A DNA stretch of 62,553 bases, taken from an uncultured Alphaproteobacteria bacterium (GTDB lineage: Bacteria; Pseudomonadota; Alphaproteobacteria; HIMB59). Position 1 is the stretch's first letter; every line of letters begins with the position of its first letter. A program made the position numbers and the translations under genes. Under the pieces are notes generated by a model that saw only the letters and a list, made by a program, of their open reading frames with translations, did no database searches and was not told where the DNA came from. The stretch spans positions 1-62,553 of the forward strand of contig CACBDV010000004.1 in the NCBI GenBank assembly GCA_902538085.1, given 5' to 3'. This document shows, in pieces, positions 1 to 62,553 of this stretch.

Positions 1-1
1 T

Positions 2-1231
2 AAACAAGGTTATGACCAAGTTGTTCGCCCTAGAAGCTCAGATCTTTTTAGAGAATTTGAAATTAATAAAGAAATTTATTATTTATGGTGTACTTTCAGC
101 CACGATCAAGTTGACTTTAATTTTAAAAATCCTGAGGTTTTATTTTTCTTCATTAAGTTAATTCATTTATATCTTAAAAATGGCGTTAGAGTATTTAGGT
201 TAGATGCCATTGCATTCCTTTGGAAAGAACATGACACCAGCTGTCTAAATTTACCCCAGACTCATGAAGTTGTGAAATTAATGAGAACACTTCTGAATGC
301 ATTTAGTAAAAATACTTTACTTATAACTGAAACAAACTTACCCAATTTAGAAAATCTTAGTTATTTTGGAGAAAACGATGAAGCAAATGCTGTATACAAC
401 TTTGCTCTACCACCATTGCTACTATGGACCTTAGTGATGGGAGATAGCACAGCTCTTCGTAAATGGTCAATGGGTATGCCTCCTGCAAAAGATCATACAT
501 CTTATTTCAATTTCATAGCCTCTCATGATGGTATTGGTCTGAGACCTACAGAGGGAATTTTAACAGAAAAAGAGAGAAATAACTTAGTCGATATCATGAC
601 TGATTTTGGAGCAAAAACTACCAAAAGAAAAAAAACAGATAACACCGAGACTGTTTATGAAATAAATATCTCACTCATAGATGCTATGAAAGGAACATTT
701 CAAGGAAGTGATCATTTGCAAATTGAAAGATTTATTTGTTGCCATGCAATAATGCTAGGACTCGAGGGAATACCAGCATTTTACATACATAGTATTTTGG
801 GCTCAACAAATGACTATGAAAAGTTAGAGCAAACAAAAAGTAATCGATCTATAAATAGAAGATCTTGGAAGTATGATGAAATTGATGGATTACTTGCAAA
901 TACTGATACTTTTAATTCAAAAATATATAATCAATTATCAAAATTAATTGAAATTAGAAAAAACCAATCTGCATTTCATCCAAATGCTACACAATTTACA
1001 TTTAATTTAGGTAAGAACTTTTTTGGTTTTTGGAGACAGAGTCATGATAAAAGACAGTCGATATTTTGTGTAAGTAATGTAACTAATGTGTTCCAATATT
1101 TAGATTTGTCAGAATTAAATCTAATAGCGTCAAATGAATGGTGGGATTTAATCTCTAATGAGATAATTATTGATATCAAATCAACAATTACTTTAAAGGC
1201 CTATCAAACTATGTGGATTACAAATTATTAA
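2..1231 (+). CDS. GH13 subfamily 18 glycoside phosphorylase (sucrose / glucosylglycerate phosphorylase-like), 5' end outside window
   Basis: The reading frame is open from the first bases of the window, so the N-terminus is missing; 409 residues remain. GH13_18 hallmarks are in order: FSHDQVDFN, then RLDAIAFLWK with the presumed nucleophile Asp, the NLPQTHE segment, TETNLP with the general acid/base Glu, a SHDG motif with the transition-state Asp, and FYIHSILGSTNDY. Family enzymes reversibly phosphorolyse sucrose, glucosylglycerol or glucosylglycerate to glucose 1-phosphate. Which substrate applies here cannot be decided; glucosylglycerate is plausible because it is a known compatible solute of marine alphaproteobacteria. 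An ATG at 272 is internal, not the true start. The next gene starts 86 bp downstream. Confidence 0.85.
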   Translation, partial: KQGYDQVVRPRSSDLFREFEINKEIYYLWCTFSHDQVDFNFKNPEVLFFFIKLIHLYLKNGVRVFRLDAIAFLWKEHDTSCLNLPQTHEVVKLMRTLLNAFSKNTLLITETNLPNLENLSYFGENDEANAVYNFALPPLLLWTLVMGDSTALRKWSMGMPPAKDHTSYFNFIASHDGIGLRPTEGILTEKERNNLVDIMTDFGAKTTKRKKTDNTETVYEINISLIDAMKGTFQGSDHLQIERFICCHAIMLGLEGIPAFYIHSILGSTNDYEKLEQTKSNRSINRRSWKYDEIDGLLANTDTFNSKIYNQLSKLIEIRKNQSAFHPNATQFTFNLGKNFFGFWRQSHDKRQSIFCVSNVTNVFQYLDLSELNLIASNEWWDLISNEIIIDIKSTITLKAYQTMWITNY

Positions 1232-1317
1232 TTAAAGATTATGTTTTTTCGACATAAGCTCTAAAACTGAGACTTTTTTCTATTACTTTCATTAAAAAAT
1301 TTGTGTTATATTTCGGT

Positions 1318-2631
1318 ATGACCGATCCTAAAACATACAAATTTAACACTAAAACCTTACATAGTGGGCATCAGCCAGATAAAAATTTTGGCTCCCGTGC
1401 CGTTCCAATTTATCAAACAACATCATACTTATTCCAAGACGCAGATCACGCAGCGGCCTTATTTAATCTAGAGGAAGGTGGACATATCTATAGCAGAATA
1501 TCCAACCCAACTATATCTGTTCTTGAAGAAAGAGTTGCAGCTTTAGAAGGTGGTTCTGCTGCTCTAGCGACTGCCTCTGGTATGAGCGCAATGATGCTAG
1601 CTCTTTTAAATATTTGTAGTGCAGGGGATCATATTGTTTCCTCATCACAACTGTACGGAGGTTCTTTTAATTTACTGAGACTAACTTTAAAAAGATTTGG
1701 TATTGAAACAACTTTTGTTAAGCCCAGAGACACAGAGGGTTTTAAAAAAGCAATTCAACCAAATACAAAATGTATATGGGGTGAGTTGATTGGTAATCCT
1801 GGAATTGAAATTATGGATTTACCTGAAATTTCCAAAATAGCAAAAGACGCCGGTATTCCTTTAATGGTTGATGGAACATTTAACACACCATATTTGTGTA
1901 ATCTCTTTGAATTAGGTGCAGATATAATCACACACTCTCTAACAAAATGGATGGCAGGTCATGGCACTTCTATGGGTGGTATAATTGTTGAAAAGGGTGA
2001 CTTTGATTGGACTAAGGGAGATAAGTTTCCAACAATGACTGAACCATATGATGGTTATCACGGTCTTTCTTTTGCAGAGGAATTTGGTCCAGCAGCATTT
2101 ACAATGAGAGCAAGGGCAGAGGGCATGAGAGACTTTGGTCCATGTATGAGTCCAACAAATGCATTTAATATTTTAATAGGAATAGAAACTCTTTCAGTGA
2201 GGATGGAAAAGCATTTATCCAATACTAAAATAATGGTTGATTACTTAAGTAACAACCCAAGTGTTTCTTGGGTAAATCATCCAAGCTTACCGGATCACCC
2301 TGATCATAAAGTTGCTGCAAAATTAATGCCTAAGGGTGCTGGCTCAATGATAGCGTTTGGAATTAAGGGGGGCAAAGAAGCTGGTCACGCATTTATTAAC
2401 TCTTTAAAACTAACATCACATTTAGCTAACGTTGGCGACGCAAAATCACTAGTTATTCATCCAGCATCTGCAACTCACTCTCAAATGGATAAAAAATCAC
2501 TAGAGTTGGCAGGTTTAACTGAGGATATGATACGTTTTTCTGTTGGCTTGGAAGACATGGATGACATCATTAATGACTTTGAAAATGGTTTCAGAGCATC
2601 TCAAAAGCCAAGACTTGTAGCTTCTAAATGA
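1318..2631 (+). CDS. metY: O-acetylhomoserine sulfhydrylase (Cys/Met metabolism PLP enzyme)
   Basis: A 437-residue fold-type I PLP enzyme of the Cys/Met metabolism family. Visible signatures are the YSRISNPT motif, the ATASGMSAM loop, the VDGTFNTP segment with the cofactor-binding Asp, and SLTKWM with the Schiff-base Lys near residue 210. Length and the inserted segment after that Lys fit MetY, which joins O-acetylhomoserine with sulfide or methanethiol to make homocysteine or methionine. Methionine gamma-lyase is a less likely alternative. I chose the ATG at 1318 over the in-frame GTG at 1303 because family homology begins at TYKFNTKTLH. The stop overlaps the next start in an ATGA, so the hydrolase downstream is probably cotranscribed. 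Confidence 0.88.
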   Translation: MTDPKTYKFNTKTLHSGHQPDKNFGSRAVPIYQTTSYLFQDADHAAALFNLEEGGHIYSRISNPTISVLEERVAALEGGSAALATASGMSAMMLALLNICSAGDHIVSSSQLYGGSFNLLRLTLKRFGIETTFVKPRDTEGFKKAIQPNTKCIWGELIGNPGIEIMDLPEISKIAKDAGIPLMVDGTFNTPYLCNLFELGADIITHSLTKWMAGHGTSMGGIIVEKGDFDWTKGDKFPTMTEPYDGYHGLSFAEEFGPAAFTMRARAEGMRDFGPCMSPTNAFNILIGIETLSVRMEKHLSNTKIMVDYLSNNPSVSWVNHPSLPDHPDHKVAAKLMPKGAGSMIAFGIKGGKEAGHAFINSLKLTSHLANVGDAKSLVIHPASATHSQMDKKSLELAGLTEDMIRFSVGLEDMDDIINDFENGFRASQKPRLVASK

Positions 2632-3437
2632 AGCTTAAAGTTAATGGAAAAGAGGCATATTACACATCTAGTGGAAGAGAAATAGATAAAAATCAACCCT
2701 CGATTGTATTTGTTCATGGTAGTGGTTTGAGCCACGTTACATGGGTGCTTCAAACAAGATACTTTGCATTTCACGGTTACAATACAATTGCGGTAGATTT
2801 ACCTGGTCATGGTGACTCCGAGGGACCACCATTAAAAACTATTGAAGAGATGGCTGATTGGGTTGCAGACCTTTTAACAGCTTTAGGCATTGAGAAAGCC
2901 TCATATGTTGGTCACTCTCAAGGATGCTTAGTGGGATTAGAATTTGCACAAAGACATCCTGAGAAATTAGATTTACTGGCATTAATCAACGGATCTATGT
3001 CAATGAAGATGAACACTGAACTTTTGGACTTAGCATTAAATAAAGATCAAAAAGCTGTTGATCTCATGATGGATTGGGTGCATGGACCTTTAGGTCATAA
3101 AGGTGGCCATCCTGTTCCAGGATTAAGTCATTTAGGTATGGGCGGTCAATTGGTATCTTCAAATAATGACGGAACTCTTGGTGCTGACTTCAATGCTTGC
3201 GATAAATACACAAATGGTGAAACTGCTGCTAAAAATATTAAACACCCAACTTTATGTATCGTAGGCAAACATGATAAAATGACTCCTAAAAAAGTGGGTT
3301 TAGAATTAGCCTCAAATATAGAGGGATCAAAAACAGTCGTTTTAGAAGAGTCTGGACATATGTCTATTTTAGAAACGGCGAGTGAAACTAAAAATATTTT
3401 AAAAAATTTCTTTAAAGAAAATAGCCGTGCTTCATAA
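2628..3437 (+). CDS. alpha/beta hydrolase
   Basis: A 269-residue alpha/beta hydrolase. The oxyanion segment FVHGSGLSHVTW lies near residue 30, the nucleophile elbow GHSQG near residue 95, the acid in GKHDKMTP near residue 215, and the catalytic His in EESGHM near residue 244, so the triad is complete. There is no signal peptide, so it should be cytoplasmic. It overlaps metY by 4 bp and the GFA gene by 11 bp, which indicates one transcription unit. The substrate is unknown. Sequences of this kind are often annotated as haloalkane dehalogenase or chloroperoxidase-like without support. Confidence 0.8.
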   Translation: MKLKVNGKEAYYTSSGREIDKNQPSIVFVHGSGLSHVTWVLQTRYFAFHGYNTIAVDLPGHGDSEGPPLKTIEEMADWVADLLTALGIEKASYVGHSQGCLVGLEFAQRHPEKLDLLALINGSMSMKMNTELLDLALNKDQKAVDLMMDWVHGPLGHKGGHPVPGLSHLGMGGQLVSSNNDGTLGADFNACDKYTNGETAAKNIKHPTLCIVGKHDKMTPKKVGLELASNIEGSKTVVLEESGHMSILETASETKNILKNFFKENSRAS

Positions 3438-3771
3438 AGGATCGTGTCACTGTAAGGCTATTGAGTTTGAGATTGAATCAGATCTTGAAAAAATAATGCA
3501 ATGCAATTGCTCCATTTGTATTAGAAAAAATGCAAAAATGATAATGGTTCCTAAATCTAATTTTAAACTTTTAAAGGGAAAAGAAGATCTATCTCTTTAT
3601 CAATTTAATCTAAACTTAGCTGAACATTTTTTTTGCAAGCATTGTGGGATATACACTCACCACAATAGAAGAACTGATCCAAACGGTATGGGTATTAATC
3701 TAGGGTGCTTAGATGATGTAGATCCACTAGAATATGAAGCTGGTCTTAATGACGGAAGAAAACTATCCTAG
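3427..3771 (+). CDS. GFA-family (CENP-V/GFA) zinc protein
   Basis: A 114-residue protein of the glutathione-dependent formaldehyde-activating (GFA/CENP-V) fold. The zinc-binding cysteines are visible: GSCHCKAIEFEI at the N-terminus, QCNCSIC near residue 28, and FCKHCGIYTHH near residue 70. The length fits the family. Most members have no proven formaldehyde role, so a specific reaction is not claimed. The start is a GTG inside the upstream hydrolase gene (11-bp overlap), and there is no better start downstream. It precedes guaB by 40 bp. Confidence 0.82.
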   Translation: MLHKGSCHCKAIEFEIESDLEKIMQCNCSICIRKNAKMIMVPKSNFKLLKGKEDLSLYQFNLNLAEHFFCKHCGIYTHHNRRTDPNGMGINLGCLDDVDPLEYEAGLNDGRKLS

Positions 3772-3793
3772 TCAGATCTTGATTTTAATATAA

Positions 3794-6812
<3,019 letters not shown>

Positions 6813-6816
<4 letters not shown>

Positions 6817-7241
6817 ATTTAGATATTTCAAAATTATCAATTGATGAATTAAAAACATTTAAAAAATTTAATAGAGAATTTTTACCAAAAATTAAAAAAT
6901 TAGATTTTGATTTTGCTGATATGAAAAAAGGAGAATTAATGCTCATATCAACCCCAAAAGATATTATAAAATTTATTAAAAAAACTCCCTCTACCAAAAA
7001 GTATAACTTTAAGGATATTAGGCTAAAGTTAGCTAAAAAAAGAAAAGCGGATAACACTTGTCCAGTAACTTTTGGTATATTTTTAAGATTGGCAATAGAA
7101 TATTCACTTATAGAAACAAAATATTTAAAACTTGAATACCCAAATTTTCCTTTTTGGAAAGTTGAATATGATAAAAAAAGTAATGTTTATAAAAAAATAA
7201 AAAATTTTAAAAATCTACTAAAGAAATATGATGGTCATTAA
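6813..7241 (+). CDS. MGMT / alkyltransferase-like family protein inside a guaA-end insertion
   Basis: A 142-residue Lys-rich protein. Its order of motifs (LPKI near the N-terminus, KGELMLIS, a TPKDIIKFIKKTP segment, the winged-helix-like KDIRLKLAKKRKAD, then CPVTFGIFLRLAIEYS and PFWKV) matches a family of short proteins annotated as MGMT-like, by my recall of the family. These are DNA alkyltransferase-related proteins of undefined role. The Cys in CPVT is the obvious functional candidate. The ATG overlaps the guaA stop (ATGA). Together with its tail it is exactly what lies between the two guaA-end repeats, which suggests cargo of an integrated element that now uses guaA for expression. Assignment is moderate: the protein is diverged from the family as I remember it. 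Confidence 0.6.
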
Positions 7242-7261
7242 ACTTACACAAAACTTACACA
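7240..7261. repeat. perfect 11-bp tandem direct repeat
   Basis: Two contiguous copies of aaacttacaca (7240-7250 and 7251-7261) begin in the stop codon of the MGMT-like gene. They end 48 bp before the distal guaA-end repeat. Paired short direct repeats beside a core site resemble arm-type binding sites of tyrosine integrases; this reading is inference. A 10-bp palindrome (cttttaaaag, 7262-7271) follows directly. Confidence 0.7.
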
Positions 7262-7308
7262 CTTTTAAAAGTGGCTTCGGAATGGTTGATATACAATGAC
7301 TCTACAAA

Positions 7309-7329
7309 CATCTACTATTGAGTGGGAAT
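7309..7329. repeat. guaA 3'-end direct repeat, distal copy (candidate attachment site)
   Basis: Exact copy of 6794-6814. Read in the guaA frame it encodes STIEWE followed by an in-frame TAA at 7330-7332, so it is a complete displaced guaA terminus rather than a chance match. The bases before it do not continue guaA, so it is non-coding here. Confidence 0.8.
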
Positions 7330-7383
7330 AAAAAAAAGAAATATTGTAATTAAATATTTAATTTTTAGTATTATTAGAAACCT

Positions 7384-7689
7384 ATGATTACAGTTCTAGT
7401 TAAATTTAAAATATCTGATGATCTTAATTTAAAAACTCTTAAAGAAAAATTTATTGAAACTTCTGAAATGTATATAGATGTAGAGGGACTTCTGAGAAAA
7501 AATTATATTGCAGATATTGAAAATGGATTTGCTGGGGGAGTCTACACTTTTTTAACAATAGAAAATGCAAAAACATGGTTTAGTGATGATAGAATTAAGT
7601 GGATTACAGAACGCTACTCTAAACCAGAAATTACATATTATGAGAGCCCAGTAATAGTGGATAACGAAAAAAATAAAATAATATCCTAA
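7384..7689 (+). CDS. YdhR-like dimeric alpha/beta-barrel protein (putative monooxygenase fold)
   Basis: A 101-residue protein beginning MITVLVKFKI. The pattern is VEGLLRKNYIAD, then ENGFAGGVYTF, then an alpha-helical stretch ending in IKWITERYSKPEITYYESPVIV. This resembles the YdhR / putative mono-oxygenase group of ferredoxin-like dimeric barrels. No catalytic residue can be named. The start ATG is preceded by AT-rich sequence with no clear Shine-Dalgarno. It lies just downstream of the distal guaA-end repeat and stands alone. Confidence 0.55.
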   Translation: MITVLVKFKISDDLNLKTLKEKFIETSEMYIDVEGLLRKNYIADIENGFAGGVYTFLTIENAKTWFSDDRIKWITERYSKPEITYYESPVIVDNEKNKIIS

Positions 7690-7765
7690 CTAATTTTTTT
7701 AAATAAATGGTAATTGTAAAAACTTAATACTTTAGATATTTTTAAAAAAATCTATTTTAATTATT

Positions 7766-8953
7766 GTGAAGCATGATTTTAACAGAATTGATCGTTTACC
7801 TCCCTATATATTTGGAGAGATAAATAAACTTAAAGCAAAACTTAGAAAGAATGGAAAAGATATAATTGATTTTGGTATGGGCAACCCAGATATGCCTACA
7901 CCAAAACACATTAGAGATAAATTAAAAGAAGTAACAGATAAACCTGGAACTGGAAGATATTCTGTAAGTAAAGGAATACCTGGACTAAGAAAAGCTCAAG
8001 CGAAATATTACCAGAAAAGATTTGGTGTAAAATTAAATCCTGATAGTGAAGTTATAGTAACTTTGGGTTCAAAAGAGGGCTTAGCTAACTTAGCTCAAGC
8101 AATATCAACACCTGGAGACATTATTATTTCTCCTAACCCCTCATATCCCATACATCCTTATGGATTTATTATAGCAGGAGCCTCTTTGAGACATTTACAG
8201 ACAATGAAAGATGGAGTTTTTGATCCAGAAACTTATCTTGAAAGATTAGATAGATCTATAAGAAATAGTACTCCATCTCCAGTAGCTTTGATTGTATCAT
8301 TCCCATCTAATCCAACAGCTCAAGTAGTTGACTTAAATTTTTATAAAGAAATAGTAAAGATGGCTTTAAAGTACAATGTTTACGTTTTATCAGATCTTGC
8401 TTATGCTGAGATATACTTTGATAAAAAACCACCTCCCTCAATACTTCAAGTAAATAGAGCAAAAGAAATTGCAGTTGAATTTACATCTATGTCAAAAACT
8501 TATGCTATGGCAGGTTGGAGAATAGGTTTTGCTGTTGGAAATAAAAAACTAATTGAAGCTCTTACAAAAATTAAATCTTACTTAGACTATGGTGCTTACA
8601 CACCAGTGCAAGTTGCAGCAGCAACAGCTCTTAATGGTCCTCAAACCTGTGTTTCAAGTATTCGAGCAACTTATGAGAGTAGAAGAGATGTTTTAGTAGA
8701 GTCTATGTCAAGGTCTGGATGGGACATACCTAGTCCTTCGGCTAGTATGTTTGCATGGGCACCAATCCCTAAAAAGTACAAAAATAAAGGATCTTTAAAA
8801 TTTGCAAAAGATTTAATGGTTAAAGCAAATGTAGCTGTTTCTCCTGGTATTGCTTTTGGCGAATACGGTGAAGGATTTGTTCGGATAGGACTAGTTGAAA
8901 ATGAGCAAAGAATACGACAAGCAGCTAAAAATGTACGTAATCTTAGCCTTTAG
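7766..8953 (+). CDS. class I/II aminotransferase, AlaC-like
   Basis: A 395-residue PLP aminotransferase. It starts with RIDRLPPYIFGEINKLK and IDFGMGNPDMPTP, typical of the group annotated either as LL-diaminopimelate aminotransferase or as alanine aminotransferase AlaC. The cofactor residues are visible: the SFPSNPTAQ Asn, the SDLAYAEI Asp/Tyr, the Schiff-base Lys in SMSKTYAMAGWRIG near residue 240, and the C-terminal Arg in EGFVRIGL. The glutamate-pyruvate (AlaC) role is favoured because alphaproteobacteria normally make diaminopimelate by the succinylase route. That is inference. The start is GTG at 7766; no in-frame ATG is near. Confidence 0.8.
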   Translation: MKHDFNRIDRLPPYIFGEINKLKAKLRKNGKDIIDFGMGNPDMPTPKHIRDKLKEVTDKPGTGRYSVSKGIPGLRKAQAKYYQKRFGVKLNPDSEVIVTLGSKEGLANLAQAISTPGDIIISPNPSYPIHPYGFIIAGASLRHLQTMKDGVFDPETYLERLDRSIRNSTPSPVALIVSFPSNPTAQVVDLNFYKEIVKMALKYNVYVLSDLAYAEIYFDKKPPPSILQVNRAKEIAVEFTSMSKTYAMAGWRIGFAVGNKKLIEALTKIKSYLDYGAYTPVQVAAATALNGPQTCVSSIRATYESRRDVLVESMSRSGWDIPSPSASMFAWAPIPKKYKNKGSLKFAKDLMVKANVAVSPGIAFGEYGEGFVRIGLVENEQRIRQAAKNVRNLSL

Positions 8954-9029
8954 TTAAATAATAAGTCATATTTCAAATTAAATAAAATATTGCTTATATT
9001 CTTGATAATTATATAAAACCAACCTTAAG

Positions 9030-10076
9030 ATGATTAACACAAAAAAAATAGGCTCTGTTCTCAAAAACATCAATAATATTGATGAATTGAGCATCTCAGA
9101 TGTAATTGATTGTAATCAAGGTCAATTAATTGCTGTTAAAGTAATTTCAGTCAATCCAAACTATAATAAATTGGAGTTAGTCTCTGGAAGAATTACTGAA
9201 TTAACTGAGGGAGATATTATCGTTGGTGCCTTGGGTAATAGAATTGCCTCCTCAGGAATGACAGGTTCTGTTCCTACTGAATTAAATAAACACGACAAAA
9301 TTCATATTTTAAATTTAGGAGGAGTTATTGGTAATTGTAAAGATTTTAATATTCTTCTAGGACCAGCTACAGAATGTGAAGTCCTTGGATCTATTGTAGA
9401 TAATAGTAACAAACAATTGAATCTAGTAGATTATTCAAAAATCAAAGAAATAAAAATTAACAAAAAAGTACCATCGATCGCAGTCATCGGAACAGGTATT
9501 GACTCTGGTAAAACTACCGTCACATCCTTTATAATCAAAACTCTAAGTAATTATTTTAAGATAATTAATGCATGTAAACTAGCAGGTACCGCTTCACAAA
9601 AAGATTTATATTCTTATGAGGATAATGGTGCTTATAAAACATCAGATTTTGTAGATTACGGTCTGCCGAGTACCTGTATGAATGATAAAAAAACCATACA
9701 AAGTTGTTCAGCATCAATTATTAGCAATATGTCTGAGGACGCTGAGATAATTCTAATGGAATTAGGGGATGGTTATCATGGCGATTATGGAACTAAAGAA
9801 ATAATTCAAAATACTGATATTACAGAGTCAATTGAAGTTATTGTAATTTGCGCTTATGACGTATCGGGAGCAGTAAATATTATAGAAAATTTAAAATCAA
9901 ATAATTTAGATAACAAATTACTGATAATTAGTGGCCCTGTAACTAATAATGTATCTGCTTATAAACAATCAATTGATAAGTTTTCTATACCTAATTCAGA
10001 TTTTTTAAATATTTATAATTCAACTAACCATGTCAATGTTTTTGCTAAGATAATTAATAGGATTAATAATGATTAA
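9030..10076 (+). CDS. uncharacterised P-loop protein (distantly DUF1611-like) heading an argC-argB operon
   Basis: A 348-residue protein with two parts. Residues 1 to about 135 form a conserved N-terminal domain with GDIIVGALGNRIASS and LNLGGVIGN segments. Residues from about 148 form a P-loop domain with the Walker A-like GTGIDSGKTT at about 153-162, then KLAGTASQKD, DFVDYGLPST and LMELGDGYHGDYG. That order resembles the C-terminal ATPase of DUF1611 (GTDCAVGK, ATGQTG, EGQGSL) and of MobB/dethiobiotin synthetase-like proteins. The family has no assigned reaction that I know, apart from the report, from memory, that the DUF1611 member DgcN acetylates glutamate. The stop overlaps argC by 8 bp. 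An acetyl-transfer or activation role in the arginine pathway is a hypothesis from context. Confidence 0.6.
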   Translation: MINTKKIGSVLKNINNIDELSISDVIDCNQGQLIAVKVISVNPNYNKLELVSGRITELTEGDIIVGALGNRIASSGMTGSVPTELNKHDKIHILNLGGVIGNCKDFNILLGPATECEVLGSIVDNSNKQLNLVDYSKIKEIKINKKVPSIAVIGTGIDSGKTTVTSFIIKTLSNYFKIINACKLAGTASQKDLYSYEDNGAYKTSDFVDYGLPSTCMNDKKTIQSCSASIISNMSEDAEIILMELGDGYHGDYGTKEIIQNTDITESIEVIVICAYDVSGAVNIIENLKSNNLDNKLLIISGPVTNNVSAYKQSIDKFSIPNSDFLNIYNSTNHVNVFAKIINRINND

Positions 10077-11061
10077 AGTAGGCATAATTGGAGCAAATGG
10101 TTATTTAGGTGTTGAGTTAATACGAATTCTCTCTGTACATCCCGAAGTAAAATTATCAAAAATTTTTCAAAGAGAAATGGAAATAGATGAGGAATTTCCA
10201 CATTTACAGTCGTTGAATTTAAAAGAATTACAGACATCTAATCTTGATGATTTTAAAAATCTTGATTGTGTTTTTTTATCATTACCTCATGGTTCAGCCC
10301 ATGAATATGTCAAAGAATTATTATCAAAAGTTAAAATCATAGACCTAAGTTCAGATTTTAGAATTTCTAATCAAGAGGATTATAACAAATATTACAAATC
10401 AAATTTTGATGCTGACATTCAAAGTAAGTTTCAATACGGATTTATTGAAAATTCAATCGATGACATAAAAAAATCTTCTAACATATCCAATCCTGGTTGC
10501 TTTGCACTAACGGCTCAACTATCTTTATTACCATTTCAATCTATAATAAAAAAAGTATCTATTACTGCTATTACTGGATCAAGTGGTGGTGGTAAAAATC
10601 CTTCTTTGAAAAATCATCATTCTACAAGATCTAAAGATATTTTTTCATACAACATAAATTCGCATCGACATTTAGCAGAAATTTATCAATCTTTTCCAAA
10701 TTTAAAGGAGGCTCTATCATTTGTTCCAATGTCAGGACCTTTCTCTAGAGGTATATATCTTACAAGTCACATAGAAATAAATGAAGATTCAACTTATGAG
10801 TCCTTAAATTCCATTTTAATTGATTGTTTTAAATCATCTCCTTTCATTAGAGTACAAGATAATACTAAGCTTTCTAACGTAGTAGGTTCAAATTATTGTG
10901 ATATTTCAATGTCTTATAAAGATGAGAGACACTTCGTTGTAGAGGCTTGTTTAGATAACTTAGTTAAAGGTGCCTCAGGTAACGCTATTGAGTGTATGAA
11001 TATAATCTTTGATCTTGATCAAACTTTGGGATTAAAACAAATGATACCTTTATATCTATAA
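10069..11061 (+). CDS. argC: N-acetyl-gamma-glutamyl-phosphate reductase-like (ArgC/LysY family)
   Basis: A 330-residue reductase. The N-terminal Rossmann motif GIIGANGYLGVELIRIL binds NADPH. The catalytic Cys is in SNPGCFALT near residue 144, and the His of the active site is in NINSHRHLAEI. Members reduce acylglutamyl (or LysW-carrier aminoacyl) phosphate to the semialdehyde. The loop SSGGGKNPSLKNHHSTRS is unlike the short loop of E. coli ArgC and recalls the ArgC/LysY branch used by carrier-protein pathways and Bacteroidetes. No LysW-like carrier gene is visible here. It is translationally coupled on both sides: 8-bp overlap with the P-loop gene and TAATG with argB. Confidence 0.82.
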   Translation: MIKVGIIGANGYLGVELIRILSVHPEVKLSKIFQREMEIDEEFPHLQSLNLKELQTSNLDDFKNLDCVFLSLPHGSAHEYVKELLSKVKIIDLSSDFRISNQEDYNKYYKSNFDADIQSKFQYGFIENSIDDIKKSSNISNPGCFALTAQLSLLPFQSIIKKVSITAITGSSGGGKNPSLKNHHSTRSKDIFSYNINSHRHLAEIYQSFPNLKEALSFVPMSGPFSRGIYLTSHIEINEDSTYESLNSILIDCFKSSPFIRVQDNTKLSNVVGSNYCDISMSYKDERHFVVEACLDNLVKGASGNAIECMNIIFDLDQTLGLKQMIPLYL

Positions 11062-11909
11062 TGAAAAATCAAAGTTTTTACCAATCGATATTACAAAATT
11101 CCATTCTTGTCATAAAAGTAAGTGGTAAGATTTGTGATAACCAAGATAATATCGATAATGTTATAAGCGACATAAAAGAATTGTTGAATTCTATTTCGAA
11201 GTTAAAAGTTGTTTTAGTTTTTGGATTTGGACGACAGCTAGATAACTATATGATCAATGTACATGGTATTGAGCCAAAAAAAATAAATGGTAGAAGAGTA
11301 ACATCTCCTACAGACATAGAGGCAGCCAAAAAAATATCCGGTCAAATTTTAATAGATATTTTTAGCTTGAGTTCACGATATAATATCAGAAACTTTCCAA
11401 TTCCTATTTCAAAGAAAGACTTTATTGCAGCAAAAAGGAGAGATGTAGTTGATGACATTGATTATGGTCAAGTAGGGGACGTCGTTTCAGTTGATGCTTT
11501 ACAAATTAAAAACCTATTTAAAGAACATGATATGATAATTATGCCAAGCCTAGTTTTAGATAAAAACACATCTGAAGTATTAAATGTTAATGCTGACACC
11601 ATAGCTACTGAATTAGCAATAAACCTCTCAGCCAGTAAGTTAATTTTTATCTCTGATGTCCCTTTTATCAAAGATACACAAGGAGAAAGAATTTCTGCTG
11701 TTGATGAAAATGTGGCAAGAAAACTATTTGATGAGAAAATCATTTCTAATGGGATGATTGTAAAAGTCGAGAACTCATTAAAAGCTCTAAATCAAGGTGT
11801 TCAAAAAATTCATATTATAAGTGGCGAAATAAAAAATGCTCTTATAAATGAGTTAGAGACAGAAGAGGGTATTGGTACTGTATTTCAAAAACAATCTTTA
11901 GATTATTGA
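11061..11909 (+). CDS. argB: acetylglutamate kinase-like (amino-acid kinase family)
   Basis: A 282-residue amino-acid kinase family protein. The C-terminal half is typical of ArgB: LNVNADTIATELA, KLIFISDVPFIKD, NGMIVKVENSLKAL, and ELETEEGIGTVF. The N-terminal phosphate loops deviate. The usual KxGGxxM reads VIKVSGKI, and the usual HGGGPxI reads VFGFGRQL, so the Gly-Gly pairs are broken. NGRRVTSPTD keeps the substrate Arg. It probably phosphorylates N-acetylglutamate or a related acyl amino acid, but the altered loops leave room for another substrate. It overlaps argC by one base and ends 2 bp from the convergent argD. Confidence 0.78.
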   Translation: MKNQSFYQSILQNSILVIKVSGKICDNQDNIDNVISDIKELLNSISKLKVVLVFGFGRQLDNYMINVHGIEPKKINGRRVTSPTDIEAAKKISGQILIDIFSLSSRYNIRNFPIPISKKDFIAAKRRDVVDDIDYGQVGDVVSVDALQIKNLFKEHDMIIMPSLVLDKNTSEVLNVNADTIATELAINLSASKLIFISDVPFIKDTQGERISAVDENVARKLFDEKIISNGMIVKVENSLKALNQGVQKIHIISGEIKNALINELETEEGIGTVFQKQSLDY

Positions 11910-11911
11910 AA

Positions 11912-13066
11912 TTACAACGATTGAGTTATTATCTTTATTGCCTTTCTTATTTCTCCACTTGAAACAATTAAAGGTGGTGTAAGACGGATTATGTTTCCTT
12001 GTATTAGAGTTGAAATAAGGCCGTTTTTTGACATTTTTTCATATGTTTTTAATGCGATTTGATTATTTTTAAACTCAACACCAGCCATAAGACCCAAACA
12101 TCTTGTATCAACTATTTTATCTTTATGTAGATGGTGCATTTTCTTAATTAGACTAGATAGTAAATTACCATTAATCAGTACTTTATTTAAAAAACTTTTA
12201 GTATTTATAGTTTTAAATACATTATATGAAACTCTTGTTTGAAGCATACCACCTCCAAAAGTTGAGCCATGAAAACCAGTAGAAATAATTTTGGATATAT
12301 ATTTTTTTACTATTGTAGCACCTATGGGGATGCCTGAACCTAGGCCTTTTGCAGAGGTTATGATATCTGGATTGACACCGTAATGTTTGTAAGCAAATAT
12401 TTTACCAGTTCGACCTATACCACCTTGTATTTCATCCCCAATAAGTAAAATTTTCTTATTTTTACATATCCCTTTTATAGCTTTTGCAAAATTCTTACTA
12501 CAAATATTTATACCTCCGTCTCCCTGAACAAATTCAATTATGATTGCTACCGTTTTTTTATTTACTAATTTTTTAAGATGAGAGACATCATTAAACTTGC
12601 AAAATTTTACTTTCCCAGGAACAGGACCAATATTCGATTTATATTTTTTATTACTACCGACGGATAAAGCCCCAATTGTTCTCCCATGAAAAGAGGAGGT
12701 CATTGCTATAATCTCATCTTTACCATTTTTACTACCGTAATTTCTCGCAATTTTTAGAGCAGCCTCAATACTCTCGGCACCAGAGTTAGAAAAGAATACA
12801 TCCCCTTTATTGGAATTATCAGATAGTAACTTAGATAATTTAGTTTTAAATTCATGTATTTGTGATCCTGACAGATGAGTAATTCCTGTTTTAAGTTGAG
12901 TTTTAAGGCTATTTTTAATTACTGGATGATTATATCCAAGAGAATTTACAGCAACCCCTGCTGAGAAATCTAATAATTTTCTTTTATCAGAGGTGTATAA
13001 ATAACATCCATTACCCTTTACCACTCTAAAATTACTAAATTTGTATGTTTTTAATAAATTATTCAT
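11912..13066 (-). CDS. argD: acetylornithine aminotransferase (class III)
   Basis: A 384-residue class III aminotransferase. Visible are LLDFSAGVAVNSLGYNHP, the FFSNSGAESIEAALK phosphate-binding segment, SSFHGRTIGALSVG, GDEIQGGIGRTG with the cofactor Asp, and TSAKGLGSGIPIG with the Schiff-base Lys near residue 240. Length and spacing fit ArgD/AstC. It converts N-acetylglutamate semialdehyde to N-acetylornithine, the step after ArgC, and lies tail to tail with the ArgB-like gene. It follows lysR on the minus strand by 45 bp. It is Lys-rich and AT-biased like its neighbours. Confidence 0.87.
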   Translation of the reverse strand: MNNLLKTYKFSNFRVVKGNGCYLYTSDKRKLLDFSAGVAVNSLGYNHPVIKNSLKTQLKTGITHLSGSQIHEFKTKLSKLLSDNSNKGDVFFSNSGAESIEAALKIARNYGSKNGKDEIIAMTSSFHGRTIGALSVGSNKKYKSNIGPVPGKVKFCKFNDVSHLKKLVNKKTVAIIIEFVQGDGGINICSKNFAKAIKGICKNKKILLIGDEIQGGIGRTGKIFAYKHYGVNPDIITSAKGLGSGIPIGATIVKKYISKIISTGFHGSTFGGGMLQTRVSYNVFKTINTKSFLNKVLINGNLLSSLIKKMHHLHKDKIVDTRCLGLMAGVEFKNNQIALKTYEKMSKNGLISTLIQGNIIRLTPPLIVSSGEIRKAIKIITQSL

Positions 13067-13111
13067 GTTTTTTTTATGTATATTTTTAATAAAAAAAGAA
13101 AATTTTGATAG

Positions 13112-14005
13112 TCAAAATCTCCATTGGCTTATTTTATTCATAAGAAAATCTCTAAAAGCTATAAGTTTTAAACTCCCTTTTAGATTTTCATGATAAACCA
13201 TATGAACATCGTAACTTGGTCCTTCTATATCTGGTAATACTTTAACAAGATGGGCTTTATGTTGGGCCATATAATCAGGTAATGCAGCCAAACCTGCACC
13301 AGTTTCAACAGCTACTAATAAACCATATAAATTATTAATTGTAATATGAGGTCTTCTATTTTTTTGGTTTTTTTTAACACCAGTCTTCAGTATCCAATTG
13401 GTGTCAGAAAGGGGGGATGGTTTTCCAATGCCATATGTAATTAATCTATGACTATTTAGTTCTGATCTTCTCAAAGGCATACCCATTTCATTTATGTAAT
13501 TCGCAGATCCATAAATATGGTATTTAATTGTTGCTATGTGCTTTGAAACCAAATCTAAATGTCTTGGTTTTCGCATCCATAAACCAATATCATAATCTTG
13601 GCGAAGCATATCTTGCTCATCTTCAGAATAGTTTAGTTTAAGATTAATTTCTGGGTATTCATGAATAAATTCATTGATTCTTGGGCTTAGCCACATCGAT
13701 CCAAAAGCAACTGTAGTATTAATGGAGAGGTTACCAGTGGGAACTGACTTATATTCAACTATCTTTTTTTCTATAGAATTTAAATCAGCAAAAATTTTTT
13801 CAGTTTCTTCAAAAAGATAGGAACCTTGCTCTGTTAGAGTTATACCTTTTGTGTGTCTTTTAAATAGTTTGGTTTTTAAACTATGCTCAAGAGATTGAAT
13901 TTGTCTAGTAATAGCAGATTGACTAAGGTGAATAGTATCCATAGCTCTAGAGATACTACCTGCTGTAGCTACGTGATAAAATGTTTTAAGTCTATCCCAA
14001 TCCAT
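13112..14005 (-). CDS. LysR-family transcriptional regulator
   Basis: A 297-residue LysR regulator. The helix-turn-helix is at residues 1-60 (DWDRLKTFYHVATAGSISRA, then SQSAITRQIQSLE and LFKRHTKGITLTEQG). The effector domain follows from about residue 90, with the typical LSPRINEFIHEYPEINL. The start overlaps the end of the TolC-like gene by 14 bp, so it belongs to the GGT-mazG-tolC unit. argD follows by 45 bp and may be cotranscribed. The target and ligand are not evident; the divergent arrangement usual for LysR genes is absent. Confidence 0.88.
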   Translation of the reverse strand: MDWDRLKTFYHVATAGSISRAMDTIHLSQSAITRQIQSLEHSLKTKLFKRHTKGITLTEQGSYLFEETEKIFADLNSIEKKIVEYKSVPTGNLSINTTVAFGSMWLSPRINEFIHEYPEINLKLNYSEDEQDMLRQDYDIGLWMRKPRHLDLVSKHIATIKYHIYGSANYINEMGMPLRRSELNSHRLITYGIGKPSPLSDTNWILKTGVKKNQKNRRPHITINNLYGLLVAVETGAGLAALPDYMAQHKAHLVKVLPDIEGPSYDVHMVYHENLKGSLKLIAFRDFLMNKISQWRF

Positions 14006-15266
14006 TAATAATTGTATTTAGATCCCCGTTTAGTATTAGAATATCTATTAAATAATATTTTTTTGAAGATTTCAAATCTAATAAAATGTTATGAGCATCA
14101 TTTAATTCATTCTTACTTTCAATAAGTTGTGTAATATCTATTTTTTGGGCTTTATATAAAATTTCATTACCTTGTAATTTTAATTCTAAGCTATCAATTA
14201 TTTTTTCTTGGTTGTTTATTTTATTTAAATAAAAATCATAATTGTTCCAAGACTCTAAGTAAGTATTAAGTAAGTCTCTCTTTAAGTCTTTATGCTCTAA
14301 TAATTTTTTTTGATAATTATATTCCTCAATATCAAAATTATTTTCATCTTTAAATCCATCATAAATAGGAACGCTTAAAGATAGTGATAAGGATGAAGAC
14401 CTTCTATGATCAATTGCTGCAGAATAATTATCGCTCTCACTTAGGGAATAGGTTAGGTCAACAGAAGGTCTCAAATCTTTTTTACTCATCTCTAGTTCAG
14501 GTAAATATGTATTTTCAATAAAAGAGAGATATTGGCCATAAGAGGAATTCATCAATTCTGAAAATAATTTCTTACTAATTTGTGCATTAGATACGTCTAT
14601 CACATAATCAAAATTTACATCTTCATCATAAATATCTAGATCAAGTAACTTACTAACTTGAAGCATCAAATTATCTATTTTTCTATCATAATCTAAAGAC
14701 ACAGATTGTGCTTCTAATAGTTCATTTTCTAAATCTAATACTTCTGTTTTTGTAATTCTGTTTGCCTTAAATAATATTTCAGCCTCTAAGACTTTTTTCC
14801 TATAAAATTCTAAATTCAGTTGTTGATTTTTCTTTTTAAAAATCAATGTCTGTAAATTACTATAACCATTTAGGAGTTCTTTGATTAATAACTCTTTTTG
14901 ATACTCTCTAAGATAGTCAAACGCTTGATTTCTAGTTTGCGTAGTAATTAAATTTAACTGGCTAAACCCACCGTTATAGAGGTTCACTGTGGCGCTTAAT
15001 GTATGAGTATTTGAGTTAAGTGTAGAAGTAGAATTAGTACTAGTAGTACTGTTTGAAACATTAAATGAATAATCAATTTCTGGTATGTAGAGTGTATCGG
15101 CTAATTCTAAATTTTTTTCATCAATTAGATTATCATACTTAAATTTAGAATTTGTTTCATTTTTTTCGACGAGAATTTTTATTAAATCAGTGATTTCATA
15201 GGATAAGATACCTTTTGAAAAAAATAAAAAGAATGTACTTAAAAAAATTATTTTGATTTTTGCCAT
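13992..15266 (-). CDS. TolC-like outer-membrane efflux protein
   Basis: A 424-residue secreted protein. The N-terminus MAKIKIIFLSTFFLFFSKGILS is a signal peptide. The body shows the two-fold repeat of long amphipathic helices and strands of outer-membrane factors: YIPEIDYSFNVS and NLYNGGFSQLNL in the first half, DLRPSVDLTYSLSESD and SVPIYDGFKDENN in the second. TolC proteins form trimeric exit ducts for type I secretion and RND/ABC efflux. No HlyD-type adaptor or pump is in the window, so the partner is encoded elsewhere. It overlaps mazG by 19 bp and lysR by 14 bp. Confidence 0.8.
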   Translation of the reverse strand: MAKIKIIFLSTFFLFFSKGILSYEITDLIKILVEKNETNSKFKYDNLIDEKNLELADTLYIPEIDYSFNVSNSTTSTNSTSTLNSNTHTLSATVNLYNGGFSQLNLITTQTRNQAFDYLREYQKELLIKELLNGYSNLQTLIFKKKNQQLNLEFYRKKVLEAEILFKANRITKTEVLDLENELLEAQSVSLDYDRKIDNLMLQVSKLLDLDIYDEDVNFDYVIDVSNAQISKKLFSELMNSSYGQYLSFIENTYLPELEMSKKDLRPSVDLTYSLSESDNYSAAIDHRRSSSLSLSLSVPIYDGFKDENNFDIEEYNYQKKLLEHKDLKRDLLNTYLESWNNYDFYLNKINNQEKIIDSLELKLQGNEILYKAQKIDITQLIESKNELNDAHNILLDLKSSKKYYLIDILILNGDLNTIINGLG

Positions 15267-16021
15267 TCTTTCTCCAAATTATTCAAATTCCATTTCAATT
15301 TTTTTTTATTCATTGTTTTTTCCATTTTTTTAAATCTTTTCTCAAATTTCCTATTAGAGTCCCTAATTACTGTTTCAGTATCTAGGCCTAATTTTCTTGA
15401 TAAATTAATACATGAAAATAATAAATCTCCTAATTCCTCTTTAATTTTTCTCTTATTATTAACTTTCATTTCATTTGAAAGTTCATTTAATTCCTCTTTC
15501 ACCTTCTTTAACGTTCCATTTGCATTTTTCCAATCAAATCCCTCTTTTGCGGCTCTTTTTTGAAGTTTAAGTGAACGAGTAACAGCAGGTAGGTTTACAC
15601 TTACACCATCTAAAACAGAGTTAGCACCTTTCTTTTTTCTTTCAAATTTTTTTTGTGTTTCCCAAAAATCATTAACATCTTGAACAGTTTTGATTGACTC
15701 ATCACGCATAAAAATATGAGGATGACGAGATTTCATTTTTTTTACACTTGTATCAATGACATCATCAATAGAAAATTTCTTTTTTTCAGCAGCAATAACT
15801 GAGTGATAAATAACTTGTAGTAATAAATCGCCAAGTTCTCCTTCTAGCTCTTTGTTATTATTTGACTCAATTGCTTCGATAACCTCATAAGCTTCCTCTA
15901 AAGTATACTTTGCTAATGATTTGGAAGTTTGTTGTATATCCCATGGACATCCATTTTTTGGATTTCTTAGTCTCTTAACTACATCAATTAAATCATTTAA
16001 TTTGTTCTTTTTTTTTACCAT
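15248..16021 (-). CDS. mazG: nucleoside triphosphate pyrophosphohydrolase MazG
   Basis: A 257-residue protein with tandem MazG domains. The first opens with RLRNPKNGCPWDIQQT and carries the metal-binding EEAYEVIEAI and EGELGDLLLQVIYH (the EExxE...ExxD pattern) near residues 40-70. The second has VKEELNELSNEM and KEELGDLLFSCINLSRKLG near residues 170-210. SRHPHIF is also conserved. It hydrolyses non-canonical or excess NTPs to NMP and pyrophosphate. It overlaps the GGT-family gene upstream by 7 bp and the TolC-like gene by 19 bp. Confidence 0.93.
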   Translation of the reverse strand: MVKKKNKLNDLIDVVKRLRNPKNGCPWDIQQTSKSLAKYTLEEAYEVIEAIESNNNKELEGELGDLLLQVIYHSVIAAEKKKFSIDDVIDTSVKKMKSRHPHIFMRDESIKTVQDVNDFWETQKKFERKKKGANSVLDGVSVNLPAVTRSLKLQKRAAKEGFDWKNANGTLKKVKEELNELSNEMKVNNKRKIKEELGDLLFSCINLSRKLGLDTETVIRDSNRKFEKRFKKMEKTMNKKKLKWNLNNLEKEWQKSK

Positions 16022-17766
16022 GCTAATGCCTGTGCTTGAAATATTTGACTCTTATAACTTCTAATATCTGCATATGCATCATAAATTTTATCTTGTTTTC
16101 TAGCGCATAAAATAAAACCTTCGCTCCAGTCTGTAGTTTTAAGGCATTTATGTCCTTTTTTATTTAATTGAGAAATAAAGGGCGAAAGTCGCTCTTCTAA
16201 TAATAATTGTTTCAAATTTGGATCATGAGGGTGAAAAAAAGCAGGTAAATGCTCTGATGAAACCCTGGGTTCATTTAAAGCTTGGTCAATAGGCATATTT
16301 GAAAATATATAATTCATTAAAAATTGTGCTTGCCATTGATCTTGAGCGTCACCGCCCATAGTCCCACAACTTAAAATTTCTCTCTTTTTTTGATTGATAA
16401 TCAAAGTAGGGCTCAATGTTGTCCTTGGTTGTTGTACAGGTGCTATAAAATTTACGTGACCTGGTTTTGATAAATAAAACGTCATTAATCTATTACCTAG
16501 GGGAAATCCTAATTCATTGATTACTTCATTAGATCTGATCCATCCACCACTTGGTGTGCACGAAATAGCATTATTATCTTTATCTACAATACTTATATGA
16601 ACTGTGCCAGCGCCCCATGGTTTAATATCATTTTCAATTGGGAGTAATGATTTCTTGGATAGGGGGTTCCCTGGAATTATAGAGTCAATTGCCTTATCTT
16701 TAATTAATTGCATTCTTTTATTAAGGTAAGAGTCATCTAATAAGTGATTTGCTTTGACTTTTGAATTGTACTTCCCAGTAAAATACATCTCTCTGTCAGC
16801 AAAAGTTAATTTTAAAATTTCTGTAAATTTATGAATATCACTAGCTGAATTAAGTGATTTAATTTTTTGTTTGTTAAGCATTTTCAACATCATTAAACTA
16901 GTCAATCCTTGTCCCCAGAAATTAGTTTTATGAACTTGGTAATCACCATATTTTTCTGAAATTGTTTTTTCAAATTTCACATTAAAATTTTCAAAATCTT
17001 CTTTTGAAAGTAGCCCTTCATTTTTTTGTGAATATTTTAAAATTGAGTTTGCAACATCACCTTTATAAAAAGCATCATGCAATTTATTAAATTTATTATT
17101 TCGAGATCCTGTAATCCTTTTCTCGTAATTACCAAGATAATCAATTAAGTTTGCGTAAGCCGAATTTCTGAATAAACTTCCTACTTTTGGAATTTTATTA
17201 TTTTTTAAATATAATTTAGCAGAATTTTTCCACTCTCTTATAAATTTACCTTTTAGACTTTTTAACCCAAATTTATTTTGGTTTATTATTCCTGTGTGTA
17301 AAGGATATCCTTCTTTTGCGTATTCTTTTGCATATTTAGAAATAGTCCTAAAATCTAATGTTCCATATAATTGTAACATTCTAAAAATACTAGAAAATGC
17401 TGCTGGAACTCCAGCACATAATACTCCTTCATCTGGAACTTCTGTAAAACCCCTGGTAACTAAATTTAAAAAATTAAATTTTCTTGGCGATAAAGTATTT
17501 CCATTTAACACAACAGGGTTTTGGTTTTTGGGTTTTAATATCATCACACCTTCACCACCCATTCCAAACATTTGAGGATTTACAAGACCTTCAACTAACA
17601 TTGCTCCAGCAGCAGCATCAAATGCATTACCTCTGTCTTGATTTAAAATATTATAGGCTGTCATTGAGGATAAATTTGAATGTGTTGCTACTGCACCATT
17701 AGTACCAGAGTAACTAGGTATAAAACTATTAGAGTTATTATCTTCAATTCTATAAGATCTATTCAT
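16015..17766 (-). CDS. gamma-glutamyltransferase-family Ntn hydrolase
   Basis: A 583-residue member of the gamma-glutamyltranspeptidase family. The N-terminal part has NAFDAAAGAMLVEGLVNPQMFGMGGEG. The autocleavage site is in WGAGTVHISIVDKDNNAISC (Thr as new N-terminal nucleophile), near residue 387. The small-subunit signature TTLSPTLII and GTMGGDAQDQWQAQFLMN follow. There is no signal peptide, unlike the periplasmic GGT of E. coli, so a cytoplasmic acylase or glutathione/gamma-glutamyl hydrolase role is possible. It heads an operon with mazG, a TolC-like gene and lysR, and is divergent from a thioesterase gene. Confidence 0.82.
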   Translation of the reverse strand: MNRSYRIEDNNSNSFIPSYSGTNGAVATHSNLSSMTAYNILNQDRGNAFDAAAGAMLVEGLVNPQMFGMGGEGVMILKPKNQNPVVLNGNTLSPRKFNFLNLVTRGFTEVPDEGVLCAGVPAAFSSIFRMLQLYGTLDFRTISKYAKEYAKEGYPLHTGIINQNKFGLKSLKGKFIREWKNSAKLYLKNNKIPKVGSLFRNSAYANLIDYLGNYEKRITGSRNNKFNKLHDAFYKGDVANSILKYSQKNEGLLSKEDFENFNVKFEKTISEKYGDYQVHKTNFWGQGLTSLMMLKMLNKQKIKSLNSASDIHKFTEILKLTFADREMYFTGKYNSKVKANHLLDDSYLNKRMQLIKDKAIDSIIPGNPLSKKSLLPIENDIKPWGAGTVHISIVDKDNNAISCTPSGGWIRSNEVINELGFPLGNRLMTFYLSKPGHVNFIAPVQQPRTTLSPTLIINQKKREILSCGTMGGDAQDQWQAQFLMNYIFSNMPIDQALNEPRVSSEHLPAFFHPHDPNLKQLLLEERLSPFISQLNKKGHKCLKTTDWSEGFILCARKQDKIYDAYADIRSYKSQIFQAQALAW

Positions 17767-17804
17767 TACGCATAAAGTTTAGTATTAATAATTAAGTTAA
17801 ATAG

Positions 17805-17822
17805 TTTATGAAATTTCATAAA
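17805..17822. promoter_or_regulatory. perfect 18-bp palindrome between divergent genes (operator candidate)
   Basis: The 18 bases tttatgaaatttcataaa equal their own reverse complement. The site is centred in the 94-bp gap between the GGT-family gene (starting 17766, minus) and the thioesterase gene (starting 17861, plus), where it could control both. It could bind a dimeric regulator; the nearby LysR protein is one candidate but has no demonstrated link. Confidence 0.5.
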
Positions 17823-17860
17823 ATATTTCTTTTTTTAAAGATTGCATTATAAAGTTATAT

Positions 17861-18298
17861 ATGACCTGGAAGTTAATATCAAAATCTTCATATACACAAT
17901 TACTTGGTGAATTAGAGACAAAATCAGAAAATAATCAGGATAAATATCGAATGTTTGTTACTGAAAAACATCTTAACTCAGGAAAATTTGCACATGGAGG
18001 TTTCTTAATGTCTTTTTTAGATAATGTTATGGGGAATGCTGCTTATAAGTCTTTTGGGAATAAACCTTGTGTTACTATATCCATGAACACTCACTTTACA
18101 TTTTCAGCTCAAAAAGGAGATGAACTAATAGGCTTACCAACTATAGAGAGAATGACTAAAACACTATGTTTTGTTAATTGTAAAGTCTTTTCAAAAAATG
18201 AAATTATTGTTTCTGGAAGTGGTATATGGAAATTAATTAAAACTTCATCTATTAAATCTGTTAAAGACAAAAAAGCAGATGATGATGGTGGTTGGTAG
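17861..18298 (+). CDS. PaaI-type hotdog-fold acyl-CoA thioesterase
   Basis: A 145-residue hotdog-fold protein. The sequence LNSGKFAHGGFLMSFLDNVMGNAAY contains the HGG turn and the Asp of the long helix that carry catalysis in PaaI/YbgC-like thioesterases. SMNTHFTFSAQKGDEL matches the following strands. It probably hydrolyses an acyl- or aryl-CoA, with unknown specificity. The ATG at 17861 is the first base of the conserved N-terminus. An 18-bp palindrome lies 38 bp upstream. The MFS gene follows after 18 bp. Confidence 0.78.
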   Translation: MTWKLISKSSYTQLLGELETKSENNQDKYRMFVTEKHLNSGKFAHGGFLMSFLDNVMGNAAYKSFGNKPCVTISMNTHFTFSAQKGDELIGLPTIERMTKTLCFVNCKVFSKNEIIVSGSGIWKLIKTSSIKSVKDKKADDDGGW

Positions 18299-18316
18299 CT
18301 ATTTAATTAATCGATT

Positions 18317-19465
18317 TTGAAATTAAAGAGTAATTTTTCAGAGGCTAATGCGTGCAAAGCATTATTTTTCTCAATTTCTTTTTTTGTTGGACTTTGGGCA
18401 GTAAGAATACCAGATATAAAAGATCAAATTAATGTCGATTATACAGGTATGGGATATTTGTTTGTAATTTTTTCAATTGGCTCTGTTTTAACTATGATAG
18501 TTACACCAAAAATAACACAAATATATCCCTCAAAACAAATCTCACTGTTATCAGGTCTTGCTATAAGCATTCTTTGGCTTTTAATTCCATTTGCTCAATC
18601 TTTTATGATTATGGCAATATTGAGTTTTATTTTCGGTATTTGTTACGGACTATTTGAGGTAATTCTTAATGTTCAAGCTACTTCTTTAGAAAAAAGATTT
18701 AAAAAACCTATGATGTCAGGATTTCATGCCTTTTGGAGTATTGGATTATTATCTGGATCTTTGTTAACTAGTTTATTTCTGGAATTTAAAATAAGCTTTA
18801 TAATAAATTCAATTATATTTGTAATAATCTTATCACCATTAATATTTCTAGGTAGTTTAACTATAAAACAAAATAAATCAGACTCTTTATCTATTTTGTC
18901 TATATTTTTCAATTGGCCCTTATTTCTTGTAATCTTATTTATTTTATCAATTACAGCAGTATTTTTGGAGGGTGGTACTGACTCTTGGGGTTCTTTATAT
19001 ATGAGAGATTACATTAATGCAGATGGTTTTAATATTGGACTTGCTGCTATAGCATTTAATGGGAGTATGGTTATTGGTAGATTAATTGGAGATAAGTTAA
19101 AAGAAATATTTGGTATTTATAATTTTCTTGTTTACTCAGTGATAGGTTCATTACTGGGTTCATTAATTATAGTTTTAAGTAGTTCTCTATCATTAGCAAT
19201 AATTGGTTTTATAATTGCTGGTTTTACTGTTTCTTCAATTATTCCTATTTGTTATACCTTTGGGTCTTCTATTAAAAATGTTAATGCTACGGTAGGGATA
19301 ACTATAATTACAATAGGTGTTTATGGGGTCTTTATGATTGCACCACCAGCTTTAGGTTATGTTGCTGATATCTTCGGTATTGAATTCGTCTATATTCCGA
19401 TGTTAATACTTTTTATAATATCGAGCATAATAGTAACTTCTCAACAAAAGTTGTTTAAGAATTAA
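18317..19465 (+). CDS. MFS transporter, YbjJ-like
   Basis: A 382-residue membrane protein with about 12 hydrophobic segments. The first is followed by GLWAVRIPDIKDQINVDYTGMGYLF, a pattern of the YbjJ/FucP-like branch of the major facilitator superfamily. The mid-protein segment EGGTDSWGSLYMRDYI marks the start of the second half. The substrate is not predictable. The start is a TTG at 18317, with homology beginning a few residues in. The end overlaps the convergent EamA gene by 4 bp. Confidence 0.78.
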   Translation: MKLKSNFSEANACKALFFSISFFVGLWAVRIPDIKDQINVDYTGMGYLFVIFSIGSVLTMIVTPKITQIYPSKQISLLSGLAISILWLLIPFAQSFMIMAILSFIFGICYGLFEVILNVQATSLEKRFKKPMMSGFHAFWSIGLLSGSLLTSLFLEFKISFIINSIIFVIILSPLIFLGSLTIKQNKSDSLSILSIFFNWPLFLVILFILSITAVFLEGGTDSWGSLYMRDYINADGFNIGLAAIAFNGSMVIGRLIGDKLKEIFGIYNFLVYSVIGSLLGSLIIVLSSSLSLAIIGFIIAGFTVSSIIPICYTFGSSIKNVNATVGITIITIGVYGVFMIAPPALGYVADIFGIEFVYIPMLILFIISSIIVTSQQKLFKN

Positions 19466-20334
19466 TTTCTTTTTAATATTAATATATTTCCAAACAATAC
19501 AAGAATTGCACCGACATACAAATTTAAGTCCCACTCCAACCCTTCAAATATCGTAGAAATAATTAGAGCAATAAGAGGCATAATTATAGCAATGTATGCG
19601 GCATCATTTGCGCCAATATTTTTAATTACTGATAAATAAAGAATGAAACCAAATACACTCCCAAAAATAGCCAAATACAATAATGAAAAGACGTATCTGT
19701 AACTGAAATCAAAATTAAGTTCAATACCAGTTACTAAAAGATAAATTAACAGTGTTATTGAGCCATACAACATCCCATATCCTGTAACAGCAATAACATT
19801 TAATTTAATTTTAGAGGTATACTCTGAAATTAAGTTACCAATAGATGCAAAATATGTCGCCAATACACCAAGTAAAATTCCAATACTAGTTCCTTTTGAA
19901 AATTTAAAATTGACTATTTCATCATAAAATATGAAAAGTAATCCTAACGTTCCAATAAAACCTCCAACCAAAGTCATAATTTTTGGAAATTTACCTTTAA
20001 AAATAATATTATTAATTACATTTAAAAATAATATTGAAGAAAAACATAAAGCAACAAATCCACTTATTAAATGAACTGTAGATAGATAAAACAGTACATA
20101 ATTTATATTGAATAAAGAGACTCCTAGAGCAGCTATAAAGAAATGCTCTTTTAATGAAAATCTCAGATTTATTTTTTTTAATACACAAAATACTAAAATA
20201 ATGATCGAAGATAAGAAAAAGCGATAAAAAACCGATGTCATTGGATCGACAATGCCTAGTTGAAATTTAATTATATACCAGGTTGGTCCCCAAACTATTA
20301 GTGTTGAAATAAATAAAAATATTGTATTGTTCAA
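19462..20334 (-). CDS. EamA/DMT-family membrane transporter
   Basis: A 290-residue integral membrane protein with ten predicted helices in two EamA repeats. The N-terminal segment has VWGPTWYIIKFQLGIVDP and FYRFFLSS, both typical of drug/metabolite exporters, and the second half has NIGANDAAYIAIIMPLIAL. It is probably an exporter of metabolites or amino acids. The start is a TTG with a good Shine-Dalgarno (AAGAAGG) about 6 nt before it on the minus strand. It is divergent from yajQ, with only 2 bp between start codons. Confidence 0.82.
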   Translation of the reverse strand: MNNTIFLFISTLIVWGPTWYIIKFQLGIVDPMTSVFYRFFLSSIIILVFCVLKKINLRFSLKEHFFIAALGVSLFNINYVLFYLSTVHLISGFVALCFSSILFLNVINNIIFKGKFPKIMTLVGGFIGTLGLLFIFYDEIVNFKFSKGTSIGILLGVLATYFASIGNLISEYTSKIKLNVIAVTGYGMLYGSITLLIYLLVTGIELNFDFSYRYVFSLLYLAIFGSVFGFILYLSVIKNIGANDAAYIAIIMPLIALIISTIFEGLEWDLNLYVGAILVLFGNILILKRN

Positions 20335-20336
20335 TT

Positions 20337-20822
20337 ATGCCTTCTTTTGATGTTGTCTCGTCACCAGATATTCAAGAAATTGATAATGCCATCAATAATA
20401 CAAAAAGAGAAGTTGATAATAGATTTGACTTTAAGAACACTAATTCAACAATCGAACGAAACGATTTTTCTATTACAATAGAGACAACCGACAATACTAA
20501 ATTAACTCAATTTAATGATATTTTAAAAAATAATATTGTAAGAAGAAAAATAGATCCAAAATTTATTCACCTAAAATCAACTGAAACAGCTTCCGGAAAT
20601 AGAGTAAGACAATTTATTGATATTTTGAATGGAATATCAAAAGAGGACTCAAAAAAAATAACAAATCTTGTTAAATCATCGAAAGCAAAGGTTCAAGCTT
20701 CAATTAATGGAGATGAAGTAAGAATAACTGGAAAGAAAAGAGACGATCTACAATCAATGATCGAATTATTAAAATCAAGTGATATTAAAATTCCTTTACA
20801 GTTTCAAAATTTCAGAGATTAA
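20337..20822 (+). CDS. yajQ: YajQ-family nucleotide-binding protein
   Basis: A 161-residue YajQ/UPF0234 protein. It starts with the invariant MPSFDVVS, continues with QEIDNAINNTKREVDNRFDFKNT, and ends with VRITGKKRDDLQSMIELLK and PLQFQNFRD. All are nearly unchanged from the family consensus. Homologues bind RNA/tRNA in E. coli and c-di-GMP in Xanthomonas, so the exact role is unsettled. The ATG at 20337 is preferred over an upstream TTG because MPSFD is the conserved start. The 3' end overlaps a convergent gene by 11 bp. Confidence 0.93.
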   Translation: MPSFDVVSSPDIQEIDNAINNTKREVDNRFDFKNTNSTIERNDFSITIETTDNTKLTQFNDILKNNIVRRKIDPKFIHLKSTETASGNRVRQFIDILNGISKEDSKKITNLVKSSKAKVQASINGDEVRITGKKRDDLQSMIELLKSSDIKIPLQFQNFRD

Positions 20823-21330
20823 TTACTTCCATAGTCGTAAAATCAATTAATCGCACAGTTGTAATTGTTTTTAGAAATTTAATACAATCCTCTGTTTTTA
20901 CTTGAATTGTTTTAGTGTTGTCTAGTGGGTGAAAATTGCATAATTCATAATCATTTATTTTTTTATCTAAATAAAAACTTACATCCTTATCTACATTATT
21001 GATTAAAGAGTAGGGACTAACTGAACCTGGTTTGACTCCAAGTTTATCATATAAATATTCTGCACTTCCAAAAGAGAGATTTCCTTGGCACTGTATAGTG
21101 TTTTTAATAATTTTTAGGTCTACTTCAGTGCTATCTAAGCATGAGAGTAAGTAAAAATTTCTCTTTTTGTCCCTTAAAAAAAGATTTTTTGTATGCGCAC
21201 CTTGCATATTCAAATCTGATTTTAATTTGCTAGACTCCTCGACAGTAAAAAAAGCCTCGTGTTCAAAAAGTTTATATTCAACTTTTTGTTCATTAAGTGC
21301 GGCTAATAAACTTTTTGCTTCTAATTTCAT
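20812..21330 (-). CDS. ProX/PrdX-type aminoacyl-tRNA deacylase (trans-editing)
   Basis: A 172-residue YbaK/ProRS-associated domain protein. The pattern VEYKLFEHEAFFTVEESSKLK, then AHTKNLFLRDKKRNFYLLS with the active-site Lys, and SFGSAEYLYDKLGVKPGSVSP fits the PrdX/ProX group. This group deacylates Ala-tRNA(Pro) or related mischarged tRNAs. A second YbaK-like deacylase lies at 29524-29982. It converges with yajQ (11-bp overlap). Its start lies 38 bp from that of the divergent TRAP binding protein. Confidence 0.82.
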   Translation of the reverse strand: MKLEAKSLLAALNEQKVEYKLFEHEAFFTVEESSKLKSDLNMQGAHTKNLFLRDKKRNFYLLSCLDSTEVDLKIIKNTIQCQGNLSFGSAEYLYDKLGVKPGSVSPYSLINNVDKDVSFYLDKKINDYELCNFHPLDNTKTIQVKTEDCIKFLKTITTVRLIDFTTMEVINL

Positions 21331-21367
21331 TTTTATTTATAAAGTGTTATCTTATTTATATAAAAAT

Positions 21368-22450
21368 ATGAAAAAGAAAATTAACAGAAGAAATTTTATT
21401 AAAAAAGCCTCAATTCCTGTACTCGGTGCAGCTGCACTCTCTAGTTTTAATGTACACGCAAGCACCATAACAGAGTTGAATATGGTTACATCATGGCCAG
21501 AGAATTTTCCTGGTATAGGTTTAGGTGCAAACAGGTTGGCTCAGCGAATTGAGAACTTATCTAATAAAAGAATAAAAGTTAATGTTTACTCAGCTGGTGA
21601 ACTAGTCCCACCGTTTGGAGTGTTTGATGCCGTGTCATCTGGAACAGCTGATTTATATCACTCAGCAGAGTTTTATTGGGGAGGAAAGAACAAAGCCTAT
21701 CCTTTTTTTGCTGCTGTTCCTTTTGGAATGACTGCTGAGGAATTTAATTCATGGATATATTCTGGCAATGGTCAATCATTATGGGATGAATTAGGTTCTA
21801 ATTTTAACATTAAACATTTTTTAGTTGGTAATACTGGATCTACATTATTTGGTTGGTTCAAAAACGAATTAAATAGTCTCGAGGATGTTTCTAAACTTAA
21901 AATAAGAAGCCCTGGTATGGGAGGAGATCTATTAAAGACTATGGGGGCAACTTCTATAAATATACCAGGAGGTGAAATTCTTCAGTCTTTAGCAAGTGGG
22001 GCTATAGACGCTGCAGATTGGTCTAATCCAGTCATGGATTTAGCTTTTGGTTTTTATAAAGTAACAAATTACTGTTATTATCCAGATTTTAAAAAACCTA
22101 CAGTTTCTATTTCATTAGGAATGAATTTAGATAAATGGAACTCTTTTGATAATGAAGCTAAGAGCATCATAGAGTATGCTTGTCAGTCAGAAAATCAAGA
22201 AATGTTGTCTGATTTTATGTATAAAGAGGTTGTCGCTATAGAAAAATTGAGGTCACTTGGTGTAGAATTCAGGCAACTACCTAACGATATTGTCATTGAA
22301 GCCAAAAAAAATATCAATGGTGTTTTAGATAATTATACTGATACCTCTCTTGGGAAAAAAATTAGAGATGATTATTTTCAATTTTTAGGTTTAAGAACTT
22401 CATATAAGGACTTTGATATTTCTAACTACTTGAATTTTAGAAAAATTTAA
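21368..22450 (+). CDS. TRAP transporter substrate-binding protein, TakP-like, Tat-exported
   Basis: A 360-residue periplasmic binding protein. The N-terminus KKKINRRNFIKKASIPVLG is a twin-arginine signal ending near VHA. The mature protein reads VTSWPENFPGIGLGANRLAQ, SAGELVPPFGVFDAVSSG, KLKIRSPGMGG and DAADWSNPVMDLAFGFYKV. This is the pattern of the TakP branch, which binds 2-oxo acids and related carboxylates in TRAP systems. No DctQ or DctM membrane genes adjoin it, so it is an orphan in this window. I chose the ATG at 21368 because it begins the Tat signal; the open frame extends further upstream. A GTG start follows 2 bp after the stop. Confidence 0.87.
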   Translation: MKKKINRRNFIKKASIPVLGAAALSSFNVHASTITELNMVTSWPENFPGIGLGANRLAQRIENLSNKRIKVNVYSAGELVPPFGVFDAVSSGTADLYHSAEFYWGGKNKAYPFFAAVPFGMTAEEFNSWIYSGNGQSLWDELGSNFNIKHFLVGNTGSTLFGWFKNELNSLEDVSKLKIRSPGMGGDLLKTMGATSINIPGGEILQSLASGAIDAADWSNPVMDLAFGFYKVTNYCYYPDFKKPTVSISLGMNLDKWNSFDNEAKSIIEYACQSENQEMLSDFMYKEVVAIEKLRSLGVEFRQLPNDIVIEAKKNINGVLDNYTDTSLGKKIRDDYFQFLGLRTSYKDFDISNYLNFRKI

Positions 22451-22452
22451 TA

Positions 22453-23022
22453 GTGTGCGGAAGATATTCGCTAAATCTTAAAGATAATCACTCCTCTTTT
22501 AAGAAGGAAACTATAAATAACTTCAAATCAATATTTGATTATAAAAATGAAGATATTTGCCCTACCAATAAAGCGCCTATTGTCTTTAATCTAAACTCTA
22601 AATTTGTATTTAAACAATCAAGTTGGGGTTTGTCATTTGATTGGCTTCCGAAAGGAAAAACACTTTTCAATATTCGATCAGAGACAGTACACGAGAAATC
22701 TTTTAGTAATAGCCTCATTGCAAATAATCGCTGTTTGGTACCTTTTAGTAGTTATTTTGAATGGTTGAAAACCCAAGAATTGAAAGAAAAATATAAACTA
22801 TTTACCAAAACTCCTGTCAGTTTTTTTGCAGGTGTATATAAATTAATAGAAGATACTGTTTATTATTCAATTTTAACTAAATCCTCTTTGGAAAATATAG
22901 AATTTATTCACAATAGAAATCCAGTCATTATTAATAAAAATAATGTAAGAAAATGGTTTTCGGACAGTTATGAAGAACTACTAAGATCTTCAGATGTCAT
23001 AAATTATGAGTTATCGAAATAG
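22453..23022 (+). CDS. SOS response-associated peptidase (SRAP/YedK/HMCES family)
   Basis: A 189-residue SRAP protein. It starts MCGRYSLN, so after Met removal Cys2 can form the thiazolidine crosslink to abasic sites in single-stranded DNA. Other active-site elements are CPTNKAPIV, the NIRSETV Asn, SYFEW Glu and IHNRNPVII His. HMCES/YedK shields abasic sites during replication. The start is a GTG placed so that Cys is residue 2. It is slightly shorter than E. coli YedK. It lies 2 bp after the TRAP protein and is probably cotranscribed. Confidence 0.9.
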   Translation: MCGRYSLNLKDNHSSFKKETINNFKSIFDYKNEDICPTNKAPIVFNLNSKFVFKQSSWGLSFDWLPKGKTLFNIRSETVHEKSFSNSLIANNRCLVPFSSYFEWLKTQELKEKYKLFTKTPVSFFAGVYKLIEDTVYYSILTKSSLENIEFIHNRNPVIINKNNVRKWFSDSYEELLRSSDVINYELSK

Positions 23023-23241
23023 TTATTTTCTAAATTTAAAGAAAGATAAAAGCTTTTCGATACCAGAAAAATGTTCCTCTAGTCTAGAATAAACTTTATC
23101 TATTTTGTTGATATGACCGTCTAGTCTTTCATAGAGGTTATCGATTTTCTTATCAAGTTTGTTTAGCTTACTGTTTAGCTGTTTTATGCTATCGGAGTCG
23201 CTTGATTTAGACTGCTTTTTTAACTTAATAACTTTGTTCAT
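23023..23241 (-). CDS. small coiled-coil protein
   Basis: A 72-residue, charged protein with a basic N-terminus and a heptad pattern: LNSKLNKLDKKIDNLYERL, then HINKIDKVYSRLEEHFSGIEKLL. It reads as a single coiled coil of about 50 residues. I recognise no family. It is convergent and adjoins the SRAP stop without overlap. An ATG start and a clean open frame in a tightly packed region support it as a gene; function is unknown. Confidence 0.5.
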   Translation of the reverse strand: MNKVIKLKKQSKSSDSDSIKQLNSKLNKLDKKIDNLYERLDGHINKIDKVYSRLEEHFSGIEKLLSFFKFRK

Positions 23242-23293
23242 ACATAAAATATATTAAATTTCTGATTTGTTTGAAGTATGACAAAACAACGCT

Positions 23294-24097
23294 TTAGGTA
23301 AATCTTAAATCAACTTCAGGTATCCAGTTTTTAAGCTTTTCAATACGATTTTTGGGGGAAGGGTGCGTAGATAGAAACTCTGGTGGTGCGTTTCCTTTTT
23401 GAGCCTCAGCCATTCGCTGCCAGACTTTATATGACTCATGATTGTCGTATTTGGCCATAGTCATAAAGGCCAAGCCTAAATAATCAGCCTCCGATTCTTG
23501 TAATCTGTTAAAAGGTAAAGATAGACCTAAATTAACTAAATAATCATCAGCTGAGGTACTCGAAAGGGCACCCTCTAAAGCAATATCCAAGATAGTTGTG
23601 CCAACATTTATTGCTAATGCTTGGCTGGCCCTTTCAACACTATGGCGAGCAACCGCATGAGCAATTTCATGTCCCATTATTGAGGCCAAACCATCATTAT
23701 TTGCAGCAACATCTAAGATCCCTGTGTAAAAAGCTATTTTACCACCAGGCATACACCAAGCATTAAGTGTGTCCTTGTCATCAATTAAGATAAATTCCCA
23801 ATTATAATTTTTTATAGACTCTGATTGACCCATTTTTAAAAAATACTCTTCTACTGACTCTGTAACTCTGAGACCTACCTCTCTTACTGCTCTAAAATTT
23901 TGCCCAGACTCTATTAAATTTTCTTGTTTTTTGACTTGTTCGTAGGCTTGAAGAGCTTGTTTGTTGATACTTTCATCTGAAATAATAGAGAGTTGTTTAC
24001 GATTTGTAATAGCTACCTCAGTACAAGAAGGTAAAAATAAGGGCGCACAACACGCACATGATAATTTTTTAATAAAATCTCGTCTTTTAAGATTCAT
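23294..24097 (-). CDS. M48-family zinc metallopeptidase, lipoprotein
   Basis: A 267-residue peptidase. The N-terminus NLKRRDFIKKLSC resembles a Tat motif and is followed by a lipobox (LPSC), so it is probably a lipoprotein exported folded. The zinc motif HEIAHAVARHSVER is near residue 137, and the third ligand is in ESEADYLGLAFM near residue 205. The tail has LSTHPSPKNRIEKL. This matches the LoiP/YcaL/BepA-like periplasmic M48 proteases, which handle outer-membrane protein quality control. It is divergent from the aminotransferase gene, 29 bp between starts. Confidence 0.9.
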   Translation of the reverse strand: MNLKRRDFIKKLSCACCAPLFLPSCTEVAITNRKQLSIISDESINKQALQAYEQVKKQENLIESGQNFRAVREVGLRVTESVEEYFLKMGQSESIKNYNWEFILIDDKDTLNAWCMPGGKIAFYTGILDVAANNDGLASIMGHEIAHAVARHSVERASQALAINVGTTILDIALEGALSSTSADDYLVNLGLSLPFNRLQESEADYLGLAFMTMAKYDNHESYKVWQRMAEAQKGNAPPEFLSTHPSPKNRIEKLKNWIPEVDLRFT

Positions 24098-24126
24098 GGT
24101 ATTAATATAATCAAAAAGATATTCTT

Positions 24127-24969
24127 ATGACAACCTGTTATATTAATGGAAAATATAAACCTCTAAATCAATCGTATGTCAGTGTAACAGATAGAGGTTT
24201 TCAATTCTCTGATGGGGTTTATGAGGTCATTGCTGTATTCAAAGGTGAATTAGTAGATTTAAATCTTCATTTAAACAGATTGTTTGTTTCATTAAAAAAA
24301 ATGAACATGAAAATTAAATTCAATAAAAATCAAATAATTAGTATCACCAATAAAATCAAAAAATTAAATAATTTAAAAATGGGTATAATTTATATTCAAA
24401 TTACAAGAGGGGATCAAAACCCAAGGGAACATAAATACCCTGATAAACTTAAGCCTAATATTATTATATACTCAATTAATAAAAACTTTGAATATTTGAA
24501 TAAGTTAGCACTAAAAGGTGTAAAAACATCTCTTTATCCAGATATAAGGTGGCATAGGTCAGATATTAAAAGTATTTCTCTATTAGGTAATGTTCTAGCT
24601 GCAAATCATGCAAAAGAGAATAAATCACATGAAGCAGTATTATTTGATAATAGAAATATGATAACTGAGGGTAATTCCTCAAGTATTTGGATTATAAAAA
24701 AAAATAAATGTATTACGCACCCACTTAACTTTAGAATTTTAAAGGGATGTACAAGGCATAAATTAATATCAATTTTAAAAAAAAATAAATTTAAATTTGA
24801 GGAAAAAAAATTTTCTATTAAATCTCTTCTTGATGCAGATGAAGCATTCATGACAAGTGCTACTAATTTTGTAATGCCTATAGTTAAAGTTGATAAATTT
24901 ACTATTTCAAACGGTAAGCCCGGTCTAAATACATTGAAGTTTCGTAATTTATTTATCAACGCAATATGA
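24127..24969 (+). CDS. class IV aminotransferase, D-amino-acid transaminase-like
   Basis: A 280-residue fold-type IV PLP enzyme. It begins YINGKYKPLNQSYVSVTDRGFQFSDGVYEVI, typical of D-alanine transaminases. The Schiff-base Lys is in DIKSISLLGNVLAANHAKE near residue 145, and the cofactor Glu in ITEGNSSSIWII near residue 180. It probably interconverts D-alanine and D-glutamate for peptidoglycan. Branched-chain transaminase or aminodeoxychorismate lyase are weaker alternatives. The stop overlaps the msrA start (ATGA). Confidence 0.83.
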   Translation: MTTCYINGKYKPLNQSYVSVTDRGFQFSDGVYEVIAVFKGELVDLNLHLNRLFVSLKKMNMKIKFNKNQIISITNKIKKLNNLKMGIIYIQITRGDQNPREHKYPDKLKPNIIIYSINKNFEYLNKLALKGVKTSLYPDIRWHRSDIKSISLLGNVLAANHAKENKSHEAVLFDNRNMITEGNSSSIWIIKKNKCITHPLNFRILKGCTRHKLISILKKNKFKFEEKKFSIKSLLDADEAFMTSATNFVMPIVKVDKFTISNGKPGLNTLKFRNLFINAI

Positions 24970-25541
24970 TCTTTAGACTTTTCCTTTTCTTATTTTTGTT
25001 ACCTATTACAGCTTACGCAAAAATTAATACAATTTACTTAGCTGGTGGGTGTTTCTGGTGTGTTGAAGAGGTTTATGAAAAATTAAAGGGTGTAATTGAT
25101 GTTAGATCTGGTTATTCAGGAGGTCATGTTGAAAATCCAACTTATCAAGAAGTTGTCAAGGGTGATACAGGCCATATAGAAGTGGCTGAAATTATTTTTG
25201 ACTCAGATATTGTTAGTTTAGATAAGATCATTAGGGTTTTTTTTGTCAATATTGATCCTTTTGATAGTGTTGGTCAATTTTGTGATAAAGGTTATTCATA
25301 TAAAAGTGCTCTTTTCAGCAATGACCAAATTGTTATAGATAGATTTAACTTTTACATAGATAAAATTCAGGAAAATCACAAACAGAAGGTTGAAACAATG
25401 ATCTTACCTTTTAAAAATTTTTATGTTGCAGAAGAGTATCATCAGGATTATTACAAAAAAAATCCAATAAGATATACATATTACAAGTACAATTGCGGAA
25501 GAGAGCAGAGGATTAAACAATTAAAAATTAATTTGGGATGA
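24966..25541 (+). CDS. msrA: peptide methionine-S-oxide reductase MsrA, exported
   Basis: A 191-residue MsrA. The N-terminal 18 residues (MIFRLFLFLFLLPITAYA) form a signal peptide, so the enzyme works in the periplasm. The catalytic motif is GGCFWCVEEVYEKLKGV, followed by RSGYSGGHVENPTYQEV and GHIEVAEI. EEYHQDYYKKNP and the C-terminal Cys in YNCGREQRI are also present. It reduces methionine-S-sulfoxide in oxidised proteins. It sits in an overlapping trio with the transaminase and a DnaJ-domain protein (ATGA at each junction). Confidence 0.93.
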   Translation: MIFRLFLFLFLLPITAYAKINTIYLAGGCFWCVEEVYEKLKGVIDVRSGYSGGHVENPTYQEVVKGDTGHIEVAEIIFDSDIVSLDKIIRVFFVNIDPFDSVGQFCDKGYSYKSALFSNDQIVIDRFNFYIDKIQENHKQKVETMILPFKNFYVAEEYHQDYYKKNPIRYTYYKYNCGREQRIKQLKINLG

Positions 25542-26197
25542 TTAAACTCTTATTATTATTTTCAATTGTAGCTATATGTATCTTTGTTTTCTTTGGTAAT
25601 CAATTATCATCTCGTTATAAAAAATATTTAATTATTTCATTAATAATAATTCTAGGATGTTTTTTAATTTTTTCAGGAAAATTAAATTTTCTACCTGTTG
25701 CCTTAGCTCCTGCTTTGCTTTTTTTTCGAAGGATCTCATCATTATTAACTATATTAAACTTGTTTTCGCGATCTTCTTTTGGCAGTAAGTTCAAACCAAA
25801 AATTAATACGAAGTATCTACAAATTGAAATTGTTTTACAATCACGTCAAGCTACAATTAATATTAGAGAGGGAGTCTTTAAAGGCCGTTCTTTTTCCTCC
25901 CTATCTCAAAATGAGGTATCGAAGCTCTTAGAGGAACTAAAAATAAATGATCCTCGTGGATTTAATATTTTAAATGTAATTATTAGTCAAAATAAACAAT
26001 CTACATCTTCCTCAGACAAGTCACAAATGACAGAGGAGGAAGCACTATCAGTTTTAGGTCTTAAAAAAGGTGCTTCTGATGATGATATTAAAAAATCATA
26101 TTATGACTTAATGAAGAAGTTCCATCCTGATAAAGATGGTAATAACTATTTATCTAATTTAATAACTGAAGCAAAAAATAAGCTTTTAAATAGTTAA
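25538..26197 (+). CDS. membrane-anchored J-domain protein (DjlC/Pam18-like)
   Basis: A 219-residue protein. Three hydrophobic segments occupy about residues 1-65, followed by a linker and a C-terminal J domain (EEEALSVLGLKKGASDDD, KSYYDLMKKFHPDKDGNN). The HPD motif needed to stimulate DnaK is intact. Length and layout match the alphaproteobacterial Pam18/TIM14-like J proteins. It probably recruits DnaK to the inner membrane. The start overlaps msrA by 4 bp; typA follows after 26 bp. Confidence 0.85.
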   Translation: MIKLLLLFSIVAICIFVFFGNQLSSRYKKYLIISLIIILGCFLIFSGKLNFLPVALAPALLFFRRISSLLTILNLFSRSSFGSKFKPKINTKYLQIEIVLQSRQATINIREGVFKGRSFSSLSQNEVSKLLEELKINDPRGFNILNVIISQNKQSTSSSDKSQMTEEEALSVLGLKKGASDDDIKKSYYDLMKKFHPDKDGNNYLSNLITEAKNKLLNS

Positions 26198-26223
26198 TTT
26201 TAATCTATAAGACACCTATCTCA

Positions 26224-28041
26224 ATGAACGATATTAAGAATCTTGCAATCATTGCTCATGTGGATCATGGGAAAACCACTCTTATTGACAATTTATTGAA
26301 GCAATGTGGAATTTTTAGAGATAATCAAGAAATATCAGAAAGAATTATGGACTCTAATGATTTAGAAAAAGAGAGAGGCATAACTATTTTAGCAAAGCCT
26401 ACCTCTATAATTTTTCAAGATATTCGAATAAATATAATCGATACACCTGGACATGCAGATTTTGGTGGAGAAGTAGAACGTGTCTTATCAATGGTTGATG
26501 GTGTTATCTTACTTATTGATTCTTCAGAAGGTCCGATGCCTCAGACTAAATTTGTTTTAGGAAAGGCTTTAAAACAAGGACTTGAGCCTATAGTAGTAAT
26601 CAACAAAATCGATAAATCTGACTCAAGACCAGACGATGTGTTAAACGAAGTTTTTGATTTATTTGTCTCTCTTGATGCAAATACTCAACAATTAGACTTT
26701 CCAGTTTTATACGCATCAGGTAGAAGTGGATGGTGTGTTAATGATTTGTCAGATGATAGATCAAGCCTAACACCTCTGTTAAATAAAATTATTAGTCATG
26801 TACCATCACCAGATGTTGATAATACTAGACCTTTTGCAATGTTATCAACACTTTTAGACTATGATCCATACTTAGGAAGATGTCTAATTGGAAGAGTAGA
26901 GCAGGGATCTGCAAAAATAAACGACAGCGTTCATGCTTTAAACTTATCAGGTAAAATCATTGAAACTGGAAGACTTACTAAACTTTTAAAATTTGAGGGA
27001 ACTAAAAAAATAACTGTTAACTCAGTTAACACTGGAGATATAGTTTGCATAGCAGGTTTATCAATCACATCAGTATCAGATACAATTTGTTCAACTGATA
27101 TAGAAACACCAATAAAATCTACACCAATAGATCCTCCTACTATGTCAATAAACATTATGGTTAATGACTCACCATTAGCTGGAACTGAAGGGAAAAAAGT
27201 AACATCAACTTTAATAAGAAATAGATTAATAGCTGAGGCTGAGACAAACGTTGCTATTACCTTCTCAGAAAATCAAAATAAAGACTCATTTGAAATTGGA
27301 GGAAGAGGTGAATTGCAATTAGGTGTTTTAATAGAAACCATGAGACGAGAGGGTTTCGAATTATCTCTTTCTAGACCTAAAGTAGTTTACAAAGATGTAG
27401 AGGGGACAAAATGTGAACCCTATGAAGAGGTAACGATAGATGTAGATGAAGAGTTTTCTAGTATTGTTATTGATAACATGAATCAAAGAAAAGCTGATAT
27501 GTTAGACATGAGAAAATCTGGAGTTGATAAAACTAGGTTATTATTTATTGCCCCTTCTAGAGGACTAATTGGCTATCAAAGTAAGTTTTTAACAGATACA
27601 AGAGGAACTGGTGTTTTAAACAGAGTGTTTCACTCGTACAAACCATTTAAAGGGGAGATTACAGAGAGAAGGGCAGGCGCATTAATCTCCACAGGAAATG
27701 GTAGAGCTATAGCATATGCAATTTGGAAGCTTCAAGATAGAGGTGTAATGTTTGTTAAACACCAAACACCTGTTTATCAAGGTATGGTAGTCGGTGAGCA
27801 TACCAGAGATAATGATTTAGAGATAAATGTTCTAAAAGGTAAACAATTAACAAACGTCAGAGCATCTGGGTCTGATGAGGCCGTAAATTTAACCGCTCCT
27901 AGGATGATGTCACTTGAGGAAATGATGACTTATATCAATTCTGATGAATTATTGGAGGTTACTCCTAAAAATTTAAGATTAAGAAAAAGGTATCTTGATC
28001 CAAACGAGAGAAAAAAATTTTCTAAAGTTGGAAATTTATAA
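26224..28041 (+). CDS. typA: translational GTPase TypA/BipA
   Basis: A 605-residue GTPase. The G motifs are AHVDHGKTT (G1, residues 10-18), the switch I segment [23 protein letters not shown] (G3) and [10 protein letters not shown] (G4). The C-terminal half has the BipA-specific [26 protein letters not shown] and [13 protein letters not shown]. It is a ribosome-associated GTPase for 50S assembly at low temperature or stress. It is full length. The gene ends at the largest gene-free gap in the window. Confidence 0.96.
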
Positions 28042-28562
28042 ACTGTATTATAATTTACATTAAATATTTATAATAAAATATTGTATTTACTAGCTATATT
28101 TTAATTTATTCTTTATTCTATTTATAAAGAAAAAAAAAATAATCTGACTAAATCAAAAATAAAATAAACATAAAATGAGATATTAAGCATAAATATTGAG
28201 AATTAATTAAATTTTGGAGGAATTAAACTAGTATTCACACATTTTTTATTTGATTAAATAGAAATTAGAGCACTAAATTAAGTGATAGTTATCATTACTT
28301 GCTAATAAAACTATCAAGACAGTTATTCAAATCTATGATTTCAAAAAAACTATAAAAAAACATTAAAATCGGACATTTTTAGCTTAAAAACCTTATGTAA
28401 ATTGCGACACTAGCAAAATTTAGGAAATATTTGGATTTTGAGCTGGAAGATTATCAATATTTTTTTTAGTAAATCAATAGTCAAATTCATAAAATTACCT
28501 AAGGATTTATACTTAATAAAATTTCAATATACCTAAAAACGCAAAAAAATTGAAAATAGACA
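28042..28562. other. 521-bp gene-free, very AT-rich convergent intergenic region
   Basis: Between the stops of typA and the DsbA-like gene no frame longer than about 30 codons is open on either strand. I see no GC-rich hairpin and no tRNA. Elements noted: an isolated GGAGG at 28217-28221 without a start codon behind it, and an imperfect dyad, agtgatagttatcattact, near 28281. It is by far the longest gap in the window. It could hold an unrecognised small RNA, a decayed gene, or nothing functional. Confidence 0.6.
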
Positions 28563-29156
28563 TTATTTTGAAAGCCATTTTATGGCATCTTCACATCTGT
28601 CATCACCCCAAAAAACTTCATTTTCAACGATAAATGTGGGACTTCCAAAAATACCTTTATTTTTAGCCATTTCTGTGTTTTTTAAATATTTTTGTTCAAT
28701 TTCGTCTGTTTGAGCTTGTTTTATTACATTATCTGAATCAAGTCCAATTTCTTTGAGAGTAGAACTCAGATTTGGTTCTGATCCAGGCTCCAAATGCTCT
28801 AAAAACCACTTTTTATATGTTAAAATAGTATATTCTTTGATCCACCCTTGATCTTTTCCCAAAATTGCAACTTTGTTGGCTAAATCGAATTCTTTAAGTG
28901 GGTAGGGAGCGGGAACTTTTGCATTAAATCCATAGAAGTTAGCTCTTCTCTGAACATCCCGCCACATATAATCAATCTTATCTCTTTTTTTTTCAGCCAT
29001 AAAAGGGACATTCTCCATTTCAATCATTCTTGATCTCACACTGAAAGGACACCATTCAAATACAACTTCATTTTCAGTCTCTATCTGCGCTAATCTTTGC
29101 GTGGAGAGGTAAGTATATGTACTTCCAATTGAGTACCAGAATTCTATTTTTCTCAT
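28563..29156 (-). CDS. 2-hydroxychromene-2-carboxylate isomerase-like (DsbA superfamily)
   Basis: A 197-residue thioredoxin-fold protein. It starts MRKIEFWYSIGSTYTYLS, where the Ser in the SxxYxY motif replaces the CxxC of DsbA, as in HCCA isomerase and kappa-class GST. FGSPTFIVENEVFWGDDR with the cis-Pro is near the C-terminus. Family members isomerise ring-fission products or conjugate glutathione; the substrate here is unknown. The frame is open 19 codons further upstream, but homology begins at the ATG at 29156 and the family is cytoplasmic. Confidence 0.85.
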   Translation of the reverse strand: MRKIEFWYSIGSTYTYLSTQRLAQIETENEVVFEWCPFSVRSRMIEMENVPFMAEKKRDKIDYMWRDVQRRANFYGFNAKVPAPYPLKEFDLANKVAILGKDQGWIKEYTILTYKKWFLEHLEPGSEPNLSSTLKEIGLDSDNVIKQAQTDEIEQKYLKNTEMAKNKGIFGSPTFIVENEVFWGDDRCEDAIKWLSK

Positions 29157-29236
29157 AGGTTCTAACTTAACTGAAATAATTGAAATTATTATTAAAATAA
29201 GTGATCTGGTCACATCTGTCGCATGTATAAAAGGCC

Positions 29237-29509
29237 ATGAAAAACATGTTTATGCAAATTTACAGTGGAGTGATGGACGCTGATTGGAATCCTCTAAGAA
29301 AAATACCTAGTGTGGCCCTGAGACACCTCATTATGCAACTTTTAGCATGGATGTGGTGTATCATTTTTTCACTATATTTTGGCTCTTTTTTGATTTTTGG
29401 CATCACAGCTAGCGCTCATTTTCTACTTATTTTTGGAACTTTTATGACAGCGGCTACTTTTGCAACTGCTCCAAAAATTGTAAAATCTAAGTATAATAAC
29501 AGTAAATAA
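29237..29509 (+). CDS. small two-helix membrane protein, unknown
   Basis: A 90-residue protein with two hydrophobic helices at about residues 31-55 and 58-78. The amphipathic start MQIYSGVMDADWNPLRKIPS precedes them. I cannot name its function. It begins 80 bp from the divergent HCCA isomerase-like start (23 bp from that frame's upstream extension) and ends 14 bp from the convergent ybaK-like gene. A free-standing ATG and balanced membrane composition support it. Confidence 0.55.
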   Translation: MKNMFMQIYSGVMDADWNPLRKIPSVALRHLIMQLLAWMWCIIFSLYFGSFLIFGITASAHFLLIFGTFMTAATFATAPKIVKSKYNNSK

Positions 29510-29523
29510 AATACTGTTTTTAC

Positions 29524-29982
29524 TTACTTTTTACATACATCAACTTCAAAAGCACTAGTTAATTCTATAAGCCTTTTTGTTTGAACTTTTACAGAACTAT
29601 TGGTAGATCCTGCTGCTGGTATAACGATTTCAAAGTTATTTAAGGACTTATCGTAATATATATCTAATTTATTTGGTAATCCAAAGGGACAAACCCCTCC
29701 AATAGGGTGAGAGGTGATTTGCAATGTCTCATCAGCAGTCAACATTTTTGCCTTTTTTTTAAAGAAATTCTTATATTTTTTATTATCGATTTTTACATTT
29801 CCAGAAGTCATTAACAAAATTGGTTTTTCTATAATTAAAGCAATTGTTTTGACTATTTGTCCTTTCTCAACATTATGAGCATTTGCAGCTTGTTCAACAG
29901 TTGCTGTAGACTCTTTAAATTCTGATATCTCTAGGTCAGGGGCTATAATACTAAGATGATCTTTGACTGATTTTATTGACAT
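29524..29982 (-). CDS. YbaK/EbsC-family aminoacyl-tRNA deacylase
   Basis: A 152-residue YbaK-like protein. VEQAANAHNVEKGQIVKTIAL carries the conserved Lys, followed by GNVKIDNKKYKNFFKKKAKM and the GGVCPFGLPNKLDIYYD motif. Proteins of this branch clear mischarged tRNA such as Cys-tRNA(Pro). It is distinct from the PrdX-like deacylase at 20812-21330. It is downstream of the MBL hydrolase by 39 bp and may be the last gene of that operon. Confidence 0.83.
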   Translation of the reverse strand: MSIKSVKDHLSIIAPDLEISEFKESTATVEQAANAHNVEKGQIVKTIALIIEKPILLMTSGNVKIDNKKYKNFFKKKAKMLTADETLQITSHPIGGVCPFGLPNKLDIYYDKSLNNFEIVIPAAGSTNSSVKVQTKRLIELTSAFEVDVCKK

Positions 29983-30021
29983 TTACACATTTATTTGTTG
30001 CATAATATATATTATAAGAAT

Positions 30022-30804
30022 CTAGATAGTTATTTTAAGTCCATCGTAAGCTGGATATATATTGTTATTAAACAGTTTTTTATATTCAGTTTCATAATCA
30101 ATATGGGCAGTCATATGACTAAGAAAAGTTTGTTTTGCGTTAACTTTTTTTGCCCAATCAATCACTTCAGAATAACTGGCATGAGATGGGTGTTCATCAT
30201 ATCTCAAACAACCAAGAAACCAGCATTGAATGCCTTTAATTCTATCTAAATAATCCTCATCATAAAAATACTTGATGTCTAAATTATAAGCTATTTTATT
30301 ATCAAAAATGAAACCATAGGAGTCAATATTTCCATGATTTTGTGGAATAATCTCAATTTTAAAACCCTCAATCTCAATATTATTCCCATTAAGAACGTTA
30401 GCATTTAAAATGGGTTCATAACCATGGGTGGATGACTTTGAAAACAAATAAGAAAAGCTAGTTTGAAGAGTCTCTAAAGTTATTTTATCAGCATAAATTG
30501 GTATTTTTTTTCTATTTATCAGTGAAATAGTCCTTAAATCATTAATTCCATGTATGTGATCAGCATGGGAATGTGTGTAAATAACTGAGCCAACATTATC
30601 AATTTTATTGTCGATTAACTGTTTTCTTAAATCAGGGCTAGTATCAATTAGTAGTGATTTACCCGCTTTTTTTAAAAGTATTGAAGGTCGTGTTCTTTGG
30701 TTTTTAGGATTTGATTTATCACAATTACCCCATATGTCATGAGATAATGGGACTCCAAAACTTGAGCCACATCCTAATACATTTATTTCAGTTTTTTCAG
30801 TCAT
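30022..30804 (-). CDS. MBL-fold metallohydrolase, PhnP/RNase Z-like
   Basis: A 260-residue metallo-beta-lactamase-fold protein. The glycine loop GCGSSFGVPL and NQRTRPSILLKKAGKSLLIDTSPDLR are followed by the metal motif THSHADHIHGINDLR, QNHGNIDSYGF, and LSHMTAHIDYE. This matches the PhnP-like phosphodiesterases found downstream of tatD across alphaproteobacteria. The likely reaction is hydrolysis of a cyclic phosphodiester; the substrate is unproven. It overlaps tatD by 8 bp. Confidence 0.87.
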   Translation of the reverse strand: MTEKTEINVLGCGSSFGVPLSHDIWGNCDKSNPKNQRTRPSILLKKAGKSLLIDTSPDLRKQLIDNKIDNVGSVIYTHSHADHIHGINDLRTISLINRKKIPIYADKITLETLQTSFSYLFSKSSTHGYEPILNANVLNGNNIEIEGFKIEIIPQNHGNIDSYGFIFDNKIAYNLDIKYFYDEDYLDRIKGIQCWFLGCLRYDEHPSHASYSEVIDWAKKVNAKQTFLSHMTAHIDYETEYKKLFNNNIYPAYDGLKITI

Positions 30805-31579
30805 TTATTTTAAAAAGCTTTTTGTAATTATAAGTACTAATTTCGCATATATTAATGTAGTCGTTTCCCGTAATTTCACAATATTTTTCAACTATAATTT
30901 TTAAATAGCTTGGTTTATTAATTTTACCTCTTAAAGGGTCTGGCGTAAGATAAGGACTATCAGTTTCAAAAATAATTTTTTTAATTGGTAGTATTTTAAT
31001 TGTATCTCTTAATTTATTTGCATTTTTGAACGTAATAATGCCTGACAAAGAAAAAAAACAACCTAAATCAATACATTTTTTTGCAAATTCTTCACTTCCA
31101 GTGAAACAATGTATAAGAATATCACCTATTTTTTTTGAGTATTTAGTTAAAATTTTAATCATATCCTCTTCAGCATCTCTCATATGAATTATACACGGTA
31201 AATTATAAACACTAGCTGCATCTAAATGTATCTCTAAGCTTTCTATTTGCTTATTTTTAGGAATATCATAATGATAATCCAAGCCTGTTTCCCCTATTCC
31301 AACAATTCTATCTTTAAATTTTTTAATATTTTCATTTAAAAGAGTCTTTATTTCCTCAGGTTTGATATCAAGAGTATTATTTGGGTGATGACCTAAAGTG
31401 ATATCGATAAAATTAAAACCTTTAATTAAATTAATATCTTTCTGAAACTCGTATATATTAGAATTTATACTTAAAATTCGCTCTATGTTATTTTCTAGAG
31501 CATCTTTACAGATATCTGATACTGAATTTTTAAGTAATTCATGACCAAAATTTACATGACTGTCTATTAAATTATTCAA
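30797..31579 (-). CDS. tatD: TatD-family deoxyribonuclease with altered N-terminal metal motif
   Basis: A 260-residue TatD amidohydrolase-fold nuclease. Metal ligands Glu (GIGETGLDYHYD), His (CIIHMRDAEED), His (LIHCFTGS) and Asp (FETDSPYL) are present. The N-terminal HxH, normally DSHCHL, reads DSHVNF, so its second His is Asn. The rest, including LTPDPLRGKINKPSYL, is standard. It may have reduced or altered metal binding. The TTG start overlaps metG by 8 bp, inside the mltB-to-MBL operon. Confidence 0.88.
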   Translation of the reverse strand: MNNLIDSHVNFGHELLKNSVSDICKDALENNIERILSINSNIYEFQKDINLIKGFNFIDITLGHHPNNTLDIKPEEIKTLLNENIKKFKDRIVGIGETGLDYHYDIPKNKQIESLEIHLDAASVYNLPCIIHMRDAEEDMIKILTKYSKKIGDILIHCFTGSEEFAKKCIDLGCFFSLSGIITFKNANKLRDTIKILPIKKIIFETDSPYLTPDPLRGKINKPSYLKIIVEKYCEITGNDYINICEISTYNYKKLFKIND

Positions 31580-33092
31580 TTTTAGTAAATAAAGGTTCTG
31601 GTTGTCGTATTTTTAGAAATTTTAAGTTAGTTACCTCTTTAAAATTATCAAAAATATCTAATTTAATATTATTCGTATTTTCGAATAAATTGAATACTTC
31701 TGAGGTTTTTGAAGGCATAAAAGGAACTAAATATTGACTAACCCTGATAATGCATAGGCAAATATTAGCCAAAACTTTTTTCATTTGTTCAGGATCTGTT
31801 TTTTTTAATACCCAGGGAGCAGATTTATCGACATAATTATTTAAATCATTCATAAATAAGAATAATTTTTTAAGGTATTCGTCATATTTGTAATTTTCCA
31901 TATAGTCAAACAACTCTTTTTCAGAGTCATTAATTTGTTTTAAAATTTCAAAATTAAAATTATCTTTAGTTAAATTAATATTTTGTTCTAAATTTTTACA
32001 AATAAAACTAAGTATTCTTTGTATTAAATTTCCATAGTTATTTGCCAATTCACCATTAATTCTATTTTTGATAGCCACCTTTGAAAAATCACCGTCATTG
32101 CCAAATGGAACCTCTCTAAAAAGAAAATATCTTACTGAGTCTAGACCGTATTCATCAATCAATTCTTTAGGGTCAATTGCATTACCAAGACTTTTACTAA
32201 TTTTTTGACCCTCGTTTGTCCACCAACCATGCGCTACGATCTGCTTTGGTGGATCTAACTCTGCAGCCATTAAAAAAGCAGGCCAGAAAATAGCATGAAA
32301 TCTTATTATATCCTTCCCTACTACATGTATCCCAGGCCAATATTTTTTATATAAATCAGAATTTTTATTTGGATAATCTAAAGCTGAAATATAGTTAGTT
32401 AGTGCATCTAACCATACATAAACAATATGTTTCTCATCTGTAGGGACATCAATTCCCCATTTAAATGTTGTTCTAGAAACGGATAGATCTTTTAACCCTG
32501 ACTCAACAAATTTAATAACTTCATTAGATCTAGATTTTGGGACTATAAAATTTGGATTATTTTTATAAAAATCTAACAGTTTGTCTTGCCACTTAGAAAG
32601 TCTAAAAAAATATGACTCTTCTTCAACCCAAGATAATTCAGATCCAAAACTATTATATTTTTTACCATTTTTTTCAACTATTTCATTATCAGCTACAAAA
32701 GCTTCATCTCTTACAGAATACCATCCGCTATATTTGGACAAATAAATTTCATCTTTTTCCAACAAAACTCTCCATAGATTTTGAACAGACTTTTTATGTC
32801 TTTCTTCTGTTGTTCTTATAAAATCATCATTAGATAAATTTAATAAATTACTTAAATCTCTAAAATTTTCTGAAACCATATCCGTAAATTTTTGAGGATC
32901 AATATTTTTTTCTTGAGCGGCTCTTTCAACTTTTTGTCCATGCTCGTCTGTTCCTGTTAAGAAATAAGAATCGAGACCTCTACAATCATAAAATCTTTTT
33001 AATATATCAACAGCAATTGAGGTGTAGGCATGTCCAATATGGGGTTTATCGTTCACATAATAAATCGGAGTTGTAAAATAATTATTAGACAT
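31572..33092 (-). CDS. metG: methionyl-tRNA synthetase
   Basis: A 506-residue class I synthetase charging tRNA-Met. TTPIYYVNDKPHIGHAYTS carries the HIGH motif, and GQKISKSLGN the KMSKS loop near residue 295. GTDEHGQKVERAAQE and YVWLDALTNY are also standard. It lacks the C-terminal dimerisation domain and the zinc-knuckle cysteines of the E. coli type, in line with the short alphaproteobacterial form. It overlaps holB by 8 bp and tatD by 8 bp. Confidence 0.96.
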   Translation of the reverse strand: MSNNYFTTPIYYVNDKPHIGHAYTSIAVDILKRFYDCRGLDSYFLTGTDEHGQKVERAAQEKNIDPQKFTDMVSENFRDLSNLLNLSNDDFIRTTEERHKKSVQNLWRVLLEKDEIYLSKYSGWYSVRDEAFVADNEIVEKNGKKYNSFGSELSWVEEESYFFRLSKWQDKLLDFYKNNPNFIVPKSRSNEVIKFVESGLKDLSVSRTTFKWGIDVPTDEKHIVYVWLDALTNYISALDYPNKNSDLYKKYWPGIHVVGKDIIRFHAIFWPAFLMAAELDPPKQIVAHGWWTNEGQKISKSLGNAIDPKELIDEYGLDSVRYFLFREVPFGNDGDFSKVAIKNRINGELANNYGNLIQRILSFICKNLEQNINLTKDNFNFEILKQINDSEKELFDYMENYKYDEYLKKLFLFMNDLNNYVDKSAPWVLKKTDPEQMKKVLANICLCIIRVSQYLVPFMPSKTSEVFNLFENTNNIKLDIFDNFKEVTNLKFLKIRQPEPLFTKIE

Positions 33093-33873
33093 GCTTAATA
33101 AGATTAGAATTTAGTCTTGTAAAATAGATTGAAATTAGGTCATTTGTTAATGTATTGAATTTTAAACTTTCATCTACATCAGTTAAATAATCTGAATGAA
33201 GTTTTAATAGGTACTTGTAAAGTTTTTTATTATTTAAATTACTTCTTAAATAGTAATTGAGTATTTTTAAAAATATTAATGAACATACGCTTATTTGATC
33301 TTTATTAAATAGTTTAATCTTTTCAAAAAAATCAGTACTTTTTAAATCAATGAAGGGGTTAATAAGAGAGTGTATTAATTCCTCTGAAATATTTTGATTT
33401 TGTCTTACTATGTCTTCTTTCATTGAATTGAAATCACTAAAATTTATCTTTGAATTCAAATCTCTGATAACTCTAGCCCTTGAAATTATTGTTTCAGGTA
33501 AGCTTATTAAGTTTTTAGAGCAAAAAATAAAATAGGTTTTTGATGGTATTTCTTCAATGATTTTTAAAAGTCCATTTAAAGCATTAATATTTAAATAATT
33601 TACCTCTCTGACAAATATTACTTTGTTAAGGTTTAATACATTTGTATGTAGAAACTCTTTTTTCATTTTTCTTACTTGATCAATTGTTATAAATTTTGAT
33701 TTTTCTTCGGGCTCTAGAATAATAAAACTTGTATCTACTTCATATTGTTTCTCATAGAAACTATTTAAAATTTGTTCCTCTAAATATAAAATATTCTCAC
33801 TGTTAGTAGTCTCTATTAAGTAAAAGCCACTACTCTCAGATTTTATAGTATTTACTACTTTATCAATTTGCAT
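33085..33873 (-). CDS. holB: DNA polymerase III delta' subunit (reduced)
   Basis: A 262-residue clamp-loader protein. The diagnostic parts are VIFVREVNYLNINALNGLLKIIEEIPSKTYFIFCS and ISRAR (the SRC motif with Ala-Arg). It lacks a P-loop and the zinc-binding cysteine cluster of longer delta' proteins and is shorter than the usual 300-340 residues. Position between tmk and metG is the standard alphaproteobacterial order and supports the call. It overlaps tmk by 19 bp and metG by 8 bp. Confidence 0.82.
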   Translation of the reverse strand: MQIDKVVNTIKSESSGFYLIETTNSENILYLEEQILNSFYEKQYEVDTSFIILEPEEKSKFITIDQVRKMKKEFLHTNVLNLNKVIFVREVNYLNINALNGLLKIIEEIPSKTYFIFCSKNLISLPETIISRARVIRDLNSKINFSDFNSMKEDIVRQNQNISEELIHSLINPFIDLKSTDFFEKIKLFNKDQISVCSLIFLKILNYYLRSNLNNKKLYKYLLKLHSDYLTDVDESLKFNTLTNDLISIYFTRLNSNLIKHV

Positions 33874-34454
33874 TTTCTTAAATTTAATATGATTTTGTCA
33901 TGTACTTTATTAGCAGATAATGATGCATCAATAGCAACAAACTTACGTTCACCTATTTTTATTTTAGATATTTCTTCATAATTTTTTTGAATTCTTGAGA
34001 ATTGTCCAAAATATTTTTTATCAAATTTATTTGAATATAATCTTTTATTTTTTCTTCTTATTAAATTTTTTTTATCTAACTTTAAATAAAAAGTTATCTT
34101 TGGAATAAATTTCTTATCAATTAACTTAATTAAACTGATAATAAGTTTTCTTTCTCTAGAATTATATTTTTGATAAGCGTAAGTAGAGTCAAAAAATCTA
34201 TCAAATACAATAAAATCGTTCTTTTTAATTGAAGATAATAATGCAAATCTGGATGCAAAGAAAAACATTATTAAACTTAAATTATCGAAATTAGACTTTA
34301 AAATCACATTTCTTATTTTTTCTAGATCTTTATTACCTCCAGGCTCTCTAGTAAAAGTAGATTTAATATTATTTTTTATAAAATATTTTTTTAAAAGTTT
34401 TATCTGTGTCGATTTTCCAGAATATTCGAAACCTTCAAAACTGATTACTTTCAT
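33855..34454 (-). CDS. tmk: thymidylate kinase
   Basis: A 199-residue dTMP kinase. The P-loop is FEGFEYSGKSTQ at residues 6-17, the FTREPGG motif is near residue 36, and the DRFFDSTYAYQ motif carries the DR pair near residue 84. A Lys/Arg-rich LID follows (RRKNKRLYSNKFD). It phosphorylates dTMP to dTDP. It lies 15 bp downstream of dac and overlaps holB by 19 bp. Confidence 0.92.
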   Translation of the reverse strand: MKVISFEGFEYSGKSTQIKLLKKYFIKNNIKSTFTREPGGNKDLEKIRNVILKSNFDNLSLIMFFFASRFALLSSIKKNDFIVFDRFFDSTYAYQKYNSRERKLIISLIKLIDKKFIPKITFYLKLDKKNLIRRKNKRLYSNKFDKKYFGQFSRIQKNYEEISKIKIGERKFVAIDASLSANKVHDKIILNLRKCKLIK

Positions 34455-34469
34455 TCTATATGATATTAT

Positions 34470-35597
34470 TTAGTTAGATCCAAGAATGATATAATAAATA
34501 GCTGAAAATATTCTTGAAAAGAAATTCTTTTGCTCTATGTCCTCACCTGAAAATAAAGGAAATTCAGTATTCTTATCAGCAAACGATATTTGAAGTTTGG
34601 CTATTTGGTCGCCTTTTTGAATAGGAGTTGCAATAGGCTCCTCTACTATCACATTAACTTTAGCAGAAGATAATTGTGCTTTTGGAATGCTCACACTTAT
34701 ATCGTTTAAAGCAACTAAGTCTACTTTGTCGTCTTTACCTAGCCAAGTATCAGCTTCTTGAATAACCTCATTTTTTTTAAAAAAATCTACTAATTGAAAA
34801 TTGTTGAAACCCCAATCCATTAATCTTAGAGACTCTTGAGCCCTTGATTTGGAAGAGTCTAGTCCATTTAGAACAATAATCAGGCGCCTATCCCCTCTTT
34901 CCGCAGATCCAACCAAACCGTAGCCAGCTGCTTCTGTATAACCTGTTTTAAAGCCATCAGACCCCTCAAATGTATATAGGAGTGGATTTCTGTTATCTTG
35001 TTTGATCCCGCTGTATGTAAAATCACTTAATTTGTACATTTGATATAATTCATAATGATTTTCAATCGTGTACTGAGCTATTTTAGCAAGATCTTCAGCT
35101 GTTGTATAATGATTGTCATCTGGCCAGCCACTGCTATTTGTAAAATTAGTCTCTGTGAGTCCTATTTTTTTCCCTAAATTATTCATTTCAATAGCAAAAA
35201 TTTCCTCAGAGCCAGATATACCCTCTGCTAAAGCAATCGAGGCATCATTTCCGCTCTGAACAATAATTCCTAGTAACAAATCATAAACTTTTACTCTTTT
35301 GTCTACCTCTATAAACATCTTTGACCCGCCCATTTTCCATGCTTTTTTACTTACTAAAAACTCTTGTTCTAATGACAAAGTACCATTTTTGATTTTTTCA
35401 AAGGCTACAAGAGCAGTCATCATCTTGGTCATACTTGATGGATATGTTTTGGCTTTAGAGTTTTTTTCTAAAAGAACTTCGTTTGTTGATAAATCGATTA
35501 TAAGCGCCGTTTTTGCCAAACTTTCAATAGTAAGAGATTGTTTAGGAAATAGAATAATTATTGCTATAAATAATAAATTAAGGGGTTTTTTTTGCAT
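34470..35597 (-). CDS. dacC: D-alanyl-D-alanine carboxypeptidase (PBP5/6 type)
   Basis: A 375-residue penicillin-binding protein of the PBP5/6 family. A signal peptide covers the first 23 residues. The active-site motifs are SSMTKMM (SxxK), SGNDAS (SxN) and KTGYT (KTG). A beta-rich C-terminal domain and a final amphipathic segment (FFSRIFSAIYYIIL) for membrane attachment follow. It trims the terminal D-Ala from peptidoglycan stem peptides. The start lies within the end of the RlpA-like gene (20-bp overlap). The dacC symbol is by family only. Confidence 0.92.
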   Translation of the reverse strand: MQKKPLNLLFIAIIILFPKQSLTIESLAKTALIIDLSTNEVLLEKNSKAKTYPSSMTKMMTALVAFEKIKNGTLSLEQEFLVSKKAWKMGGSKMFIEVDKRVKVYDLLLGIIVQSGNDASIALAEGISGSEEIFAIEMNNLGKKIGLTETNFTNSSGWPDDNHYTTAEDLAKIAQYTIENHYELYQMYKLSDFTYSGIKQDNRNPLLYTFEGSDGFKTGYTEAAGYGLVGSAERGDRRLIIVLNGLDSSKSRAQESLRLMDWGFNNFQLVDFFKKNEVIQEADTWLGKDDKVDLVALNDISVSIPKAQLSSAKVNVIVEEPIATPIQKGDQIAKLQISFADKNTEFPLFSGEDIEQKNFFSRIFSAIYYIILGSN

Positions 35598-36351
35598 TCA
35601 AATATCCATTTTTAATAAGAAAATCTAACTTAAGATTTATATCACTCTTTAGAAATGGGCCAGCAAAAACCATAACTCCCTCTTCATTTTCTTCATAAAA
35701 CAATCCTAAATTCTTGATTTTATTCGTTTTAAGCTTTGCTAGATTTATATCTTTATAAATTTCAACTAATATAGTGTTTTGTTTCTTAGAATTTTTAATA
35801 TCTAGAGTTTTAATTTTCTCATAATCAAGTTTTTCACTGATTTCAGTTTGATCTTGATCTAACTGTTCAAATGAAATTTCTGTATCATCCATCTTTATCT
35901 TACTCTCTTCTTTTGAGTCAACAACATTTCTTAGAATTATTGATTCATCTTTTAAATATTCTATATATACTTTTGTATTTAGTGATATTTTATCAATAAT
36001 CTCTTGACTTAATGAAAGCCTATTTTCAGTATCTAACTTAATATTTCTAACAATAACATTGTTATCTAGGTTACTGGGATCTGACAGTTTTACCACGCTT
36101 GGTATAGGCAAATTAGAATGATGGATATTATTGCCTTTAATTCTTTCATCTATAACAAACTTTTCCATAACATTTAACTCAATATTGTAGTCATCAAGTG
36201 GTGATATGATAACTTCTGATTTTTTAAAGTATTCTTGAGTTGCGACCTCTTCTTCTATTTTTTTATCATCGACAGTTTCAATCGACGTTATTGTACATGA
36301 TGATAAAAACAGTAAAAACAGTATTTTATTAATATTATTTAAATTTATCAC
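35578..36351 (-). CDS. degenerate RlpA-like lipoprotein with C-terminal SPOR domain
   Basis: A 257-residue lipoprotein (signal ending in the lipobox LSSC). Residues about 75-135 match the RlpA double-psi barrel in outline: NLPIPSVVKLSDPSNLDNNVI, LSLSQEIIDKI and VYIEYL correspond to LPxPSxVxVTNLxNG, IDLSxxAA and VRVEYL. The catalytic DRGPF segment is missing. The last 70 residues are a SPOR-like domain (ILVEIYKDINLAKLKTNKI, VMVFAGPFLKSDIN) that would bind denuded glycan. Its place between mltB and dac is where rlpA is found in alphaproteobacteria. The start is GTG, overlapping mltB by 17 bp. Confidence 0.65.
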   Translation of the reverse strand: MINLNNINKILFLLFLSSCTITSIETVDDKKIEEEVATQEYFKKSEVIISPLDDYNIELNVMEKFVIDERIKGNNIHHSNLPIPSVVKLSDPSNLDNNVIVRNIKLDTENRLSLSQEIIDKISLNTKVYIEYLKDESIILRNVVDSKEESKIKMDDTEISFEQLDQDQTEISEKLDYEKIKTLDIKNSKKQNTILVEIYKDINLAKLKTNKIKNLGLFYEENEEGVMVFAGPFLKSDINLKLDFLIKNGYLNAKKTP

Positions 36352-37390
36352 TTAATAATCCAACTGAAAGACCATAATAATTAGAACAGTTGTAAGATAG
36401 AATATTTAAATAATTATCATAAACAATAAAATACCTGTAATCACCCTCTACCCTACCCATCCTTAATAGATAGCTATTAATATCTAAATTATCTAGAGAA
36501 TTACCATTCATTTTTTTAAAATTCATTAGTCTAAATTCATTTAAAGGTAATTTTTTTGATAATTTTTTTACTGCTAAACAACCATTTTCTCTTTTTACAA
36601 ACAATTTAGGTTCTAAAGATTTTACATTTTCTGGGGGTATAACTTCTCTACCCCAAGTGTAATTTGGATCCCATTTGTTTGAACCTACTCCTTGAAGATA
36701 TCTTGCAATAGAAGCGAGTGAGTCCTCTGTGTCAGTCCAAATATCCTTCTTGCCATCATTATTAAAATCTTGAGCGTAGTTTAAAAAACTTGAAGGCATA
36801 AATTGATTTTGACCCATTGCTCCTGCCCAAGAACCTTTGAAATTAGCAACATTAATGTGTCCTTGCTCAAGAATTTTTAGTGCATTATATAATTCTTTCG
36901 TAAAGTATCGTCTTCTTCTTTCGTCATATGACATGGTTAAAAGGCTTTCTAATACAGGATAATTGCCTGTAATTTTTCCGTAAGCAGTTTCTAAACCCCA
37001 TATAGATAAAATAAATCTTGATTGAACATTATAATAGTTATCAATTTTATTTAATAAATTACTGTATTTACTTTTATTATTAAGTCCATTTTGAATTCTT
37101 GTTTCTGAATTTCTTTTTTCAATATATTCCGAAAAAGTTAAAGTAAATTCTGGCTGGCACTTATCATTTTCAATAACTCTTTTATTTACCTCATATGGCG
37201 CAATTAATTTTGATACAAAATCCTCATCTAGCCCAAATTCGTTCGATCTATTTACGACTTCAATTTTCCAGCTTTCAAAACCTGAAAAGTCATAGTTTTG
37301 AAGCACGTCACAATTTTTTGGATCGTGTGCATGCAAATTTAAAGTAAATAAATATATAAATACTGATTTTAATAATAATTTGATGAACAT
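36335..37390 (-). CDS. lytic murein transglycosylase (MltB/SltB1 type)
   Basis: A 351-residue lytic transglycosylase. A signal peptide covers residues 1-21. SRFILSIWGLETAYGKITGNYPVLESL contains the catalytic Glu near residue 136, and GSWAGAMGQNQFMPSSFLNYAQDFNNDGKKDIW is the family signature near residue 195. The C-terminal peptidoglycan-binding domain of many alphaproteobacterial homologues is absent. It cleaves glycan strands to anhydromuropeptides. It heads the operon running to the MBL hydrolase. Confidence 0.93.
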   Translation of the reverse strand: MFIKLLLKSVFIYLFTLNLHAHDPKNCDVLQNYDFSGFESWKIEVVNRSNEFGLDEDFVSKLIAPYEVNKRVIENDKCQPEFTLTFSEYIEKRNSETRIQNGLNNKSKYSNLLNKIDNYYNVQSRFILSIWGLETAYGKITGNYPVLESLLTMSYDERRRRYFTKELYNALKILEQGHINVANFKGSWAGAMGQNQFMPSSFLNYAQDFNNDGKKDIWTDTEDSLASIARYLQGVGSNKWDPNYTWGREVIPPENVKSLEPKLFVKRENGCLAVKKLSKKLPLNEFRLMNFKKMNGNSLDNLDINSYLLRMGRVEGDYRYFIVYDNYLNILSYNCSNYYGLSVGLLSDKFK

Positions 37391-37461
37391 ACGATTCTAA
37401 TAAACAGTTTATATTATAAAATCTTTAAGATTAGTGACAACGAGAGTAACTATAATTTAAT

Positions 37462-38610
37462 TTACTTAAATTTAATATTATTTGTAGAAAGGTCAGATAT
37501 TTTTTTACAGCCCATCAACTTCATATCTCGTTCCAACTCTGTTTTATAAATTTTTAAAGCTTTTTCTACACCTACTTGTCCAGCAGCTGCCAATGCATAT
37601 AAATAAAGTCTTCCTCCAGCACAAGCTTTAGCTCCCAATGACAAAGCTTTAAGCATATGAGTACCTCTTTGAATACCCCCTTCACAAATTACATCTACTC
37701 TATCTCCTACTGCTTCAACTATATCAGCTAACTGATCAAAAGGTGATCTCGCCCCATCTAATTGCCTTCCTCCGTGATTAGATACAACAATTCCAGTACA
37801 TCCAATATCCACTGCTTTTTTTGCATCTTCTACACTTAGTATTCCTTTTAATGCGAAATGACCACCCCAATCAGAACATAATTTTTCAGCATCTTTCCAA
37901 TTCATATCTTGATCGAGCATAGTAGAAAAGTAATTACCAATTGAGATAGCTGTATTAGTGCCCTCTTTAACATAATCTTGAAGGTGTGGAAGTTCAAATT
38001 TACCTTTAGTTAAATAATTAATTGCCCATGTTGGTTTAGTAACATAACTTAACATACTTGATAAAGTAAATTTAGGAGGTGATGTAAAACCAGTTCTTAT
38101 GTCTCTTTCTCTATTGCCGCCTGTTATAGTATCAACAGTCAAAGCCATAATATCGAAATTAGCATCTTTTGCTCTTTGAAGAATTGAATTGTTTAATCCC
38201 TTATCTTTGTGATAATAAAATTGAAACATCTTTGGCGTATCCACGAGGTTTGAGATTTCCTCTACACTTACTGTAGCCAAAGAAGACACACCAAACATAG
38301 TATTAAATTTTTGAGCTGCCTTAGCTACTGCTCTTTCTCCTTCGTAATGAAATATTCTCTGGAGAGCTGTTGGTGAACAATAAAAAGGTAAATCTATTTT
38401 TTTTCCAAAAATAGTTGTAGATAAGTCAACATCTTTTACACCTCTTAATACGTTTGGTATTAAATCAACATCATCAAAGGCCGATGTATTTCTTCTATAT
38501 GTTATTTCATCATCTGCAGCACCATCGATATAATGGAATACGGGAGATGGAAGTTTTTTTTTGGCTAACTTTCTAAAATCTTTAAAATTTAAGCAGTTAT
38601 CTAATCTCAT
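37462..38610 (-). CDS. FMN-dependent alpha-hydroxy-acid dehydrogenase (LldD-like)
   Basis: A 382-residue FMN oxidoreductase of the L-lactate dehydrogenase / glycolate oxidase family. Visible are FHYIDGAADDEITYRRN, the FMN-binding CSPTALQR, FQFYYHKDKG, LTVDTITGGNRERDIR, and VSNHGGRQLDGARS with the catalytic His and Arg. It oxidises L-lactate or another 2-hydroxy acid, passing electrons to the quinone pool. Substrate cannot be fixed from sequence. It is followed by mltB after 71 bp and starts 41 bp from a divergent membrane-protein gene. Confidence 0.9.
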   Translation of the reverse strand: MRLDNCLNFKDFRKLAKKKLPSPVFHYIDGAADDEITYRRNTSAFDDVDLIPNVLRGVKDVDLSTTIFGKKIDLPFYCSPTALQRIFHYEGERAVAKAAQKFNTMFGVSSLATVSVEEISNLVDTPKMFQFYYHKDKGLNNSILQRAKDANFDIMALTVDTITGGNRERDIRTGFTSPPKFTLSSMLSYVTKPTWAINYLTKGKFELPHLQDYVKEGTNTAISIGNYFSTMLDQDMNWKDAEKLCSDWGGHFALKGILSVEDAKKAVDIGCTGIVVSNHGGRQLDGARSPFDQLADIVEAVGDRVDVICEGGIQRGTHMLKALSLGAKACAGGRLYLYALAAAGQVGVEKALKIYKTELERDMKLMGCKKISDLSTNNIKFK

Positions 38611-38651
38611 AATAATTTTGCTAAAAAGCCTGTATTTGTTATAAATAACAT

Positions 38652-39038
38652 ATGATTTTGACTAATACAGGCAAAAAATTTGTTTATTCGGCTATTATTA
38701 TGATGTTCCTATCCATGGTCCTGCCTTGGGAGTCCCTAGAGGACTACACATATGCCGAGTCAATGGGCTTATCGTTAAATGTTATCCCAGCAATAATTTT
38801 TGTTTGTGCAGCAGTCATAGTTGTATTGAAACCCTTAGCTGTACTTTTAAGTAGAATTGGAACCAATTACATATTTGTATTACTTTGCCTACTCCAAGCA
38901 ATAATTCTGTACATAGGTATGCAGTATTATCCAGATACATACACCATTGGTTATCTTTTATTTCCAGCTTCAGTTGTTGTATTTATGTTAGGTGCTATTT
39001 ACAGCACAAATAGAATAGACGGAACTACTGGTAATTAA
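38652..39038 (+). CDS. four-helix membrane protein, unknown
   Basis: A 128-residue integral membrane protein. Hydrophobic segments lie at about residues 9-25, 43-65, 70-90 and 98-118. I know no family for it. It is divergent from the 2-hydroxy-acid dehydrogenase gene and converges with the TauE-like gene (10-bp gap). Codon use and composition resemble the neighbours, so it is probably real. Confidence 0.6.
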   Translation: MILTNTGKKFVYSAIIMMFLSMVLPWESLEDYTYAESMGLSLNVIPAIIFVCAAVIVVLKPLAVLLSRIGTNYIFVLLCLLQAIILYIGMQYYPDTYTIGYLLFPASVVVFMLGAIYSTNRIDGTTGN

Positions 39039-39048
39039 TTCGTTTCAA

Positions 39049-39804
39049 TTACAAAACACCATTAATTAAAATTACCCCACTCATCAATAATAACATAATA
39101 TAAAATAACTTTTTAAATAGTATTTCTGAAACGTATCCTCTAATTATTTTTCCTAAAAAAAAACCTATTACAACTGGTATGGATACAATTAATGAAGGAA
39201 TAATTGTGCTCATATCAATTAGCTTTAAAAATATAAAAGAAAAAAATTGCATTAAACTATATAGTAAAAAAGCCAATCCCATAAATTGCACAGTTTTTTC
39301 TTTATCATATTTTAGTGATTGTAATAAAAATACAAAAGGCATGGTATAAATACTTGTTAGACCAATAATAAATCCATTAAAAGATCCTGTTATCGATTGA
39401 ATTATTGAACTTTTATGATTAGGTATTGAAATAATTCTATTTGATAAAAAAAGTGAAGAATTAACAAATAGTAAAATAGCTATAAATATTAAAATTAAAT
39501 CCGATTGCAGTGTTTTAAGTAAAATTACTCCTGGAATGATGATTAGAGTTGAAAAGATTAAAAAAAATTTCGTATCAATAGAAATTTTACTCAAATTATT
39601 TCCATTTATCATCTGAAAAAAACTAGTAATAATTGTTGGTATTATAACAAGAGCTATTGTTTCTTTAACATCCACGACAAATGAGAGTAAAGAAATTACA
39701 ACTGTGATTAGTCCAACACCAAGTATACCTTGGGTAATGCCACCAATAAAATATGCTAATAAAATATAAAAAAAAGTTAATGTTGGAAGATTACTTAAAA
39801 TCAC
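39049..39804 (-). CDS. TauE/SafE-family membrane permease
   Basis: A 251-residue protein with about eight hydrophobic helices and the glycine-rich N-terminal signature FIGGITQGILGVGLITVVISLL of TauE/SafE (formerly DUF81). A second internal repeat has GSFNGFIIGLTSIYTMPF. The family exports sulfite, sulfoacetate or other small organosulfonates, and many members are uncharacterised. The start is GTG at 39804. It precedes the tRNA-Ser gene in divergent orientation. Confidence 0.83.
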   Translation of the reverse strand: MILSNLPTLTFFYILLAYFIGGITQGILGVGLITVVISLLSFVVDVKETIALVIIPTIITSFFQMINGNNLSKISIDTKFFLIFSTLIIIPGVILLKTLQSDLILIFIAILLFVNSSLFLSNRIISIPNHKSSIIQSITGSFNGFIIGLTSIYTMPFVFLLQSLKYDKEKTVQFMGLAFLLYSLMQFFSFIFLKLIDMSTIIPSLIVSIPVVIGFFLGKIIRGYVSEILFKKLFYIMLLLMSGVILINGVL

Positions 39805-39861
39805 TTAAAAACATAACATGAGTGGCAGAAGAATATATCAACTAAAAATATAAAATTACGA

Positions 39862-39889
39862 TTGATTTAAAAATAACGTAATATATACA
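39862..39889 (+). promoter_or_regulatory. candidate promoter of tRNA-Ser
   Basis: A TTGATT hexamer at 39862-39867 and TATACA at 39884-39889, separated by 16 bp. They lie about 20 bp before the tRNA 5' end. They resemble a sigma-70 -35/-10 pair in the right position. In such AT-rich DNA chance matches are common. Confidence 0.4.
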
Positions 39890-39909
39890 TTCTAGACGTT
39901 TATGACATC

Positions 39910-39999
39910 GGAAGGATGGCTGAGCGGTTGAAAGCACCGGTCTTGAAAACCGGCAAAGGGGCAACTCTTTCCTGGGTTCGAATCCCAGTCCTTCCGCCA
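39910..39999 (+). tRNA. tRNA-Ser(UGA)
   Basis: A 90-nt type II tRNA. The acceptor arms GGAAGGA (39910-39916) and TCCTTCC (39989-39995) pair fully. The anticodon stem CCGGT/ACCGG encloses the loop CTTGAAA, giving anticodon TGA. A long variable arm and the T arm with GGTTCGAATCC follow. The discriminator is G and the CCA end is encoded in the DNA. The long variable arm together with anticodon UGA identifies serine. Confidence 0.97.
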
Positions 40000-40026
40000 T
40001 TTGATCTATTTACAATTTTCAAAATG

Positions 40027-40058
40027 TATAATTATTATTATGTTTTAATTAAAAGGAG
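40027..40058 (+). promoter_or_regulatory. -10-like box and strong Shine-Dalgarno for the 120-aa gene
   Basis: A TATAAT sequence at 40027-40032 and AAGGAG at 40053-40058, five bases before the ATG at 40064. Strong SD sequences are rare in this window, so the gene may be well expressed. No convincing -35 element was found. Confidence 0.4.
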
Positions 40059-40063
40059 AAAAA

Positions 40064-40426
40064 ATGACTGAACGTGTATGTATAAATCTATCCTATGCTG
40101 TACCAAATGATAAAGCTGCTGAAGTTGAAAATATTTTTAGCACTCATGGAAAATGGATGACTGAATTTTATTCTGATGGAACTGATCATTTATTAAATGC
40201 TTACTTTACTAAAGCACCAGAGTTTAAAGACCCTACCGATCCTAGTAAGGGTGAAACTGGAAACACATTATTTACAATAAATGAACAATTTGCATCTATG
40301 GAGAGTGTTCAAAGACATGTCGAAAATGCAAGTAAAAATGATTATTTCCCAGATTTTGCAAAGTTACTAGAGGATTACGGTAAAGTCTTAAGTATGGGTG
40401 GCAGTGTATATGTTTCGATAAGATAA
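40064..40426 (+). CDS. conserved hypothetical, possible dimeric alpha/beta-barrel protein
   Basis: A 120-residue soluble protein (MTERVCINLSYAVP...). It has an alternating strand-helix pattern: ERVCINLSYAV strand, DKAAEVENIFSTHGKWM helix, HLLNAYFTKAPEF strand, and a C-terminal SVYVSIR strand. This is compatible with a ferredoxin-like ABM/Dabb barrel. I do not recognise a named family. An excellent ribosome-binding site precedes the ATG. It stands alone just after tRNA-Ser. Confidence 0.6.
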   Translation: MTERVCINLSYAVPNDKAAEVENIFSTHGKWMTEFYSDGTDHLLNAYFTKAPEFKDPTDPSKGETGNTLFTINEQFASMESVQRHVENASKNDYFPDFAKLLEDYGKVLSMGGSVYVSIR

Positions 40427-40490
40427 AAAGGGAAGAAATAAAAAAAAGACAGAAATTAAATAGTCCAACAGTTTGAATATTATTTATATA

Positions 40491-40931
40491 TTAAAATTTA
40501 TCTTTTAAAGTTCTCATTATGTCTAAATGCTCAGTTAAAGCCTCAAATGATACAGCTAGTTCATATACAAGAGTGACTAATGCCAATAATACTAATAAAA
40601 GATGAATACCAAAACTTATAGCAGAGATGAAGCTGTAATTTAATAACAAAAATAATAAGCTTGTGCACAATGCTATCCCTCCAAAAAGAGATAAGTAAAG
40701 TGTGTAACGTAATAATTTAAGTCTTTTTTCATAATGCAAGATATGAAAAGAATATTCACTTTGACTTTTAAATCTTAATTTATTTGTTTCAATATTAGAT
40801 CGAGAGTCTCTAATTAATTTTGCAAGAGTTGCATACCTAGCTATAACCAATGTTATATAAATAGTGCAAGCAAAGAACATTGTCCCTAACATATTACTAC
40901 TTAATAATATCTCGTGATTTACTATGTCCAT
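40491..40931 (-). CDS. DUF2721-like membrane protein
   Basis: A 146-residue protein with three hydrophobic helices (about residues 12-35, 76-98 and 103-125). A basic cytoplasmic stretch lies between the first two (LAKLIRDSR and HILHYEKRLKLLRYTLYL). This matches the outline of DUF2721, whose function is unknown. It is the last gene of the mfd-headed minus-strand run, 24 bp after the ABM gene. Confidence 0.6.
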   Translation of the reverse strand: MDIVNHEILLSSNMLGTMFFACTIYITLVIARYATLAKLIRDSRSNIETNKLRFKSQSEYSFHILHYEKRLKLLRYTLYLSLFGGIALCTSLLFLLLNYSFISAISFGIHLLLVLLALVTLVYELAVSFEALTEHLDIMRTLKDKF

Positions 40932-40955
40932 TGATAAAAAATAGGTGATATTTAC

Positions 40956-41258
40956 TTAAATTACTACCTCAAAACCTTCAAACTGTGGGTGATCCAAATA
41001 TACTGTTTTATGTTCACCAGCATTTTTATGAGCCATCCTAAAAGCTTCTGATTTAGTCCAATTAATAAAATCTTGCTTTGACTCCCATTCACTGTGAGAT
41101 GCATAGAGTGTATATTCTTCATTAGACTCACTTTTTATTAAATTAAATTTTTTAAAACCAGGAACTTCATTTAAGTGTGTATCTCTATTTTTCCATATTT
41201 CTTCAAAATAAGTCTCTTCACCTAATTTGACTTTAAATCGATTCATAGCAAGAAACAT
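40956..41258 (-). CDS. antibiotic biosynthesis monooxygenase (ABM) domain protein, HmoA/IsdG-like
   Basis: A 100-residue ABM-fold protein. FLAMNRFKVKLGEETYFEEIW, LNEVPGFKKFNLIKSE, YTLYASHSEWESKQDFINWT and AFRMAHKNAGEHK follow the consensus of a widespread ABM family, including the WTxSxAFRxAH helix. Relatives include heme-degrading IsdG/HmoB, but most members have no proven activity. I kept the ATG at 41258 because FxAMNRF is the conserved start; another ATG lies at 41246. Confidence 0.83.
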   Translation of the reverse strand: MFLAMNRFKVKLGEETYFEEIWKNRDTHLNEVPGFKKFNLIKSESNEEYTLYASHSEWESKQDFINWTKSEAFRMAHKNAGEHKTVYLDHPQFEGFEVVI

Positions 41259-41271
41259 GATTTATTTATGT

Positions 41272-41730
41272 CTATTCAGATATGATAATTCTGGTATTTG
41301 TACCAATAGCAATAGTTACTCTGGAACCAATTGGAATTTGTTCTGATCCAGATTGAACTATTGAAATGTCATCATCTGTGTCATCAACGTCTACAACATA
41401 TTGAAATCCTGTATGATCTCCTAATGATGAACCAGCGACATAACCTACTATTGCTCCACCAATGGTTCCAACCACAGCAGCAGCATCTCTGCAGTCATCA
41501 TCTAAAATACCTTCTCCACATCCAACTACAAACCCTACTAAACCTCCGGTAAGAGCGCCTAAACCAGAGCTTTCACCAGTAATTTTGACAGGCTCAGCTG
41601 CAACAAGAGTTCCATATTTAACTGTGTTAACTTTTTGGGTGTCAGATTTTTTTACCCCAGTATTAAAACCACCACATGCTGTTATAAATGTAAACAAAAA
41701 TAAAAAAGATAATTTAGACAGGCCTATCAT
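41272..41730 (-). CDS. glycine-zipper outer-membrane lipoprotein (SlyB-like)
   Basis: A 152-residue lipoprotein. The signal LSKLSFLFLFTFITAC ends in a lipobox. The mature part has VKYGTLVAAEPVKI and then a glycine zipper (GLGALTGGLVGFVVG and VVGTIGGAIVGYVAGSSLG), followed by a beta domain. This matches the 17 kDa surface antigen / SlyB / Pcp group, whose members stabilise the outer membrane. I chose the ATG at 41730 at the signal peptide rather than the longer frame from 41802. The gene overlaps the oxygenase gene upstream by 17 bp. Confidence 0.78.
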   Translation of the reverse strand: MIGLSKLSFLFLFTFITACGGFNTGVKKSDTQKVNTVKYGTLVAAEPVKITGESSGLGALTGGLVGFVVGCGEGILDDDCRDAAAVVGTIGGAIVGYVAGSSLGDHTGFQYVVDVDDTDDDISIVQSGSEQIPIGSRVTIAIGTNTRIIISE

Positions 41731-42691
41731 ATTCAACAAATTTTTTAAGCGAGTTAGTGAGAAAATTTTCATAATTTTCAACATTATAATTGATATTTTC
41801 ATAAATATCCAAATGTTTTGGGTCTAAAATGAAATCATAAGAGGGTTCAAAAAAGAAAGGTATCGAAATACGCTCCTCCTGATTAAAAAGAACTCTGTGA
41901 TTAGTTGCTTTCATTTGACCATTTGTTAAACACTCTAAAGCTAAACCTGTATTAATTACAAAAGCATTTGGATCATGAGGAACATCGTACCAATCCAATG
42001 AATGTCTATTTTGAACTTGTAAGCCGCCTTTTTTATCTTGATATAAAATAGTCATTATTCCACTGTCTACATGGGTTTCACAACCTAAAGCAACACCGTC
42101 TTGTGAAGAGACTTCAACAGGTTTATCTTGTTTGGGATAGTAATTAAATCTTAGAGTTGATAATGTTTTGGGTCTTTGAAAAGCCTTTTCAGCTAATGAT
42201 AAATCTGAGGAAAATGAAGATATAATAGATTTAAATATTGTTATTCCTAAATTATGAAGGTCATCAAAATAATTATTTATCGTAATTTGCCAGTCTGGAT
42301 CTAGAAAAGACATATCATGATTAACTTCAAATTTTTCCTTCTTTAACAAATCAACCATATTTTGCTTTAAAAGTGGATCTCCTATGTCTAAACCTTCCTT
42401 ACCATTTACAGAACTAGGAAAATAACCCCTGTAAACTGTGTTTGTATTAGGATTCCATTTCTTTGGTGCTATTTTAAGTTTCTGTTCGTCATTTAAGTAA
42501 AAAAATTTTTTACAAGTCTTTAAAAGATTATCAATTTTTGAAATTGGAATACCATGATTTGTAACTGTAAAAAAACCAATTTCTTCAGATGCTTTTTTAA
42601 TATTATTTGATACTTCTACAGCAGCTTCACTATTAAGATCTTTATTGATAATATCCGCTAGATCTATATTTGGAATATAATTACTCTGCAT
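41714..42691 (-). CDS. 2-oxoglutarate/Fe(II)-dependent oxygenase, isopenicillin N synthase family
   Basis: A 325-residue DIOX-type oxygenase. The N-terminal domain has EIGFFTVTNHGIP. The iron ligands are His/Asp in CETHVDSGIMTILYQD (HxD) and the distal His in KATNHRVLFN, with GGLQVQNR between them. The likely 2OG-binding Arg is in ERISIPFFFEP. Relatives act on small molecules in hormone, antibiotic and amino-acid pathways; the substrate is unknown. The ATG at 42691 is preferred over a TTG at 42697. It overlaps the small gene upstream by 11 bp. Confidence 0.87.
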   Translation of the reverse strand: MQSNYIPNIDLADIINKDLNSEAAVEVSNNIKKASEEIGFFTVTNHGIPISKIDNLLKTCKKFFYLNDEQKLKIAPKKWNPNTNTVYRGYFPSSVNGKEGLDIGDPLLKQNMVDLLKKEKFEVNHDMSFLDPDWQITINNYFDDLHNLGITIFKSIISSFSSDLSLAEKAFQRPKTLSTLRFNYYPKQDKPVEVSSQDGVALGCETHVDSGIMTILYQDKKGGLQVQNRHSLDWYDVPHDPNAFVINTGLALECLTNGQMKATNHRVLFNQEERISIPFFFEPSYDFILDPKHLDIYENINYNVENYENFLTNSLKKFVEYDRPV

Positions 42692-42875
42692 CGCCAATTT
42701 TAAAATATAGTTTTTTGATATATTTCTGTTTCCTTTTTATAGGAAGTTCATAAAATTCATCTATTGAAATAGGTTCACCTATTTTTTTTTGATTTTCAGT
42801 AAGTTCGGCTATTATAGATTCATAATAGTTTGCCCACTCTGCATTAGTTTTTGGTAGTTGTTGATCTTCCATCAT
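42681..42875 (-). CDS. small acidic protein of unknown function between mfd and the oxygenase gene
   Basis: A 64-residue protein beginning with MMEDQQLPKTNAEWANYYES. The middle reads EPISIDEFYELPIKRKQKYIKK. No family is recognised. Support comes from position: its ATG overlaps the mfd stop (ATGA) and its end overlaps the oxygenase start by 11 bp, as for the real genes in this operon. It may be a partner or regulator of one neighbour. Confidence 0.5.
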   Translation of the reverse strand: MMEDQQLPKTNAEWANYYESIIAELTENQKKIGEPISIDEFYELPIKRKQKYIKKLYFKIGDAE

Positions 42876-45800
42876 TTTAATCCTAACTTTTTATAGAAAA
42901 GATTTATAGTGTAAAATAAGTCCTTACTGTCGTTATTTTTGATCTGAATGGAACTAGAACTTTGCATTTTAATAAAATTTTCTTGTGCCATTTGAATTAA
43001 ATCATCTAGTATTTTTTGACTTGCTTTTTTAAAAGTAATATCAATAAAATTTCTTTTTATATTTATTTTTGAAATACCAAGGGTAAGAGATTTAATTTTA
43101 ATAGTTAGTAAATTAAATAAATTAGTAACTTCAACTGGGTAATTACCATATCGATCATACATCTCATCTAAAACATTCTTAAGCTCTTTAATATTATTTG
43201 AATTAGTAAATTTACGATAAATAATCAATCTGGAAATATCATCAGATATATAATTCTTTGGAATGTAATACTCAAAAAATGCATCGAATTCAAATTCATC
43301 ATAGTCATCTTCAATTTCTGCATTATTATTTTTTTGTCTTTCCACCTCATCTTTTAACATACTTTGGTAAAGCTCTATTCCAATATCTTTCACATGACCA
43401 CTTTGCTCATCGCCAAGTAAATTACCTGCACCTCTTATTTCTAAATCCTCATTAGCTAACTGAAAATTTGATCCTAGATTTTCATAGTTAGCTAAAACTT
43501 GAAGTTTCTTTAGAGCTGTTTTATTGATTAATTTTTCACTGTCATGAAATAAATAGGCATATGCTCTTTTATTTGAACGACCTACCCTACCTCGCAATTG
43601 ATATAATTGAGATAAACCAAATAAATTAGAATAAAATATTATTAGTGTGTTTGCATTTTTTATATCTATTCCAGACTCAATAATATTTGTAGAAATAAGG
43701 CACTGTATCTCACCTTTTGTAAAAGATATGAACACATCCTCAATATCTTTTTCTTTCATTTTACTGTGACCTACTCCGTAAGAAAGATCTATATTTAATT
43801 TTTTAATTTCATTTTCGACAAAAGGAATATGGCTTATTCTTGGTACAACAATAAAAATTTGTCCATTCCTCTCTAATTCATTCTTTATTGCTGAAATAAG
43901 GGCAACAGTCTCATATTTTTGAACATAAGTTCTTATACTAATTCTATTTGATGGAGGTGTTCCAATAATACTTAAATCTTTTAAGCCCAATAAAGACATC
44001 TGAAGTGTTCTAGGAATAGGTGTGGCAGACAATGAAAATAAATGAATAGTTGGGTATTTGTTGATTAAATATTCCTTTTGATCGACACCAAATTTTTGTT
44101 CTTCATCAATTACCAGTGTGCCTAAATTATTAAATTCTATGTCTTTTTTAAAAAGACTATGTGTTGCAATAAGAATTTGAATATCACCAGACTTTAATGA
44201 AATTAAAATTTCTTTTTTTTCTTTTGACGAAGTAAATCTAGATAGGCATGCAACCTTAATGTTAAAAACTGAAAATCTCTCACTAAATGTATTAGTGTGT
44301 TGCATTGCTAATAGTGTGGTGGGAACGACTATTACAAATTGAAAACCTGATAAATATGTTGCACATGCAATTCTTAAAGCCACTTCAGTTTTGCCAAATC
44401 CTACATCGCCGCATATAAGGCGATTAGATGGTTTATCTTGTTTTAAATCATTTAAAGATTGTTCAATTGAGTTTAATTGGTCCTCAGTCTCAACAAATGG
44501 AAATTGTTGATTAAATTTCTCAAGATCAGAATTATTATATTGAAACTCTTTGATGTTTATAGTTGATCTCTTTGCTGCATTTTTTAAAAGTTTATTAGCT
44601 AGAAAACGGATTTTCTTCTTAACTGAAGATTTTCTTAAAATCCAATCATTCGTGCCTAATTTATCAAGAAGTAGATTATTATCATCAAACCCATATCTTG
44701 AAATATAGTTTAAATTTTCAATTGGTAGTAAAAGCTTGTCGTTGCCGCGGTAAATTAATCTAATAAACTCCCTAATTCGATTATTAATTTCAATATTATC
44801 AATGGATATAAATCTACCAATACCATGCTTTTGATGGACAACTGCATCTCCTAATGAAAGATCATTAAAATTGATTATAGTATCTAAATTCGTTTTTTTT
44901 GTAGTATGAGTGTTTTTATTGAGGTGTACGATTCCATCAAATAGATAGTCTTTTGAGATTACAGTTTTATAGAAATATAAATTATTACCATAATTTGGTT
45001 CAATATTTTTCTTTTGAAGAAATTCGTTTTCTATTAATGAGGAATTTTTTCCACTATGAAAATATATTTTATTACTCATTTTGGAAAATTCATCTAAAGA
45101 GGTATTTGATGTAATTTTTAATGATTTAGGTGAGCTAGATAATATATTTGTAAATTTAAAATTTTTTATTTTGTTATCTTCTAAATAATAATTTGAAAAA
45201 GGGATCTCAGGTTGGACTTTATCAAAAATTGTTTTAAGAAAATTTAGCTTTTCTTTTAATATTATGTCACTTCTATTAATTGTATAAATGGAATATCTCA
45301 TAACGATATCCTCAAAATAACTATCTTTATTACTTGGCTCTAATAGCTCAATATTAGGGTTAAATATATCAATCCTCTCTATTTCATCTTTAAAAGTAAG
45401 TTGTGTTTGAGGATTGAATTCTTTTATTGTTTCAATCACATTATCAAAGAATGAAATTCTATAAGGATTATTATTACTGTTATAAATATCTAAAATATCA
45501 CCTCTAAGTGAAAATTCGAGTTTATTATAAGCATTTGCTTGGCTTGAATGATTAAATTCAACTAATTTTTCTAAAATTGTATTAGCTTCAATAGTTTGAT
45601 TTTTAGTTAATGTTAAAAAATGATTAGCATCTTTATTTATTTGAAATTTTTTTAAAAGATTATTACAAGTTATTATTATTATATCATTATGAGTTAACGT
45701 CTGTAATTTTTCTGACCTATCAAGTAAGATGTCAGATGATGAACTTTCAGAACTGAATGGTAAAGAGTCATGTGCTGGAAAATAAGATATTTTCTTATGG

Positions 45801-45901
45801 GGAAAATGTATATTTAGAATATTTTCATAGTCTAGAGCTATCTTATCATCTTCACATAATAAAATTGATTTATTGCCAAATTTAGAAATAGGATTTTCCA
45901 A
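42872..45901 (-). CDS. mfd: transcription-repair coupling factor Mfd (compact)
   Basis: A 1009-residue Mfd, about 140 residues shorter than the E. coli protein. An N-terminal UvrB-like module (FPAHDSLPFSSESSSSDILLDR, LRGDILDIYN) is followed by the RNA-polymerase-interacting domain (LSLGDAVVHQKHGIGRFISID). The translocase has Walker A GDVGFGKTEVALR near residue 498, Walker B VIDEEQKFGV, SATPIPRTLQMSL and RGRVGRSNKRAYAY. It removes stalled RNA polymerase and recruits UvrA. The start is a TTG 2 bp after sdhE. Part of the N-terminal half is reduced. Confidence 0.93.
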   Translation of the reverse strand: MENPISKFGNKSILLCEDDKIALDYENILNIHFPHKKISYFPAHDSLPFSSESSSSDILLDRSEKLQTLTHNDIIIITCNNLLKKFQINKDANHFLTLTKNQTIEANTILEKLVEFNHSSQANAYNKLEFSLRGDILDIYNSNNNPYRISFFDNVIETIKEFNPQTQLTFKDEIERIDIFNPNIELLEPSNKDSYFEDIVMRYSIYTINRSDIILKEKLNFLKTIFDKVQPEIPFSNYYLEDNKIKNFKFTNILSSSPKSLKITSNTSLDEFSKMSNKIYFHSGKNSSLIENEFLQKKNIEPNYGNNLYFYKTVISKDYLFDGIVHLNKNTHTTKKTNLDTIINFNDLSLGDAVVHQKHGIGRFISIDNIEINNRIREFIRLIYRGNDKLLLPIENLNYISRYGFDDNNLLLDKLGTNDWILRKSSVKKKIRFLANKLLKNAAKRSTINIKEFQYNNSDLEKFNQQFPFVETEDQLNSIEQSLNDLKQDKPSNRLICGDVGFGKTEVALRIACATYLSGFQFVIVVPTTLLAMQHTNTFSERFSVFNIKVACLSRFTSSKEKKEILISLKSGDIQILIATHSLFKKDIEFNNLGTLVIDEEQKFGVDQKEYLINKYPTIHLFSLSATPIPRTLQMSLLGLKDLSIIGTPPSNRISIRTYVQKYETVALISAIKNELERNGQIFIVVPRISHIPFVENEIKKLNIDLSYGVGHSKMKEKDIEDVFISFTKGEIQCLISTNIIESGIDIKNANTLIIFYSNLFGLSQLYQLRGRVGRSNKRAYAYLFHDSEKLINKTALKKLQVLANYENLGSNFQLANEDLEIRGAGNLLGDEQSGHVKDIGIELYQSMLKDEVERQKNNNAEIEDDYDEFEFDAFFEYYIPKNYISDDISRLIIYRKFTNSNNIKELKNVLDEMYDRYGNYPVEVTNLFNLLTIKIKSLTLGISKINIKRNFIDITFKKASQKILDDLIQMAQENFIKMQSSSSIQIKNNDSKDLFYTINLFYKKLGLK

Positions 45902-45903
45902 TA

Positions 45904-46152
45904 TTATTTTGATAAATTTATAATTTTAAGGTACTTAATTCTATCTTCTTTGAAAGACTCATTAAAAAATACGTCAAATATATATTGTGTTTCATTTTTT
46001 AGTAAATCATCTAATTGATCAATTAGAGCCTCATCATTAGTGTTTTCAAGTTTTGAATAAATTCTCTCAAAAATTACATCTAATTCTTTTATACCTAATG
46101 TTTGACATCGATATTTTATTTTTTTTAATTTATCTTTGTAGTTATTATTCAT
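45904..46152 (-). CDS. sdhE: succinate dehydrogenase assembly factor SdhE (flavinator)
   Basis: An 82-residue SdhE/Sdh5 protein. KIKYRCQTLGIKELDVIFERI carries the family motif (RRGxxELD, here TLGIKELD), followed by acidic helices. It promotes covalent FAD attachment to SdhA. Its position between mfd and recG is typical for alphaproteobacteria. I chose the ATG at 46152 over a TTG at 46161. The start codon overlaps the divergent recG start: the two ATGs share two bases of the palindrome CATG. Confidence 0.85.
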   Translation of the reverse strand: MNNNYKDKLKKIKYRCQTLGIKELDVIFERIYSKLENTNDEALIDQLDDLLKNETQYIFDVFFNESFKEDRIKYLKIINLSK

Positions 46153-48220
46153 GAACGACAATAGTTTCGATTTTTTATATCAGAATGTAGAAAAACTTAA
46201 AGGAATAGGTCCAAAGAAAGCGTCCTATTTTAAAAATCTGAATATAAACACAGTTATTGATATATTTTATAATTTACCGACTAGATCAATAGATCGTACT
46301 AAGGATATTGACTTTAAAAATCTTGAAAAAGGACAAACTATTACCACTCTCGTTAAGGTAAAAAAACATCATTTTCCTTTCAATCCTAAACTACCCTACG
46401 TGATTGAATGTGAAAAAGGATCTTTAATTATAAACATAATTTATTTTTCAATAAGAGGGAATTTTCTTAGAAAAAAATATCCTGAAAACAAAGAATTAAT
46501 TATTAGTGGAAAAGTATCATTTTATAAAAGCAATCTTAGTGTAGCACACCCTGATTACATAGAAGAGATAGAAAATGAGGATAAGTTAAGAACTTTTGAA
46601 AATATTTATCCTTTAACAAGGGGTATCACATTAAAAGATATCAGAATAGTTTTAAATGACGCAAAAAATCATTTAAATAAATTTGATGAATGGTTGAATG
46701 AAAATATTATTAAAAAATATAATTTCTCAAGTTTTAATAAATCATTAATAAAAATGCATTTTCCCTCTGTGAAAGAAGATATTGATAATAGAGAGAATTT
46801 TAGAAAAAGGTTAGCAGTCGATGAATTGGTATCAAATTATTTTGCAATTAGATACTTGAAAGAAAAAACAAAAAGAAAAAATGAGAGTTTAAATCTTAAA
46901 TTTAATTTACAAGAAAAATTGATAAATGAGCTACCTTTTGAGTTGACAAAAAATCAATATAAAATCATAAACGATATAAATTATTATAATAATACTCAAT
47001 ATAGAGAAACAGTACTATTACAAGGTGATGTAGGTTCAGGTAAAACTATTGTATCCTTACTAACAGCAATCCCTTTTATTCAGAAACATAAACAAGTTGC
47101 GTATATGGCGCCTACAGAAATATTAGCTAATCAAATTTACAATAATGTATTAAATCACTTAGATAATGAAGAAGTTAATCCTATATTGCTCACTGGAAGT
47201 AGTAAAAATAAAAGTAAAATTTATGAAAAAATAGAAAAGGGTATTTTTAATTTTATTATTGGCACTCATGCTATTTTTCAAGAAAATTTAAATTTCTCAT
47301 CTTTGGCATATGTAATAATCGATGAACAACATCGATTTGGTGTTCAACAAAGACTGTATTTAGCTGAAAAAGGAATAAATACAAATATTCTATTAATGTC
47401 TGCCACACCTATTCCAAGAACTCTTGCATTAGCTCAATATGGTGAAATAGAACAGGTAATACTAAAAGAAAAGCCAGCTTTTCAAAAACCGATAATAACT
47501 AAAGTATCAAATATTGACAAAATTAAAGATATAGAAATTTTGTTAAAGAAAAAAATTTCAAATGTATCTCAAGTTTACTGGATTTGTCCTTTAGTAGAAG
47601 AATCAGAGACTCAAAAGTACAAAGATGTAGAAACACGATTTAAGTCTTTGAAGAAAATATTTGGTTCAGAAGTTGAAATGTTACATGGTAAAATTAAGAG
47701 TGATCAAAAAGAAAGAATTATTCAAAATTTTCAAAAGGGAAACATAAAAATATTAGTTGCTACTACTGTAGTAGAGGTAGGTATAGATAATAAAAATGCA
47801 GATTATATTGTAATTGAAAATGCAGAAAAATTTGGCTTATCTCAATTACATCAGTTAAGAGGAAGAGTAGGAAGAGGTAACAATCAAGGATATTGTTTTG
47901 CTTTATATGGCAAGGATTTACCTGATAATACGATAAATCGACTAAAAATATTCAAAGAAAACTTAGATGGTTTTAAATTATCCGAAAAAGATCTCGAAAT
48001 TAGAGGCACTGGTGACATATTAGGATATCGTCAAAGTGGTGACTCATTATTCAAGTTTGTGAATGTTTATCATGATCAAGAACTAATAATAGATGCGCTT
48101 CAATATGTAAAAAAATTGATTGAAAAAAAAGAGTATGAAAATGAAAAATTTAAGAAAGATATATATAAGTTACTTATGTTTTTTAAGCAGCAAGAAGCAA
48201 TAAAACTATTATTTAGTTAA
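46151..48220 (+). CDS. recG: ATP-dependent DNA helicase RecG
   Basis: A 689-residue helicase. The N-terminal wedge (LKGIGPKKASYFKNLNI, FYNLPTRSIDRT) is followed by an OB domain. The motor has Walker A GDVGSGKTIVSLL near residue 290, IDEQHRFGVQQR near residue 390, SATPIPRTLALAQYG and HQLRGRVGRGNNQGYC. The tail has EIRGTGDILGYRQSG. It remodels stalled forks and R-loops. The start codon overlaps that of divergent sdhE. The end overlaps the DUF502 gene by 12 bp. Confidence 0.96.
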   Translation: MNDNSFDFLYQNVEKLKGIGPKKASYFKNLNINTVIDIFYNLPTRSIDRTKDIDFKNLEKGQTITTLVKVKKHHFPFNPKLPYVIECEKGSLIINIIYFSIRGNFLRKKYPENKELIISGKVSFYKSNLSVAHPDYIEEIENEDKLRTFENIYPLTRGITLKDIRIVLNDAKNHLNKFDEWLNENIIKKYNFSSFNKSLIKMHFPSVKEDIDNRENFRKRLAVDELVSNYFAIRYLKEKTKRKNESLNLKFNLQEKLINELPFELTKNQYKIINDINYYNNTQYRETVLLQGDVGSGKTIVSLLTAIPFIQKHKQVAYMAPTEILANQIYNNVLNHLDNEEVNPILLTGSSKNKSKIYEKIEKGIFNFIIGTHAIFQENLNFSSLAYVIIDEQHRFGVQQRLYLAEKGINTNILLMSATPIPRTLALAQYGEIEQVILKEKPAFQKPIITKVSNIDKIKDIEILLKKKISNVSQVYWICPLVEESETQKYKDVETRFKSLKKIFGSEVEMLHGKIKSDQKERIIQNFQKGNIKILVATTVVEVGIDNKNADYIVIENAEKFGLSQLHQLRGRVGRGNNQGYCFALYGKDLPDNTINRLKIFKENLDGFKLSEKDLEIRGTGDILGYRQSGDSLFKFVNVYHDQELIIDALQYVKKLIEKKEYENEKFKKDIYKLLMFFKQQEAIKLLFS

Positions 48221-48856
48221 CTTTTTAATTTTTTTCTTTTTAGGAAGAGCTTTTTTAATTTCCGGTGCTTTGGGTGTAACTAGTCCAGCAGAAATGATGT
48301 ATTTGATAGCTTGATCGACAGACATATTAAGTTTGATACATTTTGATAATGGAACAAACATTAAGAATCCTGTAGTTGGATTAGGTGTAGATGGCATGAA
48401 AACATTTATCATCTTTTGATTTTTTCTTTTTGCTATTTCTCCTTTTGTTTCACTTGTTAAAAATGCAAGAGCAAAAATATCTTTTTGAGGATATTCAATA
48501 AGAACAACCTCTTTAAAAGCATTAGACTGTGTCGTAGCAAATGTATCAATAATCTGTTTTACTGTGTTATAGATTGAGTTTAAGCCAGGTATTTTGGATA
48601 AAACAGCATCAACTACTCGATGATAAAGTTTTCCAAAAAAACTTCCTGCTATGGCTCCTAAAATTGTAAAAAATAGAAAAGCAACTATTAAACCAACACC
48701 AGGTATTTCAGATGGAATACCAAATTTATTTAAAGGTATGAAAGGTCTAAATATTTTATCTGCAATACCAACGACTACCCAAGCAACATAAATAGATAAA
48801 GCTAAGGGCGCAACAATTAAAATGCCACTAATAAAATGGTTTTGAATCTTTTTCAT
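48209..48856 (-). CDS. DUF502-family membrane protein
   Basis: A 215-residue DUF502 protein. Two N-terminal membrane helices (FISGILIVAPLALSIYVAWVV and PGVGLIVAFLFFTILGAIAGS) precede a soluble domain with IPGLNSIYNTVKQIIDTF, MINVFMPSTPNPTTGFLMFV and AIKYIISAGLV. All are nearly standard for the family. Its function is unknown. The Lys-rich tail (KKALPKKKKIKKLTK) overlaps recG. Neighbourhood with recG is common in alphaproteobacteria. Confidence 0.9.
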   Translation of the reverse strand: MKKIQNHFISGILIVAPLALSIYVAWVVVGIADKIFRPFIPLNKFGIPSEIPGVGLIVAFLFFTILGAIAGSFFGKLYHRVVDAVLSKIPGLNSIYNTVKQIIDTFATTQSNAFKEVVLIEYPQKDIFALAFLTSETKGEIAKRKNQKMINVFMPSTPNPTTGFLMFVPLSKCIKLNMSVDQAIKYIISAGLVTPKAPEIKKALPKKKKIKKLTK

Positions 48857-48861
48857 TTAAA

Positions 48862-49041
48862 TTAATTTTTTATTTTATCTTCAAACTCAAAAACATTCTT
48901 ATTGTTAATTTCAAAAGATACTTTTATTGATAGATCTTTTACATCAGGGTTATTTTCAATAAATTGATTAAGCTCTTGTTGTGAGCTAATACCTAGCCTT
49001 TTCAGAAATTTTCTAACTTTTAATTGTGTTTCATCATCCAT
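48862..49041 (-). CDS. DUF6494-family small protein
   Basis: A 59-residue frame, ATG at 49041 to TAA at 48862. The translation starts MDDETQLKVRKFLKRLGISS, then QQELNQFIENN and a C-terminal strand region. The pattern (I/V)RKFLKxxGxTSQxEIE matches DUF6494 as I remember it, a conserved family of short alpha/gammaproteobacterial proteins of unknown role. It ends 5 bp before the DUF502 start and fills an otherwise unexplained gap. Confidence 0.75.
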   Translation of the reverse strand: MDDETQLKVRKFLKRLGISSQQELNQFIENNPDVKDLSIKVSFEINNKNVFEFEDKIKN

Positions 49042-49089
49042 AAAATTGATAATATGGATTTTTTTTCATATTTGAAGGCTTTTAAATAA

Positions 49090-49437
49090 TCAAAAACTAT
49101 AAATGATTGTAAGGATAGTTTTCAATTCTAAGATAGTTGTAGATATGCCTATTACTACGATTAATCTAGCTAAAAAAGATAGTATTTTATTGCCTTTATA
49201 TTTTTGAGAACTTCTCCAAACACCAATGCAAGATGTAAAGTAATAGATTAAATTTAGTACAAGATATAATGAAAATGTATAAATAAAATTTTGTATGTGT
49301 ATTTTTGTAACGAGCAACAGAGGTGCCGAAATAAGGAAATTAACAAGAACATAATAAATCCAATAACTTTTGTATAAAGGTAAATTACCTTTAAAAAGCT
49401 CTATGAGATTATTTTCAATTTTAATTATGAAATTCAT
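49090..49437 (-). CDS. three-helix membrane protein of a conserved unknown family
   Basis: A 115-residue protein. It starts with an amphipathic segment (LIELFKGNLPLYKSYWIYYVLVN) followed by three hydrophobic helices. TSCIGVWRSSQKYKGNKILSFLARLIVV matches the GVWRSAxKYxGxxxWAxLAK signature of a widespread hypothetical membrane family. Its role is unknown. It overlaps the DUF2061 gene by 4 bp, so the two, with DUF3108, form an operon. Confidence 0.65.
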   Translation of the reverse strand: MNFIIKIENNLIELFKGNLPLYKSYWIYYVLVNFLISAPLLLVTKIHIQNFIYTFSLYLVLNLIYYFTSCIGVWRSSQKYKGNKILSFLARLIVVIGISTTILELKTILTIIYSF

Positions 49438-49865
49438 AATTTAATTCTTCCCCATTGAGTTTTATTCCAAACTCTCTCGTGAATGTAATAAATTAATAAA
49501 CCGCTCATTATTTCATAAATGACAATGGATTTTGTCCAATCTAAGTTTGATGTAATAAACATAGCAGAAATAAATGTTATTGTAGATGCGGCTAATCTCC
49601 ATGTAAGTGACTTGAAAAATGACCTGAGTCTAATTACTTTTTGATTAATTCTTCCATACTTGTATAAATTCCATACTCTTTCATGAATATAGTATGCAAT
49701 CATTTTTAAAATCATAACAATTAAAGCTAAATAGAAGGGAGAAGTAGCATCAAAATTTTCTGAACCATAAGAAATAACAAAAAAACTAATCAGAAAAGTA
49801 TCTATAAAACCAACTATTCTATAACTTATAGTTTTTAAGATTGACCTATTCTTTGTTACTTGCAT
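49434..49865 (-). CDS. tandem DUF2061 membrane protein
   Basis: A 143-residue protein made of two DUF2061 repeats. The first has SILKTISYRIVGFIDTFLISFFV and YYIHERVWNLYKYGRI; the second has SFFKSLTWRLAASTITFISAMFI and YYIHERVWNKTQWGRI. Each repeat ends in the invariant HERVWN. Single-repeat proteins are more usual. The family has no established function; it is sometimes found with sulfate-assimilation genes. Here it lies between DUF3108 and a small membrane protein, with 1- and 4-bp overlaps. Confidence 0.85.
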   Translation of the reverse strand: MQVTKNRSILKTISYRIVGFIDTFLISFFVISYGSENFDATSPFYLALIVMILKMIAYYIHERVWNLYKYGRINQKVIRLRSFFKSLTWRLAASTITFISAMFITSNLDWTKSIVIYEIMSGLLIYYIHERVWNKTQWGRIKL

Positions 49866-50614
49866 TATTGGAGAATTTCATATTCTTTTAAATGAAGATT
49901 AGCTTTAAATTTTTTTGAATTAATTCTAAATTTAGCAGGAATTTTTATTTTTGATTTTTCAAAAGTATAAACTGTTATAACTTCTAAATTATTTTTTTTA
50001 TTCTCTTTATAGAGACCTTTAAAAAAAGGAAATACTAAATCTATAACTTCAGCGTTTCCCTCGTATATTGAATGATTATTAGATTTTAAGTTTTCTGTAT
50101 TTTTTGCAATTGATGATAATTCATAAATGTTAATTCCATCAATAATCAACCTTTTTGAGTCTGTTTGAAAAATAAAATATTGAACTAATTGTGATATCGG
50201 ATCAGTGAAATATTTATGATCATTAATTAAAGTATTTTGCAAATTAATCTGATCACTGGAAAGTTCTTTTGAGATTTCAATATTTGATATAGTACCGTTC
50301 TTGTTAAAAACAATATTTTCAAATCTATCCTGTTTAGAGCTTTTTGTTTTACTTTTGTAAATCATGGGATTGAAGCTATCATCTTTAATCTCTCCAGTAA
50401 CTTTTGTAATAGACTCATACCCATAAATTTTGTCAGTCATACCATAACTTTTAATTATGAAATCAATTTCATATAAATTATCTTCAATTTTAATTTTCCA
50501 GAATAAGTCTGCTAGGTGAATTGATTTCCAATCAATTTCATATTTTAGATTTATTACTTTAGAGTTGAGGTAATATGGATATATTATAAAAAAAATTATG
50601 AAAAATATGCGCAT
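49865..50614 (-). CDS. DUF3108-like secreted protein
   Basis: A 249-residue protein with a signal peptide (MRIFFIIFFIIYPYYLNS) and a beta-rich mature part. LKYEIDWKSIHLADLFWKI, KSYGMTDKIYGYESITKVTGEI, MIYKSKTKSSKQDR and the DPISQLVQYFIF region follow the DUF3108 outline. It is probably a periplasmic or outer-membrane associated beta-barrel-like protein of unknown role. The start lies within the first codons of divergent mnmH (17-bp head-on overlap). Confidence 0.72.
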   Translation of the reverse strand: MRIFFIIFFIIYPYYLNSKVINLKYEIDWKSIHLADLFWKIKIEDNLYEIDFIIKSYGMTDKIYGYESITKVTGEIKDDSFNPMIYKSKTKSSKQDRFENIVFNKNGTISNIEISKELSSDQINLQNTLINDHKYFTDPISQLVQYFIFQTDSKRLIIDGINIYELSSIAKNTENLKSNNHSIYEGNAEVIDLVFPFFKGLYKENKKNNLEVITVYTFEKSKIKIPAKFRINSKKFKANLHLKEYEILQ

Positions 50615-51638
50615 AAATAAAACATCGTATAAAAGTACTACTATCGATGATTATAATACTATAATTGACGTAAGAACCCCATTAGAGTTTGATGAAGACC
50701 ATATCCCAAGATCAGTAAATTATCCTGTATTAACAAATAAACAACGTCATGAAATAGGATTGAAATATAAAGAGAATTCTTTTTTAGCCAAAAAAGAAGG
50801 AGCAAGTATTATTAGTGCAAATATTTCCAAAATTATTAATAAAATAAAATTTGATAAAAAAAATAAAACATTAATTTATTGTTGGAGAGGTGGTCTCAGA
50901 TCACTTAGTTTATATTTAGTTCTTAAACAAATCGGTTACGACGTAACATTATTAGAGGGTGGATATAAGACTTACAGAGGTTATGTAGTAGATTTTTTTG
51001 AAAATAATACTGATAAATTTAAATTTAATCAAATTATGGGTGTAACAGGAGTAGGAAAAACACTTTTTATCAAAGAATTATCGAAAAAATATCAAGTGAT
51101 CGATTTTGAAGGTTTGGCAAAACATAAAGGCTCTATTTTAGGAAATATACCCAATACTGTTCAACCATCACAAAAATTATTTGAAACATTAATTTATGAA
51201 AAACTTCACTTTTTCAATTCAAGAAAGAATATATGGGTTGAAGCGGAAAGTATCAAAGTAGGAAAGTTAAGTATTCCAAGTAAAATCTGGAAAAATATGC
51301 CTTTGGGTAAAAATGTAAAAATAAAGAGTAATTTAACCGAGAGAGTAAAATTCATTTTAAAAGATTATAAATATTTTACAAATTCACCAGATTTAATGGA
51401 AAATGCACTTATCGTATTAAAAAAAATTATTCCAAAAGAAGATTTTAAACTTATTGAAATAAATTTAAAAAAAAAGGAATATTTTCAGTTTGTGAAATCA
51501 TTAATTGAATATCATTACGATAGAGCTTATAAAAAGACTCGAGCTGAAAATGATAGTAATATTTATAAAGAGATATATTTAAATAAAATCAACTTAATAA
51601 ATATTAAAAGAGTTATTAAAGAGAGTAATTATTTTTAA
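50598..51638 (+). CDS. mnmH: tRNA 2-selenouridine/geranyl-2-thiouridine synthase (MnmH/SelU/YbbB)
   Basis: A 346-residue protein. An N-terminal rhodanese domain (TIIDVRTPLEFDEDHIPRSVNYP) has the catalytic Cys in YCWRGGLRS near residue 95. The C-terminal P-loop domain has GVTGVGKT near residue 148. This is the MnmH architecture, which modifies the wobble position of certain tRNAs by geranylation and, when selenophosphate is available, selenation. SelD is not in the window. The 3' end overlaps convergent thiL by 23 bp; the 5' end overlaps the divergent DUF3108 start. Confidence 0.9.
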   Translation: MKNMRINKTSYKSTTIDDYNTIIDVRTPLEFDEDHIPRSVNYPVLTNKQRHEIGLKYKENSFLAKKEGASIISANISKIINKIKFDKKNKTLIYCWRGGLRSLSLYLVLKQIGYDVTLLEGGYKTYRGYVVDFFENNTDKFKFNQIMGVTGVGKTLFIKELSKKYQVIDFEGLAKHKGSILGNIPNTVQPSQKLFETLIYEKLHFFNSRKNIWVEAESIKVGKLSIPSKIWKNMPLGKNVKIKSNLTERVKFILKDYKYFTNSPDLMENALIVLKKIIPKEDFKLIEINLKKKEYFQFVKSLIEYHYDRAYKKTRAENDSNIYKEIYLNKINLINIKRVIKESNYF

Positions 51639-52560
51639 AATGGTCAAATTTTTTTACTTTGCCAAGATTAAAATTTTTTAGATTTACACCCTTTCCTTTT
51701 TCTACACTTCCAATACATATAATTCTAATACCCCTTTTAATTAAAAGTTTTTTTTTATTTAAATATAATAAGTTTTTAGGTGAGGTAAAAACTGGAACAT
51801 ACTCCTCCCCACTGGATAAAATAAGAGAAATATATTCTTCTTCTTCAAAAAACTTATAGAGCTTAGAATTAACAGAGGTGAGATTATTTAATTTAATTTT
51901 TTTTTTGGATTTGAACGAGATAGTTTCTAAAGTTGATAAAAGACTATCTGATAAATCCATACAACTTGTAATATTTAGATTCCTAAATATATCTTGATAA
52001 ATATACATTTTAGGTTTTAAAAATTGTTTTACTGATAAATTTTTTAAATTATTAGGTAATTTAAACTTACTATATAAACTTAGGTATCCTAGTTTTGAAT
52101 ATCCAATACCTGAAAATGTATAAACTTTATCATCAACCTTAGCATTAGATCTCTTTGTTATTTTAGTATTAATAATTTTATCGCTAATAATTGATAAAGA
52201 TAAAAATATTTTTTCAGAAGAAGTAGTATCCCCGCCTATTATCTCAATCTTATTTCTTAGGCATATTCTATGAAAATTAGTTATTATTTGTTGCACAAAC
52301 TTATAGTTTTTATTTGGGAAACTAATATTTAGTAGAACATATTTAGGTACGCCACCTGAGGATTGAATATCACTATAATTTGAAAGAAAAAGTCTGTGTG
52401 CTATGTTTTGAGGAGTAAAATGCTTTAGATCAAAATGCTTATTTTCAACTAAAGTATCAGAAGAGATTAATTGTTTTGTTGTGTTTATATAAGCACAATC
52501 ATCACCTATTTTCTTATAATTTTTTTCAAAATAATTAATAATTTTTTGCTCATATGACAT
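51616..52560 (-). CDS. thiL: thiamine-monophosphate kinase
   Basis: A 314-residue PurM-fold kinase. The metal and ATP-binding parts are IGDDCAYINT, SDTLVENKHFDLKH, LFLSNYSDIQSSGGVPKYVLL, IIGGDTTSSEKIFLSLSI and MDLSDSLL. All match ThiL, with small changes (NYSDIQ for NLSDIA, SDS for SDG). It makes thiamine pyrophosphate from thiamine monophosphate. Selenophosphate synthetase shares the fold but lacks this pattern. It follows cfa by 41 bp on the minus strand. Confidence 0.86.
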   Translation of the reverse strand: MSYEQKIINYFEKNYKKIGDDCAYINTTKQLISSDTLVENKHFDLKHFTPQNIAHRLFLSNYSDIQSSGGVPKYVLLNISFPNKNYKFVQQIITNFHRICLRNKIEIIGGDTTSSEKIFLSLSIISDKIINTKITKRSNAKVDDKVYTFSGIGYSKLGYLSLYSKFKLPNNLKNLSVKQFLKPKMYIYQDIFRNLNITSCMDLSDSLLSTLETISFKSKKKIKLNNLTSVNSKLYKFFEEEEYISLILSSGEEYVPVFTSPKNLLYLNKKKLLIKRGIRIICIGSVEKGKGVNLKNFNLGKVKKFDHFKNNYSL

Positions 52561-52601
52561 TAAGTAAATATAATTGAATATGAATTCAAAAACAGAGATA
52601 T

Positions 52602-53789
52602 TTAACTAATTTTTTTTCTTACCAAAGGAAATGAGTCTCTTTTTTTAGTTAAAACTAGTTGGAAAATCACATTATCACCTTTAGTAAAAGATATTTCACT
52701 TAAATTTAAATAAGCTTCCCACATTCTTACAAATCTATCATCATATAATTTAAGAACTTCTTTTTCTTCTTTTTTAAAATTTTTAAACCAATGAGAAAGT
52801 GTTTTAGCATAATGTAATCTAAGAACCTCTATATCTGAAATTATAAGACCAGATTTTTCTACAGCTGGCATTACCTCAGACAAAGATGGTATATATCCAC
52901 CAGGAAATATATATTTTCTAATAAATGCAGGAGTCATTTTCGGAACTCTAATGTTACCAATTGTGTGTACTACCGCTATGCCATCATCAGATAATAAATT
53001 ATATATTTTTTTAAAATAGGTTTTGTAGAAGGGTTTTCCTACATGCTCAAACATTCCTACAGAAACTATTTTTGAATAAGAATTCTCTTCATCTCTATAA
53101 TCTTGTAAAGAATAGGATAAATTTTCTTTTTTATCTGACTTTTTAAGTTGGTCATTACAGTATTTAATTTGCTCTTCAGATAATGAAACACCCTTTACTT
53201 TACAATCATGATGATCTGCAAAGTGTCTACTAAGTGATCCCCACCCACACCCTATGTCTAAAACTCTATCATTAGAATTTAATAATAATTTGTCAGCTAA
53301 TCTGCTCATTTTGTTAGTTTGTGCTTGTGTTAATGAGTCGTTTTCATTTTCAAAGTATGCGCATGAATATTGCCTAGTTTCATCCAAAAATAAGTCATAC
53401 AACCTATCAGATAAGTCATAGTGACTTGCGACATTACTTTTTGAACTCTTTATAAAATTTAACTGAAATAGTGGATTAATGATTAAAATAATTCTGAATA
53501 TTAGTGTATTTGATATTTTTTCAAGGTATTTATTATAATTTTCAATAAGTAATTCAGAAAACTCATAAAAAGTCGAATTGTTTAACTCGTAATCTTTATC
53601 CATATATCCTTCTGTGAGTACGAGAGAAGGTGCATAAAAAATTTTATTTAAAAATTTCTTATTATTGATCTGTAAAATTAATGGATCTGTGCCGTTGTCA
53701 ATAAGATGGTCATTTCCCTCAAATTTTATAATAACAGATCTTGTTTTAATTAAATGTTTAATTAAAAATTTGAGTACCCTAAAAGACAT
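52602..53789 (-). CDS. cfa: cyclopropane-fatty-acyl-phospholipid synthase family methyltransferase
   Basis: A 395-residue enzyme. Residues 1-110 form the N-terminal lipid-associated domain (SLVLTEGYMDKDYEL). VASHYDLSDRLYDLFLDETRQYSCAYF is the CFA synthase signature. The SAM motif is VLDIGCGWGSLSRHFA near residue 171, and VGMFEHVGKPFYKTYF follows. It methylates unsaturated phospholipid acyl chains in the membrane; a related fatty-acid methyltransferase role is possible. It starts 125 bp from divergent nadE. Confidence 0.92.
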   Translation of the reverse strand: MSFRVLKFLIKHLIKTRSVIIKFEGNDHLIDNGTDPLILQINNKKFLNKIFYAPSLVLTEGYMDKDYELNNSTFYEFSELLIENYNKYLEKISNTLIFRIILIINPLFQLNFIKSSKSNVASHYDLSDRLYDLFLDETRQYSCAYFENENDSLTQAQTNKMSRLADKLLLNSNDRVLDIGCGWGSLSRHFADHHDCKVKGVSLSEEQIKYCNDQLKKSDKKENLSYSLQDYRDEENSYSKIVSVGMFEHVGKPFYKTYFKKIYNLLSDDGIAVVHTIGNIRVPKMTPAFIRKYIFPGGYIPSLSEVMPAVEKSGLIISDIEVLRLHYAKTLSHWFKNFKKEEKEVLKLYDDRFVRMWEAYLNLSEISFTKGDNVIFQLVLTKKRDSFPLVRKKIS

Positions 53790-53914
53790 AATTTTCTTAT
53801 AAATATCTATATATACAAAATTTATAAAATTTTATCATATATTGATTGATAAAATGAATTAAAATATCAATTAAATAGTTGAACTTTTGATATTAAGCTA
53901 ACGTAATACAAAAT

Positions 53915-54646
53915 ATGCATACCAAAGAAAAAATTGAATTTATATCAAATTGGATAAAAGATTATGCACATTCAAATAATGTTGATGCGTTAGTTATTGG
54001 TATTTCAGGAGGCATTGACTCAGCTGTTACAAGTACGTTGTCAGCAAAAACAGGCTTGAGAACGTTTGTTGCGAACATGCCAATACTTGATCACAAAACA
54101 ACTAATGAAAGAGGTATAAATCACATAGACTGGTTAAAAAAGAATTTTGGTAATGTAACAGACTTTAAAATAGATCTCTCTCTTGTATTTGAAAGTTTTA
54201 AGTCAGCTCTCGATAAAAATGACTCAGAACACGGTTATGCAAATTCACAGGCTCGATTAAGGATGATGACTTTGTATCAAATAGCTGCTAGCAATAACGG
54301 AATCGTTGTTGGCACAGGAAATAAAGTTGAAGACTTTGGAATAGGTTTCTATACAAAATACGGTGATGGAGGAGTTGATATTTCTCCAATCGCAGATTGT
54401 CTCAAAACAGAAGTATGGGATATGGGTAAGGAATTAAATATAAACAAAGACATAATAGATGCAGCCCCAACAGATGGTTTATGGACTGATGGAAGATCTG
54501 ATGAAGATCAAGTTGGTTTAAGTTACTCTGAAATTGAAGAGGCAATGCTTAATGAGAAATCATCAAATAGACAAAAGTATCTTGAGATTAGAAAAAATAA
54601 TATTCATAAAATGAACCCTATCCCTGTTTGTATTTTACCAAAATAG
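53915..54646 (+). CDS. nadE: NAD synthetase, ammonia-dependent
   Basis: A 243-residue N-type ATP pyrophosphatase. The PP-loop is GISGGIDSAVTSTL near residue 29. GTGNKVEDFGIGFYTKYGDGGVDISPIADCLKTEV is the NadE signature, and LWTDGRSDEDQVGLSY binds the substrate. No amidase domain is present, so it uses ammonia. It adenylates and amidates nicotinate adenine dinucleotide to NAD. It ends 12 bp from the convergent ugpC-like gene. Confidence 0.94.
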   Translation: MHTKEKIEFISNWIKDYAHSNNVDALVIGISGGIDSAVTSTLSAKTGLRTFVANMPILDHKTTNERGINHIDWLKKNFGNVTDFKIDLSLVFESFKSALDKNDSEHGYANSQARLRMMTLYQIAASNNGIVVGTGNKVEDFGIGFYTKYGDGGVDISPIADCLKTEVWDMGKELNINKDIIDAAPTDGLWTDGRSDEDQVGLSYSEIEEAMLNEKSSNRQKYLEIRKNNIHKMNPIPVCILPK

Positions 54647-54658
54647 ACTTTTTAAAAC

Positions 54659-55705
54659 TTATACTCTTGAACCGTTCGTGTTATCAAAAAGGTGCACTAA
54701 TGTATTAGATATATCAAATTTAAATGTATCTCCTGCATTTAGATTTATTTTGGAGGATAATTTACAACTAAACTCTTGATCACCAATTTTTGAATAAATG
54801 ATCATATCTGAACCTAGATATTCCACTAGGTTTGCTACACAAGTATGCTGTCCATTATCTGAAATTAGGATATCGTCTGGCCTTATACCTAAACTAGCAT
54901 CATCGATGTTTGCAGAATTATTAAGGTTAATTCTCATATCAGCTATATGAGCTATGCCATTTTCGATTTTGCAATTAAATAAATTCATCTGTGGGGATCC
55001 TATGAATTCAGCAACAAATTTAGTGTTTGGTTTAGAATATATCTCTTTAGGTGTGCCAACTTGTTCAACAACACCATTGTTAATTACTACTATCCTGTCT
55101 CCTAGTGTCATCGCCTCTGTTTGATCATGAGTAACAAAAATACTTGTTACGCCCATTTGTCTTTGAAGACGTTTAATTTCCAAACGCATTTGATTTCTTA
55201 ATTTTGCATCTAGGTTAGATAGTGGTTCATCAAATAAAAATATTTTTGGATTTCTAACTATGGCTCTTCCCATTGCAACTCGTTGTCTTTGGCCTCCTGA
55301 AAGCATACTTGGTTTTCTTGTGAGTAATTGATCTATTTCCAGGAGTTTAGCAACATCATTAACTTTGTTATTGATCTCTTCTTTAGATATTCCTCTATTT
55401 TTAAGACCATAAGCCATGTTATTAAATACTGACATGTGAGGATAAAGTGCATAATTTTGAAAAACCATTGCTACATCTCTTTCAGACGGATCAATATTAT
55501 TAATAACATTACCATCTAGCGATATTTCCCCATTTGTAATATCCTCTAATCCGGCTATCATTCTTAATAAAGTTGATTTACCACATCCACTAGGACCAAC
55601 AAATACAACAAATTCTCCATTATCAATATTTAAAGAAGTCTCATTAACAGCTTTAGTGCCATTGGGATATATTTTAGTAATATTTTGTAATTCTAAAAAA
55701 CTCAT
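54659..55705 (-). CDS. ugpC: ABC transporter ATPase, UgpC/MalK type
   Basis: A 348-residue CUT1-family ATPase. Walker A is GPSGCGKST near residue 37, the Q-loop is VFQNYALYPHMSVFNN, the signature is LSGGQRQRVAMGRAI near residue 135, and Walker B is IFLFDEPLSNLDAKLR. The H-loop VTHDQTEAMTL and a C-terminal TOBE regulatory domain follow. It powers uptake by the permeases encoded just upstream. The ATG at 55705 begins SFLELQNITK, 2 bp after the permease stop; the frame is open upstream but overlaps the permease gene. Confidence 0.93.
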   Translation of the reverse strand: MSFLELQNITKIYPNGTKAVNETSLNIDNGEFVVFVGPSGCGKSTLLRMIAGLEDITNGEISLDGNVINNIDPSERDVAMVFQNYALYPHMSVFNNMAYGLKNRGISKEEINNKVNDVAKLLEIDQLLTRKPSMLSGGQRQRVAMGRAIVRNPKIFLFDEPLSNLDAKLRNQMRLEIKRLQRQMGVTSIFVTHDQTEAMTLGDRIVVINNGVVEQVGTPKEIYSKPNTKFVAEFIGSPQMNLFNCKIENGIAHIADMRINLNNSANIDDASLGIRPDDILISDNGQHTCVANLVEYLGSDMIIYSKIGDQEFSCKLSSKINLNAGDTFKFDISNTLVHLFDNTNGSRV

Positions 55706-55707
55706 TT

Positions 55708-56559
55708 TTATTTTTCTGTTTGAATTAATCCTTTGATAAACCATCTTTGAAGAATTACAACAACTAACACTGGTGGAAGCATTGACAATATAATATAGGC
55801 AAATCTCTCGCCTGTTCTAGGTAAAGCAACACCCTCATAATTTTCTGTAAAAATAATCTTCATTCCCATCACTACTGTCCAATATTTTTCGTCAGTAGTC
55901 ATTATTAAAGGCCATAAATATTGGCTATATCCATAGACAAACATGAAAATAAACATAGCCGCTAACATTGTTTTTGATAGTGGCAATAAGAAGTCAATAA
56001 AAAATCTCCAACTATTTGCACCATCTAATTTTGCAGACTCTAACAATTCATCAGGGATTGTTTTATAAAATTGTCTAAAGAAAAATGTTGCAGTAGCAGA
56101 AGCAACTAGTGGGAGTATAAGTCCCGTATATGTATTTGTTAGACCAAGATCAGATACAATTTTATAACTTGGAAAGATTCTTACTTCTAGTGGAACTAAA
56201 AGAGTAATAAAGATTAGCCAAAATATTGGAACAGCTAATTTAAATCTAAAATAAACTAATGCGTAAGCTGACATAGCTGAGATGACAACTTTCAATGTTG
56301 CGATACCAAGAGCCATAATAAAACTATTTACAAACATTCTCGCTGCAGTAACTTCCTCAGACCAACCCCCTTTTTCATTCAAAACTTCATTGTAATTTTG
56401 AGAAAAACTCTCACCTAAAAAAAATTTCATTCCCTCAGTCATTATTGAAACATTATCATGAGTTGAAGTGGCAAAAGAAAACCAAATTGGTAATACCATT
56501 AATAAAACGCCAAGTATGAGAATAATGTGTGTTAGTATTTCTAATGGTTTGAACTTCAT
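55708..56559 (-). CDS. ugpE: ABC permease, UgpE/MalG type (copy 1, proximal to ATPase gene)
   Basis: A 283-residue inner-membrane permease with six hydrophobic helices. The EAA coupling loop is DELLESAKLDGANSWRFFIDFLLPLS near residue 185, and the tail is PPVLVVVILQRWFIKGLIQ. This fits the CUT1 MalG/UgpE subunit. It closely resembles the next gene along most of its length and has an insert of about 9 residues before the last helix (NYEGVALPRT). It overlaps the second copy by 4 bp. Confidence 0.92.
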   Translation of the reverse strand: MKFKPLEILTHIILILGVLLMVLPIWFSFATSTHDNVSIMTEGMKFFLGESFSQNYNEVLNEKGGWSEEVTAARMFVNSFIMALGIATLKVVISAMSAYALVYFRFKLAVPIFWLIFITLLVPLEVRIFPSYKIVSDLGLTNTYTGLILPLVASATATFFFRQFYKTIPDELLESAKLDGANSWRFFIDFLLPLSKTMLAAMFIFMFVYGYSQYLWPLIMTTDEKYWTVVMGMKIIFTENYEGVALPRTGERFAYIILSMLPPVLVVVILQRWFIKGLIQTEK

Positions 56560-57377
56560 TTATTTTGAAATATTCCTTGAATAAATAATTTTTGTAGAAA
56601 AATAATTATAATTACTGGTGGGATCATTGACATAATTACAAAAGCAAAGCGGTCAGAAATAGATCCGTACATTGTCTTAAGACCCATTACAACAGTCCAA
56701 TATTGCTCACTAGTAGTCATTATTAATGGCCAAAGATATTGATTATAGCCAAATACGAACATAAATATAAAAACAGCAGCAATCATCGTTTTAGATAAAG
56801 GAATTAAAAAATCTATAAAAAAGCTCCAACTATTAGTTCCATCTAATTTAGCCGCTTCTAATAATTCATCAGGAATTGATTTATAAAATTGTCTAAAAAA
56901 GAAGGTTGCTATTGCAGAGGCAGAGATGGGTAGAATTAAACCAGCAAATGTATTTACAAGATTTAATTTTGACATAACTATGTATGAGGGCATTATTCTA
57001 AGCTCCAAAGGAACTAATAAAGTAATAAAAATTAACCAAAATATAAAAGTCGCATATTTGACTTTAAAATAAACTAAACCGTATGCAGTCATAAGTGATG
57101 TTATTACAGATAAAGTTGCTATACCTGTTGCCATAACAAAACTATTTAAAAACATTTTAAGAGCTGTTATTTCATTAAAAAAACCAGATTGTTTAAATAA
57201 AACCCTAGAATAATTATCAATAAAATTATCTCCTAAAAAGAATTGTAAACCGTTTGTATTTATAAATAGGCTTGAATGTGTTGAGCTTGCAAAAATTATC
57301 CATATTGGAACAACCATAATAAGTAAACCAATTGAAAGAATAAAATGATTAATAGTTGAAGATATATATTTAGTCAT
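56556..57377 (-). CDS. ABC permease, UgpE/MalG type (copy 2, proximal to UgpA gene)
   Basis: A 273-residue permease, a tandem paralogue of the 55708-56559 gene. Shared blocks include FWLIFITLLVPLE, ATFFFRQFYK, PDELLEAAKLDG, KTMIAAVFIFMFVFGYNQ and YLWPLIMTT. The EAA loop is intact, so it is not a decaying copy. It differs by about 10 fewer residues near the last loop and in the N-terminal periplasmic part. It could replace copy 1 as the partner of the single UgpA-like subunit, or serve a different assembly. It overlaps ugpA by TAATG. Confidence 0.9.
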   Translation of the reverse strand: MTKYISSTINHFILSIGLLIMVVPIWIIFASSTHSSLFINTNGLQFFLGDNFIDNYSRVLFKQSGFFNEITALKMFLNSFVMATGIATLSVITSLMTAYGLVYFKVKYATFIFWLIFITLLVPLELRIMPSYIVMSKLNLVNTFAGLILPISASAIATFFFRQFYKSIPDELLEAAKLDGTNSWSFFIDFLIPLSKTMIAAVFIFMFVFGYNQYLWPLIMTTSEQYWTVVMGLKTMYGSISDRFAFVIMSMIPPVIIIIFLQKLFIQGIFQNK

Positions 57378-58255
57378 TAATTGTAGTGAATTTTACCTTC
57401 TATGTATCTGAATTGGAAAATTGTAATGACAAGAACTATTATCATCATCATGATTGATTGCGCACCAGCACTTCCAAGATCTAAACCTTTGAAGCCATCA
57501 ATGTAGGCTTTATAAACTAAAGTTTTAGTTTCGCTACCAGGAGCTCCAATAGTGGTTGTATCAATAATTCCAAATGTATCAAAGAAGGCATAAGTTATAT
57601 TAATTATAATCAAGAAAAAAGTAGTCGGCATTAATAAAGGAAAAGTAATTGTCCAAAATCTTCGAATGTTGCTTTTACAATCAATAATAGAAGCTTCAAT
57701 AACTGTTTTTTGAATAGCCTGAAGTCCTGCTAAAAAGAAAATAAAATTTGCACTTATTTGTTTCCAGGAACCAGCAATAATTACATAAATATATGCATCA
57801 AATACATTTTCATACCAATTAAAACCCCATAAATTATTAAATAAATGATGAAGTAAACCATATCTTTCACTGAAGAAATAATTTGCCATAACACCAACAA
57901 CAGCTGGTGCAATAGCATAAGGCCAAATTAAAAGGGTTTTATAAGCACTTTTTCCATGCATTACTTTATTAGCTTGCACAGCAAGCAATAAACCAATTGA
58001 ACCTGTAATAAAAGTAATTACGAAACTATAGATAATTGTAAACTTGAAAGCAGTGAAATAAGAGGGATCAGAAAAAATAAATAAAAAATTATCAAAACCA
58101 GCAAACTGAGAACCAAATCCAAAAGCATCTTGCATAGTAAAGGCATCTTTAAACGTTTGAATAATTGGCCAATATAAAAAAATTAATAAGATTAATAGCT
58201 GAGGAGCTAAGAAAAAATATTGAGAATAATTTGATTTAAATTGAACTTTTTTCAT
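57377..58255 (-). CDS. ugpA: ABC permease, UgpA/MalF type
   Basis: A 292-residue permease with six helices. The N-terminal FFLAPQLLILLIFLYWPIIQTF and the coupling loop VIEASIIDCKSNIRRFWTITFPLLMP near residue 187 are typical of CUT1 UgpA subunits. It would pair with a UgpE-type subunit. It lies 51 bp downstream of ugpB, with an intercistronic hairpin between them, and is coupled by TAATG to the UgpE-like copy 2. Confidence 0.92.
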   Translation of the reverse strand: MKKVQFKSNYSQYFFLAPQLLILLIFLYWPIIQTFKDAFTMQDAFGFGSQFAGFDNFLFIFSDPSYFTAFKFTIIYSFVITFITGSIGLLLAVQANKVMHGKSAYKTLLIWPYAIAPAVVGVMANYFFSERYGLLHHLFNNLWGFNWYENVFDAYIYVIIAGSWKQISANFIFFLAGLQAIQKTVIEASIIDCKSNIRRFWTITFPLLMPTTFFLIIINITYAFFDTFGIIDTTTIGAPGSETKTLVYKAYIDGFKGLDLGSAGAQSIMMMIIVLVITIFQFRYIEGKIHYN

Positions 58256-58261
58256 TAAGTT

Positions 58262-58292
58262 AAAAGGAGGATATTATAAATACCCTCCTTTT
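58262..58292 (-). terminator. intercistronic hairpin between ugpB and ugpA
   Basis: Perfect 9-bp arms, aaaaggagg at 58262-58270 and cctcctttt at 58284-58292, separated by 13 bases. On the minus strand the hairpin follows the ugpB stop by 14 bp and ends in U-rich sequence before the ugpA start. Such hairpins commonly keep binding-protein mRNA more abundant than permease mRNA, by partial termination or by blocking 3' decay. The arm also contains an AGGAGG-like element. Confidence 0.7.
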
Positions 58293-58306
58293 TAAAATAA
58301 TATTAA

Positions 58307-59614
58307 TTATAGGGTTTTAGCAAACTGTTTTAATAGTTTTGCTGCACCCTTATCCATATTGCTTAGAGCTTTTTCAACAGTGATATCACCATTAAGCATT
58401 GGCTCAACATTTTCGTATATTACTTCACGAATTTGAGGCCAGTTACCTGCTCTATATCCACCAGGGATAGTTGAACCTTCAAGACCTAATTGATCACCAA
58501 CAGCTTTATGATAAGGAGAAGCTCTATAAAAATTTATAGTTTCAGCTAATTCGATACCACCTTTTGTTACAGCAGCATAACCTGTCATGTTATGATAGTA
58601 TAAATCCATTTCTGGTGAACCCATAAATTCAATAAATTTTGCAAGTCCTTTATACTCTTCTTCTGTATGACCGTTTAAAATCCAATTAGCAGCACCACCA
58701 ATAAATGTTGGATATTCTTTACCGCCTGTTACTGAGTCCCAATATGGTATTGGGTTAGTTGTAAAGTTTGGAAGTACACCTTTCATACCTCCAAAAGATG
58801 CAGCAGATCCAAACCAAAATGCAGCCTCACCGTTAGTAAATGGTGCTTGGTTATCTCCCCATGCTCTTCCCTTGTAGCCATAGTAACCCTTTTCATACCA
58901 TTCTTTAACTTTAGTCCAGTGATAAACAAAAGCTTCTGTATCCGCAAAAAGTGTTTTTGTAGGAACAGCATCATAGCCATTATTGCCATCTGTCATCAAT
59001 AAATTATGCCTTGAGAAGAAATTTTCAGTCCAAATCCAAGGACTGTGACTTTGAAGAAGAGGAATATATCCGGCATCGAGTATCTTTTGAGCCATACCTT
59101 CAAATTCTTCGTAAGTTTTTGGAACCTCTTCAATGCCAACTTCATTTAAGATATCCATATTGGCATACATGAGACATGTAGAACTATTAAATGGAACGCC
59201 GATCATTTTTCCATCTCCATCAGCATAAAAGTTTTTTATACCAGGAATGTAGTTATCAGCATCAACATCAATACCATATTTTTCGGCCATCTCTTCAAAG
59301 CCGATAACAACTCCATTTTTAACTTGTGCTACCATGATAGCTGCACCTGCATCATAGACTTGTGAATAATGAGGTTGATCACCTGCTCTAAAAGCAGCTA
59401 TTGTAGCTGCCATGTTGTCCTCATAGCTTCCTTTACCAGTAGGGATAACCATATACTCATCTTGTGATTCATTAAATCGATTAGCTATTTCTATGATTAC
59501 ATCACCTAAAAAACCACTGTTACCATACCACCAATGAATTTCGGTTTTACTGTAACTGTTTGAAGTAAATGCAAAAGAAACTAAAAGTACAAAAATACTA
59601 ATTAGTTTTTTCAT
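58307..59614 (-). CDS. ugpB: ABC substrate-binding protein, UgpB-like
   Basis: A 435-residue periplasmic protein with a signal peptide (MKKLISIFVLLVSFAFTSNSYS). The body has the order of UgpB: IHWWYGNSGFLGDVIIEIANRFN, AAFRAGDQPHYSQVYDAGAA, FNSSTCLMYANMDIL, FWFGSAASFGG and GGYRAGNWPQIREVI. The last is close to the ligand loop of glycerol-3-phosphate binding proteins. The likely ligand is sn-glycerol-3-phosphate or a glycerophosphodiester, useful for phosphorus acquisition; other polyols or sugars remain possible. It is the first gene of the importer operon, with a strong ribosome-binding site. Confidence 0.9.
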   Translation of the reverse strand: MKKLISIFVLLVSFAFTSNSYSKTEIHWWYGNSGFLGDVIIEIANRFNESQDEYMVIPTGKGSYEDNMAATIAAFRAGDQPHYSQVYDAGAAIMVAQVKNGVVIGFEEMAEKYGIDVDADNYIPGIKNFYADGDGKMIGVPFNSSTCLMYANMDILNEVGIEEVPKTYEEFEGMAQKILDAGYIPLLQSHSPWIWTENFFSRHNLLMTDGNNGYDAVPTKTLFADTEAFVYHWTKVKEWYEKGYYGYKGRAWGDNQAPFTNGEAAFWFGSAASFGGMKGVLPNFTTNPIPYWDSVTGGKEYPTFIGGAANWILNGHTEEEYKGLAKFIEFMGSPEMDLYYHNMTGYAAVTKGGIELAETINFYRASPYHKAVGDQLGLEGSTIPGGYRAGNWPQIREVIYENVEPMLNGDITVEKALSNMDKGAAKLLKQFAKTL

Positions 59615-59619
59615 TATGT

Positions 59620-59651
59620 CCTCCTATTTGAACGTTCCTGTTGCCATTATA
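59620..59651 (-). promoter_or_regulatory. candidate -10 box and strong Shine-Dalgarno of ugpB
   Basis: On the minus strand AGGAGG lies at 59620-59625, five bases before the ATG, and TATAAT at 59646-59651. A convincing -35 element is not seen, and I do not find a Pho box. The perfect SD contrasts with the weak sites of most genes in the window and fits high expression of the binding protein. Confidence 0.45.
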
Positions 59652-59741
59652 TAACTATTTAATAGTCTCAGGAATAGATTGGTTGTGTATAACTTAATAA
59701 AAAAATATTAAATATTTATGAAATTTAAAATAAGCTTTGAT

Positions 59742-60176
59742 TTATATGATTTTTTTTAAATATCTTAATGCGTAAATAAATCCATCTTTACCCATACCTA
59801 TAATTGAACAATTACAAGCTGGTGCTATGAGAGACTTTCTTCGAAAGTCCTCTCTAGAGTATATATTGGATAAATGAACTTCTATTTTAAATATTGTTTT
59901 AATTTCAAGAGAGTCGTGTAAAGAAACCGAAGTATGAGTCAAACCACCGGGATTGATTATGATACCAACGTATGACTCGTCTAAGCCATTTATTTTATTG
60001 ATTATCTCTCCTTCTATATTACTTTGGAAAAAATCAAGTTTACATCCTAATGTTTCAGACTCCTTAAGTAGCTCGTTTTCCAAATCTTTTAATGTGAAAT
60101 TTCCATAAACACTCTCTTTGCGTTTACCTAACATTTCTAGATTAGGGCCATTAATAATTAAAATTTTATTGTCCAT
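59742..60176 (-). CDS. aroQ: 3-dehydroquinate dehydratase, type II
   Basis: A 144-residue type II dehydroquinase of the shikimate pathway. INGPNLEMLGKRKESVYG has the catalytic Tyr region, NPGGLTHTSVSLHDSL the substrate-binding segment, and EVHLSNIYSREDFRRKS the catalytic His. It forms a cytoplasmic dodecamer. It follows the divergent 125-bp gap upstream of the 70-aa gene and lies 127 bp from the ugpB start, both on the minus strand. Confidence 0.95.
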   Translation of the reverse strand: MDNKILIINGPNLEMLGKRKESVYGNFTLKDLENELLKESETLGCKLDFFQSNIEGEIINKINGLDESYVGIIINPGGLTHTSVSLHDSLEIKTIFKIEVHLSNIYSREDFRRKSLIAPACNCSIIGMGKDGFIYALRYLKKII

Positions 60177-60289
60177 ATTTATTGAACTTATATCAAAGAT
60201 TTTATCATTCCCAATGGGTATAATTTTAAATATTTTTATATTTTTTTAGTTAAAATCACTATATTTATGATATTTAGTTAATTATTAAT

Positions 60290-60295
60290 AGGAGG
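60290..60295 (+). promoter_or_regulatory. strong Shine-Dalgarno of the 70-aa gene
   Basis: AGGAGG six bases before the ATG at 60302, a perfect match to the anti-SD core. Only a few genes in this window have one. Confidence 0.65.
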
Positions 60296-60301
60296 TTAGT
60301 T

Positions 60302-60514
60302 ATGAGAAAATTCATTATAGATATGACTATGTCGTATGACTTTCAGGTAACTATAGAGGCTGAGTCGGAGGAAGCAGCAAAAGCAAAGTTTACAAATACA
60401 CCATTAGAACAACTTGGTAGCTATAAATTTGGCTCATTTTATAAGACATTTAGAGGTATAAAATTAGATGAATTTGATCCAAGATTTTATAAGGACGAAG
60501 ATAAAGTAAGATAA
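60302..60514 (+). CDS. small protein of unknown function upstream of bioY
   Basis: A 70-residue protein starting MRKFIIDMTMSYDFQVTIEA. The pattern of a strand pair followed by a helix (EAESEEAAKAKFTN) and an aromatic-rich tail (YKFGSFYKTFRG) suggests a small alpha/beta fold. I do not recognise it. The perfect Shine-Dalgarno shows it is translated efficiently. bioY starts 7 bp after its stop, so they are probably cotranscribed. Confidence 0.65.
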   Translation: MRKFIIDMTMSYDFQVTIEAESEEAAKAKFTNTPLEQLGSYKFGSFYKTFRGIKLDEFDPRFYKDEDKVR

Positions 60515-60521
60515 TCATACG

Positions 60522-61076
60522 ATGAGTAGAACAATTACTGAAAATCTTTTTGGTACACACTTCTTTAGCAAGTATTACCTAACTATACTAGGAGTGATTT
60601 TACTGACTATATCTTCTAAAATTTCTATTCCCTTTTACCCTGTTCCAATGACATTACAAACTTTGGTGGTTTTCTTTATAGCTGCATCAATGGGCATGAT
60701 TGGCTTTTATTCAACATTTATTTATGTGGTTTTAGGTGTGCTAGGACTGCCTTTATTCGCTAATGGTGGAGGAATTGGCTACATTTTTTCTCCAACATTT
60801 GGTTTTTTATACGGAATGGTAATTTCTGCGTTCATAATTGCATATATTCTCAAATCTGAAGTAAAAACAGGTTTAATCAAGTTATCGGTTACTATTTTTG
60901 CAGGTGCATTTGTTATATTTTTGTGTGGTATTAGTCACCTTTCGTTTTTTGTAGGTCTAGAACAAGCAATAAATCTTGGTTTATTACCATTTTTGTATAG
61001 TGAATTTCTAAAGATTGTATTGGCTATAGCTATAATTTTTGGGTTGATTCAAAGAGTTAATCAAAAAAATTCATAA
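60522..61076 (+). CDS. bioY: biotin transporter BioY (ECF S component)
   Basis: A 184-residue membrane protein with six hydrophobic helices. The BioY signature is ISIPFYPVPMTLQTLVVFF, and GLPLFANGGGIGYIFSPTFGFLYG follows near residue 80. It captures biotin, alone or with a shared ECF energising module. No BioM/BioN genes are nearby. It suggests the organism salvages biotin. It overlaps the convergent deacetylase gene by 6 bp. Confidence 0.93.
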   Translation: MSRTITENLFGTHFFSKYYLTILGVILLTISSKISIPFYPVPMTLQTLVVFFIAASMGMIGFYSTFIYVVLGVLGLPLFANGGGIGYIFSPTFGFLYGMVISAFIIAYILKSEVKTGLIKLSVTIFAGAFVIFLCGISHLSFFVGLEQAINLGLLPFLYSEFLKIVLAIAIIFGLIQRVNQKNS

Positions 61077-61979
61077 ATAAGTTTTACTTACAGTTTCGAA
61101 TATTGAAAAGTGCCGAGATGCCAATTCTTGTCTATTCTTGCTGTATCCTCCACCTATAACAGTACAAAGAGGTATTTTTTTTTCTTTGAAATACTCACAT
61201 ACAATTTCATCTCTGTTTTTAATTCCATCATCAGTAAGGTTTAAATTACCTAGATCATCGTTAGAGTGAACATCAACTCCTGCATCATAAAAAACAATAT
61301 CTGGTGTAAAATGAGACTCAATTTGATCAAGCGTTTTTGTGAGGATATTTATATATTTAACATCATCTACTTCATCATCTATTGGTACATCTAAATTGCT
61401 ATTTTTTTTGTCAAATGGAAAATTATTTTTACAATGAATTGAACATGTAAAAATATTATCAATATTTTCACAAATAGAAGCAGTTCCATCACCTTGGTGA
61501 ACATCTAAATCTAATATTAAAATTTTATTTATTTTTTTTTGATTAAGTAAAGTTATCGAGGCATAGGCTAAATCGTTAAATACACAAAAACCAGATCCAC
61601 AATCTTTAAATGCATGGTGAGTTCCACCTGCTAAATGACATGCAATACCATAATCCAACGCCAATTGAGATGTTTGTAGTGTGCCTTGTATAGCTAGGAA
61701 AGATCTTTTAGCTAATTTTTCACTCCACGGTAAATTAATTCTTCTTTCCTGATCTCTTGATAGATTACCTTCTTTAACACTCATAACATAATTACGGTTG
61801 TGTACTACTTGTACATCATTTATAGGAGCTGACTTACTTTGATGAATTGTTAAATTTGTATATAAATTTGAGTTTTTGATAAAATTATATAAATCAGAAA
61901 ATTTAGTACCAACAAATCTATGACCCTCTGGTAGAGGAATGTCATAGTTATCATTGTAAACAACATTTAGTTTTTTCAT
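61071..61979 (-). CDS. histone deacetylase-family (acetylpolyamine/acetoin utilisation type) hydrolase
   Basis: A 302-residue zinc hydrolase of the HDAC/AcuC/AphA superfamily. LAGGTHHAFKDCGSGFCVFNDLAYA holds the catalytic His pair, ILDLDVHQGDGTA the zinc Asp and His, and YDAGVDVHSNDDLG the second zinc Asp. It deacetylates acetyl-lysine or a small acetylated amine such as a polyamine; the substrate is unknown. The ATG at 61979 is preferred over a TTG at 61982. Confidence 0.88.
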   Translation of the reverse strand: MKKLNVVYNDNYDIPLPEGHRFVGTKFSDLYNFIKNSNLYTNLTIHQSKSAPINDVQVVHNRNYVMSVKEGNLSRDQERRINLPWSEKLAKRSFLAIQGTLQTSQLALDYGIACHLAGGTHHAFKDCGSGFCVFNDLAYASITLLNQKKINKILILDLDVHQGDGTASICENIDNIFTCSIHCKNNFPFDKKNSNLDVPIDDEVDDVKYINILTKTLDQIESHFTPDIVFYDAGVDVHSNDDLGNLNLTDDGIKNRDEIVCEYFKEKKIPLCTVIGGGYSKNRQELASRHFSIFETVSKTYL

Positions 61980-61994
61980 CAATATAAATTTTCT

Positions 61995-62552
61995 TTAATA
62001 TTCGCTAATCGTAACTATTTCATCAGACTCATATGTAGTTTGATCTAAGTTCTTCTTTACAATATTTGACATTGCATTAGCTACTTTTTTTGCATGAATT
62101 GGTCTCATTTTTTTAAGCGGGCCTAAAAATAATGGTGTTAATAGCTTGAAAATTGGAATTCCAATTTTCTCAGCAAGTCTAAATTGTACTCTTTTACCTA
62201 GTAAAAAAGATGGTCTTAAAATACCAAGGTTATCAAAGTTTAATCTTTTCAACTCCTCTTCAACTAAGCCCTTAAACCTTAAATATTCACTTTTATTATT
62301 AGGATCAGCAAAACCAGATGAGATATAGACGAAGGACTTAATTGAGTTAGATTTACATATTTTGGCTATTTCCTTAGGCAAATCTAGCTCTACCCTTTGA
62401 TATTCACTTTTTTCAGGAGAGTTTTTCTTTGTTGTACCAATACAAAAAAAACAACAATCAGCAATAATCTGATCTTTAATATTCTCAACATTTTTTAAAT
62501 CTGTATTAATAATTTCTAATTTTGGATGTTTTATATTTACTTCAGAACGCGT
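61995..62552 (-). CDS. NAD(P)-binding Rossmann protein, HTATIP2/YbjT-like, 5' end outside window
   Basis: The frame is open to the end of the window, so the N-terminal nucleotide-binding loop lies beyond it; 185 residues are visible. CFFCIGTTKKNSPEKSEYQR, FVYISSGFADPNNKSEYLRF, KGLVEEELKRLNF and LGILRPSFLLGKR follow the HTATIP2 (CC3/TIP30) and NmrA-like atypical SDR group. The usual catalytic Ser-Tyr-Lys is partly represented by SS and YLRFKG. It probably binds NADPH as a reductase, chaperone or redox sensor. It lies 15 bp upstream of the deacetylase gene. Confidence 0.8.
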   Translation of the reverse strand, partial: TRSEVNIKHPKLEIINTDLKNVENIKDQIIADCCFFCIGTTKKNSPEKSEYQRVELDLPKEIAKICKSNSIKSFVYISSGFADPNNKSEYLRFKGLVEEELKRLNFDNLGILRPSFLLGKRVQFRLAEKIGIPIFKLLTPLFLGPLKKMRPIHAKKVANAMSNIVKKNLDQTTYESDEIVTISEY

Positions 62553-62553
62553 A

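Follow-up and report, generated by a model that had tools for sequence, protein, structure and literature searches.

The P-loop protein encoded at positions 9030..10076 (+ strand, 348 aa) of the window, the whole 62,553-nucleotide stretch of DNA analyzed here, is likely to catalyze the first step of arginine synthesis, N-acylating L-glutamate instead of the ArgJ- and GNAT-type synthases. We infer this reaction from gene order, from the absence of ArgJ and full-length ArgA by the models used, from the predicted fold class and from invariant motifs; since the gene sits where the first enzyme is missing, in several phyla, its product is probably an unrecognized first-step enzyme. Judged by its position, the protein would be an N-acylglutamate synthase that is neither ArgJ, ArgA nor a GNAT enzyme, and thus probably represents a known reaction carried out by an unrecognized protein family; literature searches returned no paper describing this family in that step. 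In the proposed sequence of reactions, the P-loop protein would acylate L-glutamate on its amino nitrogen, ArgB would phosphorylate the resulting N-acylglutamate, and reduction by ArgC and transamination by ArgD would then yield N-acylornithine.

Lineages differ most in the committed step of arginine synthesis, and annotation that relies on models would show a first-step gap in these bacteria or count them as auxotrophic for arginine. If the assignment is true, a non-homologous enzyme closes this gap in the streamlined Alphaproteobacteria of the window, as well as in Micavibrio relatives and many Gammaproteobacteria and Acidobacteriota; succinylated arginine synthesis could extend past the Bacteroidetes; and a function is assigned to a P-loop family of which none of the three members scanned matched NCBIfam (E <= 0.001 for the window protein).

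The Arginine Gene Cluster of the Window

Three open reading frames on the + strand, 9030-10076, 10069-11061 and 11061-11909, encode proteins of 348, 330 and 282 aa; the P-loop gene overlaps argC by 8 bp and argC overlaps argB by 1 bp, in agreement with the earlier note on this DNA. The product of 10069..11061 is an ArgC-type N-acyl-gamma-glutamyl-phosphate reductase (300.4 bits against the NCBIfam TIGR01850 cut-off of 233.6). The third gene (11061..11909) encodes an ArgB-like amino acid kinase (PF00696), the candidate N-acylglutamate kinase, which scored 131.2 bits with TIGR00761, under the argB cut-off of 151.3; its top model was the ArgA model PRK05279 (138.3 bits, cut-off 344), matched at profile positions 18-294 of 441, i.e., in the kinase part, to which this kinase is slightly nearer than to the ArgB model. 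Neither Pfam nor NCBIfam revealed a GNAT domain in the ArgB-like protein, the ArgA models matching the kinase part only, and with 67.7 bits it stays below the cut-off of 194 of NF010662, the model for ArgB of the LysW-glutamate kinase type. On the - strand, convergent with argB, lies argD (11912..13066), a predicted acylornithine aminotransferase (PF00202; TIGR00707 382.6 bits, under the subfamily cut-off of 410). The genes flanking the P-loop gene are an aminotransferase, argC, argB, argD and a LysR gene. With 669 bits, the aminotransferase just upstream (7766-8953) exceeds the cut-off (648) of the LL-diaminopimelate aminotransferase model PRK09148, although DapE also occurs in the window's genome. 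The G+C content of the window is 29.1% and the assembly comprises 1.25 Mb at 86% completeness; together with the 1.4 Mb single-contig relative G029, these values resemble those given for the AEGEAN-169/HIMB59 clade, 27.0-32.5% G+C and genomes of 1.26-1.84 Mb (PMC10308909).

Missing First Step

ArgJ (PF01960) was not found in the window's 86% complete genome with a search that matched in 10 of 14 control genomes; it was also absent from all 12 same-genus genomes (own included) and from G334, a genome of another family, and present in all three genomes of the order's other family, which are without the P-loop gene. Elsewhere, all 42 genomes searched that have the arg-type P-loop gene were without an ArgJ match; completeness is not given for this set, in which G749 is G334 again. 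Full-length ArgA (TIGR01890 above cut-off) was absent from all 33 genomes with the arg-type gene; 32 of them gave a TIGR01890 match of some kind, mainly to the kinase half and at least often to argB itself, and seven gave weak GNAT-only matches (20.5-37.6 bits). Since TIGR01890 exceeded its cut-off in just one of 14 control genomes, its absence speaks for the classical ArgA only. The GNAT search covered TIGR01890 and PF00583; in G029 (99% complete, a single contig of 1.4 Mb) only two PF00583 GNATs were found, one RimI-like below cut-off, the other without an NCBIfam match.

The downstream pathway is present, as indicated by ArgH above cut-off in 14/14 genomes and by an ordinary ornithine carbamoyltransferase (OTCase), somewhat under the model cut-off, in G000 and G029. 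By the models used, the P-loop gene takes the place of a first enzyme that is missing next to ArgB, ArgC and ArgD. The earlier note had proposed a non-canonical first step from the window, where it had seen neither argJ nor argA; both absences extend to the further genomes searched, and together with recurrent linkage to arg operons they leave that proposal standing.

Distribution and Gene Order

A search of 100 genomes, among them the window's own, detected the P-loop gene in 42, all from the window's genus; it occurs in 42/52 same-genus genomes vs. 0/48 of the order's other family, and the lowest protein identity inside the genus is 62%. Eight of the ten same-genus genomes that are at least 90% complete carry it; the other two, G016 and G050, showed neither a P-loop match nor ArgJ although ArgH is present in both, which counts against the proposed function. 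Of the 41 other same-genus genomes with the gene, 36 contributed one locus each; argC adjoins the P-loop gene in 36/36 of these loci and argB was seen in 33/36; loci L016 and L030 stop at a contig edge, and in L027 argD follows a shortened argC. All seven longer loci include argD, with an extra gene between argB and argD in L050 and L052. In G038 (L054, G038:C1:694500-705500) the P-loop copy is split by in-frame stops; since its neighbors argC, argB and argD are fragmented too, these broken frames are probably sequencing or assembly errors.

Beyond the genus, P-loop matches occurred in 15 of 289 genomes of the class, three of these in the window's genus (own included). G334 shows the order P-loop-argC-argB-argD-argF, with 37% identity of the P-loop protein and an argF above the ornithine carbamoyltransferase cut-off. 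A profile search of 397 genomes of the phylum gave five matches (own included); one of these, G610, has argR-P-loop-argC-argB (L078:5089-8739), with argF and argH on another contig. The G610 protein is nested inside a gammaproteobacterial group in the tree, which suggests transfer of the argR-P-loop-argC-argB set.

An alignment built from five arg-linked proteins, used to scan the contigs of GTDB genomes, yielded 230 relatives, and the best 80, ranked by similarity to the arg-linked query, were kept; because the query itself is arg-linked, this sample is biased to the arg-linked type. These 80 loci (L081 is the same region as L055 of G334) come from Alphaproteobacteria (Micavibrio-type), Gammaproteobacteria, Acidobacteriota, Spirochaetota and Myxococcota, with one Deltaproteobacteria-titled and one Peregrinibacteria contig; the isolate Peristeroidobacter agariperforans (L132) is among the gammaproteobacterial carriers. 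By tblastn with arg references, argC was found in 77 of these best 80 of 230 loci, argB and argD in 73 each, argF in 68, argG in 66, argH in 53 and argR in 51, and argC lies directly 3' of the P-loop gene on the same strand in all 77 argC-bearing loci. The order argR-argG-[P-loop]-argC-argD-argF-argB-argH recurs in 41/80, all under gammaproteobacterial or unspecified proteobacterial titles. Since argF, argG, argH and argR stand in the same operons, arginine is the product. Three loci of the 80 lack argC: L103 and L114, at contig ends, and the Peregrinibacteria contig L105, which holds an arg-type P-loop gene (L105:6494-7546; 53% identity to a Micavibrio-type protein) and no arg genes within its 15 kb; this locus, which speaks against the proposed function, may reflect a transfer or a misbinned contig. 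With 36/36 same-genus loci and 77 of the best 80 of 230 from several phyla, the linkage to argC exceeds chance, and the survey of argC-argB neighborhoods that the earlier note had recommended returned a recurrent association.

Domain Structure and Comparison With Known Families

The AF2 model of the P-loop protein (pLDDT 90.3, pTM 0.88) predicts an all-beta N-terminal domain (about residues 1-141; 9030..9452, + strand), for which structure comparison gave no convincing match in the PDB, followed by a SIMIBI-type P-loop domain (about residues 142-348; 9456..10073, + strand) of the dethiobiotin-synthetase/CTP-synthase/DgcN-type fold class. The P-loop domain contains the Walker A motif GTGIDSGKTT from residue 154, residues K183 and G186, which a profile search matched to the K-TG motif of dethiobiotin synthetase (BioD), and ELGDG (244-248); the motifs GTGIDSGKTT and LMELGDGYHG named in the earlier note are both present. 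Invariant in 61/61 arg-type sequences are G154, G160, K161, T162, K183, G186, D192, G200, F207, D209, G211, E244, D247 and G248 of the C-terminal domain and Y45, E49, R71, G97 and G98 of the N-terminal domain, where N95 is kept in 60/61. The glutamate site may lie between the beta domain, with its invariant R71 and Y45, and the P-loop domain, which would bind either ATP, to activate a carboxylate as dethiobiotin synthetase does, or acyl-CoA.

The P-loop protein shares its proposed pathway position with ArgJ and with ArgA and other GNAT-type N-acetylglutamate synthases, yet it has neither an ArgJ (PF01960) nor a GNAT match in Pfam, where AAA_26 was the only hit of the window protein and remained sub-threshold (23.7 bits, cut-off 27). 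In structure comparison of the predicted model, the C-terminal domain is near BioD and CTP synthase; in contrast to these synthetases, the P-loop protein has an additional beta N-terminal domain and an arginine context. Its profile reached PDB chains of BioD at E-values of 0.015-0.22 only, and no BioD family model, nor any other NCBIfam model, matched at E <= 0.001.

The earlier note had described the protein as DUF1611-like, a likeness that holds at most for the P-loop domain. That domain is predicted to share its fold class with DUF1611/DgcN (PF07755 + PF17396), and 18 of 46 members of the P-loop family match DUF1611_C (PF07755) at E <= 0.01, weakly (best 2.7e-5), so that distant kinship may exist; the window protein itself gave no DUF1611 match at E cut-offs up to 10, and profile-profile comparison (hhalign) of the family with DUF1611 returned a probability of 2.7%. 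The N-terminal domain does not match that of DUF1611/DgcN: it is predicted to be all-beta, whereas DUF1611 controls have the Rossmann-like DUF1611_N (PF17396), which matched 0/46 family members at E <= 0.01 and 2/2 DUF1611 proteins at 1e-23 or better. The gene context differs as well, with arg operons for the P-loop family. DUF1611/DgcN genes neighbor dgcA, an enolase-superfamily epimerase gene, and the DUF1611 control loci L162 and L167 contain an enolase-like reading frame (by eye); no dgcA is found among the genes flanking the window P-loop gene. DgcN is named a D-glutamate N-acetyltransferase in the title of PDB entry 7xrj, and N-acylation of glutamate is proposed for both proteins. The main idea of the earlier note is thus well supported by gene context, and not by resemblance to DUF1611.

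Acetyl or Succinyl Group

The N-acetylornithine carbamoyltransferase signature is given as Glu92, Asn185 and Lys302, and that of N-succinylornithine carbamoyltransferase as A/S/P/V/Q at 92, P at 185 and V/I/E at 302 (PMC4581275). Among the carbamoyltransferases of the P-loop operons, 66 of 68 were long enough for alignment; 18, of the Micavibrio type, are ordinary OTCases by alignment, and the other 48 are acylornithine-type. All 48 have P at position 185; position 92 is A, S or V in 47 and T in one (L129), and position 302 is V or I in 29 and A in 19. The N-succinylornithine signature is therefore present at all three positions in 28/48 and at two in 20/48, and the acetyl-type combination E92/N185/K302 in 0/48. 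Against a succinyl type, two of these proteins (L132, L106) are labeled N-acetylornithine carbamoyltransferase above cut-off by NCBIfam, whose model may be unable to separate the two types. The signature residues make succinyl the probable acyl group of the gammaproteobacterial, acidobacterial and spirochaete operons. The suggestion in the earlier note that another substrate might enter the same pathway accordingly survives in part: the product is arginine, and the acyl group may be succinyl.

The carbamoyltransferase of the Alphaproteobacteria is an OTCase and silent on the acyl group. The M20 enzyme that the typed alphaproteobacterial genomes (G000, G017, G029, G334, G754) have in common is the desuccinylase DapE, present in 6/6 genomes where it was typed; it is also shared by the three same-genus genomes searched, which fits succinyl in the window's lineage. 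It is the sole M20 match in G017; G029 has DapE and an allantoate-type amidohydrolase, and G000 has DapE, an allantoate-type protein and the ArgE/DapE-family protein L187 (212.2 bits, subfamily cut-off 217.6). In G334 a further M20D amidohydrolase lies close to the operon. No acetylornithine deacetylase model scored above cut-off among the typed M20 proteins.

A succinylated arginine pathway has been described in Bacteroidetes, its first step ascribed to BT3761, a protein more than 50% identical to the N-acetylglutamate synthase Cabys_1732 (PMC7311316). The gammaproteobacterial, acidobacterial and spirochaete operons share N-succinylornithine-type carbamoyltransferase residues with that pathway and differ in step 1, which would be carried out by the P-loop protein rather than BT3761. 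Overall, a succinyl reading has good though not conclusive backing. Its fullest version is tentative: an unrecognized family with an all-beta and a dethiobiotin-synthetase-like P-loop domain would commit glutamate to arginine as N-succinylglutamate, the succinylated pathway would rely on these proteins in Alpha- and Gammaproteobacteria, Acidobacteriota, Spirochaetota and Myxococcota, and DapE would double as desuccinylase in streamlined marine Alphaproteobacteria.

Alternative Functions

Two narrower versions of the synthase function are each possible but doubtful. The P-loop protein could be an acetyl-CoA:L-glutamate N-acetyltransferase, distantly akin to DgcN, in the usual acetylated pathway; against this stand the low hhalign probability and missing DUF1611_N, the lack of acetyl-type signatures in the carbamoyltransferases, and the typed M20 proteins without an acetylornithine deacetylase. 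Alternatively, an ATP-dependent ligase in the manner of dethiobiotin synthetase could couple glutamate to a free carboxylic acid (succinate, acetate) without CoA, as favored by the alignment of Walker A and K-TG with BioD, by the structural proximity of the C-terminal domain to BioD and CTP synthase, and by the invariance of K161, K183 and E244; however, DgcN, of the same fold class, is titled an N-acetyltransferase, and the profile E-values to BioD are modest.

Since the P-loop arg operons among the best 80 of 230 are without a deacylase gene of the pathway, the protein could instead serve in deacylation, or as another pathway helper, with N-acylglutamate made by an unrecognized GNAT, of which the GNAT-only TIGR01890 matches in 7/33 genomes might be a trace. 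This is unlikely: amide hydrolysis does not need a P-loop, DapE is available in all six genomes typed for it, and the 1.4 Mb genome of G029 offers only its two GNATs. Least probable, and rather improbable in itself, is a role as regulator or kinase of ArgB/ArgC in cells that import ornithine or acylglutamate. The fold class does include maturation GTPases such as HypB, but argR is already present in 51 of the best 80 of 230 loci, and such a protein would need to accompany the loss of ArgJ/ArgA in several phyla; the active-site-like motifs, invariant in 61/61 sequences, likewise disfavor the regulation of N-acetylglutamate that the earlier note had offered as an option.

Paralogs Outside Arginine Operons

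The loci of 17 more distant P-loop relatives (15, plus G639 and G594) contain none of argC, argB, argF, argG and argH by tblastn; L079 has an argD-like gene. By the tree, the arg type may have had a single origin. Paralogs adjoin an M20 peptidase in L061:6330-8704 and L080:6133-8341 (typed) and an Asparaginase_2 gene in L066:3043-5021 (typed) and L067:5325-7316 (by eye), neighbors hinting that the superfamily handles amino-acid amide bonds. Another group is coupled to an ABC exporter (L060:6499-10930, L068:2763-7194, L065:6118-10338, L058:4317-7332, L079:8295-10968), typed with Pfam in L060 and, for the ABC part only, in L079, and by eye in L068, L065 and L058; in L060 a histidine kinase joins the exporter beside the paralog. 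Finally, the paralog of G639 lies near arginine succinyltransferase (ast)-like genes (L079:1395-6826), which are AstB-/AstD-like by eye.
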